IMG/VR virus record: IMGVR_UViG_3300031718_000022
Span: 1-40,980 of that record
DNA length: 40,980 nt
Direction: 5' to 3' (one strand)
DNA from: a virus
Below, piece after piece: positions 1 to 40,980 of this stretch. Under the pieces are notes generated by a model. That model saw only the letters and a list, made by a program, of their open reading frames with translations, made no database searches and was not told the origin of the DNA. How positions within the stretch are numbered: the first letter of the stretch is position 1; every line of letters begins with the position of its first letter. The translations under genes were made by a program, and so were the position numbers.

Positions 1-77
1 GCGGTGATCGTCACCAGGAAAAGAGGCTTCTTCGGTGAAGCTCCTTCTTTGCCCGTCAGTATGGTGAATCCGCCCAT
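1..77 (-). CDS. Tail/baseplate protein, N-terminal fragment cut by window edge
   Basis: An open frame starts with ATG at 77 and runs off the left edge. Only 25 residues are visible, beginning MGGFTILTGKEGASPKK. The ATG overlaps the TGA stop of the preceding tail gene (ATGA), the coupling seen throughout this operon. Its position after the tape measure and a distal-tail-like gene suggests a distal tail or baseplate component. That is inferred from gene order only, because no domain can be recognised in so short a piece. Confidence 0.6.
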   Translation of the reverse strand, partial: MGGFTILTGKEGASPKKPLFLVTIT

Positions 78-844
78 CAGTTCATCTGCACCAAAACGGT
101 ATTGATCCGCGAGAGGCCGAAGTCCGCGCGCAGAATCGACATCGTGTCCGAGGCGTAATACACGTTCGAGTAAGTCGTTCCGTCTTCATCGGTGAAAGTG
201 AAAGGGAACGCCCTGCCCCAGTTCGCGAGAAAGTGCGCCACTTTGGTGTTGACCAGCGCGTCCGAGAGCACCGTCTCGTCGAACTCCCAGCCCATCAGGC
301 CATCGGTCGGAAAATTCGTCAGGCCTCCAGAGAATTCGGCAAACGTGTATTTCGGCCCGGTCGGCATCGTCGACGCGACGGTCTGCCAGCGCTTCTTCTG
401 GGTGTAGGGCAGCTTCGAAATAACGCTCGTTGCAATCGTGGGATAGGCGCCGCCGCTCGTTCCCGGGCTGAGATTCTGAGGCAGCGCCTGGGTGAGAGAC
501 CACTTCACGCCGTATTGCGTCGTCACCTGTTCAACGGCTTGGAATTCGTCGCTGTCGAAGCCCAGGTCGGTATACGTGATATCCGTTGTGGCCGTCAGGC
601 CTGCACTTCCGCTGCCTCCGGTGAACTGTCCTTTGGCTCCTGCGAAGGCCGCCTTCAGCGCATTCTTGTCGGCTTGCCGAAGTGGGTTATAGCCGAATTC
701 GAAATGCAAACGCGGGAAGCCGCTCACGTGGCGCGAGGGATTGCCGCTCTGTGAGTCAGAGCAGCTCGTCTGGCACTGATACACCTGGGTGAAGGGATAG
801 AGTGCCGTCGAAGGCCCGCGGATGACTGGAAGGGCTGTCGGCAT
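77..844 (-). CDS. Probable distal/minor tail protein
   Basis: A 255-residue protein without signal peptide or membrane segment. It follows the tape measure gene, separated by the plus-strand gene at 938, where siphoviruses usually encode distal tail proteins. The N-terminal half has the motif FEFGYNPLRQADKNALKAAF. The C-terminal part (FLANWGRAFPFTFTDEDGTTY and a final stretch of short beta-like strands) resembles the overall style of DUF2460-type and distal-tail proteins, which measure tail strain at the tail tip. Family assignment is from memory and gene order, so the exact family is uncertain; a tail role is likely. The start at 844 is preceded by a G-rich stretch about 12 bases upstream. 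Confidence 0.6.
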   Translation of the reverse strand: MPTALPVIRGPSTALYPFTQVYQCQTSCSDSQSGNPSRHVSGFPRLHFEFGYNPLRQADKNALKAAFAGAKGQFTGGSGSAGLTATTDITYTDLGFDSDEFQAVEQVTTQYGVKWSLTQALPQNLSPGTSGGAYPTIATSVISKLPYTQKKRWQTVASTMPTGPKYTFAEFSGGLTNFPTDGLMGWEFDETVLSDALVNTKVAHFLANWGRAFPFTFTDEDGTTYSNVYYASDTMSILRADFGLSRINTVLVQMN

Positions 845-937
845 TTAAGCGACGCCCCCAGGTGTATATTTGGGGAGGCCCGCGCCGGTGAAAACGACGC
901 GAGCCAGCGATCGAAGGCCAAATGAGGTGGCCCACCG

Positions 938-1531
938 ATGCAAACCAAGGATACCGCGAAGAAGTTGAGCGAGGCGATTGAAGAAGCCCAGCTCAAATTG
1001 GCAGCCAAGGGACCGTTCACCGCGGTCGACATCGCCCGCTCCGTCATCGACGCTCTGGAGGGCGATCCCGACTGGCCCACCGTCCGCGACGAGCTGGTGC
1101 TCGGAATCGTGACCGTCGCCGCACAGCGCCGCATTACCCGGACCATCGCCTCGTCGGATCCTCGCCAGGGATGGCTCGCTCTTCCCGAATATGAGCATGT
1201 CCCGCAATTGATCGAAGTCGGTGGGGGGTTCATGGACGTCAACGAAGTCACGCTGGAACAGTATCGGGAATCTGAGGCCCAGCTCCGCCTTCGAATCAGG
1301 TCGTACGGCTACCCGAGACGGTCGGAAGAGAAGCTGAAACGCGATAGACAGGCGCTTGCCCAGATGCGGAGATTGGAGCGAAGCGTCGCGCCGTTGATGG
1401 CGGGCGATCCTTTGATGAAAATGAGGGATGCGATAGCTGCCTTTGAGCAACTCGGAGGACACCTGCTCGCAAGCCGAAAGGCCCGGGGATCGAAGGCAAT
1501 CCGCGCCCGCTGGAACAGGAAAAACCCCTGA
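938..1531 (+). CDS. Hypothetical protein on the opposite strand to the tail genes
   Basis: A 197-residue protein not recognised as any family. It is charged and predicted mostly helical. The N-terminus (AKKLSEAIEEAQLKLAAKG) looks amphipathic, and the C-terminus is very basic (SRKARGSKAIRARWNRKN), which could contact nucleic acid. ATG 938 has AGGTGG ten bases upstream. It lies alone on the plus strand between the tape measure (ends 1606) and the distal tail gene (starts 844), both on the minus strand, so it is expressed separately: a moron-like insertion. A long antisense frame covers it but has no ribosome binding site and has shadow-like composition, so the plus frame is preferred. Confidence 0.65.
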   Translation: MQTKDTAKKLSEAIEEAQLKLAAKGPFTAVDIARSVIDALEGDPDWPTVRDELVLGIVTVAAQRRITRTIASSDPRQGWLALPEYEHVPQLIEVGGGFMDVNEVTLEQYRESEAQLRLRIRSYGYPRRSEEKLKRDRQALAQMRRLERSVAPLMAGDPLMKMRDAIAAFEQLGGHLLASRKARGSKAIRARWNRKNP

Positions 1532-1605
1532 AGCCGCTCGACGCAGAATCAATAACTTAAAGTATCGACAAACCGTCGCGATGTAGCCACGCTTTGGGCT
1601 TTTCA

Positions 1606-4600
1606 TCACGCCCCCGCCACATAGCGAATCGCGTTCGATGCTCGCCCCTCATGCGACTGCAAATGATTTGCAAGAGATTCGCCGACAGCCATGGAGTTAC
1701 CGGGCTTCTGGAGGAAGCTGTGGAACGACTCCGAATCCATCGTCTGAATCGGACCGGTGAACACGTTGGTAACGCCGCCGCCCGCTCCCGGAGCATTCGA
1801 AACTGGCGTCAAGCCTGTACCCGTCGCGCTACCGCTATAGGGCGCCGTGACCACGCCCGGAGCGTCATACCAGCCCTGCTGCCCGTTTAGAGTCCGCTTG
1901 GTAATGTAGGGCTCCGCAACGGTCGGTACGGCGGAAAGGTTCGAGGTGCGGATATTTCCCCTCGCGTCGAAATCCTCGTAGGTGCCGTTCATTCCCTGCG
2001 TGACATTAAGCGCTGTCGGCGCGAGGTAGGCGTCCTTGTTGATGTAGTCGGTAATCTGCTGCGATCGCTGCTGAGGCCCGGTAGAAAGAACTGCACTCAA
2101 TAGGCCCGTAACGGCGGCAATAGGGGCTGCAATGAGCCCAGCTCCAGGGATGAGGGACGCCATACCCGCGAGCGCGGCGACGCCGCCCAGAGCCCCGGAG
2201 GCCCCACCCTTTTCGAATGATTTGATAGCGGAAATGGTGCCCGCCGCTACCGCGGCCGCGACACTGACGCCTTGGCCTATTGTCGTGGGCGTCGACGAGG
2301 CAATCGGCGTGCCGCTGGCATCGTGAGGCAGGCCGTCGGTTCCCCATCCGACTGTCCCGGCAGGTGGTTGCGTCCCCAGGAGGCGGGCGAGGGCCATGCT
2401 GGGACCTCCCGAGACTCCCGATGCAAATTGAGCCAGTACGCTGCTACCCGCGTTGAGCGCGCTGGTTGACGAAAGATTCGGACCGAAAGCGTTAAACGTG
2501 TTGGGCAGGTTATAGAGGCTCGTACTGCCGGCGCCGATCCCCGTACCCATCAGGCCGCCGCTCGATCCCATAAACGGGTTGAAGCCGCTTCCCCCTCCGG
2601 ATCCACCAGGTTGGACCTGAGCATTCGGGTCGCTGTTGCCGGTGAAGATGCCCTTCAAGTCGCCACGTAATCCCAAGACTTGCTTCACTGTTTCGAGGGT
2701 GTTGTTCGCCGTCTGCTGCGGGGCAGCGTTGGCGCTATCGAACACAGTGCCGTGAAGCAGACTTCCGAGCGCTCCCGTTTGCGCCGATGCCGGAATCACG
2801 CTTCCCAGCGCGTGGGTTGCGCCTTCGAGGATTGGTGTCGCGGCGTTGGTGAAGAGCTGCTTACCCTGACCGACGGCGAAGTCCTTGAACCATGAGCCGG
2901 TGGAGCGGCTCCGGAGCGCGTCGAACAGGCCGCCCGCCATCTGTGAGGCTTCCTGCTTTTGCTTCAGCGCAATATCGAGCAGCTCGTTTTCGCGCTCCAT
3001 CTCGATATCGAACTTCTTCTCCTTCAACTGGTCGATGGCATCGAGGCGCGCCTTTTCTGAATCGACACCCTTGGCGTTGGCTTCGCGCATCTGCGCCGCA
3101 AACTCTTCATTGGCATAGAACAGACGGGCGCTCGCGTTACTCTCGGCCGACTGCTGCCCGGATGCGCCGGAGAGCCTGTTCTGAAGGGATAGCTGGCTCA
3201 TTCCGCGGCGTTCGTTATCGCGAGCATCGCGGAGTTGCTGCTGGGGAGACTGATAGCCCGCGGGTGCCGCGATTGTTACGCCCTCGGTCAGATCGCCGAT
3301 GCCGGTTTGGTGCTTGCCTTCGACTTCGGCCTTGAAAATTTTATCCATCGACTCGGTGAGGTGCTTGACCAGCTCCTCTGCCGGGTTCTTGGTGTCATAT
3401 TCCTCGTCGCCCTTCTTCTGTTCGGCGCGGAATGTCTGGAGGGCAGCGCGGCCGCGGGTCTGGCGCGCTCTTTCGATGCGGGAATCGAAGCCGGGGTTCT
3501 GGCGCTCTTCGTCACTGCTCTCGTTGTTGATCACGCCGAGCGATGCCGTAAACCTGCCGAGAGGCCCTTCCCCTTTGCCGGATGCCCGCTCCATTTCATC
3601 CGCGGCGCGCTTCTCGATTTCGGTGATCCGGTTTTCCTGGGCCTCGCGCTTGCGGAGAGCTTCGGCTAATTTCCGTTGGGCTTCCGCGGCTTTGGTGCGG
3701 TCCTCTTTGTCGCCGGCGGCGGTCTTTTCGCCAGCCTCGGCCAGATCCTTCACCTGCTGCTTCCGCGCCGTCTCCAATGCGGCATCGAGCCCGTGAAACG
3801 ATTTGGCCGCGTCCGACTGTTTCTGTGTGATCCCTTCGCCCTCGCCAATTCCCTCAAGTCCGGTTTTAAATTTGTCGTCGTCCTGTTTGCCGGTAGCCTG
3901 CGCAATTCGGGCCGCGAGACCCACATCGCCCGGGCGAAACAGCGACTGTGGAACCATTCCCACTCCCGGCCTGAAATATGTACTGGTATTTGCGCCCGCG
4001 ATTCTGTTCACCTGCGCCTGCAGCGCCAGCAGTTTGTCGATCTGGTCCTGATCTTCGTGACCTGCAGCGCGTGCCGCGTCCGCGGCGTCCAGGCGATCGA
4101 CGAAGCCAGGTCCGAACTGGCGCTTCAACTTTTCCCGATTCAGTTCGCGGACTTTGCCCGCCAGCTTGTCGTATTCTTCGCCCTCCGATTTAAGAAGTGA
4201 AAGGGATGATTCCTGCGCCTTCAGCACGGGGTCATGAGCGTCCGCCCACTTCCCTACCTTGTCGATAATGGTGTCGAGTACTCCAATCAGCGCGATCGCG
4301 CCGAACACCGGAAAGGCGAACTGCATCGCCGTGTTGATGCCCTGGATACTGCTGAGAAACTGCGCCGCCGAGCGGATCGGCATCGCGCCTTCGAGCCCGC
4401 GCAGCGCCGCTGTCATGTTCCGAACGTTGCCCGTCGCGCCAGCGGTTGCCCCGCTCAAGCGCTCCGTCGATGATGTCGCGCTGTCCGTCGCCGTGGTCTG
4501 TCCCAGCAACGCGATCCGGTATTGAATCGTGAGCTGCTCGATTTTGGCTTGTTCGATTGCCAGCTTCTGGGCGCCGAGGGTGTATTTCTGCTGAGCCGTA

Positions 4601-4725
4601 TCCGCGCCATAGAGCGCGTTATTCATTGCCGAGGTAGCGCCGGTCTGCTTCTCAGTCGCCGAGGTCAGCGCGGAGAGGGAGCCCTGGCCGGAAACTGCTG
4701 CATTTACGTCGAGCGTGTAACTCAT
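1606..4725 (-). CDS. Tail tape measure protein
   Basis: At 1039 residues this is the longest protein in the window, placed directly downstream of the frameshifted tail chaperone pair, which is diagnostic. The first 100 residues are rich in A, Q, T and S. Hydrophobic segments follow (around residues 130-160), then a long charged coiled-coil-like region (residues 160-600) and a Gly/Ser/Pro-rich stretch. Near residues 790-870 are further alanine/glycine-rich hydrophobic stretches. The family sets tail length inside the assembling tube and enters the host envelope at injection. By the usual relation of about 0.15 nm per residue, a tail of roughly 150 nm is expected. ATG 4725 overlaps the upstream TGA (ATGA), indicating translational coupling. 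Confidence 0.9.
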   Translation of the reverse strand: MSYTLDVNAAVSGQGSLSALTSATEKQTGATSAMNNALYGADTAQQKYTLGAQKLAIEQAKIEQLTIQYRIALLGQTTATDSATSSTERLSGATAGATGNVRNMTAALRGLEGAMPIRSAAQFLSSIQGINTAMQFAFPVFGAIALIGVLDTIIDKVGKWADAHDPVLKAQESSLSLLKSEGEEYDKLAGKVRELNREKLKRQFGPGFVDRLDAADAARAAGHEDQDQIDKLLALQAQVNRIAGANTSTYFRPGVGMVPQSLFRPGDVGLAARIAQATGKQDDDKFKTGLEGIGEGEGITQKQSDAAKSFHGLDAALETARKQQVKDLAEAGEKTAAGDKEDRTKAAEAQRKLAEALRKREAQENRITEIEKRAADEMERASGKGEGPLGRFTASLGVINNESSDEERQNPGFDSRIERARQTRGRAALQTFRAEQKKGDEEYDTKNPAEELVKHLTESMDKIFKAEVEGKHQTGIGDLTEGVTIAAPAGYQSPQQQLRDARDNERRGMSQLSLQNRLSGASGQQSAESNASARLFYANEEFAAQMREANAKGVDSEKARLDAIDQLKEKKFDIEMERENELLDIALKQKQEASQMAGGLFDALRSRSTGSWFKDFAVGQGKQLFTNAATPILEGATHALGSVIPASAQTGALGSLLHGTVFDSANAAPQQTANNTLETVKQVLGLRGDLKGIFTGNSDPNAQVQPGGSGGGSGFNPFMGSSGGLMGTGIGAGSTSLYNLPNTFNAFGPNLSSTSALNAGSSVLAQFASGVSGGPSMALARLLGTQPPAGTVGWGTDGLPHDASGTPIASSTPTTIGQGVSVAAAVAAGTISAIKSFEKGGASGALGGVAALAGMASLIPGAGLIAAPIAAVTGLLSAVLSTGPQQRSQQITDYINKDAYLAPTALNVTQGMNGTYEDFDARGNIRTSNLSAVPTVAEPYITKRTLNGQQGWYDAPGVVTAPYSGSATGTGLTPVSNAPGAGGGVTNVFTGPIQTMDSESFHSFLQKPGNSMAVGESLANHLQSHEGRASNAIRYVAGA

Positions 4726-5177
4726 TCGTTCGCCGCCTCATCCATCGCGTTATCGACGGAGATGCTTTCGCTCTGGCACACCCGCACCGCATCGAGCAGA
4801 TAGCCTGGCATCTCATCCGCGCCCACTGTTGAACCCGTCGATTTGAAAGCTCCCTGCATCTGATTCACGATTTCCACCAACTCGAACGATTTCTGGGTGA
4901 TCAAAGAGACCGGGCATTCCGACTCCCTCACTCCGGGGATGCTCCAGTAAAAGGCCTCCTTGAGCCACTGCTTCTGGCCGTCCGGCCGCGTCCGCCGAAA
5001 CGCCGTATATTTCGGCCACCACCACTTCGCCCTCCGCGGATCCACATCACGCGCGAAATACCTAAAGCAGTTCCGGTCTAGGTAGTAACCACCGGAAGGG
5101 CCTCGACACTTGCCGCAGTTGAAGTCTTCTTTTCCCCACCCGCCGCCTCGCCAGAAGTGATAGGCGAGGATGAGTTT
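4722..5177 (-). CDS. Tail assembly chaperone, -1 frameshift extension (gpT-like)
   Basis: This reading frame has no convincing start of its own. Its protein-like part begins exactly where the upstream chaperone gene carries the heptamer GGGAAAC (5180-5174). A -1 slip there would join 174 residues of the upstream protein to about 150 residues encoded here, giving a product near 324 residues. The extension contains a Cys pair (FNCGKCRG), the segment GGYYLDRNCFRYF and a tryptophan-rich stretch RAKWWWPKY, so it looks like real protein. In lambda-like siphophages gpGT is made this way and loads the tape measure for tube polymerisation. Its stop overlaps the tape measure start, as expected. Confidence 0.7.
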   Translation of the reverse strand, partial: KLILAYHFWRGGGWGKEDFNCGKCRGPSGGYYLDRNCFRYFARDVDPRRAKWWWPKYTAFRRTRPDGQKQWLKEAFYWSIPGVRESECPVSLITQKSFELVEIVNQMQGAFKSTGSTVGADEMPGYLLDAVRVCQSESISVDNAMDEAANE

Positions 5178-5695
5178 CCCCTTTCCGTGCCGCCCAGGCG
5201 TGCGTCCTTGGTCAGCGCTTCGTAAATCTCCGCAGCCAGCGCCGGAGGGCCGTAATCCAGAAGCTGCTCCGCCGTCATACCGTCCACGTCGCCGCCTTCG
5301 ATCGACACAAAGCCCGCGCGGATCCATGCTGCGCTGATTCGGTTTTCGACCTGGACATATTCCTCGTTAAGCACCGCCCGCGCCTTCTTTACCTCCGCCG
5401 GCACGCATGCCGCCAGCTCAGCCGCGAGAGGTTCTACGTCGGCCTTCATGACCGCCTCGGACTCTTCGGCCGAAACTGCCAGCGCCTTCTTTGTCGCGAT
5501 GGCGAGCTGCTCGCTCAGCTCCTTCTCCTTGTCGGTGCGCGGGGGATGATCGGCTTCGAGTTCCCGCAATCGTTGGCGGAGTTTCAACGTGTCGAAGTCG
5601 AGGTCCGTGCGCCGGGACAGGCCCATTCTGCGAATGGTGAATTTGACGTCCGGGAGGGCCGTCGAATCGCGCGTGATGGTGGGCGAGAAGGGCAT
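5078..5695 (-). CDS. Tail assembly chaperone (gpG-like)
   Basis: A 205-residue charged protein with a clear helical core (residues 30-100, for example RQRLRELEADHPPRTDKEKE) and a low-complexity Ser/Thr/Ala C-terminus. It occupies the gpG slot between the tail tube region and the tape measure and overlaps a second frame by 250 bases. This arrangement is typical of chaperone pairs made by programmed frameshifting. The residues after the slippery heptamer (NSSSPITSGEAAGGEKK) look like a disordered tail, in contrast to the alternative frame. Function is by position and architecture; the sequence itself is not strongly diagnostic. Confidence 0.75.
   Translation of the reverse strand: MPFSPTITRDSTALPDVKFTIRRMGLSRRTDLDFDTLKLRQRLRELEADHPPRTDKEKELSEQLAIATKKALAVSAEESEAVMKADVEPLAAELAACVPAEVKKARAVLNEEYVQVENRISAAWIRAGFVSIEGGDVDGMTAEQLLDYGPPALAAEIYEALTKDARLGGTERGNSSSPITSGEAAGGEKKTSTAASVEALPVVTT
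5174..5180 (-). promoter_or_regulatory. Probable -1 ribosomal slippery site GGGAAAC
   Basis: Read on the minus strand the sequence is G GGA AAC in the frame of the gpG-like gene, which fits the X XXY YYZ rule. After a -1 slip both tRNAs re-pair on GGG and AAA, and translation continues CTC ATC CTC into the extension frame. Lambda uses the near-identical GGGAAAG. No downstream stem-loop or pseudoknot was worked out. Confidence 0.65.
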
Positions 5696-5696
5696 G

Positions 5697-6011
5697 CTAT
5701 TTGGTTCTCACGAAGTGCATATTGCCCAGAAAGCCGACCTGGTCTCCCATCGTGGGATCCGACACGGCGGGTTCGTAGATCGGAATATTCACGGAGTCGC
5801 CAATCATAAGCACCATAGGATTGAAGGGCGCGGGCCGCCCCGTTTTCGCGCGGACCCACGGGAAGAGCAGGCCCCCCTTGGCTTCCGTCAGTGCCGCCTC
5901 GATGCGTTCGCGTGACACGAAGGCGCTCGCATCGATCAGCTCAAACGTAATGGGCACCGAGTGCCGCAGGACGGTTATCGATTCTCCGACTTTCATGTTC
6001 TCGACAGGCAT
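5697..6011 (-). CDS. Hypothetical tail-region protein
   Basis: A 104-residue protein beginning MPVENMKVGESITVLRHS, with alternating hydrophobic residues that suggest a beta-rich fold. It has no membrane segment or known motif. It lies one base upstream of the gpG-like gene and downstream of a 33-residue basic peptide gene, so it belongs to the same leftward operon. A minor tail or assembly role is possible from position only. Confidence 0.65.
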   Translation of the reverse strand: MPVENMKVGESITVLRHSVPITFELIDASAFVSRERIEAALTEAKGGLLFPWVRAKTGRPAPFNPMVLMIGDSVNIPIYEPAVSDPTMGDQVGFLGNMHFVRTK

Positions 6012-6017
6012 GCTGAT

Positions 6018-6119
6018 TCAGCGCCGCGAATCGCGCTTCGCCTTCTTCCTGTTGTGGATCCGCTTCGGTTGCTTCGCGATGGGCGCGAGGCGAAAGCCCC
6101 AATCCATTGCTGCCGGCAT
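6018..6119 (-). CDS. 33-residue highly basic peptide
   Basis: The short frame starts ATGCCGGCAGCAATGG at 6119 and ends TGA at 6018. The product is strongly basic (KQPKRIHNRKKAKRDSRR at its end), with about 13 Lys/Arg in 33 residues. The start overlaps the stop of the Acb2-like gene by one base (TGATG), and a very good ribosome binding site, GGAGGGAA, lies eight bases upstream, so translation is likely. The basic tail could bind nucleic acid or an acidic partner. No family is recognised. Confidence 0.55.
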   Translation of the reverse strand: MPAAMDWGFRLAPIAKQPKRIHNRKKAKRDSRR

Positions 6120-6373
6120 CAGTACTTCCCTCCATGCGTAATTGCCGAGTTGCAATCCATCCGCGCATCCCTGAGCTTTCGAATCGCGACGGTGCGGTCC
6201 GGCGATGGCGGAACGTTATCGATGATGACTTTCACCGCGCTGGCCAGAGCTTCGCGGACTCTGACGCCATTGGCGACCTGTTGCTCGTCCCATTTGTGGT
6301 ACTCGAACATGTCATCTACGGTTGCCGCCACCTCAGGCGTACAGCCGCCCGCTCGATTGATGTCTACTGGCAT
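6119..6373 (-). CDS. Acb2-like cyclic-nucleotide sponge (candidate anti-CBASS/anti-Thoeris)
   Basis: An 84-residue helical protein with a strong ribosome binding site (AGGAGGAAGC before ATG 6373). From residue about 20 it matches the pattern I associate with the Acb2/Tad1 hairpin family: an aromatic-Tyr-His element (MFEYHKWDEQQV), an arginine-containing first helix (NGVRVREAL), a PP-x-PDR turn (NVPPSPDRTVAIRKL) and a final helix ARMDCNSAI. Proteins of this family form small oligomers that sequester cyclic di- and trinucleotide signals, blocking CBASS and in some cases Thoeris defence. The resemblance is from remembered consensus, not a search, and ligand binding is untested. Its place in the tail operon means late expression unless another promoter exists. 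Confidence 0.65.
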   Translation of the reverse strand: MPVDINRAGGCTPEVAATVDDMFEYHKWDEQQVANGVRVREALASAVKVIIDNVPPSPDRTVAIRKLRDARMDCNSAITHGGKY

Positions 6374-6382
6374 GCTTCCTCC

Positions 6383-6658
6383 TTAATCGAGAAATCCCCA
6401 GATAGGCTCGATCTTCACCGTTAACTGGTTAGTCGCCTCGTTGGGCGCCTTGCCGAAATCCGGGGTCGATTGGCTGCCGCTGGCCTCAACTCTCACCGCG
6501 TATGCCGAAGGGAAAGCTGCGAGCGCGGCCGCGACGGCAGTCGCGACGCTCTTCTTGATGGTTTCCTCAGGCTCCGAACATTTGTATGCTGCGAAGTCGA
6601 TCTCCAGCGCGGCTGCTACTGCGTGCGCCCTGCCTAACCTGCTTACGCTCCAACTCAT
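6383..6658 (-). CDS. Hypothetical conserved phage protein
   Basis: A 91-residue protein beginning MSWSVSRLGRAHAVAAALE, with an alanine-rich helix (TAVAAALAAFPSAYAVRVEA) and the segment VEASGSQST. Small phage proteins with a similar start, a helix and a short VxASG strand are common next to tail tube genes, but their role is unknown. The start is clear: AGGAGGAAGTGC precedes ATG 6658. It sits ten bases before the Acb2-like gene in the same operon. Confidence 0.65.
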   Translation of the reverse strand: MSWSVSRLGRAHAVAAALEIDFAAYKCSEPEETIKKSVATAVAAALAAFPSAYAVRVEASGSQSTPDFGKAPNEATNQLTVKIEPIWGFLD

Positions 6659-6668
6659 GCACTTCCTC

Positions 6669-7700
6669 CTAACTGAACGTCAAATTAAGTTCGTCCACCG
6701 CCGTTGCTGTTGAAGCGCTGGCCTGTGAATCGCTGAACGCCGTAACAACACGCGCTGCTTCATCCGAGTACTCGGGTACCGCAAGCTGCACGCCCTTGAT
6801 CACGACTGTGGTGATATTGCCCGTCAGCGTGCCGTTTACGAGGGTGATAGTCATCGGCGTTTTTGCTTTCGCCTTGACCTTCAAATTGTTCAAAGCTGCT
6901 GTGTCACAATCCTGGAACGTGAAGGCCAGGGAGGCCATGCGCCGGCCGCCGGACGGGAGCGCGCCGTACGAGGTGCCGTAAGCATCGAGCGTGTAATCGT
7001 TGCCCGTCTTCCCCTTGATCTCGCATTTCAGAAGTGGGAAGGTAGTCGAGTCCACGCCATTTCCGTCGAACGTCGCGGTACCGATGAAGCCTTGCCGCAA
7101 GGTGCCGAGCGACGTGGGTGAGACCAATTCCACAGGGAAGGTGGTCAAACCGCCAGTGCCGGTCGTATCTTCATTCGCGAAGTTCTCCGAGTCGAGAACC
7201 CAGAAGCATTTCCCATTCGCCGAGATGCTGAATACATCGCCGTTGAACAGGATCGACCAGTCGGTAGTGATGCAACCGATGGCGAACTGCTGGGTGAGCG
7301 AGGTGGCTAAATGTTGGAAGCGCGCCAGAATAAACGGCACAATCCCGGTATCCAGGAGCGTATAGGCGCTGCCTGTTGGCGCCTGCCCGAAGATGGACTG
7401 GATGAGGAGATCCATGTCCGGAGGCGTGCCACCCGTCCCTGAGGGCACGATGGGCACGTTAGGAAGCGAGAAGGTGTTGTTGCTCTTTCGCCCAGATACA
7501 CCTGGCTGCATGGACCTGGTTCCGGTCTTCATCGGGTTGGTGATTAAGGTCGGATCGGCTTTGATCTTGCAGCCGGATCCCGCGCGCAAGAGCTTCGCGC
7601 CGGTGTTGGTCCATACCCCGGCCGCGTTCGGCACGAGGGCGAAAGAGGCCTGCGGCGCGATGACTAGCCGCTCAACAAAGGGAGATGTAAACTGCGACAT
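6669..7700 (-). CDS. Major tail tube protein
   Basis: A 343-residue protein rich in beta-forming residues, Gly, Thr and Ser, without signal peptide or membrane segment. It starts MSQFTSPFVERLVIAPQ and has many short strands (for example TFDGNGVDSTTFPLLKCEIK and MTITLVNGTLTGNITTV). It lies between tail-completion genes and the chaperone/tape measure block, where siphoviruses place the tail tube gene. Tube proteins polymerise into stacked hexameric rings around the tape measure. The start overlaps the preceding stop as TAATG. Identity rests on size, composition and order. Confidence 0.75.
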   Translation of the reverse strand: MSQFTSPFVERLVIAPQASFALVPNAAGVWTNTGAKLLRAGSGCKIKADPTLITNPMKTGTRSMQPGVSGRKSNNTFSLPNVPIVPSGTGGTPPDMDLLIQSIFGQAPTGSAYTLLDTGIVPFILARFQHLATSLTQQFAIGCITTDWSILFNGDVFSISANGKCFWVLDSENFANEDTTGTGGLTTFPVELVSPTSLGTLRQGFIGTATFDGNGVDSTTFPLLKCEIKGKTGNDYTLDAYGTSYGALPSGGRRMASLAFTFQDCDTAALNNLKVKAKAKTPMTITLVNGTLTGNITTVVIKGVQLAVPEYSDEAARVVTAFSDSQASASTATAVDELNLTFS

Positions 7701-8077
7701 TATTTGTCCTCACTGGGAACGGGCGATTCAGGATTCGGAGCAGGAGCCGGCACGGGAGCTTCCGCTTTGGGGGCTGGAGCTTTCGCTACTTGCTCGCTGA
7801 ACAGCGCGTCGCGATATTGGCGCGCGGCTTCAATTGCCTTTTCAGCCTTCGCGTGGAAGTCAGCCGATGCGCGGGCCTGCAGGTTGGCGTTGGAGAGCTT
7901 CAATTCATCCGGCGTGAACCCGAGCTTGTCGAACTGATCCTTCGGCAGAAGATGCGCGCCGGATCCGATCGCGCCCCGCGCCAGATCTTCGGGGATCTCG
8001 ACAGGCTGCCCCCAGGTTTCGATTTTGTGCGGGGTATCGACGATTTCGAAGTTGCCGCCAACATTCACATAGAGCAT
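7700..8077 (-). CDS. Hypothetical head-tail region protein
   Basis: A 125-residue protein. The N-terminal 60 residues look folded (MLYVNVGGNFEIVDTPHK, then a GSGAHLLPKDQFDKLG element). A charged helix follows, and the last 25 residues are Pro/Ala/Glu-rich and probably disordered (PVPAPAPNPESPVPSEDK). AAAGGA lies five bases before ATG 8077. It is coupled to the tail tube gene by a one-base overlap. The N-terminal pattern recalls small phage connector-associated proteins, but no function can be assigned. Confidence 0.65.
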   Translation of the reverse strand: MLYVNVGGNFEIVDTPHKIETWGQPVEIPEDLARGAIGSGAHLLPKDQFDKLGFTPDELKLSNANLQARASADFHAKAEKAIEAARQYRDALFSEQVAKAPAPKAEAPVPAPAPNPESPVPSEDK

Positions 8078-8092
8078 AAGAATCCTTTCAAA

Positions 8093-8287
8093 TCAGAAGC
8101 ATCTCTTTTCGTAGACGAATACCCGGACGAACAAATAGACCAGCGCCGCCACTTGAGCAGCGAACGCGGTGAGGGTCATATGCAGGGGCGCTTTCGTCTT
8201 GCGCAGGGAGCAGGCGAAGCCCCAGATCATGGCCACACAGCCCCAGGCCATCAAGCCAAGCCAGATGAAAGACCATACGTTTGTCAA
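8093..8287 (-). CDS. Small two-span membrane protein
   Basis: A 64-residue protein with two hydrophobic segments (about residues 5-25, WSFIWLGLMAWGCVAMIWGF, and 38-57, LTAFAAQVAALVYLFVRVFV) separated by a basic loop SLRKTKAPLH. ATG 8287 overlaps the TGA of the tail terminator candidate (ATGA). A membrane protein between tail genes is unusual. It could be a holin-like or superinfection-exclusion factor, but no evidence separates these. Confidence 0.6.
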   Translation of the reverse strand: MTNVWSFIWLGLMAWGCVAMIWGFACSLRKTKAPLHMTLTAFAAQVAALVYLFVRVFVYEKRCF

Positions 8288-8811
8288 ATCGTTAGCTCCA
8301 TGCGGCAGCTAATTCGCAGGCTCTGCCGCCAGTTCTCGCCGCCGAACTGAATCTTTCCCCGCTGCGAGACGATGCCGCCCTTGGCGAGCTGGAGATTGCC
8401 ATACGTGCTCCAGATGTTCTGCTGGTTGGGATCGTGCAGGCACGAAATCACGGCATCCTCGGTCATGTCGACCAGCGAGGCGAAATCGGAAAGCACCGAT
8501 TCATCGGGCCAGCTATGGTGCACATCGATGAGGCCCAGCACCGAACCCGAAAAGGTCGAGTTGTAGATGAGGTCCTGCCCTATCGCGTTGGCCGTGTCGA
8601 TTGTTACCAGCGGATAAGTGAGGACGCTCGACCCTTCAACCGAATCCGGATCGATCTGGCCGAACAAGAAATTCGTGCTCTCAGCCGACCAGTCAATCGA
8701 GTAGGCCGTCTGTCCGTATGGGCCAGCCAGCAGCAGCATGCGGTCGTTGATCCCGCTGCCAGGTGCCGACAATTGCGCGAGAAGAGCATTTCGGACGGTC
8801 TTTGAGATCAC
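8284..8811 (-). CDS. Probable tail terminator / tail completion protein
   Basis: A 175-residue protein starting at GTG 8811, which overlaps the previous gene's stop (GTGA). The N-terminal helix (KTVRNALLAQLSAPGS) is followed by a mixed alpha/beta pattern ending in the strand WRQSLRISCRMELTI. Size, fold pattern and position between a virion morphogenesis protein and the tail tube fit tail terminators, which cap the tube and join it to the head. No sequence motif proves this. Confidence 0.5.
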   Translation of the reverse strand: MISKTVRNALLAQLSAPGSGINDRMLLLAGPYGQTAYSIDWSAESTNFLFGQIDPDSVEGSSVLTYPLVTIDTANAIGQDLIYNSTFSGSVLGLIDVHHSWPDESVLSDFASLVDMTEDAVISCLHDPNQQNIWSTYGNLQLAKGGIVSQRGKIQFGGENWRQSLRISCRMELTI

Positions 8812-9071
8812 CCCGCAGCTCCTTTCGCGAGCGCAGCCAGAGGCTCCGCGATCGCGGGATAGGGATCGGACACGCCCAGGTATTCATCGATAAATCGCAC
8901 CAACAGACTCATGGTGTTGCGGCAGCCTTCGCGCTTCGCCGTCCGATTGAACTTCTTCCAGAGACCGTCGGGAGTGATCCCACGCCGCGATGCGATCGCA
9001 CACGGCTCGAACCCGCGATACAGATCGTAGAGAACCTGCTTTTCGCTCTCGCTCAAATTCATCGGGGTCAT
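8808..9071 (-). CDS. LuxR-like helix-turn-helix protein inside the morphogenesis operon
   Basis: An 87-residue protein. Residues 6-66 follow the LuxR/sigma-region-4 pattern: LSESEKQVLYDLYRGFEP, then the helix-turn-helix CAIASRRGITPDGLWKKFN, then a final helix SLLVRFIDEYLG. Such domains bind DNA. It overlaps both neighbours by four bases (ATGA and GTGA) and has GAGGG upstream of ATG 9071, so it is co-translated with head-tail genes. It may be a late regulator or a structural protein that reuses a helix-turn-helix fold, as some head-completion proteins do. Confidence 0.6.
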   Translation of the reverse strand: MTPMNLSESEKQVLYDLYRGFEPCAIASRRGITPDGLWKKFNRTAKREGCRNTMSLLVRFIDEYLGVSDPYPAIAEPLAALAKGAAG

Positions 9072-9802
9072 GCGGCCGCCCTCGCGCGGATGACAAGCCG
9101 CTCCGCAATCGCCTTTTCACCCCATGCCAGGTCGGACGCATTCAGCGCGAAGAACTCGCGCTTGATGCCGCCCTTGCCGGTGCCTTCGTTGTTGCCCTCC
9201 GCGCGCAGCGCTTCATCGCCGTAGAAGCCGAGAGCCAGATTGGTGCAGGGCTGATTGCTACTGAACGCCTCGAACTCGCTGCCAAAATCAAAGCTGCCGG
9301 TCGCCCCCGAAACCTCGGATCCGCCAGCCCGCACCATAATCAGGTCCAGCATGTGCGGATGCTGCTCCATGCCGTACAGGTTGACTCCGGAGCCGTGCGC
9401 GCTCTTTGCTGCCGCATAACTTTCGTACTTGATCCCGGTCGGCGTCCGGATCCCGATGCGTCCGGTCTTGGCAAAGCGACCAGCGGCTGCCGTGGCGCGG
9501 GCGCTCTTACGCTTTTCGTTGAATTGTTTGGCGGTGAGGGAACCGGTGCCAGACACTGAGCGCGATCCCGTGGCGTCGTGGTTTACGTAGAGGTAGAAGG
9601 GGCCACGCTCCGAGTAGGGCGCAAAGGGCGCGCCGTTTACATCGGTGCCGGCGAAGGTGCGTTCGCGGATTCGCGACTTATAGCCTTGGCCGACATAGAG
9701 CAGATCGCCGACGGTGATGGTACCCAGGGCTGCCACGGTGGCGCGGATCGCGGCGGACGCGGGTGCGCCGTTGGGGCCGAGAAAGGTGGCGAAATCAGCC
9801 AT
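9068..9802 (-). CDS. Phage virion morphogenesis protein (Mu gpG/HK97 gp10-like)
   Basis: A 244-residue protein. The region RIRERTFAGTDVNGAPFAPY is the characteristic signature of the virion morphogenesis family (an INxF/RTFAGxDxxGxPFxPYS pattern). A basic stretch of Lys, Arg and Ala follows (EKRKSARATAAAGRFAK) and a C-terminal domain with GMEQHPHMLDLIMVRAG. Family members complete heads or tail-joining structures. AGAGGGG lies seven bases upstream of ATG 9802. Immediately to the right begins a block of plus-strand genes, so a promoter for this sub-operon, or read-through across that block, is needed. Confidence 0.75.
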   Translation of the reverse strand: MADFATFLGPNGAPASAAIRATVAALGTITVGDLLYVGQGYKSRIRERTFAGTDVNGAPFAPYSERGPFYLYVNHDATGSRSVSGTGSLTAKQFNEKRKSARATAAAGRFAKTGRIGIRTPTGIKYESYAAAKSAHGSGVNLYGMEQHPHMLDLIMVRAGGSEVSGATGSFDFGSEFEAFSSNQPCTNLALGFYGDEALRAEGNNEGTGKGGIKREFFALNASDLAWGEKAIAERLVIRARAAA

Positions 9803-9878
9803 AAATCAGCCCCTCTTCCAGTGCGCGCGAGGTAGAATAGAAGGAGTCCGGACATTCAACCGGGCAGGAGAAAACTAA

Positions 9879-10100
9879 GTGACTACAGACGAAAGAATTG
9901 ATCGCCTTACTGGAATCGTGGAGTCCCTCGCCGCTTCCGTGGTGGCGCACGATAACCAGATCGAGGCACACACTAACCAGATCGGCGCTATGATCGACCT
10001 TGCCGCGAGACAGCAAAAGCAGATCGCGGATTTGAAGGAGAGCACCGCTAACCTTGAGCGCCAATGGCAGGCTTACATCAAAACCCTGCCGCGCAACTGA
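9879..10100 (+). CDS. Small coiled-coil protein, plus-strand island gene 1
   Basis: A 73-residue protein starting at GTG 9879 with GGAG upstream. It is almost entirely helical with a heptad-like pattern (SVVAHDNQIEAHTNQIGAMI), typical of short coiled coils. It is the first of four plus-strand genes placed between leftward head and tail genes. No family is recognised. Confidence 0.6.
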   Translation: MTTDERIDRLTGIVESLAASVVAHDNQIEAHTNQIGAMIDLAARQQKQIADLKESTANLERQWQAYIKTLPRN

Positions 10101-10118
10101 CCTTCGCCGCGTCCCTCG

Positions 10119-10194
10119 CCCGCACCTTGCGGGTCTCCGGATAAGCGGAGCCTCTCGGAGGAATACCGAGCAACCGGGGTAGGCAAGCTCCGGT
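10119..10194 (+). promoter_or_regulatory. Leader with four consecutive stem-loops
   Basis: Between the genes ending at 10100 and starting at 10212 there are four perfect stems in a row: CCCGCA/TGCGGG (10119-10133), CTCCG/CGGAG (10135-10150), CTCGG/CCGAG (10154-10170) and ACCGG/CCGGT (10173-10194). A strong ribosome binding site, AGGAGGG, follows before ATG 10212. The density of stems suggests a structured 5' leader or small RNA. It matches no riboswitch class I can recall. Confidence 0.5.
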
Positions 10195-10211
10195 AAATTC
10201 TCAGGAGGGTT

Positions 10212-10487
10212 ATGAGCCTGACCGATGAAGACAAGAAATGGATCGGTGATCGCATCGACGCGGCGGTGGCCCAGATCTATGGCCCGCGTCAACCGGATCC
10301 CGCTGCTGGAGCGGGAACCAATGTGGGCGCTGGAGGCAGCTCTGGTGGGGGGGCCGGCGGCTGTGCCGTTTACCGCTCCGTGGCTTATGGAGACAGCGGC
10401 GCCACGTTTGCAGTCCAAGAACTGACCGTCGACGAGAGGCTTTTCCGCATCGAACGGCTCCTCTCCGGCGGTGGCCATGCCCGATAA
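10212..10487 (+). CDS. Hypothetical protein with Gly-rich linker, plus-strand island gene 2
   Basis: A 91-residue protein. An N-terminal helix (MSLTDEDKKWIGDRIDAAVA) is followed by a Pro/Ala/Gly linker (GAGGSSGGGAGG) and a short C-terminal part (ELTVDERLFRIERLLSGG). The start is certain because AGGAGGG lies just upstream. The terminal helix-linker-helix design suggests a small adaptor or dimerising protein. It overlaps the next tiny gene by 11 bases. Confidence 0.65.
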   Translation: MSLTDEDKKWIGDRIDAAVAQIYGPRQPDPAAGAGTNVGAGGSSGGGAGGCAVYRSVAYGDSGATFAVQELTVDERLFRIERLLSGGGHAR

Positions 10488-10629
10488 AACGCCCATCGAA
10501 CTTCCGCGCCCCCCGCAGCGCGTGACAATCACATTAGGCCGCAAGCGGTATGCACTCGACGTGCGCATAGCGGAGCTGCCGGCGGCGAAGGCGGAAGTGG
10601 TGGAGATGCCGGCGAAAGAGCGTGAGTGA
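10477..10629 (+). CDS. 50-residue hypothetical protein, plus-strand island gene 3
   Basis: The short frame ATG 10477 to TGA 10629 encodes MPDKTPIELPRPPQRVTITL and continues with GRKRYALDVRIAEL, a pattern suggesting two beta strands and a turn. Its stop is directly followed by the ATG of the next gene (TGAATG), and its start overlaps the previous gene, so it fits a translationally coupled series. CTCTCCGGCGGTGGCC precedes the start, with a weak ribosome binding site. Confidence 0.5.
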   Translation: MPDKTPIELPRPPQRVTITLGRKRYALDVRIAELPAAKAEVVEMPAKERE

Positions 10630-11367
10630 ATGACCATGCTCGAAGTGTGCGAGGTTATTTCGCGCCGTATGGTCTTCAGAAATAAGGCCACCGGAGAAAC
10701 GCGCCAGCTCACGCCGCGGGAGATCTTCGAGTATTCGCCTACCGGCGAGTTAGCGAACGTCTTTGTCTGGTATGAGCAGTGCAGGAACTGGCCGGAGATG
10801 CCGGCGAAGGAAGAGGGTAAGCAGTTGGGTCCACAGCTACACATCAGCCCGTACTCGGAGCTGAAGACCGCCGTAGTTCCCGTCAAGAACACCCGCTTCG
10901 TCAAACCGGAGCCCGGATCCGGCCTGTGGACTTCTACATATCGCGACGGCGGATCGGCGTGGGTCGATGCCGCGGAAGAGATGGGCTTCAGCCCGCGCTC
11001 GGTAAACTGGTTTGTTCTGGAGCCCGATCCTAACGCCAGGGTGCTTGTAATGCGTACTCTGGCGGATTTGAGGAGGCTGCTCCGCGACTTCGCCGCTCCG
11101 CCACTATGGCCGGGATCGAACATGATGTGGCCAGATTTTGAGCGGATCTCGGACAATTGGGACGCAATACACCTGACCGAAGCTGGGCAGTGGAAAACGC
11201 GGCTGACAATTCCCTCGCTGTATGGTTGGGACAGTGAATCCACGCTGTGGTTCCGCTGGCGTTTCACTTCCTGCAGGAGGGTGGAGGTCACGCCGCCTCC
11301 TGAAGCGCCAGATCGCGCGTGTCCAGACTCCATTGATGCCGGCAACGCCACCCGCCACGCGAAATGA
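10630..11367 (+). CDS. Conserved-looking protein of unknown function, plus-strand island gene 4
   Basis: A 245-residue protein rich in aromatic residues. Notable segments are a GLWTST element (SGLWTSTYRDGGSAWVDAA), then EPDPNARVLVMRTLADLRRL, then PDFERISDNWDAIHLT, and finally YGWDSESTLWFRW. From memory, a K-P-x-x-GLW-x-S start, a central vLxIxxxxDL and a late DWE-x-x-x-YD(G/A)IxLT block recur in phage and actinobacterial proteins, so this looks like a conserved enzyme-like domain and not a spurious frame. An ADP-ribosyltransferase-like fold is conceivable but unproven. The 3' end overlaps the minor head gene (11288-12124) tail to tail by 80 bases. Confidence 0.6.
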   Translation: MTMLEVCEVISRRMVFRNKATGETRQLTPREIFEYSPTGELANVFVWYEQCRNWPEMPAKEEGKQLGPQLHISPYSELKTAVVPVKNTRFVKPEPGSGLWTSTYRDGGSAWVDAAEEMGFSPRSVNWFVLEPDPNARVLVMRTLADLRRLLRDFAAPPLWPGSNMMWPDFERISDNWDAIHLTEAGQWKTRLTIPSLYGWDSESTLWFRWRFTSCRRVEVTPPPEAPDRACPDSIDAGNATRHAK

Positions 11368-12124
11368 ACACGTTGGGAATCTGCCCGTTATTCATCTCCC
11401 CGATTTGCTCGCGCGTGTAAGCTTTCGCCATGTCGGTCAAATGCCGGCAGAAGGGCCGCTCCAGCTTGTCGGTCGGTCCCGAATATCGATAGCGGAGTTC
11501 CTGTTGCGGAAGATCCTTCGCAATGATCTGAAACGCGCGATCGCTGGCCGTCGCATACCAGACAGAGATGCTGGTGTCGGCGATTGATGTCGCCTTCCCA
11601 ATCCCCACCTCAAAGCGCGTGCTTAGCGTCTCGACCAGCGAGCCGAACTTCAGCCCCGCGACACCGAACAGCCCGCGCGTAATCGCCGCGCCGGCGGAAG
11701 CTTGCATTGCCCCTTCGAGTGCCGATACCGTATTCGCCTGCACCGCGCCGAGTAGCGAGAGATCTCGCGCCGTGAAGCCGAGCTGAGGTCCCCAGTTCTG
11801 GCCGATCTGATCGCCCAGCGTTTCAATCGTTTCCTGGAGGAACGGCAGCGTGCCGCGAAACTCCGCGACGAACGCGGTCACGAGGCGCTGATAGCCCGCG
11901 CGGTCCATTTCGTCCATGAACATCTTGCCGGAGTTGCGGAGGATCAGCATGTTGCCGGCAGTCGAATCGATTACGCCCTCGGTGATCGAGAGCGAGGCCT
12001 GCAGGCGGGCAATGACGCGCCCCTGGGCACGCATGGTGATTTCGCGGAGATGCGACTCGAAGCGGTAAACCATCGAATCCTGTGCCGCGTTATGGCGGGC
12101 GATGATGTCTTTGATATCAGGCAT
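11288..12124 (-). CDS. Minor head protein (Mu gpF/SPP1 gp7-like)
   Basis: A 278-residue protein starting MPDIKDIIARHNAAQDSM at ATG 12124, which overlaps the upstream stop (ATGA); a longer upstream extension in this frame is the shadow of the neighbouring gene. The N-terminal 200 residues are helical. The C-terminus has the typical family end: FCRHLTDMAKAYTREQIGEM, an NG element and GGWRCRHQW, i.e. the Cys/His-containing Mu F-like pattern. Family members attach to the portal and are involved in head assembly or DNA ejection. Confidence 0.8.
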   Translation of the reverse strand: MPDIKDIIARHNAAQDSMVYRFESHLREITMRAQGRVIARLQASLSITEGVIDSTAGNMLILRNSGKMFMDEMDRAGYQRLVTAFVAEFRGTLPFLQETIETLGDQIGQNWGPQLGFTARDLSLLGAVQANTVSALEGAMQASAGAAITRGLFGVAGLKFGSLVETLSTRFEVGIGKATSIADTSISVWYATASDRAFQIIAKDLPQQELRYRYSGPTDKLERPFCRHLTDMAKAYTREQIGEMNNGQIPNVFISRGGWRCRHQWSLDTRDLALQEAA

Positions 12125-13089
12125 CAGCCCCTCCCCACAGTGTTTTGGAAGGTCAGGTTGAGGTCCGGCCATTGCCCGAGCCCGAGAATGTTTCCGCTGG
12201 CCACCGGGTCGCCGGCCAGCGCGAAAGTCTTGGTCGCAATCGGGATCGCAGCCTGCCAATAGAGCGGCCCGCCGGGGGCGCCGGCCCAGATTACCCAGTG
12301 GGTCGCATTCAGGGGCGTCCACGCGCCCTGCGAGAGTCCTACCTGGTCCATCGTGCCGTTGGGGGGATTCAGCCCCGCAATCGAGGCCTGCAGCACCGAA
12401 GCCGCCGGAATCACAATTTGTAGAATGTCCGAGGGTCCGGACTCCGCGTTCATTGTGTTGGCTTCCGAGACATATTTCGAGGCGTCGTAATAGGTGATGG
12501 CCACCGCGACGGTGGGACCGGTTCCGGCGCCCGCTACGGTCGAGAGGTTGGCAGTCGACCAACTGCCGGCATTGGCGCCGTGCTTCGCGCCTGGAGCCTC
12601 CAGCGGCTGCGCGATATAGGGAAGGCCGTTCTGCCGCAACTGGCGCCAGGCGTAATCCTCATCCTTGGCATAGCGCTCGTATTTGGTCTCCAGCCGGTCT
12701 TTGCCCAGTCGCGTGCTGGCATCCCGGAAGAACAACCGCAAGCCGGCATAGGACAGCCAGAGCTGCAGCATCGATGCCGCTCCGCTGTATTGGGATTCGG
12801 TGGCTACCACCTGGTTGAGCCGGGCCCGCACCTGGTTGCGTGCCGCCGTACCGACGTTGTAGATAGCCGCGACGCCGCCGCCGCTCATGCCAGGCGATGC
12901 CAGATAGGAGGTATACATCTGCATGGCGGATTGAACCTTGCCGCCGCATTCCCGCCAGGCCTGCTCGGAAACTGAACCGATGCCGTCCAGTTGGATCGCG
13001 GGCTTCGAAGCCGCGGCCACAGACAGGACTTCGCTATCGATCTGCGCCAAGGAGGCGGATGAGACGATATCAGAGTCCGTGAATAGCAT
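12124..13089 (-). CDS. Hypothetical head structural protein
   Basis: A 321-residue protein without signal peptide or membrane segment. The first half is helical (a Met/Gln-rich segment GKVQSAMQMYTSYLASPG, then RLGKDRLETKYERYAKDEDY). The second half is beta-rich, with Gly/Ala/Thr loops. It lies between the coat/decoration cluster and the minor head protein and overlaps both neighbours by one base, so a head-tail connector or head-fibre role is plausible. No family is recognised. Confidence 0.6.
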   Translation of the reverse strand: MLFTDSDIVSSASLAQIDSEVLSVAAASKPAIQLDGIGSVSEQAWRECGGKVQSAMQMYTSYLASPGMSGGGVAAIYNVGTAARNQVRARLNQVVATESQYSGAASMLQLWLSYAGLRLFFRDASTRLGKDRLETKYERYAKDEDYAWRQLRQNGLPYIAQPLEAPGAKHGANAGSWSTANLSTVAGAGTGPTVAVAITYYDASKYVSEANTMNAESGPSDILQIVIPAASVLQASIAGLNPPNGTMDQVGLSQGAWTPLNATHWVIWAGAPGGPLYWQAAIPIATKTFALAGDPVASGNILGLGQWPDLNLTFQNTVGRG

Positions 13090-13328
13090 TAGGGTTTGGG
13101 CTTCTCCGCCGGCGCGTCATTGGTCTTTGAGTCCGCGGCTGGCGCGGTCGCGGGCGGTGCCTTTCCGGCGACATCTTTCGCCGGCATGCGGTTAAACATC
13201 TCTTCGGCAATCGCGACGCGGAGCTGCTCCAAAAGATCCTCAGAGCGCCTATGCGCCCCCGGAGCAACTGCTCGCGACATCTCCTGTTTCAGGAGGAACT
13301 CAATCGAATCGGTAATGGCTTTCAACAT
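13089..13328 (-). CDS. Small hypothetical head-region protein
   Basis: A 79-residue protein with a helical N-terminal half (MLKAITDSIEFLLKQEMSRA, then LLEQLRVAIAEEMFNRM) and a disordered Ala/Pro/Lys C-terminus. It couples to the next gene through TAATG. A probable terminator lies just upstream (13355-13396), so it may start a new transcript. Unknown function. Confidence 0.55.
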   Translation of the reverse strand: MLKAITDSIEFLLKQEMSRAVAPGAHRRSEDLLEQLRVAIAEEMFNRMPAKDVAGKAPPATAPAADSKTNDAPAEKPKP

Positions 13329-13354
13329 TCAAAGGCCCTCAGCACAACGAAACG

Positions 13355-13396
13355 AAAAAGGCGGCGCGAGACCCTATCCAGGAGAGCCCCGCGCCG
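13355..13396 (-). terminator. Rho-independent terminator candidate
   Basis: On the minus strand the stem CGGCGCG (13396-13390) pairs with CGCGCCG (13368-13362) and is followed by CC and then TTTTT (13359-13355). It lies downstream of the 13428-13814 gene, so it would end or attenuate the coat transcript there. The loop is long (21 bases) but contains further possible pairs. Confidence 0.5.
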
Positions 13397-13427
13397 TTTG
13401 TTGAGCAATCCAACAAGTCGAAGGAAC

Positions 13428-13814
13428 TTATTCGAGCCAGGCGTGCGCCAGCACTGTCCCGGGAGTCGCATCGATCGCCAGGCAATTCAGCCGGAGCTTC
13501 GAATTCGCAACGCCCGTCCGAATCATCGGGATATCGTAGACCTGATACTCCTTGGCGACGCCCTCCGTTGGCTGGCTGCCCACGAAATGCATTGCTGCTA
13601 CCTGCAACGCATCCGAGAACGGCGTGGCGTTGGCCGTATCCTCGATTACGAACAGCGCGCGCTTGCCGGGAGCCAGGCCGCGGACTACGCACTTGAGGGT
13701 CCGGAATCCGGCATTCGCGGTGATCACAAAAGCCGATGTGTCGAGCGTTCCGGTCACGGCGCCGGCCGCGGCAACGGCCTGCTCGCCGGTGGTGATGTCT
13801 TTCAAAGTTGCCAT
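13428..13814 (-). CDS. Hypothetical, possible head decoration protein
   Basis: A 128-residue beta-rich protein (segments TLKCVVRGLAPGKRALFVIE and NSKLRLNCLAIDATPG). It lies two genes downstream of the coat protein. Size, beta content and place suit capsid decoration or stabilising proteins, but no motif supports this. The start MATLKDITTGEQAV at 13814 closely follows the preceding gene (stop at 13818). Confidence 0.5.
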   Translation of the reverse strand: MATLKDITTGEQAVAAAGAVTGTLDTSAFVITANAGFRTLKCVVRGLAPGKRALFVIEDTANATPFSDALQVAAMHFVGSQPTEGVAKEYQVYDIPMIRTGVANSKLRLNCLAIDATPGTVLAHAWLE

Positions 13815-13817
13815 CGA

Positions 13818-14171
13818 TTACTTCTCCTTTTTCTTTTCTGTGGCCCGGACGCCTTCGGCGGCCATCCGGACCAGCTCCTGCAGTTCTTTCGGCATCGCCA
13901 ACTGGCCCTTGCGATTCAGCTCCGCCTCTGCCAGTTGTTCCCCCTGCGCCTTCTGCTGCGCCTCCCACTCGGCAATCTGCTCGGGGGACGCAAGAACGTG
14001 GGTTCTCTCGACGATGCGTCTCGCGACCTGTTTGGGATCCGCCATGTCCATCACGCGGCCTGCGCCGACGTCCTTTTCCTGGTTGTCGATCGATACCAGG
14101 AAATACATTCGCTGCCGCGGCAGCGATGCTTGGACCGCGCGCACATCGTTCCAGTACTTGTTGAGATCCAT
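13818..14171 (-). CDS. Hypothetical protein downstream of coat gene
   Basis: A 117-residue, mostly helical and strongly charged protein. It starts MDLNKYWNDVRAVQASLP and ends in a Lys/Glu tail (RATEKKKEK). The central region holds a QEKDVGAGRVMDMADP loop. It lies five bases after the coat gene, so it is very probably part of the head operon, but its role is not apparent from sequence. Confidence 0.6.
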   Translation of the reverse strand: MDLNKYWNDVRAVQASLPRQRMYFLVSIDNQEKDVGAGRVMDMADPKQVARRIVERTHVLASPEQIAEWEAQQKAQGEQLAEAELNRKGQLAMPKELQELVRMAAEGVRATEKKKEK

Positions 14172-14176
14172 GTGAG

Positions 14177-15100
14177 TTAGGTCGACTGAACGACCACCAA
14201 ATGGGTATTTCTCAGCATGCCGACGCCGTAGAGCAGGTCGACGGTGAATTGCTGGGCCAGCGTATTGGGCTGGTAGCTCATGACGATGCGGAAGCCGAAG
14301 TTGCCCAGCTCGCCATATTCAGCCACCGCGCCGGTACCCGGGAGAGGCATCGGAAGCCGGCGAATGACCAGGCCCAGGGCGTTCTTGTGGAACGCAATAT
14401 TCTTGTAATTCGTGGAATTGACCACGAGCTGCGACCTGAAGACGTAGAAGTCCTTGATCTTGCCGAACAAGCCAGGCGATCCGCCCGGGAGGTATGCCGA
14501 CAGGATGGCGTCGCCTTTGTCCGGACCTACCGTCTGGTATTCCGTGAAGCGCCCGATCTGGCGCATGGCGCTGGCCGAGCTGCTGGCGATGACCAGGAAT
14601 TTGGGTTCTGCCTGGGGAATGTAATTATCGAAGAGCGTCTTCTCCGCGAGGTCGATGCGCGCTTCATCCATCGCGGTGGTTGCGCCGATCGCCGCGTTAG
14701 CAGTGAACAGCGACCAGGTGTTGAGCAGGTCCTGCTCGACCTTGGTCACGATCGCATTGACGGCGGGCTGCATGAGCGTCGCCATAAGCGCGGGGAACGC
14801 CAGCACCTTGGTAACGTCCGGAATTTGGAAGGTCGCCTCGACGTGCGTGTTCAGCACGATTTGCGCGTTGCCGAGCGAGGGGCTCTGGGTTTGGACCGAC
14901 CCGCCTTCGGCGATGTCATTCGCCACCAGCGTGGGGGGAATCGGTACGTTGATGGTGTCGCCGGTGTTACCCAGGACGGCTTCGAAATCCCGGTTCACCA
15001 GGTTCCCCATCACCAGGTTGGCCAGCAAGGCAGGCATCGCCTGGACTGCGACCAGCTTCACTATCGCGTTTGCCACATTGGCGGAAGTAATGTCTGCCAT
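14177..15100 (-). CDS. Major capsid protein, P22 coat-like
   Basis: A 307-residue protein. The start MADITSANVANAIVKLVAVQ, the motif GNLVNRDFEAVLGNTGDTIN, then IPDVTKVLAFPALMATLMQP and the late QFTVDLLYGVGMLRNTHLVV fit the P22 gene-5-type coat family with an HK97 fold. Many such phages assemble on a separate scaffold with no maturation protease, consistent with the scaffold-like gene upstream and the absence of a protease here. The start codon sits in a 14-base perfect palindrome (15098-15111), with CGGAG further upstream. Confidence 0.85.
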   Translation of the reverse strand: MADITSANVANAIVKLVAVQAMPALLANLVMGNLVNRDFEAVLGNTGDTINVPIPPTLVANDIAEGGSVQTQSPSLGNAQIVLNTHVEATFQIPDVTKVLAFPALMATLMQPAVNAIVTKVEQDLLNTWSLFTANAAIGATTAMDEARIDLAEKTLFDNYIPQAEPKFLVIASSSASAMRQIGRFTEYQTVGPDKGDAILSAYLPGGSPGLFGKIKDFYVFRSQLVVNSTNYKNIAFHKNALGLVIRRLPMPLPGTGAVAEYGELGNFGFRIVMSYQPNTLAQQFTVDLLYGVGMLRNTHLVVVQST

Positions 15101-15154
15101 TTTCGAAAATGCTCCGGTTGGTCAAAGGGGCCAAGGGGCCCCCGGGTGAGATGC

Positions 15155-15880
15155 TTAGCGCTGCTGCTGCTGCAGAACCGCGCTGATCTGGGCTGCCGTG
15201 GCGTTCACCTGTTCGGTGGTCATACCCGGCTTGATGTTCTCGAACTGGGGAGACTGGGCTCCGGCCTGGGTCCGGCCGCCGCGGGCGCCGGCGCCGCCGA
15301 CGTCTTTGGGGGCCAATAAATACGGCTTCAGGCGGAGACCCTCTTCGAGAAACTGATCGATGGGCGTTCCGTCCGATCCCACAAAGGCTCCGTCTTCGTT
15401 GCGCTTCACCTTCGAGCCAAAGATCTCGAAGGCATCCTCGGCCGCCGCATCATCCGCGAATTTGTATTTGTTCAACTTGGTGCGCACTGTGGCGTCCTGC
15501 TCTTTGCGGTCGGCGGCGACTTTCGTCGCGTCCGATTCCACCTTCATGGCCGTAAACTGGTCGGCCAGTTCCTTATTGCGGCGTTCCAGCGCACGTAACT
15601 GAGCGGCAAGGGCTGGATCTGCGGGGGGTTTAACCACGCCGGTGGCGGGGTCGACAACGGGCTCTTCGATAGTCGCGGCGGCCACGGGGGCGGGAGTGAG
15701 CTTCGCAAGATCCGCTTTGTAGGACTTCGTAAAGGCGGCCAGGCTGGTGGCCATGGCCTTGTTTACGCCGTCCAGGATTTGGGCTTGGAATGCAGCTTGA
15801 TCAAATGCTGGCGTTCCGCCGCCCCCTCCTGCGCCGTCAGAAGCGGCATCGAGCAAGAGGCCTGTATTGAATCGTAGCAC
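15155..15880 (-). CDS. Scaffold protein (internal capsid assembly)
   Basis: A 241-residue acidic, helical protein upstream of the coat gene. It has a Gly-rich N-terminus (GLLLDAASDGAGGGGG), a coiled-coil-like centre (QLRALERRNKELADQFTAMK) and a Gln/Gly-rich end finishing in QQQQ. Scaffolds have this build, and their C-terminus commonly binds coat protein. The start is chosen as GTG 15880 because AGGAG lies eight bases upstream. The frame extends further, but the extra residues look like non-coding translation. Confidence 0.7.
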   Translation of the reverse strand: MLRFNTGLLLDAASDGAGGGGGTPAFDQAAFQAQILDGVNKAMATSLAAFTKSYKADLAKLTPAPVAAATIEEPVVDPATGVVKPPADPALAAQLRALERRNKELADQFTAMKVESDATKVAADRKEQDATVRTKLNKYKFADDAAAEDAFEIFGSKVKRNEDGAFVGSDGTPIDQFLEEGLRLKPYLLAPKDVGGAGARGGRTQAGAQSPQFENIKPGMTTEQVNATAAQISAVLQQQQR

Positions 15881-16081
15881 TATGTGTTCTCCTCGTAGCA
15901 CGATTTTGGGCGTGCTCCTCCGCGAGAATGCGCGGACATTTAGTGTGTTTGGACCCGTGAATTGACGCCTCACGGAAGGCGTTACGGCAAGCTTTGAGAC
16001 TGATAGACTGGGCTTGTTACAAACTCCATCTGACAGGCGAAAGGCTTCCGGCACGAACTATGAGCGGAGGCCTTCTAAGCG

Positions 16082-16255
16082 ATGCCCGGCGAAGGAAACA
16101 CCCCCAAGTGCGATGTTTGCGGTCAGAATCCCACGAGCCGGACCGTTCTAGTCTGGGTGGCCAAACTGGGGCCGCTTCCCGTCAACGTCTGCGATACCTG
16201 CTCGCGAAAGCTCACCCATCCCCATGAGTTACTCCCGGACGTGATGCCGGTTTAA
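16082..16255 (+). CDS. 57-residue zinc-ribbon protein
   Basis: ATG 16082 to TAA 16255 encodes a protein with two Cys pairs: KCDVCGQN (residues 9-16) and VCDTCSRK (residues 36-43), spaced as in a zinc ribbon, with a helix-poor segment between. GGAGG lies 11 bases upstream. It is on the plus strand between the leftward portal and scaffold genes, together with the next gene. Zinc ribbons of this size often contact nucleic acid or protein partners; the target is unknown. Confidence 0.6.
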   Translation: MPGEGNTPKCDVCGQNPTSRTVLVWVAKLGPLPVNVCDTCSRKLTHPHELLPDVMPV

Positions 16256-16281
16256 ACTGAAGCAAAGATTGAGGAGGCTCA

Positions 16282-16479
16282 ATGGCAGCAGTAGTTACTG
16301 GCTCGAAAACGGTGACCCAGGATGTTTCGCCCACCATGCCGGCGGCGACGCTCACCACGCTCTGCGCAACGGCGCTGGAGAATATGACCGTGGCGCAATT
16401 TGACAGTATCCACGGAGCGCTGAAACGGCTCAGCGGGGGTGGGGCGCCGGGAACGCTGATCGGAACGCTATTGGTTTAA
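16282..16479 (+). CDS. Small hypothetical protein between portal and scaffold
   Basis: A 65-residue protein preceded by GAGGAGG eight bases before ATG 16282. It is Thr/Ala-rich with a helix (TALENMTVAQFDSIHGALKR) and a Gly-rich end. It ends tail to tail with the portal gene, the stop codons overlapping by four bases. Unknown function; probably co-transcribed with the zinc-ribbon gene at 16082. Confidence 0.6.
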   Translation: MAAVVTGSKTVTQDVSPTMPAATLTTLCATALENMTVAQFDSIHGALKRLSGGGAPGTLIGTLLV

Positions 16480-18041
16480 GCGGCGGTTTTGTCAGCGCCT
16501 TGGAACGATGAGCTGAATTTGTCGATCTGCTGGGCCTGCTGCGCCTCGAGGAGCGCCTGCGCGGCCGCTTCCGGAGTCGGGTTTACATCGATCTCCTCAA
16601 AGATCTTAGTCAGCAGCTCCTTATTCGCGTCCGGCAGCCGCTTCTGCGCGAAATCCTTGTCGCGCTCATGGCGGTAGGTGTCGGAGTTGATATCGATCGC
16701 CATCGCCTGCATGTCGAGCTGAATATCCTGGGCGTCGGCGCGGTCCTCGAAGTCGAACCCTCGCACGTCCGGCACAATATCGTCCATGCCGCGGACAGCC
16801 AGCATGTCCGAGTAAACGAGTTGCATGGCGGGGCGGATGATATCGCCGAAGCCGGCCAGCGTGTCGCGGGAGGGCGTCTTATCCTGCTGCTTCGAAGCGC
16901 CCGATTGCGCCGTGGGCGTGCTCTTGTTGCTGCGCGCCTGGTCCATCAAATAGCAGGTCTTGTAGATGCGCTCTTCGAGGCTTTGGAGCCGCCTGTCGAT
17001 CGCCTCATAGGCTTTGCCTTCGGGCTCCAGGTATTCAGCCGTGGTGCCCTCGGGGAGGTGCAAATAGGTCACTTCGGACATCACGACCGAATCATCAAAG
17101 TTGCCACTAATCACGAGTTGGGCGAACGCCGATTGGAATAGGCCGAAATCGTAGCCGTTATCGAGCCTGAGGTGGTTCAGGAGCAGAAGGAACACGCGGT
17201 TCGCCAGCCACAATCCCTCCGGCGCCTCGACCTTGCGGACCGGAATCTGCTTCAGGTCGCTCATGGCGTGCTTACGCGGGTAGCCCTGGACCAACTCGGC
17301 GCGCTGCTCTTCGCCGGCCTTTTCATCCTTCCGCACCGCCTGATAGCAGGCCACCTGCTCCCGGTCGAAGTAGTACCAGGAGTCGACTGTCACGCACGGT
17401 TTAAACGGCTCGCGGTCTTCATTCGCCACCGCGATAATGACCCACTCCAGGTTGCCGTACCGGTCGGTTTCCCAGTTGATGACCTGGCTGGGCGTGTAGA
17501 GCACCAGATAAGGATCGAGCTTCCCCGTCTTCTGCTGCTCGGCCAGCGACGCCGGCGCCGGCTCGTCCGCGTCCGGAGCCGGAAGGTCGATCAGAACGTA
17601 GGCGGCCCGGTTCAACATCAGCGAGTCGAAAGCCTTGCGCCAGAAATCGACAAAGGCCGTTCCGGCGCGATCGCAGTCCTTTTCGATGGCGTTACAGAAT
17701 GCCTCGGCCTCCGCTGGAATTTTGGCCGCACCGTCGCCGTCGACCCCTTTGCGGGTCTTCACGATTTGCGCCGGCACCTTATAGAGCGCGGAGCCATACC
17801 AGCCGATTACATTCGAAAGCAGGTTGGTGTAGGTGAAGCCCTGTTGGCGGGTGCGGAAGACCTCGGATGCTTCCTTCGGCTTCTGGAGCAGATAGTAGCC
17901 GCTCTTGATCACCTTGTCCCGCAGAACGCTGCCGCCTTGGTACAGGTCGGCTACGGTGCGGTAGGTCTCGGCATATTGGTTATAGTCCGAGGCTGTTTCC
18001 TTCAGGCTTTTGATCGGGATGGTGGGGGGAAACGTCGTCAT
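16476..18041 (-). CDS. Portal protein
   Basis: A 521-residue protein directly downstream of the large terminase and one small gene. The N-terminal region RTVADLYQGGSVLRDKVI, the segment VFRTRQQGFTYTNLLSNVIGW, a crown-like helical region (LRLDNGYDFGLFQSAFAQ) and a long C-terminal helix rich in Asp, Gln and Ala match portal proteins of the DUF4055/SPP1-like type. The portal forms the dodecameric vertex through which DNA is packaged. The start at ATG 18041 immediately follows a TAA stop. Confidence 0.8.
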   Translation of the reverse strand: MTTFPPTIPIKSLKETASDYNQYAETYRTVADLYQGGSVLRDKVIKSGYYLLQKPKEASEVFRTRQQGFTYTNLLSNVIGWYGSALYKVPAQIVKTRKGVDGDGAAKIPAEAEAFCNAIEKDCDRAGTAFVDFWRKAFDSLMLNRAAYVLIDLPAPDADEPAPASLAEQQKTGKLDPYLVLYTPSQVINWETDRYGNLEWVIIAVANEDREPFKPCVTVDSWYYFDREQVACYQAVRKDEKAGEEQRAELVQGYPRKHAMSDLKQIPVRKVEAPEGLWLANRVFLLLLNHLRLDNGYDFGLFQSAFAQLVISGNFDDSVVMSEVTYLHLPEGTTAEYLEPEGKAYEAIDRRLQSLEERIYKTCYLMDQARSNKSTPTAQSGASKQQDKTPSRDTLAGFGDIIRPAMQLVYSDMLAVRGMDDIVPDVRGFDFEDRADAQDIQLDMQAMAIDINSDTYRHERDKDFAQKRLPDANKELLTKIFEEIDVNPTPEAAAQALLEAQQAQQIDKFSSSFQGADKTAA

Positions 18042-18365
18042 TTAAACCTTTAGATAGGAGACCAGGACCTTCTCGCCGCTGGTTCCGTGCGCCCAGAAAT
18101 CGGTGGGATCCACGCGGTTGCCGTCGGTCGACGGCTGATACGAGAACCGGTCTACTGGCAGCGTCGCCGCGGGAGGCTGCGCGAGCTGAGTCATCACGCC
18201 AGCGCCGCTCGCATCGTTGGTTACCTGGGACGTGCCGATGTAACAGGCATGCGTGTTGCTCCGCAACGGCTCGACCAAAACCGTGTGTACCGTGGGGATA
18301 TCATTCGGTGCTGGGAACTGCACCGCGCTCGCGCCGAAGGTCAGGATTCTGGTGGTCATGCCCAT
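18042..18365 (-). CDS. Hypothetical protein upstream of portal
   Basis: A 107-residue, beta-rich protein (TVHTVLVEPLRSNTHACYIG) without motif. It sits between the large terminase and portal genes and its stop touches the portal start, so it belongs to the head operon. The pattern of short strands with an N...YIG element resembles small capsid-associated proteins. Two starts are possible (18365 or 18359), neither with a clear ribosome binding site. Confidence 0.55.
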   Translation of the reverse strand: MGMTTRILTFGASAVQFPAPNDIPTVHTVLVEPLRSNTHACYIGTSQVTNDASGAGVMTQLAQPPAATLPVDRFSYQPSTDGNRVDPTDFWAHGTSGEKVLVSYLKV

Positions 18366-18425
18366 AATTTTATTGCTCCGTCTCTTCCATCATGCGCTAA
18401 AGTCAGAGGAAAGGAGAACAGCTTA

Positions 18426-18515
18426 ATGGCCAAGAAATCAGCGAAGCCAGCGGCGAAAGCAGCAAAACCCGCGGCCAAAGCGACCAAGAAAACCGCACCG
18501 AAGAAAGCGAAATAA
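18426..18515 (+). CDS. 29-residue Lys/Ala-repeat peptide (histone H1 tail-like)
   Basis: ATG 18426 to TAA 18515 encodes a peptide made almost only of Lys, Ala, Pro and Thr: MAKKSAKPAAKAAKPAAK and onward to its end. AGGAG lies nine bases upstream. KPAAK-type repeats are typical of histone H1-like and HU-extension tails that neutralise DNA. A role in compacting phage DNA or coating nucleic acid is possible. It is too short for homology to prove anything. Confidence 0.5.
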   Translation: MAKKSAKPAAKAAKPAAKATKKTAPKKAK

Positions 18516-18528
18516 CTGAGCGCCGCGT

Positions 18529-18702
18529 CTAACTGCGTCGGGGCGCGGCATCAGATTCTTCCTCTTCATCCTCTTCCAGTGGTACCGTAAATCCCACCAG
18601 CATCAGCGCGTCAACCAACGGCAGAGCTTTACGTATTGGCTCCCAGCGCGAGACGAATCCGGCCACTCGCCTGAGTGGGATTCCGTGAGAATCGAAGATC
18701 AT
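18529..18702 (-). CDS. Small acidic-tailed hypothetical protein
   Basis: A 57-residue protein if started at ATG 18702 (a TTG at 18738 is the alternative). It begins MIFDSHGIPLRRVAGFVSRW, has a hydrophobic centre and ends in an acidic tail (LEEDEEEESDAAPRRS). No clear ribosome binding site is seen. It overlaps only a few bases of the divergent gene at 18712 if the TTG start is used. Coding status is moderately likely from the composition. Confidence 0.4.
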   Translation of the reverse strand: MIFDSHGIPLRRVAGFVSRWEPIRKALPLVDALMLVGFTVPLEEDEEEESDAAPRRS

Positions 18703-18711
18703 AATGGAGCC

Positions 18712-18927
18712 ATGCGAAGTGAGCAGGAAATCCGGCAAGCGATCGCCGATCTGGATGAATGTTTGGGCAACATCATTGCAGGAACCGGAAGCGCCGAATT
18801 AAACCGATTCACTTCCGATGCACTGCGCTGGGCTCTCGGAGAAGAAGGCACGCTGGCAGGCCGGTTCCTCCCGCAATTGAGGACCGCCCTCAAACACAAG
18901 GGCGCTGGGATATTGGAACCTTCCTAA
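18712..18927 (+). CDS. Hypothetical helical protein
   Basis: A 71-residue protein starting MRSEQEIRQAIADLDECLGN at ATG 18712 (GTG 18685 in frame is an alternative with a better-spaced GAGTGGG). It is predicted fully helical, with the later segment DALRWALGEEGTLAGRF. Many small proteins begin with an E-x-E-I-R-x-A-I-x-D-L helix, but no function is known. It lies on the plus strand, isolated from the leftward head genes. Confidence 0.5.
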   Translation: MRSEQEIRQAIADLDECLGNIIAGTGSAELNRFTSDALRWALGEEGTLAGRFLPQLRTALKHKGAGILEPS

Positions 18928-18981
18928 AAAGACAGCTCAGCGGGAGGCGGTCGAGTATCATTGTCGTGAAGTGTTTTCTTT

Positions 18982-19011
18982 GCGCGGGAGGTAGCCTCAG
19001 GCCTTCCGCGC
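18982..19011 (+). other. 10-bp stem-loop
   Basis: GCGCGGGAGG (18982-18991) pairs completely with CCTTCCGCGC (19002-19011), counting one G-T pair, around a ten-base loop. It lies between the plus-strand genes at 18712 and 19036. No good T-run follows on either strand, so it may be a leader element or a weak terminator of the 18712 gene. Confidence 0.45.
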
Positions 19012-19035
19012 GATTTCTGAGAGGGTCATCGCCGA

Positions 19036-19296
19036 ATGATCGAGAGTTCACGCCAGCTCGCGCAGAGGATCCTAGAAGAGCAGGGCTACCTGATAATCTG
19101 CCAGAAAGCAGAGAATCCGCCCCCTCCCTCCGTAATCGATTCCATTCGTGGGGACTGGCGCGGCGAACGTGTCCCCGGGCCTATGCTCGTACTCGGCGAA
19201 GCGACTCGCCAGGAATGGGAAGCGCAGGAGCTACGGTACGGCGGCCCCTGGGCCAGACATCTCGACCTTCGCTTCTATAAAGTGATCGCCGAGTAG
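19036..19296 (+). CDS. Hypothetical protein next to terminase
   Basis: An 86-residue protein: helix MIESSRQLAQRILEEQGYLI, then a Pro-rich loop and EATRQEWEAQELRYGGPWAR. GAGGG lies 11 bases upstream of ATG 19036. It is transcribed toward the large terminase gene and stops just before it (19298). The composition is protein-like, but no family is recognised. Confidence 0.55.
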   Translation: MIESSRQLAQRILEEQGYLIICQKAENPPPPSVIDSIRGDWRGERVPGPMLVLGEATRQEWEAQELRYGGPWARHLDLRFYKVIAE

Positions 19297-19297
19297 C

Positions 19298-20605
19298 CTA
19301 CACGATCAAGGCTGATCGCGGCCCGCCCATCTGCTTCAACCCATATTCCGCTTCCACCAGGTACCCGAGAGCATCCGAAACGTGCGTCAACTCCGCGTTG
19401 CTCTTATCGATATCGCCAGTCATGTTGCCGTTGGAATCGGCTTTCCATGCCACCTGCTCCAGATCCTTGGTGAGGCGCTTGCACCGCGGATCCACCAGCA
19501 TGCCGATCTGTCCCGACGCGTTCTTCAGCTTGGCGTTCACCGCGTTGATGCGATCGCGCACAGCGGGATTCGCCGGCGGGACGTGGTAGCTCACCTGGTA
19601 CTCCGGGGCGCGGCGGAAGAATTCGCGGATAATTTGATAGTCGCTCTTGCCCGCGGTCGATCGGGCGCCGCCGGCAGCATCGCCATAGAGTTTCACTGAG
19701 ATTTGCCCTTGCCGTGCAATCCACGGCGCCGTTCTGCGCTGGAATTCCTCGCAGGCTTCCTGGGTGTTCGAATTGGGCAAAACGATTTCGTCGAGAACGT
19801 GCACGATCGAGGAGCGCCTTCCCATCATGGCCATTTCGCGCGTGGTCGTATCTTCGGTCTGGCAGATTACCGAGGCCATTGGATTGACGTTGAAGTCGAG
19901 GCTCCAGCAGAGCTGCAGGCGCGAGAGGTAATTGGTCGGCTTCAGATTATCAGCCCGGGTGAAGGCGAAATAGGCGCGGCCGGCAAAGTTCTCAAAGCTG
20001 CCCAGGTATTCCTGCCTGAACGTCTTCTCGTCCAGGTCCTGGCGCGCCATTTCGAGTTCTTCTGCCGTCACGCGGCCGCCGTCAAGCGTGGTGTATTGGA
20101 ATCCCGCCCAGCCTGGAGCGAGCTGGGCACTTTGGTGAAGCTCGTAAAAGTGATTCATCCCTTTCGGGGTGCCGATGAACAGGGCGCTTCCCACGCGGTC
20201 GGACAGCATCGGGCGGATGATCTCAGTCCAGACCACGGGCTTCATGTCGGCGTATTCGTCGAGGACCGCGAAGTCGAGTCCGGGCCCGCGCAGCGCGTCG
20301 TAGTTCTCGGCACCGCGGAGCGCGATCGCGCCGCCGCCCACCAACTGAATCGAGAGGTCGGTTTCGTTCGGCTTCTCTGCCAGATAGGGCTTTGCCGTGG
20401 CTTTCAGCTCTTTCCAGGCAATCTGTTTGGCCTGCCGGTAAGTAGGCGCCAGATACCACGCGAGGGCTTTTGGCTTGCCCCAGACCTTCTGCAGGAGTTC
20501 CGGGATTGACAGGTATGTCTTGCCGAAACGCCTGCCCGCCACCAGCACGCGGAAACGCGCGGGGGACAGAAAGACAGTGCTCTGCGGGTGGGTGAGGGTA
20601 ATCAT
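19298..20605 (-). CDS. terL: Terminase large subunit
   Basis: A 435-residue packaging motor. The N-terminal ATPase has Walker A GRRFGKT (residues 24-30), Walker B AVLDE (113-117) and the coupling motif FIGTPKG. The C-terminal RNase H-fold nuclease shows SLDFNVNP, LYGDAAG and the late HVSDALGYL, which supply acidic metal ligands. It cuts concatemers and pumps DNA into the prohead through the portal. It follows the small subunit by about 50 bases and precedes the portal, the standard order. Length is normal for the family. Confidence 0.92.
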   Translation of the reverse strand: MITLTHPQSTVFLSPARFRVLVAGRRFGKTYLSIPELLQKVWGKPKALAWYLAPTYRQAKQIAWKELKATAKPYLAEKPNETDLSIQLVGGGAIALRGAENYDALRGPGLDFAVLDEYADMKPVVWTEIIRPMLSDRVGSALFIGTPKGMNHFYELHQSAQLAPGWAGFQYTTLDGGRVTAEELEMARQDLDEKTFRQEYLGSFENFAGRAYFAFTRADNLKPTNYLSRLQLCWSLDFNVNPMASVICQTEDTTTREMAMMGRRSSIVHVLDEIVLPNSNTQEACEEFQRRTAPWIARQGQISVKLYGDAAGGARSTAGKSDYQIIREFFRRAPEYQVSYHVPPANPAVRDRINAVNAKLKNASGQIGMLVDPRCKRLTKDLEQVAWKADSNGNMTGDIDKSNAELTHVSDALGYLVEAEYGLKQMGGPRSALIV

Positions 20606-20654
20606 GACAATGGCGCGGGAAACTTTACGGGGCAGCAGGAAGTTTACGGCCGTA

Positions 20655-21110
20655 TCAAGCTTTACTTGAGGTATCGCCGGTCGTCTGGATGATCAGCGGC
20701 GGCACTTCCGCCGGCGCGGCGTTCTTCTCTTCGCGCTCCTTGTAATCCGGGTGCCGGTTCTTCAGGACGAACTGTAGAAGCTGGTTATCGATCTTGCGGA
20801 CCGTGAGGGGGTGCGCGAAGTCCGTCTCGTATTCGCCAGTTTCCGGGTTGTATGTGTTCGCGTAAGAGAATCTGCCCTGATAAATGACCGGTTCTTCCCA
20901 GCCGATCTGCGCGCGTTCTACCGCGACGTCGCTCAATGCGTCGCAGCCGATTGCAAAGCAGGCATCGAAGGCAGCGCGGTATTCGAGTGAGGTCTTGAGC
21001 TTGGCGTAGTGCGAACAGGGGTTTATCTTTGCAGCTCTCGCGGCTCTGGTTACGTTTGGCATTACACGAATAGCTGCGAGGAAAGCTTTGATCTTGGGTC
21101 CGAAAGGCAT
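20655..21110 (-). CDS. terS: Terminase small subunit
   Basis: A 151-residue protein directly upstream of the large terminase. The N-terminal part has a helix-turn-helix-like pattern for DNA recognition (KAFLAAIRVMPNVTRAARAA, then KINPCSHYAKLKTSLEYR). The centre includes ERAQIGWEEPVIYQG and the end is disordered. A small subunit selects phage DNA and stimulates the motor. Identification rests on both pattern and order. No clear ribosome binding site precedes ATG 21110. Confidence 0.75.
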   Translation of the reverse strand: MPFGPKIKAFLAAIRVMPNVTRAARAAKINPCSHYAKLKTSLEYRAAFDACFAIGCDALSDVAVERAQIGWEEPVIYQGRFSYANTYNPETGEYETDFAHPLTVRKIDNQLLQFVLKNRHPDYKEREEKNAAPAEVPPLIIQTTGDTSSKA

Positions 21111-21189
21111 ATGGGGGCTGGAGCCTGGGCACTGTCGGGGCTCGGAGCGGGCTCACCGGGAAATGCATCGCGGAAACTAGAATCGAAGG

Positions 21190-21393
21190 ATGAAGACTCT
21201 GATTCTGATGATGCCGTTCGTAAACACCGTGGTGATGGCGGCGGTGCTGGTGCTGCAGATCACCATCTTCCTCGGCAACCGGAAAATCCTGAAGCTACTC
21301 GCGGAGTGGCGTGACTCTCAGACCAGAATCAATGAACTGGATGCCGAGCGTTTGGACTACCTGGAGGAGATCGTTTTCGATGGCCAGCATTAG
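21190..21393 (+). CDS. Small single-span membrane protein
   Basis: A 67-residue protein with one strong hydrophobic segment at residues 4-28 (ILMMPFVNTVVMAAVLVLQI) followed by a charged helical tail (LLAEWRDSQTRINELDAERL). It diverges from the small terminase and converges on the methyltransferase. The layout is compatible with a holin- or spanin-like protein or a superinfection factor, none of which can be shown. The ribosome binding site is weak. Confidence 0.55.
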   Translation: MKTLILMMPFVNTVVMAAVLVLQITIFLGNRKILKLLAEWRDSQTRINELDAERLDYLEEIVFDGQH

Positions 21394-21504
21394 CAGGCGG
21401 GCGGGATCGGACCGATATCCTACGGTTACTCTCTCGTCGTCATCTCCCGCCTTACCGTGAAATCCCCCTGTACTCAGGGTTCGCCCGCGCTGAAGGATAC
21501 CACT

Positions 21505-22195
21505 CTATGCGGCTTTAGCCAGGCGCTTCGGTTCCTTTACCGCCTCCTCGAGGCGGTTGGCAGCGATTTCGCAATAGCGCTCCTCGAGCTCGATGCCGAT
21601 GGCATGGCGCTTCAGGTTTCGCGACGCCACCAGCGTTGTCCCGCTGCCCATGAAGGGATCCAGGATACTCGAGCATTCCTTGGGGGCCTGCTCAATCGCC
21701 CAGAGCATCACGCCGAGAGGCTTTTGCGTCGGGTGGAATCGCGGCTCTCTGACCTGCTGCAGGAATCCGTTCCACTTCCAGCGGATCACGCGCACCGACC
21801 GGTTGAAGTTCGTCCAGGCCAGTTCCGCGTCGGCATAGCATGTGTTACCGCGGAGCTTATCCCAAACCAGAAAGCACCTCGCCGTCCCAAGATCGAAATA
21901 GTTGCCCCCGAAAATAATCTGATGCGGGCAGCGGCTCCGGGCGAGCTCGAGGAGATCGCGGTCAACCGGTTTGTCATCCCAGGCTGAATCGCCGTAGTCG
22001 CGCTTTGGGACGGCTTTCCCAGCGCAAAGGCCGGTCATGTGACGCACCACGCCCGCACCGCCGAAGCTCCGGCGCGCCGCGCCCAGGCCGTAAGGCGGGT
22101 CGGTACATAAGAAGGTCGGCTTTGACTCTCGGCAGAATCTCAAGCGCGTTTCCGTTGTAGATGGTGATGCCGTTCTTTCGGTAGTAAGGTTTCAT
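21505..22195 (-). CDS. DNA methyltransferase (DPPY type), apparent frameshift
   Basis: Two frames together form one methyltransferase. The N-terminal 29 residues (MKPYYRKNGITIYNGNALEI and onward) start at ATG 22195. The rest follows in another frame from about 22107: motif IV CTDPPYGLG, then FGGNYFDLG, HPTQKPLGVM, motif I DPFMGSGTT and IGIELEERYCEIA. Catalytic motif before the SAM-binding motif indicates the beta class, acting on N6-adenine or N4-cytosine. Removing a single A at 22108 restores one frame of about 229 residues reading DLLCTDPPYG. A TTG at 22143 could start the second frame alone, but would omit the NGNALE element. So it is an inactive copy, a recoded gene or a sequence error. 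Confidence 0.75.
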
Positions 22196-22421
22196 CGTGA
22201 GAGTTCTTCGCGCGCGCGTAGGGTCTCTACTTCCGTTGGGCGCGCCGGGCGGTAAAACGACGGTCGGATTATAGGCAATCCGTTGTAAGTCCTTTGTTTT
22301 CCGGTGGCGCGCGCGGTGCGCCGTGCAGGAAGTTTCAACTTACGGCAGGCAGAAATCGGCGAACGTCATCATTTGCTTGCAACGCCGGCCGGACCGGATG
22401 GCCAAACGGCTTTCTGCACAC

Positions 22422-23045
22422 CTAAACCGAGAGCGCCAGGCGAATCGTAGATTGAGGAACGCCGAGTTCTTTTTCGATTGCGCGCCAGCTCATTCCCCGG
22501 GCCCGGAGTTCCTTGGCGATATCTCGCCGGAAGACCTTCTTCGGCCGGTGGCTCGGAAGATTCTTGCCGCTCCGGCTGTTTCGCACCGTGCCGACGTCGC
22601 CGCGGTCGAACGCCTTGTTGTATTCCGCCTTGCCCGACATCGTCCGCTCTTTGATGATTTCCCGCTCCAGTTCCGCGAAGGCGCCGAGGATCTGAACGAA
22701 GAATTTGCCCATCGGCGAGCGGTTGTCCGTGTCGATTCCCTGCGAGGGGCAGAGGAAGCGGACTCCGGAGGCGTCCAGGGTTTCGATGTTCTCACAAATG
22801 TGTTTCAGGCTTCGGCCGAACCGGTCCAGCTTCCAGACGAGCAGCACGTCGAACCGGCGGAGCCGCGCATCGGCCAGGAGCTTCGCCAGCACTGGACGTT
22901 TGCTTAAGGCTTTGCCGCTGGCAGTCTCGACGTATTCCGCCGGTGGTTCCCATCCCATGCGCTGCGCGTAGGCGCGAAGTTCCGTCAACTGCATCGCGCA
23001 GTTCTGGTCAGCAGTTGAAACCCGGGCGTAGATCGCAGTCTTCAT
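22422..23045 (-). CDS. Serine recombinase (resolvase/invertase family)
   Basis: A 207-residue small serine recombinase. The N-terminal catalytic domain has YARVSTADQN with nucleophile Ser10, the conserved VWKLDRFGRS, then GVRFLCPSQGIDTD and the long E helix around AELEREIIKERT. The C-terminal region is a Hin-like helix-turn-helix (DIAKELRARGMSWRAIEKEL). Length is typical of DNA invertases and resolvases. It could invert a segment (for example tail-fibre switching), resolve dimers or be a moron. No matching inverted site pair was identified. It is followed on its downstream side by 226 bases without a recognised gene, which carry only short imperfect repeats. Confidence 0.88.
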   Translation of the reverse strand: MKTAIYARVSTADQNCAMQLTELRAYAQRMGWEPPAEYVETASGKALSKRPVLAKLLADARLRRFDVLLVWKLDRFGRSLKHICENIETLDASGVRFLCPSQGIDTDNRSPMGKFFVQILGAFAELEREIIKERTMSGKAEYNKAFDRGDVGTVRNSRSGKNLPSHRPKKVFRRDIAKELRARGMSWRAIEKELGVPQSTIRLALSV

Positions 23046-23058
23046 TTGGAGGAAGATA

Positions 23059-23532
23059 TCAGGCGGCGAGCTTCGGCACAGTCAGGCGAATGTCTGATTC
23101 GAACCAGCGGCCGTCGAACATCAGGCGCTCCGCGGCCCGCCGGGCGGCCAGGCCGTCAACGATCTCTAAGCCGATGTGGCACCACCGAGGGAACTCGGCA
23201 CTCGCACCGGCAAAATCGCCCAGCCTGAACTTGCGCAAGAGGGTCGAGCCTTCGAGCGTATGCAATCCCAAGTTATAGGCGAAGGAAACGAGGGCATCGA
23301 AGCGGCATTGCAGGATATTGCCTGTCATCCCGAATACGCCAGTCTCGAACATCAAGAGATCCGCGGCCAGAAGCTGCTCGGCGCGATCTTGCGTGATCGT
23401 CAACCCGGAGGTAACGCCCGGACCTGTGTGGCCGTAGCCCACCGTCCAAATCCCGGCTGGGCACTTGTAGGATGTCAGGTCGCAGCCTTCGAAGTGGCAG
23501 ATTAAAGCGACGCCGATAGGAGAGGTCTTCAT
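23059..23532 (-). CDS. Endolysin, GH24 lysozyme
   Basis: A 157-residue T4-type lysozyme starting MKTSPIGVALICHFEG at ATG 23532 (its ATGA overlaps the upstream stop; AAAGGAAAA precedes). The catalytic signature E-8-(D/C)-5-T is exact: Glu15, Cys24, Thr30, leading to WTVGYGHTGPG. Later blocks CRFDALVSFAYNLG and GLAARRAAERLMF are typical of the family. It cleaves the peptidoglycan glycan chain at lysis. No signal or SAR segment is present, so release needs a holin, for which small membrane proteins nearby are candidates. Confidence 0.9.
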   Translation of the reverse strand: MKTSPIGVALICHFEGCDLTSYKCPAGIWTVGYGHTGPGVTSGLTITQDRAEQLLAADLLMFETGVFGMTGNILQCRFDALVSFAYNLGLHTLEGSTLLRKFRLGDFAGASAEFPRWCHIGLEIVDGLAARRAAERLMFDGRWFESDIRLTVPKLAA

Positions 23533-23765
23533 GCTTTTCCTTTCACTGCTGCCAGAATTTCGCACAGGCCGCGGATGTCCTGCCGCTGGGTTATTACCGT
23601 AGCGGCCATCAGTTGAATCATGTTCTGCTGATCTGTGGGGCCGTACTCGGGGAACGCCTGCTCGAAGTTGCTGGCTACTGTGAGGCGCAGAATTCTAAGG
23701 CTGTAGTGCTCCCACTCTTCCTCTTTTGTCTTGCCGAGAATCTTGCGAATAAACTTGCGCAGCAT
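23529..23765 (-). CDS. Hypothetical protein upstream of lysozyme
   Basis: A 78-residue basic-then-mixed protein beginning MLRKFIRKILGKTKEEEWEH at ATG 23765, where TAATG couples it to the GH99-like gene. The N-terminal amphipathic helix is positively charged and could lie on a membrane. The rest is helical (FEQAFPEYGPTDQQNMIQLM). No known family; its position beside the lysozyme suggests, but does not prove, a lysis-related role. Confidence 0.55.
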   Translation of the reverse strand: MLRKFIRKILGKTKEEEWEHYSLRILRLTVASNFEQAFPEYGPTDQQNMIQLMAATVITQRQDIRGLCEILAAVKGKA

Positions 23766-25147
23766 TACAGCACCACCTGGTTGTTGCCGTGATACGTCGT
23801 ATTGTCGGTGTCGACGATTAGCTGATTCGTGGAGGGGCGCCACACCGCGATGTGGTTGCCGCCCTGCCACTGGATGATCAGCGGCATGTCGCCAGGGACG
23901 CCGAACTGCACTGGGGACGGGGAGCCGGTCCAGACTCCATTCGCTGGATTGTACGAGAGCGCGACTGTCTGGCTGCCTGCGAGCATGATCATTTGCGAAG
24001 CGCCGGCGCTAACAGTGACGGGCGGGACGGAATTGGGAATCAGCGCAAGGCGGTAACTTGCGATTCCCTCCTGAACTTCATTCAGGCTCGCCATCCCGGT
24101 CAAGGTGCTGGGTTCAATGTCGGTATCCGTCGCGACGTCCCAGCCGTTTTCCGAGAATTCGTTAAACTGGTGGACGATTAGGATTGAGGGCTGCAACTGA
24201 TCCGCGTAGGACATGAAGGAGTTGAAGGTGCTTCCGTTTTGATTGAGCCCGTCCTCCGGGTCATATACCTTCGTGGTCGCGTTTCCCCAGCCGTTCTGCC
24301 GTGAGGGTGTTGCCATTGCAACGGTGAGGTTGTCAGGCTTCGCCTGCGCGATCAGGTAGGACGGAAGAAGTTGCCGCACCGGGTTCAATCGATCGACCCA
24401 ACTCCAAAACGGATTGAGGGGATTCACTTCGCGCAGTCCCGCCAGGCCGCTCGCGTTATCCCAGAGCGTGGGCTGGTCGTCGATAAAGGCGGCCATCAGT
24501 TTGATTGTGAGATTCGGATACTCCGCGGCTATCGCCTGCATTTTGCGCCAGGGTGCTGTGGGGTCGAGGCTCTGGGGCGCGCCGACATAGGCGACCACCA
24601 GCGGCTTGCCGTTATAAATGACGCTCCGGTCTGTGTATTGCGCAATCAGGGCTGAGAAATAATCGAGCTCTTCTTCGATCGGAGTCTTGCCGTTGCTGTC
24701 GAGGTCGAAATACGCCGGGTCGCCGCCGCCCACGAGGGGAACGATTTTCAGCGGGGTGCCTAGTTGCGTGAAGGCCGGGTATAAATTCGCGGTACTTGAT
24801 TTGATGGCCTGGAAAGAATCCCAGTTGGCCTGCCCACAATACGGCGCCCAAGCCTGCATGAAGCTGCAGTTGAGTCCGTTTGTCAGATCGACTAAGACGC
24901 CGTCAATACCCATCTGTTCGAGCCATGCGGCGTGCTGTCTGATTACGAGAGGATCGGCGCTGTCATAGCCCTTCAGGCCTGCATTCTGCATCGATACGGA
25001 GGCCAGGAGGGGTTGCGAGTTCGACCATTCGAAGCCGACGGCGGCGGGACCGAACCAAGCTTCATACTCCATGAGGACGATGTGCGTAGGAGCTTGCGCG
25101 CAGAGTGCGGACGCAATAAAAGGAAATATTAGGACCAAAGATTTCAT
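23765..25147 (-). CDS. Secreted GH99/GH71-like glycoside hydrolase
   Basis: A 460-residue protein with a Sec signal peptide (MKSLVLIFPFIASALCAQA). The N-terminal two thirds resemble GH99/WbsX-like TIM-barrel enzymes: MEYEAWFGPAAVGFEWS, then DPLVIRQHAAWLEQMGIDGV with VDL, LVVAYVGAPQ, and a late HQFNEFSENGWDV with a Glu in a position where such enzymes carry acid residues. A C-terminal beta-rich region of about 100 residues could bind carbohydrate. Family members act on mannosides or extracellular polysaccharide. In the lysis region it may degrade host capsule or act as lysogenic conversion cargo. The catalytic residues were not verified. Confidence 0.65.
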   Translation of the reverse strand: MKSLVLIFPFIASALCAQAPTHIVLMEYEAWFGPAAVGFEWSNSQPLLASVSMQNAGLKGYDSADPLVIRQHAAWLEQMGIDGVLVDLTNGLNCSFMQAWAPYCGQANWDSFQAIKSSTANLYPAFTQLGTPLKIVPLVGGGDPAYFDLDSNGKTPIEEELDYFSALIAQYTDRSVIYNGKPLVVAYVGAPQSLDPTAPWRKMQAIAAEYPNLTIKLMAAFIDDQPTLWDNASGLAGLREVNPLNPFWSWVDRLNPVRQLLPSYLIAQAKPDNLTVAMATPSRQNGWGNATTKVYDPEDGLNQNGSTFNSFMSYADQLQPSILIVHQFNEFSENGWDVATDTDIEPSTLTGMASLNEVQEGIASYRLALIPNSVPPVTVSAGASQMIMLAGSQTVALSYNPANGVWTGSPSPVQFGVPGDMPLIIQWQGGNHIAVWRPSTNQLIVDTDNTTYHGNNQVVL

Positions 25148-25212
25148 TGCTTGAGCCTGAGAATTACTGGTTCAGAGGAGCGGATTCACGAGGGACTGCA
25201 ACGCGAGATAGA

Positions 25213-25575
25213 ATGGCGGGCATGCCGAACAAACTCACTACTCCAATAGCGCTCGCAGCCATCGCGGGCTTCGAAGCCCAAAAAGCCGAGATAGACCAGA
25301 AGATTCGAGAGCTGCGCGAAATGCTGGAGCCCGCTGAAGGGCGGCCGCTAAATCCTATCGAGACGGACGCGCCAGGGAGCGCCGCGCGGGGGAAGCGTCA
25401 CTTCAGCGCCGCCGCGCGGAAGAGAATGGCCGAAGCACAGCAGCGAAGATGGGCGGCCAAGAAAGGCATCGCGCTGGTTGCCGAAAAACCGAAGCGTAAA
25501 ATCAGCGCCGCGGGGAGAAGGGCGATTAGCGCCGCGCAGAAGAAGCGTTGGGCGGCGATGAAACGCGCCGGCTAA
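25213..25575 (+). CDS. Basic protein with two SAAxRKxxxAQxxRW repeats
   Basis: A 120-residue protein (start ATG 25213, or 25222). The N-terminal half is helical (IAGFEAQKAEIDQKIRELRE). The C-terminal half has two copies of one motif: FSAAARKRMAEAQQRRWAAK and ISAAGRRAISAAQKKRWAAM. Very basic repeats of this sort are common in small acidobacterial and planctomycete proteins, and in my recollection are often treated as DNA-binding, though that is not proven. It lies on the plus strand between leftward genes and ends five bases before a convergent membrane gene. Confidence 0.6.
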   Translation: MAGMPNKLTTPIALAAIAGFEAQKAEIDQKIRELREMLEPAEGRPLNPIETDAPGSAARGKRHFSAAARKRMAEAQQRRWAAKKGIALVAEKPKRKISAAGRRAISAAQKKRWAAMKRAG

Positions 25576-25580
25576 GGCTT

Positions 25581-25724
25581 TCAGGGAATCCAGTGAATCG
25601 TCAGGCGGAGATGGTCCGGAAGGATAAAAAGTAAATAAGAAAAGCCGAGCACGAGGGCCCCGAAGAAGGCAATGACCAGATCGGCAAACAAGTTGTCTAG
25701 CTTCTCTCTCGTGCTGCTCTTCAT
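25581..25724 (-). CDS. 47-residue single-span membrane protein
   Basis: The start at ATG 25724 has GAGGG six bases upstream. An upstream in-frame extension lacks support. One hydrophobic segment spans residues about 13-33 (ADLVIAFFGALVLGFSYLLF) after the charged N-terminus MKSSTREKLDNL. It is a candidate holin or small regulator by size and place in the lysis region. Nothing else is recognisable. Confidence 0.5.
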   Translation of the reverse strand: MKSSTREKLDNLFADLVIAFFGALVLGFSYLLFILPDHLRLTIHWIP

Positions 25725-25762
25725 TCCAGTCCCTCGTGAACTACGCAAAGCCGAAGACGGAA

Positions 25763-26140
25763 TCACAGGGCTACCTCTTCTTTATTTTCGGAGGGCAAAG
25801 AAATGTCTCCGGGGTGAGAGACTCCCCACATTGCGACTTCCGTCCGGTTTCCCATACCCAGCTTCGCGAAGATATCCGCGAAGTAGACTTTGACTGTTCC
25901 TGTAGTGAGGTGAAGCTCAAAAGCAATTTGCTTATTCGCTTTCGCCTGCATGAGCAGCCGTACCAACTGTTTCTCCCGCGGGCTCAGAGCCTTACCTAAC
26001 GGGGACTCCGAATCCTTGTACCTTAGACGGGGCAATCGGCAGGTGGGACAGACCCGCTCGTTATCCTTGGCGCGGAAATCCTGCTGGCACCGAAAGCAGT
26101 TTCTCGTCTGCTCAGTATGAAGAAATCCTTGGCTATTCAT
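25763..26140 (-). CDS. LuxR-type regulator with N-terminal zinc ribbon
   Basis: A 125-residue protein with two modules. Residues 15-34 hold two Cys pairs (NCFRCQQDF and VCPTCRLP), a zinc-ribbon-like knuckle. Residues 50-110 are a LuxR helix-turn-helix: LSPREKQLVRLLMQAKANKQ, then IAFELHLTTGTVKVYFADIF and GMGNRTEVAM. There is no autoinducer or receiver domain, so it is a solo HTH with an unusual metal module. The start overlaps the stop region of the small membrane gene at 26133. It probably controls phage or host transcription; its targets are unknown. Confidence 0.75.
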   Translation of the reverse strand: MNSQGFLHTEQTRNCFRCQQDFRAKDNERVCPTCRLPRLRYKDSESPLGKALSPREKQLVRLLMQAKANKQIAFELHLTTGTVKVYFADIFAKLGMGNRTEVAMWGVSHPGDISLPSENKEEVAL

Positions 26141-26282
26141 GCTTGACCTGAAGATGCGAAAACAAACCAGCCAAACCCGATGCCGCCATAGTCAAGACGG
26201 CACCGTTGTTTGTTACTACCCCGATTACGGTGAGCCCGATCACCAGAACGACTAGAGCGACGATGACGGGAGTTTGGGACAT
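26133..26282 (-). CDS. 49-residue hydrophobic protein, holin-like
   Basis: ATG 26282 overlaps the stop of the preceding gene (ATGA), and the frame ends TAG at 26133, overlapping the LuxR-type gene by eight bases. The product has a hydrophobic stretch (VIVALVVLVIGLTVIGVVTN) and a second weaker one (VLTMAASGLAGLFSHL). Two short spans with a polar end (LQVKHE) are typical of small holins. It is too short to be proven by sequence alone, but coding is likely because of the tight coupling. Confidence 0.55.
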   Translation of the reverse strand: MSQTPVIVALVVLVIGLTVIGVVTNNGAVLTMAASGLAGLFSHLQVKHE

Positions 26283-26695
26283 CAGGCGGCCAAAGGGGCG
26301 GATACAACTGCGGGGCTTGCAACGGGGATCGTATGGCCGAGGCCAATTGCGGAGACAACACCGAGGACGGTGGGCGTGATGGCCTTCACGTCGCTAATTT
26401 CGTCGGCGGCCATTTTAATCGTGACGGTGCCCGAGGCGAGAGCGGCCTGCAAGGTCGCTTCGTCATTCAGAGCGATGGTGACCTTGGCCAGCATTGCATT
26501 GCTCGCATTGCCGATAGCCGCAATCATAGAAGCGGCTCCGGGCTCAAGCACGGTGGCAACGGTTTCGACAGTTGGAATCGTTTTGGTAGCGAAGGCGACG
26601 GCCGCCTGCACCTTGGGAAGATCGCTCACGGCGAGCGCTTTCAAAGTAGTGAAGGCTTTCGCCACCGCGTGCTCGAATGAAGTGAAAAACGTCAT
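26282..26695 (-). CDS. Ala/Val-rich hypothetical protein
   Basis: A 137-residue protein of low complexity, rich in Ala, Val and Thr. It starts MTFFTSFEHAVAKAFTTLKA and carries segments such as ASMIAAIGNASNAMLAKVTI. AGGAG lies 11 bases before ATG 26695. The C-terminal hydrophobic stretch (PTVLGVVSAIGLGHTIPVAS) could be membrane-associated. It is coupled to a holin-like gene. No family known. Confidence 0.55.
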   Translation of the reverse strand: MTFFTSFEHAVAKAFTTLKALAVSDLPKVQAAVAFATKTIPTVETVATVLEPGAASMIAAIGNASNAMLAKVTIALNDEATLQAALASGTVTIKMAADEISDVKAITPTVLGVVSAIGLGHTIPVASPAVVSAPLAA

Positions 26696-26703
26696 GGTCG
26701 GTA

Positions 26704-26961
26704 TTACTCCTTGGTGAAAAGGACAGCTTCGATAGTGCGCTTCACGGAGCGCCGGTAGGCCTCATGCGCCGCCAGATACCGATTGAGGCGCAGACCGATC
26801 TCGCGCCTTTCCTCCGGCGCGGCATTATCAATTGCACGGATCAGAAGACTGACGGCGGGCGAAAGCAGCACGAGCGGAATGCCGGAGCGCAAGCCCATGT
26901 TCAGAATGGCCGAACTGAGCGCGGAAGTTGCGGCGCCCAGCTTCGAAATCGCCTTCTGCAC
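26704..26961 (-). CDS. Hypothetical helical protein
   Basis: An 85-residue protein. The start is GTG 26961, one base after the TAA of the preceding gene with a GGGGCGGGG stretch upstream (a TTG at 26985 is the alternative). It has a hydrophobic centre (IPLVLLSPAVSLLIRAIDNA) flanked by charged helices (ERREIGLRLNRYLAAHEAYR). It might be membrane-associated. Unknown function. Confidence 0.5.
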   Translation of the reverse strand: MQKAISKLGAATSALSSAILNMGLRSGIPLVLLSPAVSLLIRAIDNAAPEERREIGLRLNRYLAAHEAYRRSVKRTIEAVLFTKE

Positions 26962-26962
26962 C

Positions 26963-27808
26963 TTAGAAGGCCCCGCCCCGCGCAAGAGCGATGACGATCG
27001 CCTCGAAATTGGAGAAGAACCTCGCCACCTTCTGTTTCTTATTCATCGGCGGCGGATGGAAGTACTTGATGTCGAGGTTGTGTGTCGCATCGTGGAAGTC
27101 GGCGGTAATGCCGGTTACGTGCTGAGTGAGTTCAGGGGCTGCTTTCGCAATTGCCTGCATGCTCTGCTCGGTGGCCTTCGAAACTCCCTGCACGCGATTG
27201 AACAGGCAGTCGGGATTGCCTCCGACGGGCTCGCCGAAGGCGTCGAAATAGGCGCAATCGGTGAAGGGTGGAAGTGCATCATCGATGTGCGCGGTGATGT
27301 CAGCCAGTTTGGTGCTGGTGGCGCCGAGGCCCGCGATCGCCGGTTCCAGATCGGCTCGCAATTCCGCGACCTGGTCGAGAGCTTGCCCAGTGCGGGAGTC
27401 AGTAATCTTCAGTGCCTGGCCTAATCTGGAGTCGGTGATCTTCAAGGTCTGGGATATCTGACCATTCAGCGCGCCCCCCTGCTCCCGAATGGCCGTCATG
27501 GCGTTCCGTTCAATGGCGGTGAGCTGTTTGCTGGTATCGTTGCGCAAGCCGCGAATCTGGGTGTTCAGAAAAGTGAGCACAAGCGCGCGCATGGGGATCT
27601 TGTCCTGAATATCGAGGCTCCGCGGATCCCCATCGAGAACGCGCGAAAGCTGGGAGGTCAGATCCTGGTGAATGCCCGCGAGTTCCGCTGGCAAAGCCGC
27701 AACGGTAACATTGACGGAGCGGACGGCAAGAGCGGTCTGAATCAGAACTGCCAGGAATGCGGCGAGCGCGAGACAGACCAGCACGTCGCGAATGGGTTTG
27801 ATATTCAT
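26963..27808 (-). CDS. Membrane-anchored coiled-coil protein
   Basis: A 281-residue protein starting MNIKPIRDVLVCLALAAFLA at ATG 27808, where an ATGA overlap couples it to a tiny gene. One N-terminal membrane span (residues about 8-28) is followed by a long helical, Gln/Ala/Asp-rich region with a tandem 12-residue repeat (LKITDSRLGQALKITDSRTG), characteristic of a coiled coil. The C-terminus has Cys and a Pro patch. It may stay in the periplasm or cytoplasm as an elongated rod. No family is recognised; a lysis or exclusion role is only a guess. Confidence 0.55.
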   Translation of the reverse strand: MNIKPIRDVLVCLALAAFLAVLIQTALAVRSVNVTVAALPAELAGIHQDLTSQLSRVLDGDPRSLDIQDKIPMRALVLTFLNTQIRGLRNDTSKQLTAIERNAMTAIREQGGALNGQISQTLKITDSRLGQALKITDSRTGQALDQVAELRADLEPAIAGLGATSTKLADITAHIDDALPPFTDCAYFDAFGEPVGGNPDCLFNRVQGVSKATEQSMQAIAKAAPELTQHVTGITADFHDATHNLDIKYFHPPPMNKKQKVARFFSNFEAIVIALARGGAF

Positions 27809-27915
27809 CGGGCTCTCTTGCTTTCTGGCTTTCGGGCTTTCGAGCGCTGGCCGGGGAGATCCCAGCTCAACAGCTCGTAGATTTCCGGTTCCGGCCATTC
27901 GTCAAGCGGAATCAC
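27805..27915 (-). CDS. 36-residue hypothetical protein with coupled start and stop
   Basis: The frame GTG 27915 to TGA 27805 encodes a peptide beginning VIPLDEWPEPEIYELLSWDL with a basic end (KARKPESKRAR). Its start overlaps the preceding gene's stop as GTGA, and its stop overlaps the next gene's start as ATGA. This dual coupling makes translation plausible. Function is unknown. Confidence 0.4.
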   Translation of the reverse strand: MIPLDEWPEPEIYELLSWDLPGQRSKARKPESKRAR

Positions 27916-28205
27916 TTGCCTACCCTGCGAAGGTCACGCCGATCTTCGAGGAGGTTCTGAGCGGCGAGGGATTCGTCCATGCGCTTCTCGCGCTCATCCA
28001 TTTGGGTCTGCACGCGTGTGATCGTGACCTGCAGTGAATTCAGCGTGAGTACCAGCGTCTCGTTGGTGGCCGATGCTTTCGCGGCCTGCACTTCGACGAC
28101 AGTGAGTCGGTTCGACAGGGAGCCATACTGCACCGCGAAACCGCCCAAAAGAACAGCGGCGGTTATGATATGGCCCAAGTCAATCTTCCAATCGATTTGC
28201 ATCAT
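27912..28205 (-). CDS. Single-span membrane protein with coiled-coil tail
   Basis: A 97-residue protein (ATG 28205; an upstream TTG at 28211 and an ATG at 28202 are alternatives). One hydrophobic segment is near the N-terminus (DLGHIITAAVLLGGFAVQYG), followed by a helical tail with heptads (LTLNSLQVTITRVQTQMDER). This layout resembles i-spanins, which attach to the inner membrane with a periplasmic coiled coil, but a partner lipoprotein was not found. Position in the lysis/cargo region agrees. Confidence 0.55.
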   Translation of the reverse strand: MMQIDWKIDLGHIITAAVLLGGFAVQYGSLSNRLTVVEVQAAKASATNETLVLTLNSLQVTITRVQTQMDEREKRMDESLAAQNLLEDRRDLRRVGK

Positions 28206-28216
28206 GTCCAACCGAT

Positions 28217-29332
28217 CTATGCGAGGAGCCGTCCGCCGGGCCCGAGTTCCTGAGTCATCTCATTGCGAGCACGGAAATATGCGCGCAGGTCATCCCGCAG
28301 CCGAGGTTTATTGCCGGAGAGTTGCCAGAGGCCCTGCCAGTCGCGCTTCAGATCGCGATTTGGATCGAACTGGTTTTCCACCAGAATTCGCTCACGCTCG
28401 CGGTAAAAGCGATTCGTCTTCGGGCCGTGCCAGAAATGCGTGATGTGATTGTCGATGTACCAGATATCGGCCTTCAGAGCGAGCGCGCCTGCCTGCCAGT
28501 TCCGGACGGCTTCAAAGTACGGTGCGCAGCCTTTAATGTCGAGATCATCGACCAGGCCTGCCATTCCGTATCCCATAATCCAGTCGGCGCTGCCGAGGAT
28601 CGCCTGATCGAACATGCCGCCCATGTCGTTCCAGGTGTCGCGGTTGAACGCCCAGCCGAGGCCGGTTGCGCCCCACCAGATTTTCTCCGCCGGCGGAGTT
28701 TCCGGCCGCTCGCAGACGTTGCCGCCGTAGTGGTTCGGGTTAGCCTTCGGCTTCCTGGAAGCCATCTGCGAAACACCAGGGCTCCGCGCTGTAGCAGGGT
28801 CCTGGTGGAATACGTCCGCAGTGATGGATTGCGAGTAGGAATAGGCGAAACCGTTGCTCACGCAATAGGGGCGGTGCCGATAATCGGAATCGGTGAACTG
28901 GTGGAACAGTTGAACGGCGCCATAGTGTTGGAGCTGGTGGATTGTTTCGAGAGCCCAATCGTAACGGGACATCTGCACGTCCCCGTCCAGCCAAGCCACG
29001 TACTCAGCTTCCGGAGGCATGCGCGAGACGATCAGGTTGAGAACATTCTCTTTCAGCCAAAGCTCGTGAATCGTGCGGAACTGGAAATCGCGGGGATTCC
29101 TGGGGTCGGTTACTTCGAACGGCCGGTCTCCGAAGGCAACCTCGCCCACGTACAGCTTTACGTTTGCGGAGGCCTCCATGCGCTTGCGGAAATCGTTGAA
29201 CATCTCCCTGCGCACAGGCCAGCGTTGCGGGTTGGAATACATACATGCGACATGGAGAGTTCCTTTTTCCGACCACGGAGAAAAGGCCAGGTGAACATTG
29301 GGATGCAGGGATTTTTGATGCTTTGAGGTCAT
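28217..29332 (-). CDS. Glycosyltransferase-like protein (GT-A type)
   Basis: A 371-residue protein starting MTSKHQKSLHPNVHLAFSPW at ATG 29332 (ATGA overlap). It has the nucleotide-sugar binding pattern WLDGDVQ with D116-x-D118, then HQFTDSDYRHRPYCVSNGFA, a GGNVC region and GLGWAFNRDTWNDMGGMFDQ with GSADW, the common GT-A catalytic block. No signal peptide or membrane span is present, so it acts in the cytoplasm. It could modify host envelope sugar, phage DNA or a virion protein. Donor and acceptor are unknown. Confidence 0.7.
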   Translation of the reverse strand: MTSKHQKSLHPNVHLAFSPWSEKGTLHVACMYSNPQRWPVRREMFNDFRKRMEASANVKLYVGEVAFGDRPFEVTDPRNPRDFQFRTIHELWLKENVLNLIVSRMPPEAEYVAWLDGDVQMSRYDWALETIHQLQHYGAVQLFHQFTDSDYRHRPYCVSNGFAYSYSQSITADVFHQDPATARSPGVSQMASRKPKANPNHYGGNVCERPETPPAEKIWWGATGLGWAFNRDTWNDMGGMFDQAILGSADWIMGYGMAGLVDDLDIKGCAPYFEAVRNWQAGALALKADIWYIDNHITHFWHGPKTNRFYRERERILVENQFDPNRDLKRDWQGLWQLSGNKPRLRDDLRAYFRARNEMTQELGPGGRLLA

Positions 29333-29535
29333 GATGTCTCGGAAAGTGGGAGGAAGCGATATTGCTCGACGAAGCGCGAAGTCCGCGGGCACTTAAGCTG
29401 TCCGACCAGGTCGTAATAGCTCGGGTCTTCGAACTTCTCGCGGTAAATTCGTTCCCAGCGCGCGCAATCGCAACGCGGTTGGCCACAGCGGCAGGCTGGA
29501 CTATTTGGATTCGGCACGTTCAGCCCGGTCGCCAT
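29329..29535 (-). CDS. Small Cys-rich hypothetical protein
   Basis: A 68-residue protein starting at ATG 29535. The N-terminal half carries four Cys (ACRCGQPRCDCARWERIY), probably a metal site. The C-terminal half is helical and ends FLPLSETS. It overlaps the glycosyltransferase start and the preceding gene. The close coupling suggests an accessory role to the glycosyltransferase, but this is not demonstrable. Confidence 0.5.
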   Translation of the reverse strand: MATGLNVPNPNSPACRCGQPRCDCARWERIYREKFEDPSYYDLVGQLKCPRTSRFVEQYRFLPLSETS

Positions 29536-29875
29536 CACGCCAGGGATCGGCAGTTATCAGATCATTGACGACGGAGAAAAAGATAGACTCGGCCTCGGCG
29601 TGAACGCGCTTCAATGTCCAGACCTTTTCTGGGTTGGTGTCGGTCTCGTGGTCATGGCTCGTCGCGCGAGCATTTCCGCGAAGTGAATCGCGGTCCGAAT
29701 CGTCGGCCAGCGATTCGAGCAGAATGCGGACGACCGGACCTTTGCGCTTTCTCACTGCCGTCGCGTTGGGCGCCTCCAGCAGGACGCGGGCGCGGACGGA
29801 GTCGGCATCGACGCGTTCGACAATGACACCCTCGCCGTTGCATACGGGGATGCGGATAGACGCAACTGTCTTCAT
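29501..29875 (-). CDS. Hypothetical protein
   Basis: A 124-residue protein: a beta-rich start (MKTVASIRIPVCNGEGVIVE), an acidic-basic middle (DDSDRDSLRGNARATSHDHE) and a helical end. No motif or membrane segment. ATG 29875 is chosen because the alternative is far downstream; no clear ribosome binding site. It overlaps the Cys-rich gene by 35 bases. Confidence 0.5.
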   Translation of the reverse strand: MKTVASIRIPVCNGEGVIVERVDADSVRARVLLEAPNATAVRKRKGPVVRILLESLADDSDRDSLRGNARATSHDHETDTNPEKVWTLKRVHAEAESIFFSVVNDLITADPWRDGDRAERAESK

Positions 29876-29943
29876 AGAGTTGGGGGGCGGACTATTTTAG
29901 AGACCGGCCCGGCGGTCTTGCACCTGGTGGGTGCGGTGGGGTC

Positions 29944-30339
29944 CTACGCCGCTTTGTAGCGGGGAATCGCTTTCAGTTTTCGCTTGCCTGTGCGCGCTTC
30001 AGTCTGGAGTGCCTCCGCGGCGGAGTTGCCGAGTACTCCGGCGAGCGCCTTAAATGTGACGTCGCAAATTGCGAGCAGGCCTTTCAATCCGCCGGCGGCC
30101 TTGCATACTTTGGCCATCGATTTCCAGGACTTCTCAATCGGCCGCGGGTCGATCTGAATGACAAAGCGATCGCCTTCGGGATATGCCCAAAGGGTGGGAT
30201 GCAACAGCTCGTCCGGGTACCAACTTCTGATGGTTTCTTTTAGATCGTCGAGGCGCTTTTGCCGGGGCGCCCAAACCTGACTCTCCATATACAGATCGCC
30301 AAATTCATCGAACGCAGCGATTTGTTCGGGGGTTGCCAT
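29944..30339 (-). CDS. Hypothetical protein at the start of the leftward cluster
   Basis: A 131-residue protein starting MATPEQIAAFDEFGDLYMES. The N-terminal half is mixed helix/strand with charge and Trp residues. The C-terminal half has a small hydrophobic region (GGLKGLLAICDVTFKALAGV) and a basic end (KRKLKAIPRYKAA). It faces the divergent LuxR-like gene at 30436, so the promoter region 30340-30435 may serve both. Unknown function. Confidence 0.55.
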   Translation of the reverse strand: MATPEQIAAFDEFGDLYMESQVWAPRQKRLDDLKETIRSWYPDELLHPTLWAYPEGDRFVIQIDPRPIEKSWKSMAKVCKAAGGLKGLLAICDVTFKALAGVLGNSAAEALQTEARTGKRKLKAIPRYKAA

Positions 30340-30435
30340 AATCCAATGGTGCGCACGCGGGTCCGCCGGCCGCCATCTGTATAAGCGTCAATTCCAGTTA
30401 TCGTAAAGAAGAGCATATGAAATGCGGAAGTTTAT

Positions 30436-30726
30436 TTGCGCCAAATCTTCAGACTGAGCCGACGTAGGCGGGAAATCCTCGAACTCGTCTGCCTCGGGTC
30501 GGCGGCGAAGGTCATTGCCGACGAGCTCGAAATCACTGTCAGCACCGTGAATTCCCACATTGCCGACATCTGCCGCAAGGCCCATGTTTCGCGGTCCCAA
30601 CTAGTGGTTTATGCCCTCCAGCATCCCGGCGCGCTAATCCGTGGAAGGGACTGTCTGCCGGGCCTCCATCCCAGAGGGTGCGCCTGCGATTCGCCGTTTT
30701 GCAAAGGCATGAGGAGCACTGCCTGA
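30436..30726 (+). CDS. Stand-alone LuxR-type helix-turn-helix protein
   Basis: A 96-residue protein starting at TTG 30436, with GGAAG five bases upstream. Residues 7-65 are a standard LuxR DNA-binding domain: LSRRRREILELVCLGSAAKV, then IADELEITVSTVNSHIADIC and VSRSQLVVYAL. No receiver or ligand-binding domain is attached. A receiver-like gene follows three bases downstream, so the two may form a split response regulator. The C-terminal 30 residues carry Cys (RGCACDSPFC). Confidence 0.7.
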   Translation: MRQIFRLSRRRREILELVCLGSAAKVIADELEITVSTVNSHIADICRKAHVSRSQLVVYALQHPGALIRGRDCLPGLHPRGCACDSPFCKGMRSTA

Positions 30727-30728
30727 TC

Positions 30729-31103
30729 ATGAAAACGATTCTGATTGTCGAAGATGACCCAGCCATCTTAAAGCTGGTCGCGAGTATCCTGATAGAGGCG
30801 CACGCCTATGAAATCCTCTCTGCCAGGTCCGGGAAGGGCGGCCTCCGGATCGGGCTCGACTTCCCGCGGCCTATCCATCTATTGCTGGCGAACGTGATTC
30901 TGCCGGGTATGTTGGGTACTCACGTGGCAGCCGAACTGAAGGCGGTACGGCCTGCGATGCGGGTAATTCTGCTGGCGGGAAAGGCCGACGAAGATCTGGC
31001 GGTGCTGCATGGGGGCTGGCAAATTCTCGAAAAGGATCATCTCCGGGCGGACCTGCTGGCGCGAGTCAGGGCAGAACTGGGAGCGCGCGCCGGCGCCGGA
31101 TAA
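30729..31103 (+). CDS. Degenerate receiver-domain protein
   Basis: A 124-residue CheY-like fold beginning MKTILIVEDDPAILKLVASI at ATG 30729. The acidic pair Asp9-Asp10 is present, but the phosphoacceptor aspartate is Asn55 (LLLANVILPGMLG, where active receivers have D) and the conserved Ser/Thr position reads Ala (VILLAGKAD). The late Lys is kept (ILEKDHL). It therefore looks like an unphosphorylated pseudo-receiver that could work by protein contact, possibly with the LuxR-type protein encoded just upstream. A longer upstream start exists but overlaps that gene. Confidence 0.7.
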   Translation: MKTILIVEDDPAILKLVASILIEAHAYEILSARSGKGGLRIGLDFPRPIHLLLANVILPGMLGTHVAAELKAVRPAMRVILLAGKADEDLAVLHGGWQILEKDHLRADLLARVRAELGARAGAG

Positions 31104-31117
31104 TATATTCTCTCTGT

Positions 31118-31300
31118 ATGGATGCCGCTCTCCGCAAGGCTGCGCTCGCTCAAAGCATGGACGCCTACGTCACGGCGCTGAAAGGGCTCACCAACGAGCA
31201 GTTGGCCCAGGAGCGACGGATTCTGCTCCACGTCCCCGAGTTGCAAGACGTGCTCGAACGCGAGATCTCGCGGCGGAAGGCGAAGGCCGCTGGGGCGTAG
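31118..31300 (+). CDS. Small helical hypothetical protein
   Basis: A 60-residue protein: MDAALRKAALAQSMDAYVTA followed by ALKGLTNEQLAQERRILLHV and a basic end (ISRRKAKAAGA). No ribosome binding site, but TAATATATT lies just upstream, so it may be leaderless or start from its own promoter. It lies 14 bases after the receiver gene. No family recognised. Confidence 0.45.
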   Translation: MDAALRKAALAQSMDAYVTALKGLTNEQLAQERRILLHVPELQDVLEREISRRKAKAAGA

Positions 31301-31302
31301 GG

Positions 31303-31821
31303 TTAGGTCGGGATGTAGCCCGCTTCATCCCAGGCGAAGATGTAATAACCATCGGGGTCTGTGCCGGGCGCGGTGACAGGCCACTCGCTGACCAGCAGGA
31401 ACGGGTCGTCATCGAGCTGCTCCAGAATGAAATAAGCGTGCACGCCAGTCCGGGCGATGCCGTCGATGATCTTTCGTCCGGCTTCGGGAATCACGGTCGG
31501 CGCCTCGACGCCTGGCGCGTGTACGACGCGTAAGCACTCCAGCACGCCATCCGAACATTCACCGATCAGGTAGCGCCGCCATGCCAGGAACGCGCCCTCG
31601 TCTTCGAATAAGAGCTTGCGAGCTTCCCTCAATTTATCGCGCTGGTATTGCGCCACGCCGTGGCCGTTGAGCATCAGCGTGTGACTCCTGAGGATGGCGA
31701 TTTGCAGCTCAGTCAGCGGCGGTGGTGCTGGGCCGTCCCCGTTAAATCGACAGGCTGGGTTGCCGCATGCACAGCGCGTGGGCAGTTCCGCGCTGATGGG
31801 TATTGCTTCCATTGTTGGCAT
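31303..31821 (-). CDS. Hypothetical protein with N-terminal Cys pair
   Basis: A 172-residue protein. The N-terminus has CACGNPAC (residues about 17-24), a probable metal-binding knuckle. A mixed fold follows, with YLIGECSDGVLECLRVVHAP and a final strand-rich part, LVSEWPVTAPGTDPDGYYIF. It ends tail to tail with the plus-strand gene at 31300. No known family; ATG 31821 is one of two close starts. Confidence 0.5.
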   Translation of the reverse strand: MPTMEAIPISAELPTRCACGNPACRFNGDGPAPPPLTELQIAILRSHTLMLNGHGVAQYQRDKLREARKLLFEDEGAFLAWRRYLIGECSDGVLECLRVVHAPGVEAPTVIPEAGRKIIDGIARTGVHAYFILEQLDDDPFLLVSEWPVTAPGTDPDGYYIFAWDEAGYIPT

Positions 31822-31893
31822 CGAGAGGGTACCTCTGATGCCAGTGTACAGAATCTCGCGGGGCGGGAGCGTAGGATGGGATTATGGACCGGA

Positions 31894-32154
31894 TCAATTT
31901 GGAGACTTGCCCGGTGGAAGCGACTCCCCAAGCTGGCGTCTCGCTTGTCTGGTCAGTGTCTCCGCAAGCTCTAGGCACTGTTGAGGAGTCAGAACAAACT
32001 GAATCGTCGTGGTGTCGCGTGCTGCAAGCTCCGCTGGAGTCGATACGTACTCAACTGCTAGAAAAACGGCAGTCCCTGCTACCGGCGCAGTTCTCCAGCC
32101 GGTAACAGGCTTTAGGATTACGTTGCCTTCGCTGTCGGTTTCGAGTGGCTTCAT
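31894..32154 (-). CDS. Hypothetical protein
   Basis: An 86-residue protein (MKPLETDSEGNVILKPVTGW) with short strands and a C-terminal helix (TPQQCLELAETLTRQARRQL). GGGGACAAATAATTT precedes the start, which follows the upstream stop by three bases. It is a small soluble protein of unknown function in the leftward cargo cluster. Confidence 0.5.
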   Translation of the reverse strand: MKPLETDSEGNVILKPVTGWRTAPVAGTAVFLAVEYVSTPAELAARDTTTIQFVLTPQQCLELAETLTRQARRQLGESLPPGKSPN

Positions 32155-32157
32155 AAA

Positions 32158-32619
32158 TTATTTGTCCCCCGATGCCAGCAGCTTCGGCCCGTGCGTCTCA
32201 AAGAACGTGCGGCCGTCGGCAGCGAGCATGTAAGGCATGAGCACCTCAACTGCCTGCACCATGCCCAGGTCGATTAGGGCTAGCTGCGATTTCAGCCACC
32301 AGTAGAGTTGACGCCAGGCAATGCGCTCCGCTTGTTCCCGATCCCTGTCGGCCATCTTTGTCTGATTGAACTGGCCCCATTTATCGCGCCGGCTGTTGAG
32401 GGTCTTAAAGACAGGATCTGTCCGCACTGGCAGTTTGTAGGGAATCTTCCCCGCTGCCGTCGGAATTACGAAGGACAGGCCGACCACTTTGCGGCCCTCC
32501 AGCTCCTGGTTGATGGCAGTAGCGCCGGCATGAACCAGCAGCCCCATGATCTCGCCGATACTCTTGCTGACCGGAACGTCGGTGGATTCGGTGAAGAGGG
32601 TTTTTTTCTTTGTCGGCAT
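32158..32619 (-). CDS. Hypothetical protein
   Basis: A 153-residue protein with a Lys/Thr-rich start (MPTKKKTLFTESTDVPVSKS), a beta-rich middle (KVVGLSFVIPTAAGKIPYKL) and a helical second half with Trp residues (ERIAWRQLYWWLKSQLALID). The middle KIPYKLPVRTDPVFKTLN segment looks conserved. The composition is protein-like, but the family is not recognised. Confidence 0.5.
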   Translation of the reverse strand: MPTKKKTLFTESTDVPVSKSIGEIMGLLVHAGATAINQELEGRKVVGLSFVIPTAAGKIPYKLPVRTDPVFKTLNSRRDKWGQFNQTKMADRDREQAERIAWRQLYWWLKSQLALIDLGMVQAVEVLMPYMLAADGRTFFETHGPKLLASGDK

Positions 32620-32635
32620 TTCAGGAGTCTCGATT

Positions 32636-32845
32636 TCAGAGCTTCAGAAACCAGACAGCCAGCGCGGCGGCGATCGCGACAATCGAGAGCCAGAAAAACC
32701 ACGTCAGGATATTCTTGATCGATTTCAGCGTTGTGTCGATGGAGTCAAAGACGGCTGGCGTTTCCGGCTGAGGCATGGCGAAGGCATAGCCGCAGGCACA
32801 ATGAGGCGTTCCGGCGTATTCGCGCTTGCAGGAGGGACAGGTCAT
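32636..32845 (-). CDS. Small zinc-ribbon membrane protein
   Basis: A 69-residue protein with an N-terminal Cys pair (MTCPSCKREYAGTPHCACGY, giving C3, C6, C16, C18) and one C-terminal membrane span (TWFFWLSIVAIAAALAVWFL). GGAG lies upstream of ATG 32845. Zinc-ribbon single-span proteins of this type are frequent in phages and genomic islands; the role is unknown. Confidence 0.6.
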   Translation of the reverse strand: MTCPSCKREYAGTPHCACGYAFAMPQPETPAVFDSIDTTLKSIKNILTWFFWLSIVAIAAALAVWFLKL

Positions 32846-32870
32846 TGGAGGTCTCCGACGCTATTAATAT

Positions 32871-33923
32871 TCACTGAGGGCATGCGACGTCGCCCAGTTT
32901 CACAACCACCGGAAGTTGGACGCGATTCGCTGGATACGAACCGAAACCCACGACGCCTCCCGGCTTTGCTCCCTGCCACAGATCCAACCAAAGCTCCCAC
33001 TCGTAATTCCCGCACGGAAACGGGACAGCGGGTGCGTAGATACTTCCGCCGGCAGCCGTGATCGTCGCCGGGAGTTGGAAGTTAACCTGATAGAGGCCTG
33101 GGAATTGAGGCGACGGCCCGACGAACGAAAAGGCCGCCTCAAGATAAGTGCAACAGAGCTGTCCAAACTCCGGGACTTCGTAGTTCATCGTCACGGGGCT
33201 TTTCGGGCTGCTGTTGACGAATGTCCCGAGTCCCGTCAGCCAGATCGTGTAATACTGCCCAATTCGCGCCGGGTTCGAAGACGAGAGCACGTGACCTTGC
33301 TGGTCTGTGATGGCGCCTCGAACCGACTGGTTCGCAACCGTCTTCGTAAATGTCAGGCCGCAGTTCTTATTCGCATCCGGGAGGCTGGGATCGATCACGC
33401 AATCATAGCCCTCGGAAAAGATGCGGGGCTGCGCATATATAAACTGAGGATTCGGGCCATATTGGGTCAACTCCACTTGGCTGCCAGCACTGCTGCCGCT
33501 CGCCGCACCGTCATCGATCACGCCGTTTACCCGAACCACGAGAGAGAGAAGCGGGGCGCCCATGCCCGGTAATTGCTGAAACTGCGGGATTGCTGGCAAT
33601 GAGCTGAACAGAATGAAGTTTATTTGGGAGGGGCTCGCGAATATCAACTGAAGAGCCTGACACTGGGATGCGTCGAGCTGAGAAATCTTTCCTGCCACGC
33701 AGATGAACGCTTCGGTTGGCCCGAGCCTCAACGGAAAAGGCAGCGCGGCGAATTGGTACTGGCTGTCTGAGAGCCCGGTTCCGAAGACGGTGCCCAAACC
33801 CCCGAGCGCGATGCCACTGGTGAAATCTGCGCCGCTGACCACGGATAGGATATGAGGCTGCGCGTTGATCGGACCGGCGGCGAGAGCCGCAAACATCAAC
33901 AGCGAAACTGCCGGCTTCGTCAT
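32871..33923 (-). CDS. Secreted TIGR03437-like protein
   Basis: A 350-residue protein with a signal peptide (MTKPAVSLLMFAALAAGPIN, cleaved near residue 20). It contains the motif HILSVVSGADFTSGIALGGL, then FGTGLSD, the segments QINFILFSSLP and YYTIWLTGLGTF, and VNFQLPATI. These fit the repetitive beta-sandwich pattern of the acidobacterial TIGR03437 domain, originally described as a Solibacter C-terminal domain. Function is unknown; an adhesion or carbohydrate-binding role is possible. Finding it inside a phage points to lysogenic conversion cargo or transfer from an acidobacterial host. The start overlaps the upstream gene by four bases (ATGA). Confidence 0.7.
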   Translation of the reverse strand: MTKPAVSLLMFAALAAGPINAQPHILSVVSGADFTSGIALGGLGTVFGTGLSDSQYQFAALPFPLRLGPTEAFICVAGKISQLDASQCQALQLIFASPSQINFILFSSLPAIPQFQQLPGMGAPLLSLVVRVNGVIDDGAASGSSAGSQVELTQYGPNPQFIYAQPRIFSEGYDCVIDPSLPDANKNCGLTFTKTVANQSVRGAITDQQGHVLSSSNPARIGQYYTIWLTGLGTFVNSSPKSPVTMNYEVPEFGQLCCTYLEAAFSFVGPSPQFPGLYQVNFQLPATITAAGGSIYAPAVPFPCGNYEWELWLDLWQGAKPGGVVGFGSYPANRVQLPVVVKLGDVACPQ

Positions 33924-34174
33924 TTAGCCATCTTCTTTTTTGCCTTTGCCTTCGCCTTTGTCGTTTTTTTCTTTGGACCCCAGCGCGCCTCCGCCGCCTT
34001 GCGCGCAATTTCGGCCCGTTGGTCCGGAGTGAGCGCGTTGGCGCGAGCTTTGCCCCCTACCTGGCCGCCTGATCGGGCGAATTCCTTTCGCTCCTCCTGG
34101 GTTTTGCCATCCATCGAGGCTTTCCCGCCTAGTCGTCCCAAGGCCACGGCGTTGGGGTTCTTCTTCTGAGCCAT
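33920..34174 (-). CDS. Basic protein with GGKA and EIARKAAEARW repeats
   Basis: An 84-residue protein starting MAQKKNPNAVALGRLGGKAS at ATG 34174 (ATGs at 34180 and 34192 are alternatives). It contains VALGRLGGKA and VGGKARAN elements, the motif EIARKAAEARWGPKK and a long Lys/Ala tail. The motif resembles the C-terminal repeats of the 25213 protein. Such proteins are typically nucleic-acid binding by charge. It opens the leftward cluster, divergent from the promoter at 34234. Confidence 0.6.
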   Translation of the reverse strand: MAQKKNPNAVALGRLGGKASMDGKTQEERKEFARSGGQVGGKARANALTPDQRAEIARKAAEARWGPKKKTTKAKAKAKKKMAK

Positions 34175-34233
34175 CGGCATAGAGCATAACACAGCGTTCT
34201 GATAAACATTTTCCTCGCATCCAATATTTGTGC

Positions 34234-34262
34234 TTGACAGAGCGCATTGAAAAGCATAAGAT
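34234..34262 (+). promoter_or_regulatory. Sigma70-like promoter of the rightward operon
   Basis: A perfect -35 box TTGACA (34234-34239) and a -10 box TAAGAT (34257-34262) are separated by exactly 17 bases. The first gene starts at 34315 with AGAGGA eight bases upstream, leaving about 45 bases of leader. This is the best promoter match noticed in the window and probably drives the 34315-38297 operon. Confidence 0.6.
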
Positions 34263-34314
34263 TAGAGAGTAAGCAAAACAGCCGCGAGGCTCTAAAGCGC
34301 AGAGGATTCCCAAC

Positions 34315-34602
34315 ATGATTGACCGCAACGAAGACGGAAGCCCGGACTACGCCGAACCATTCCACGGCAACACCTGCCAGAACTGTGGACGCGACGTCAC
34401 GCGCCTCACGCTCGTACCGGAATTCGAGTACATGGGCTGCGACGACTGCATGGAGGAGGCTCTGGCAGTCATCGCCAAAGAGGCCGCATTCCTCGCCGAA
34501 ACCGGCTGCACCGTTGCAGAGAGCGAGGCTTTCCTGGCCGTGGTGGTGAAGGCCGCCCGCCGCGCCCGCCAACAGGGCGAGTTATTCACGGAGGTGGCGT
34601 AA
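34315..34602 (+). CDS. Zinc-ribbon protein, first gene of the rightward operon
   Basis: A 95-residue protein with two Cys pairs, CQNCGRD and GCDDCMEE, of zinc-ribbon type, followed by a helix (EEALAVIAKEAAFLAETG). The start is supported by AGAGGA and by the promoter at 34234. As the first gene after the strongest promoter it is probably made early. Its partner is unknown. Confidence 0.65.
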   Translation: MIDRNEDGSPDYAEPFHGNTCQNCGRDVTRLTLVPEFEYMGCDDCMEEALAVIAKEAAFLAETGCTVAESEAFLAVVVKAARRARQQGELFTEVA

Positions 34603-34952
34603 TGCCTCAACCTGGATTCATGACCCAGATCATACCGCTCTCCGGAGTCTCACAAGACGCCACGGGAGTGGCGCGCCACTGCTATTTGAACCTGTCGCTC
34701 GACGGCAACCAATGGTGTGTCCTATTCGGCAGTGACCTGAACCGCGGCATCGCTGGGTTCGGCAACACGCCCAACGACGCCGTAGCCGAATTCGAAAAGC
34801 AGTTCAAAACGGCAAACGACAGGCCGCCAATTCCAACCACACGCTTTGATTGGTCGGCATGGATTGACGGGCGCGAGGAATGGAAAGCCGGACACGGCGC
34901 CACGAAAGACGAAGCGATTCGCGACTTGCTGCTCCAGATCGAGGAGGAATAA
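34602..34952 (+). CDS. Hypothetical early protein
   Basis: A 116-residue protein coupled by TAATG. The centre YLNLSLDGNQWCVLFGSDLN followed by GIAGFGNTPNDAVAEFEK follows the strand-strand-helix pattern seen in small HicB-like and phage early proteins. The Trp-rich end is SAWIDGREEWKAGHG. Function unknown; it probably acts early together with its neighbours. Confidence 0.55.
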   Translation: MPQPGFMTQIIPLSGVSQDATGVARHCYLNLSLDGNQWCVLFGSDLNRGIAGFGNTPNDAVAEFEKQFKTANDRPPIPTTRFDWSAWIDGREEWKAGHGATKDEAIRDLLLQIEEE

Positions 34953-34954
34953 CA

Positions 34955-35692
34955 ATGCCTCAGCAAAAGCTCGCCCTCACCCCCAACGTGCCGATTCAGA
35001 TTGCCCTCAAGTACCCCGAAGGCAAAATCGTGGAAGGGCGCTTTGGCGACCAGGTCTACTTCTCGCTCGCCGAGCCGCCCGATTCCTGCCTATACCTCGA
35101 TATGGGTATCGCGCAGGCCATCAATCAATTGGGCCTCCGGAGGGGACAACTCTTCTGGGCCTGCAAGCGATGGAGCGGCAAAAAAAGCGACTCGCCGATG
35201 TGGGATTTCTGGCCCGTGGCCAGAGATGAGATGAAGCCCGTGCCCTCACCCGCCGCGCAGGCTACCGGGATCGCGGACACGGAATTAGAGCAGCAACTCC
35301 GTGCATCGCTCGCCGAGATTGAGCGCAAGAAAAAGGCCGAAACGGTTGCACCCGCTCCGGCCCCGACTGCGCCAACACCATCACGTCAATTAGCACAGCC
35401 GCCTTCGAACAACGGCAATGGTACCAGCAACGGACACAATGCACCACCTGACAATGGCGGCAGTAGCGGCAACAGCGGCAATGGCGCGCCGAAGCCATAT
35501 CTGGTGTCGGGCGTTCCGACCAAGATTCCGATGAACGTAGCCCTTCGTGAGATCGTGGAATTCACGACGGCTGAACTCAAGACGTCAGGACTCCATCTCG
35601 AAGGCGGTCCCATCCAGGATTTGATTTCGACCTTCGTTATCGGCGGCATGCGCGAGGGCTGGATCGGCGTATGGGAGCGGGGTGCGAAATGA
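34955..35692 (+). CDS. Possible nucleic-acid-binding protein upstream of nuclease
   Basis: A 245-residue protein with three parts: a beta-rich N-terminal domain (IQIALKYPEGKIVEGRFGDQ, VYFSLAEPPDSCLYLD and a DMGIAQAINQLGL helix), a long disordered Pro/Asn/Gly linker (residues about 115-175), and a small C-terminal domain (LREIVEFTTAELKTSGLHLE). A folded domain plus a disordered linker beside a PD-(D/E)XK nuclease recalls single-strand binding or recombination accessory proteins. This is inference from architecture only. GAGGAGG precedes ATG 34955. Confidence 0.55.
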   Translation: MPQQKLALTPNVPIQIALKYPEGKIVEGRFGDQVYFSLAEPPDSCLYLDMGIAQAINQLGLRRGQLFWACKRWSGKKSDSPMWDFWPVARDEMKPVPSPAAQATGIADTELEQQLRASLAEIERKKKAETVAPAPAPTAPTPSRQLAQPPSNNGNGTSNGHNAPPDNGGSSGNSGNGAPKPYLVSGVPTKIPMNVALREIVEFTTAELKTSGLHLEGGPIQDLISTFVIGGMREGWIGVWERGAK

Positions 35693-36513
35693 GCGCCGCC
35701 CGTTCTTTCGTGACGATGGACGCTCCGGGGGACGTATTGTCCCCCTCGAGCGTGGCATCCTACCTAAGCTGTGGCCCTAAATGGCGATACGGCCATATCG
35801 ACAAGCTCGACGACCCCCCGACCGGAGCGCGGACCATGGGTAGCGCAGTGCATGAAGCGCTGGGCGCCAATTTCGGCCAGAAGATTGATACGCGCACCGA
35901 TCTGCCGGCAGCCGGCGTTCAGGCGGTCTACCTCGAGGCCTGGGACAAGCTGGTCCGGGGCGACATGCCCAATCGTTTTGGTAAGCCTTCACTACCCACC
36001 GAATTCCGGGATGACGAACTACCGGGGGAGCTGAAGGCTCAGGGCCTGGCTCTCTCTCTTAAATACCTCGAGGAGGCCGCGCCGAAGATTCAGCCGACGG
36101 CCGTCGAGTTGCCCGTGACTGGAACCATCGCGGGCGTTCGGGTGCGCGGCTTCATCGATTTGCTGGATGACTCCGGCCGCATCATCGATATCAAGACGGG
36201 GGCAAAAAAACCGAACGAGATCTCGTCTGATTACAAATTCCAGGTGGCCAGTTATTCCCAGATCTGTGACAGTGCCTCCGGCCACGCTCGAGTGGACACG
36301 CTCGTAAAAACGAAGTCTCCGCAATTGGTCCATCTGGATTGCACCATCGATCAGAAGGACGTCGATGCCACCCAAAAGCTTTACCCCCTGGTGCAGAATT
36401 CCATCCGTGCCGACGTCTGGCTTCCCAACAGGTCACATTTCATGTGCTCTCGCCGTTCGTGTGGCTTCTGGCGGGCATGCGAACGCGAGTTTGGGGGGAC
36501 GGTGGGCGAATGA
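35689..36513 (+). CDS. PD-(D/E)XK nuclease, Cas4/RecB-like with Fe-S cysteines
   Basis: A 274-residue nuclease starting MSAARSFVTMDAPGDVLSPS at ATG 35689 (ATGA overlap). Motifs in order: Cys28 in SYLSCGPKW; His55 in GSAVHEAL; Asp157 in GFIDLLDD; D167-I-K169 in IIDIKTG; a Gln/Tyr motif QVASYS; and C-terminal Cys in CSRRSCGFWRAC. Four cysteines spread over the N- and C-terminus match the iron-sulfur clasp of Cas4, AddB and Dna2-type enzymes. In phages such proteins act as recombination or DNA-processing exonucleases. No CRISPR-associated genes lie near. Confidence 0.82.
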   Translation: MSAARSFVTMDAPGDVLSPSSVASYLSCGPKWRYGHIDKLDDPPTGARTMGSAVHEALGANFGQKIDTRTDLPAAGVQAVYLEAWDKLVRGDMPNRFGKPSLPTEFRDDELPGELKAQGLALSLKYLEEAAPKIQPTAVELPVTGTIAGVRVRGFIDLLDDSGRIIDIKTGAKKPNEISSDYKFQVASYSQICDSASGHARVDTLVKTKSPQLVHLDCTIDQKDVDATQKLYPLVQNSIRADVWLPNRSHFMCSRRSCGFWRACEREFGGTVGE

Positions 36514-36704
36514 CAATCAAGAAAATCATTGAGCGCGCCCGCCGGCAGAAGCGGATCCGCGCCGGCCTGGTGCTCTGCGACAACTGCGATAATCCGGCAT
36601 CGAAGGAGCTATCGCAGGCTCTCCATTGGACGGCCTGCGCGCCCTGCGTCTGGGGCGAGGCGGATTCGCTCGACCCATCCGACTTCATCGCGGTGCCGGA
36701 ATGA
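36510..36704 (+). CDS. 64-residue zinc-ribbon protein
   Basis: The start ATG 36510 overlaps the nuclease stop (ATGA). It has a basic N-terminus (MTIKKIIERARRQKRIRAG) and Cys pairs CDNCDN and CAPCVW, a zinc ribbon with Trp residues. Closely coupled to the nuclease, so it may assist it. No family is recognised. Confidence 0.55.
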   Translation: MTIKKIIERARRQKRIRAGLVLCDNCDNPASKELSQALHWTACAPCVWGEADSLDPSDFIAVPE

Positions 36705-36823
36705 GTAGCTTCAAGCGCGAACTTCGCCAGCAACTCCGCGCCTTCCGCGGCGGACTTCCGGGCATTCTCTTTTTACTCTTTTGGATTGCAGTCTACTTCT
36801 TGGTGCCGACGGGGCCGAGATGA
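36701..36823 (+). CDS. 40-residue membrane protein
   Basis: ATG 36701 overlaps the preceding TGA (ATGA). It carries a basic N-terminus (MSSFKRELRQQLRAFRGGLP) and one hydrophobic span (GILFLLFWIAVYFLV). It is part of a chain of very small coupled genes, several encoding membrane peptides. Confidence 0.5.
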   Translation: MSSFKRELRQQLRAFRGGLPGILFLLFWIAVYFLVPTGPR

Positions 36824-36900
36824 TGGCCCGCCTGCTTTCCTCTCGGTGGACGTGGGGCATCGTCACTGGTTTGTGGATCCTTGCGAAGGTAATCAAATGA
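36820..36900 (+). CDS. 26-residue hydrophobic peptide
   Basis: ATG 36820 overlaps the previous stop (ATGA), and TGA ends at 36900. The product MMARLLSSRWTWGIVTGLWI continues to a short basic end. Its small size makes coding status uncertain, but the frame is bounded on both sides by coupled genes. Confidence 0.4.
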   Translation: MMARLLSSRWTWGIVTGLWILAKVIK

Positions 36901-37067
36901 AAAAGAGCTTTTGGTTTAGCTGGGCCCGGCTGTTTCGTTGGCTCGTCTGCCTGATAATTTCTGAGGCTGTCATTTGGAAGCTGCATATCCCCGCCCTGCC
37001 GGCGGCCTTGCTGGCCCTGGCGGTGGGAGCGCTTGCTTGGTGGCCATGGGGCGAGCTTCCCAAATGA
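36897..37067 (+). CDS. 56-residue two-span membrane protein
   Basis: ATG 36897 overlaps the previous stop. Two hydrophobic segments (LFRWLVCLIISEAVIWKL and LPAALLALAVGALAWW) are separated by a short Pro-containing turn. Two tight spans are typical of holin-like peptides and small membrane regulators. It belongs to the same coupled chain. Confidence 0.5.
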   Translation: MKKSFWFSWARLFRWLVCLIISEAVIWKLHIPALPAALLALAVGALAWWPWGELPK

Positions 37068-37144
37068 CACGCCTGTCTCGAAGGGTGGACTTTGACCTGC
37101 TTTCGGCAGCATACTTCCTCCAATGGCAGGCGAGCCAATGTTGA
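37064..37144 (+). CDS. 26-residue hypothetical peptide
   Basis: The frame starts ATG 37064, overlapping the previous TGA, and ends TGA 37144. It encodes MTRLSRRVDFDLLSAAYFLQ plus six residues. It continues the chain of coupled starts, but the peptide has no feature of its own, so confidence is low. Confidence 0.35.
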   Translation: MTRLSRRVDFDLLSAAYFLQWQASQC

Positions 37145-37224
37145 AGAGGTGGTTTGATCGCCTTGCGCTCGCGTGGTATCGATGGGAGTTTAGTGGGTTC
37201 AGAATATGGAAAAAACGAAGGTGA
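37138..37224 (+). CDS. 28-residue Trp/Arg-rich peptide
   Basis: ATG 37138 to TGA 37224 encodes MLKRWFDRLALAWYRWEFSG followed by a basic end (FRIWKKRR). The Trp/Arg composition is like membrane-active cationic peptides. It overlaps the upstream and downstream genes by a few bases. Translation is uncertain. Confidence 0.35.
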   Translation: MLKRWFDRLALAWYRWEFSGFRIWKKRR

Positions 37225-37541
37225 AAAAGACAAGGGGCGGTCTTAGCCCTGAGCCCCTGTCTTCCGCTGACGAGGGTTCACGAGGAGCTGGATCGCGAGC
37301 CTATCCCGAAAAGTACGACATCAAAATTACCCTCGCGGCGCGCGATGACGAGAGGCCTGAACTGACAGTCGAATTAGACGGGGTTCTCCGCTCTGACATT
37401 CTCGACCCCAATTATCGAAATGATGGGATTGCCTCGCTGGTCAGATCGATGGATCGATTTGTCTACGATTCAGATCCCCCGATCCAGTCCCTCGTGAACC
37501 CACGGAAGCGGGAGAAACTCCAGAGGGCTAGACCAAAATGA
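37206..37541 (+). CDS. Hypothetical early protein
   Basis: A 111-residue protein with a basic, disordered N-terminus (MEKTKVKKTRGGLSPEPLSS) and a mixed core (YDIKITLAARDDERPELTVE, then FVYDSDPPIQSLVNPRKREK). No motif or membrane segment. It is coupled to the next gene by an ATGA overlap at 37538. Confidence 0.5.
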   Translation: MEKTKVKKTRGGLSPEPLSSADEGSRGAGSRAYPEKYDIKITLAARDDERPELTVELDGVLRSDILDPNYRNDGIASLVRSMDRFVYDSDPPIQSLVNPRKREKLQRARPK

Positions 37542-37801
37542 GAACTACCATCTCTGAGGGAAAACGCTATTTCGTAATGGGAGTGCCCAGGTTTAGCGCA
37601 TTCCTGATCGAGTCACTTATCATTCTGGCCTCGGTATTTCTGATGGGAGCTGCTTATGGCGTCCGGAGCGCGATTGCGAAGCTGCAGCCGAAGCTCGAAT
37701 CCAATATGGCGGACCAGGAGCGATTGCAAAGTCGGCTTACCGAAATTCAGCAGGTTCAGGAAAGTTGCCGGCAACTGATCGACAGATCGAAGGCAAAATG
37801 A
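37538..37801 (+). CDS. Membrane-anchored coiled-coil protein
   Basis: An 87-residue protein with one span (residues about 20-43, AFLIESLIILASVFLMGAAY) and a C-terminal heptad helix (LQPKLESNMADQERLQSRLT). It overlaps both neighbours by four bases. Spanin-like or superinfection-exclusion roles are possible; nothing is decisive. Confidence 0.55.
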   Translation: MRTTISEGKRYFVMGVPRFSAFLIESLIILASVFLMGAAYGVRSAIAKLQPKLESNMADQERLQSRLTEIQQVQESCRQLIDRSKAK

Positions 37802-38124
37802 CCCACGAGGAGTTCGCCAAACGAAGACTTCAGCTCATCGATATCGAGATGAAGAACCAGCCGGGTTGGTTTTACATGAGCTTCGCCAGCGAGGAAAGGG
37901 GTTTTCTGGGAGCGGCGATCGTTCAGGGGCAAGGCCCGGTTACAGCAAACGATCGATCCTGGCGTCTCCGTATTAACCCGGGAAACTGCCAGGTCGCATT
38001 CGTGGAACTGGACGCCAAGATGATGGAACGCGTACCGGTGGAAGAGCGCGAGAAGCTACTCTCGAAAGCGGACCTCGTGCGCATCTTTGGTGGAATTGAG
38101 CGCATGGGCATCGAGGAATGGTAG
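37798..38124 (+). CDS. Hypothetical early protein
   Basis: A 108-residue protein starting MTHEEFAKRRLQLIDIEMKN. The middle (GWFYMSFASEERGFLGAAIV) is beta-rich with aromatic residues, and the end is a charged helix (PVEEREKLLSKADLVRIFGG). This strand-rich core is widespread among small phage proteins, but no function is known. Confidence 0.55.
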   Translation: MTHEEFAKRRLQLIDIEMKNQPGWFYMSFASEERGFLGAAIVQGQGPVTANDRSWRLRINPGNCQVAFVELDAKMMERVPVEEREKLLSKADLVRIFGGIERMGIEEW

Positions 38125-38129
38125 CCAAA

Positions 38130-38297
38130 ATGAGAAGTCCTTGGGAGCGCGATGTCAGCTACAACGCACGACGAATCCGCGAGGCCGGCTTAACGCCATG
38201 GGCGCAAGCACAGAAATGGCGACGGCGATTCTGGTACGCCGCGTTCGTAATCGTGGTCTTGATTCTGATGCTGCTGGCGATCTATACCAGCCGCTAG
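38130..38297 (+). CDS. 55-residue single-span membrane protein
   Basis: ATG 38130 to TAG 38297. A charged N-terminal half (MRSPWERDVSYNARRIREAG) is followed by a basic patch and one hydrophobic span (FVIVVLILMLLAIYTS). It ends tail to tail with the leftward gene starting at 38545, overlapping by four bases. It is the last gene of the rightward chain. Confidence 0.5.
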   Translation: MRSPWERDVSYNARRIREAGLTPWAQAQKWRRRFWYAAFVIVVLILMLLAIYTSR

Positions 38298-38545
38298 CCC
38301 TTGGCGCCGGAGGAATGCTCGCCGGCCGCGCCGGTGGCGAGCGGCGTGTTTTCGAGGAGCGCGGCGGCGAAGACAGGCGTTTCGCGTTCCATCTCCTCAG
38401 CAAAGATTTTGAGGTCGCCCCAGTCTTCGTTCTTGACGAGGCTCTTGATCTGCCGGGCCACGCCGCGGTTGTAGGCATCGAACGACGCCTGGACGGTCTT
38501 TTCCTGTTTCACCGAATTAATCAGGTTGCCAAGAAAGGCATGCAT
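38294..38545 (-). CDS. Hypothetical protein opposite the early operon
   Basis: An 83-residue protein starting MHAFLGNLINSVKQEKTVQA at ATG 38545, preceded by GAGGTGA, which favours this start over the longer frame. It is helical (ASFDAYNRGVARQIKSLVKN) with a Gly/Ser/Ala tail. It is divergent from the excisionase-like genes. Possibly regulatory by position; no motif is recognised. Confidence 0.5.
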   Translation of the reverse strand: MHAFLGNLINSVKQEKTVQASFDAYNRGVARQIKSLVKNEDWGDLKIFAEEMERETPVFAAALLENTPLATGAAGEHSSGAKG

Positions 38546-38677
38546 TTGCTCACCTCGCAACCAGCATACTCCCCCCGCTATGTTGCGGAACGATCGTTTC
38601 ATATGCGGCCGGCGCTACGTTTTAAATCGCGTTCTCGAAAGAGCGATGGTAAGGTCTGCAACGTGGGGTGTGCAGCA

Positions 38678-38694
38678 GTGCATACCTATTGCAC
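38678..38694. other. Inverted repeat GTGCA-N7-TGCAC
   Basis: GTGCA (38678-38682) and TGCAC (38690-38694) flank seven bases about 25 bases before the ATG of the excisionase-like gene at 38720. Further TGCA copies lie at 38657 and 38671. The arrangement suits a dimeric regulator or recombination protein binding site. Confidence 0.4.
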
Positions 38695-38719
38695 CCATTT
38701 TTTTCAGGAGAACACCTCG

Positions 38720-39247
38720 ATGGAAAACGAAGAGCCGGAGTGGTTGACCAAAAGGCAGGCGTCAGCACGGATGGGAATCGGAGAGCGCCAGGTCCTGCAG
38801 CTCGCAGGGAAGGGCAAACTTCGCCGGAGACGCGAGCGCGATCCGGCGACCAAACAACACGTGGTGAAAGTCCACGGAGGCGACGTCCAGGCTTACATCG
38901 ATGCGGCGAAGCCCGCCGTACTGGAAGTAATGCCCGCATCGGCCGCGTTGCCCGCGATCCGCGCCGAGAACCCGCAGAATGAAAGCATCGCAATTATCCT
39001 TGCAACCCTTGCCAAGCAGGCGCTGGCACCCGCTCCCGGCGAGTGGATGGACCTCGACCGAGCCTCTCAGGCATCCGGACTTGATCGCCAAATTCTGCTG
39101 CGCCTGGTTCGCGAGGGGAAGCTGCCGGCATTCCGGGGTCAGCCGATCAAAACTGGGGAATCTTCAAGAGCTAAGGCCGGTTCCAGTTGGCGCGTGTGCC
39201 GGCGGGACCTGGACGCGATCCAGGGCGAGATAGCATGCCAGGTGTAA
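38720..39247 (+). CDS. Protein with two excisionase-like helix-turn-helix domains
   Basis: A 175-residue protein starting MENEEPEWLTKRQASARMGI at ATG 38720, with AGGAG upstream. Two HTH_17/excisionase-like units are visible: WLTKRQASARMGIGERQVLQ at residues about 7-30 and MDLDRASQASGLDRQILLRL around residues 115-140, each followed by a basic recognition region. Double units are unusual in such small proteins. It may be the recombination directionality factor for the integrase at 39765, or a repressor. No CI-like repressor was found, so it is a regulator candidate. Confidence 0.65.
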   Translation: MENEEPEWLTKRQASARMGIGERQVLQLAGKGKLRRRRERDPATKQHVVKVHGGDVQAYIDAAKPAVLEVMPASAALPAIRAENPQNESIAIILATLAKQALAPAPGEWMDLDRASQASGLDRQILLRLVREGKLPAFRGQPIKTGESSRAKAGSSWRVCRRDLDAIQGEIACQV

Positions 39248-39585
39248 AGCAATCCCATAATTCCGATCAGGAATGGATTATCTGGCGATTTTTTCTCTCC
39301 TTTGCGAAGCCCGTAGATTCCGCCAAACGACTGGGCTACTTCGACGCAGCGCGCATCTTCTCGCTAAGAGGAAACGTCTTTCGGCGGCGTGCGGCTCGGC
39401 CGTATGTACCGGTAGAGCATCGGCTTTTTCTCACCGTGAGGGAAGCCGTCGTGTATACCGGATTGTCGGAGCGCCGGCTAAGGAAGTTGATAGCGAGTGG
39501 ATGCCTATCGGCGCGAAGGGACGGCTATACGCGGGTGAGGCGCCGGGATCTCGACGCACTCCAAGGGAATAGCCTGGACGCTTGA
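39235..39585 (+). CDS. Second excisionase-like helix-turn-helix protein
   Basis: A 116-residue protein (ATG 39235, overlapping the preceding gene by 13 bases). After an N-terminal region of unknown kind (a hydrophobic-aromatic start, WIIWRFFLSFAKPV), residues 68-112 form an excisionase-like helix-turn-helix: LTVREAVVYTGLSERRLRKL followed by ASGCLSARRDGYTRVRRRDL. It resembles the second unit of the 38720 protein, so the pair may have arisen by duplication. The likely role is DNA binding at attachment or promoter sites. Confidence 0.6.
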   Translation: MPGVKQSHNSDQEWIIWRFFLSFAKPVDSAKRLGYFDAARIFSLRGNVFRRRAARPYVPVEHRLFLTVREAVVYTGLSERRLRKLIASGCLSARRDGYTRVRRRDLDALQGNSLDA

Positions 39586-39669
39586 TTCGCCATCTCTTCG
39601 CCATGACGCTGCTTCACCCCGCGCCGGTGGCCAATGAGAGGCATAGAATTGGGATTGTCATTTTGGGTT

Positions 39670-39703
39670 GGGAAAGGGAAAGGGCCGGCGGTTGATCCGG
39701 CCC
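39670..39703 (-). terminator. Terminator candidate downstream of integrase
   Basis: On the minus strand GGGCCGG (39703-39697) pairs with CCGGCCC (39688-39682) around an eight-base loop and is followed by TTTCCCTTTCCC. It lies 62 bases beyond the integrase stop. The T-run is interrupted, so efficiency is uncertain. Confidence 0.45.
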
Positions 39704-39764
39704 CTGTTGGAATGTGAAATTCAATCTTAGTGGCAGACTTAAGTCTATCGCGTCCGTTGCTGAA

Positions 39765-40709
39765 TTACAGCCCCAGCGATGCGCCGGCATTGTTGCGCCA
39801 GATCTCGGTTCTGCGGAAATAGCGTTGCACGATAGCGGGACTCTGGCCCGTGTAAGCTCCGATACGCATCGCTCCGATGTTGGCTTCCCCCAGTGCGGTA
39901 ACGGCCCCGCTCCTCAAGCTGTGCATGCCCGATTGGGTCGGATCAATACCAATTCCCTTCAGGCAATTCTTCAGAATTCGGCAAAGGCATTCCCCATCGA
40001 GCGGCTCTCCCTTGCGGTGAGCGGTGAGCCGGCAGAAGACCGGACCGGGATCATCCCCGCGCACGCGCAGCCAGCCCTTCAGGACGCGCACCGGGTCGGT
40101 ATTGGTATGTCGACCCCTGACGATTCCTACAAGCCGTCCCTTGCCCTCCTGGTCCTGTTTCTCGCGGTCTATGCTGATTATCAAACCCTGTCGGACAAAC
40201 TCAATATCCTTGAGGGTCAGAGCTGCAAGGTTCGAGCGCCGGAGGGCGGAGGCGAATCCCACTACCAGCAGGGCACGGTTCCGCATGCTGGCCGGGCTGC
40301 CGATCTTGGCCAGGCGGCTGGACATTTGCCGCAATTCCCGTACCGTGATCGGCCGCATCTGCCGAGGCTTTTCTCCGCGCAACCGTTGGGCGCCCCGCAG
40401 CAGCTCCGCGATATTGGCGCTATTCGGGGAGGGGAGGCCGAGCGCGCGGTGTTCGTGCACGATGGCGCATTTTCGCCTTCTGGCGGTTGTGATTTTCTTG
40501 CCCTGGCTCAACAGGTCGGTGAGGTAGAGAGACAGAGTTTCGGAGGTGGTAGGCAGGCTTGCGAGATTGAAACTCGCGCACCAGGCGGAGTACATGCGGA
40601 CGTCATAACCGTAACCCGCCAGGGTGTTTCGGGCGACGAGGCCTTGGCGAAGGCGGGCTTGTTCAAGTCTGAGGGTTGCAATGGTGTCGTTAGGATTGTG
40701 GGTAGCCAT
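39765..40709 (-). CDS. int: Tyrosine recombinase / integrase
   Basis: A 314-residue tyrosine recombinase. The N-terminal SAM-like core-binding domain spans residues about 10-110. The catalytic domain has Arg157 (SALRRSNL), the strand Lys in the DREKQDQEGKGR region, His263-x-x-Arg266 (HSLRSG) and the nucleophile Tyr297 (QRYFRRTEIW). The His/Trp position after motif II reads Gln/Ser (YTGQSPA), a known variation. It is typical of phage integrases that also include stand-alone forms. GGAG lies five bases upstream of ATG 40709. Together with the excisionase-like genes it makes this a temperate phage end. Confidence 0.88.
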   Translation of the reverse strand: MATHNPNDTIATLRLEQARLRQGLVARNTLAGYGYDVRMYSAWCASFNLASLPTTSETLSLYLTDLLSQGKKITTARRRKCAIVHEHRALGLPSPNSANIAELLRGAQRLRGEKPRQMRPITVRELRQMSSRLAKIGSPASMRNRALLVVGFASALRRSNLAALTLKDIEFVRQGLIISIDREKQDQEGKGRLVGIVRGRHTNTDPVRVLKGWLRVRGDDPGPVFCRLTAHRKGEPLDGECLCRILKNCLKGIGIDPTQSGMHSLRSGAVTALGEANIGAMRIGAYTGQSPAIVQRYFRRTEIWRNNAGASLGL

Positions 40710-40737
40710 CTTTGCTCCGTTAAAGCAGGGGTGGTGA

Positions 40738-40772
40738 GGGGAGTTTCGGTATTATCAGTACCGCGGCTCCCC
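40738..40772. repeat. Nested inverted repeat upstream of integrase
   Basis: The outer arms GGGGAG (40738-40743) and CTCCCC (40767-40772) enclose the inner arms CGGTA (40747-40751) and TACCG (40759-40763). It starts 29 bases before the integrase start, in its leader or promoter. It may be a recombinase or operator site, or part of an attachment site. No tRNA gene overlaps. Confidence 0.45.
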
Positions 40773-40858
40773 GTTCTCAATCATCTCACCCGATGCGCCC
40801 AGAGTGGGCTTGGGGTGTTTTACCTCAGGGTGAAAACCTGCGGGGCGTCGTTAAAGCC

Positions 40859-40980
40859 CTACATTGTAAACGAAAGAAGGGTTCGATTCGCATCGCGCTC
40901 GCCCAGTTTGATCCATCGGGCGACATTGGCGGCGGTCCAGGAAACGGCTTCGCGCAACGAGCCCAGCGGTTCGGACGGTT
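40859..40980 (-). CDS. C-terminal end of a possible chromosomal gene (partial)
   Basis: The minus-strand frame entering at the right edge ends TAG at 40859 and encodes SLREAVSWTAANVARWIKLG followed by ERDANRTLLSF, which looks like a charged helical protein end. It lies outside the integrase and may be host sequence next to an attachment site. Only 40 residues are visible and no family can be given. Confidence 0.4.
   Translation of the reverse strand, partial: PSEPLGSLREAVSWTAANVARWIKLGERDANRTLLSFTM

Follow-up and report, generated by a model that had tools for sequence, protein, structure and literature searches.

The window analysed here, which is the whole 40,980-nucleotide stretch of viral DNA, probably carries within its tail operon a short, stand-alone hairpin protein of the Acb2/Tad1 family that would serve as an accessory cyclic-oligonucleotide sponge against CBASS, a reading to which we assign a rough probability of 0.78. 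With Acb2, phages sequester the alarm molecules of bacterial CBASS systems; the protein forms a homo-hexamer with three sites for dinucleotides and two for trinucleotides. The acb2-like gene lies on the minus strand at 6119–6373, and its 84-residue translation reads MPVDINRAGGCTPEVAATVDDMFEYHKWDEQQVANGVRVREALASAVKVIIDNVPPSPDRTVAIRKLRDARMDCNSAITHGGKY; its identification draws on the open reading frame itself, a sub-threshold match to the Pfam family PF24729 (Acb2/Tad1 hairpin), its relatives, profile-profile alignment, an AlphaFold2 model and a Foldseek search of BFVD. A preliminary description had given this frame without a strand, and had credited it with a strong ribosome binding site and a set of family motifs, all of which are present: a Shine-Dalgarno sequence (AGGAGG; 6378–6383, minus strand) lies four nucleotides 5′ of the ATG, and the product contains FEYHKW, VREAL, PPSPDR and ARMDCNSAI. 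A scan for promoters and terminators around the gene gave hits at chance level only, and the region yielded no promoter. The acb2-like stop codon overlaps (as TGATG) the ATG of a small basic open reading frame of 33 amino acids at 6018–6119 on the minus strand, which was read from the sequence and has a homologous stretch in the related viral contig L031; its RIHNRKKAKRD tail is conserved, and also lies 3′ of the truncated acb2 gene in that contig.

Relatives of the window protein at 45–86% identity are present in more than 50 viral contigs; a sequence scan of IMG/VR identified 32 loci at 37–86% identity, and a profile scan 80. The dN/dS ratio of the gene against its close relatives is 0.13–0.19, which indicates that it has been kept up by selection, and judged by this ratio and by the relatives in viral contigs the 6119–6373 frame is a real gene. 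The sub-threshold Pfam score might be read as the mark of a decayed, non-functional relic of a hairpin protein, or of chance similarity, but this seems scarcely credible for a gene with so low a dN/dS ratio, an intact frame and ribosome binding site, a confidently predicted fold, and conservation in dozens of contigs. Two of the loci, L014 and L018, are the two ends of a single 45.6-kb contig (IMGVR_UViG_3300036790_000324), which has two similar but non-identical acb2-like genes.

The assignment to the Acb2/Tad1 family had been made from sequence motifs, and profile searches bear it out. PF24729 is the best Pfam match of the window protein, although at 18.8 bits (E 0.0019) it falls under the family cut-off of 27 bits, and taken alone it would be a lead and no classification; the protein also matches an unnamed PHROGs family (E 4.6e-8). 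Single members of the window clade score 14–23 bits against PF24729, placing the entire branch just below the threshold, and T4 Vs.4, PaP2 p26, Jasmine gp9 and Tunturi_1 gp101 score 45–71 bits. Among 28 aligned relatives, 27 match PF24729, the best with an E value of 1.8e-13. We built profiles of the window clade (A1), of the T4/PaP2 Acb2 group (A2) and of validated hairpin proteins (A4), all 11 of the last matching PF24729; hhalign aligns A1 with A4 over 69 columns at a probability of 99.5% (E 1.5e-22), and A4 in turn matches the T4/PaP2 group (91.8%, E 7.5e-7) and finds the PDB entry 9ptq, ‘Acb2 homolog 43’ (E 5.9e-8). Compared directly, profile to profile, A1 and the T4/PaP2 group did not match (2.9%), and the link between the window clade and T4/PaP2 Acb2 is therefore transitive, through A4. 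The PF24729 matches in 27 of the relatives together with the A1–A4 alignment settle the question, and membership of the window protein in the hairpin family, as a divergent member, is established computationally. The family is already known, and it is the window's branch of Acb2 relatives that is unannotated; PADLOC lists no model for the protein.

Structure prediction agrees with this placement. The AlphaFold2 model (mean pLDDT 95) has helices at residues 13–23, 30–53 and 58–80, and the modelled fold is that of an Acb2 protomer, with a short N-terminal helix followed by a long antiparallel helical hairpin; this is the three-helix layout described for Acb2 (PMC10419184). Nearly all of the best fifteen Foldseek matches in BFVD are named Acb2/Tad1 hairpin at a probability of 1.00, the best being the hairpin protein of Lactococcus phage 1706 (probability 1.00, rmsd 0.8 over 64 residues). 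In the PDB the Acb2 entries 8h2x and 8h2j share the top probability listed (0.63), a weak match with E of about 5 and a TM-score of 0.59. The model of the 84-residue protein contains no beta-strands, and Tad1 proper is ruled out by the missing N-terminal beta-sheet.

The acb2-like gene sits in the late operon, in which the major head protein, portal and terminase are recognised upstream; the window's tail proteins are unrecognised by both Pfam and PHROGs, and we assigned them by size, order and shared synteny. The slot that holds the gene is bordered on the left by a probable major tail protein of 343 amino acids (6669–7700, minus strand), which has same-order relatives in contigs L001, L002, L003, L031 and L126 and in Bryobacteraceae prophages, and on the right by a probable tail-assembly chaperone (5078–5695, minus strand), which directly follows the tail protein in L126 and the prophage loci. 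Two further minus-strand genes, both for proteins of unknown function, are likewise inserted between these tail genes: one of 91 amino acids (6383–6658) with a 51% relative elsewhere in the cluster in L002, and one of 104 amino acids (5697–6011) without a relative in the loci fetched. A probable tape measure, placed by size, order and synteny, occupies 1606–4725. At 4722–5695 on the minus strand an overlapping frame comes after the chaperone gene; relatives conserve its product (..QKSFELVEIVNQMQ..), and the pair is likely a G/GT programmed frameshift.

The same tail genes with acb2 in the same slot are found in four other viral contigs (L001, L002, L003 and L031). This constancy of position is what would be expected if this were a small protein of the tail, or of tail assembly, in this phage family, and a helical hairpin only by coincidence, with its gene lying between the major tail protein and the chaperone in the window, L001, L002 and L003. 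However, the slot is empty in L126, where the tail protein is 57% and the chaperone 56% identical and about 21 bases separate the end of the tail protein gene from the chaperone ATG, and also in six Bryobacteraceae prophage loci (L113–L118), in which the two tail genes are adjacent; in L135 the slot is occupied by unrelated genes. In L031 (7960–8120) acb2 is truncated, with about 150 bases gone that cover its ribosome binding site and roughly codons 1–46, and the tail operon is otherwise intact; by comparison of the sequences this is a natural loss of acb2. Moreover, relatives at 55–70% identity occur in dozens of phages without tail genes in common with the window, where clade members adjoin other kinds of genes. 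Beyond L001, L002, L003 and L031, no acb2-bearing contig has tail genes in common with the window, and distant similarity in terminase or head protein is confined to a few contigs at most; in the neighbourhoods examined, with genes predicted by a codon-trained caller appropriate to GC-rich DNA, we found no partner gene that recurs beside clade members. The empty junctions and the scattered contexts lead us to reject a tail component, which we consider very improbable, and these same observations with the L031 loss argue that the acb2-like gene is a losable accessory insertion. The preliminary description thus located the gene correctly among tail genes, but it is an insertion there and no tail gene itself.

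Contig L001 (IMGVR_UViG_3300031823_000008) has an additional gene in this region. Directly 3′ of acb2, within 8001–9000, lies an endonuclease VII/HNH gene of 246 amino acids (PHROG_1035, E 1.8e-22), the end of which runs on into another copy of the acb2 3′ end, one that is identical to the window's over 40 bases; the resident L001 acb2 instead closes with a block that encodes the same DCNSAITHGGKY in different codons. The arrangement suggests a homing endonuclease that has inserted into the conserved tail of acb2, together with a naturally recoded rescue end, and it is a single case among the loci scanned.

Relatives of the window clade are present in Bryobacteraceae and Solibacteraceae MAGs, and relatives of the window tail protein in Bryobacteraceae prophages, which together make an acidobacterial host likely, if on indirect grounds, within the family Bryobacteraceae. 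It had been proposed that an acidobacterial phage would extend the known range of the family; the host is indeed a likely one, but that host group holds more than the window's case, for Tunturi_1, a cultured phage of Acidobacteria, has a relative that scores higher. An integrase is encoded at 39765–40709 on the minus strand (PHROG_216, E 3e-12), and the phage is therefore probably temperate. We note also a protein of about 390 amino acids that weakly resembles the window tail protein (L120–L122 and further G001-family genomes). Of the 237 genomes of the Bryobacteraceae family, 156 gave a match, and most of these have the protein, usually in one copy per genome; where examined it adjoins small chaperone-like genes, and a gene transfer agent, a tailocin or some other conserved tail-like element may be encoded there.

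About 25 of these 237 likely-host-family genomes have a CD-NTase that matches the SMODS model over most of its length. The CD-NTase genes examined in Bryobacteraceae adjoin 2TM or 4TM effectors and so form CBASS operons; likely hosts thus possess a target system. In the ligand pocket, Y25 of the window protein aligns with T4 Y8 and PaP2 Y11, and R40 with T4 K23 and PaP2 K26, the last of which we take to have a role in ligand binding; Y25 and R40 are each at least 90% conserved in the clade. The basic residue is an invariant lysine in the T4/PaP2 group and an invariant arginine in the validated hairpin proteins, and the tyrosine-to-basic spacing is 15 in all three groups (Y25/R40 in the window protein, Y8/K23 in T4 and Y11/K26 in PaP2, and Y43/R58 in the validated hairpin proteins). 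In T4 Acb2, cyclic-dinucleotide binding is lost on Y8A substitution and F82 makes a stacking contact with the ligand (PMC12657218), and T68M lowers affinity (PMC12657230). T68 aligns with R65 of the window protein, which is invariant in the clade, and F82 with T79, two T4 ligand-site residues that differ here; the expected conservation of pocket residues is seen at Y25 and R40. PaP2 Acb2 also has no phenylalanine at the F82 position, which is thus not family-defining.

These substitutions bear on whether the sponge is directed at some other ligand, such as a cyclic oligonucleotide of type III CRISPR systems, an ADP-ribose derivative or a regulatory nucleotide, and is not anti-CBASS. Such a reading would account for the replacement of T68 by an invariant Arg65 and of F82 by Thr79, and for a C-terminal block that is unusually constant in the clade across unrelated phages; Tad1, with the same hairpin, binds gcADPR (PMC12043709). 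We consider it unlikely, with Y25 and the basic residue at +15 retained; near full-length CD-NTases, present in only about 25 of 237 likely-host-family genomes, neither exclude nor prove a CBASS target. Somewhat less unlikely, though still doubtful, is that the invariant Arg65 in place of Thr68 and the near-constant DCNSAITHxGKY tail rebuild the pocket for a mainly acidobacterial signal; if so, the constant tail would mark one fixed host ligand.

Under the favored explanation, a sponge against CBASS, the protein would be produced in quantity late in infection alongside the tail proteins, would presumably assemble as an Acb2-type oligomer, and would bind the signal from host CD-NTases, which would thereby be kept from membrane or nuclease effectors. 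The gene would be accessory cargo between the major-tail-protein and tail-chaperone genes, and its product no part of the virion; such placement in a late operon is unusual for a counter-defence meant to act early.

To our knowledge, counter-defence in the phylum Acidobacteria is almost unstudied, and the window clade adds an unannotated branch of predicted cyclic-nucleotide sponges across many otherwise unrelated soil phages, probably of Acidobacteria. Such sponge genes can hide in structural operons and below Pfam thresholds. Among related phages the slot may be empty, filled or, in one case, occupied by a truncated copy, and these states offer natural comparisons for what a sponge costs its phage and what it gains. 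Panoptes, by which phages are punished for carrying Acb2 (PMC12657218), lends this question a sharper edge.

Comparison with known systems reveals both shared and distinct features. The C-terminal hairpin of Tad1 belongs to the same Pfam family as the window protein, whereas the N-terminal four-stranded sheet of Tad1 (PMC12043709) is missing from it. T4 Acb2 (Vs.4) and PaP2 Acb2 (p26) share with it the pocket tyrosine, the basic residue at +15 and the long final helix, and the terminal KY of T4 Acb2 is also present; however, the T4 and PaP2 proteins have some 20 more residues between their long helices, T68 and F82 of T4 are not kept, and the sequence link is the transitive one. Gp101 of the Tunturiibacter phage Tunturi_1, annotated as hypothetical, is 36% identical to the window protein, has an acidobacterial host and matches PF24729 at 44.6 bits, but its gene lies among small genes near RNase H and not in a tail operon, whereas that of the window is within one. 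The short Acb2/Tad1 hairpin proteins of phages of Gram-positive and actinobacterial hosts (Lactococcus 1706 orf70, Arthrobacter Jasmine gp9 and 9ptq) have the same size and three-helix layout. While the window clade is set apart from the 1706 orf70 and Jasmine gp9 group by its own MDCNSAITHxGKY end, its PPxPDR turn and its sub-cut-off Pfam score, the two share the F-Y-H motif, the arginine at +15, a short turn and the AI.KL.EA helix, and they match profile to profile at 99.5%.
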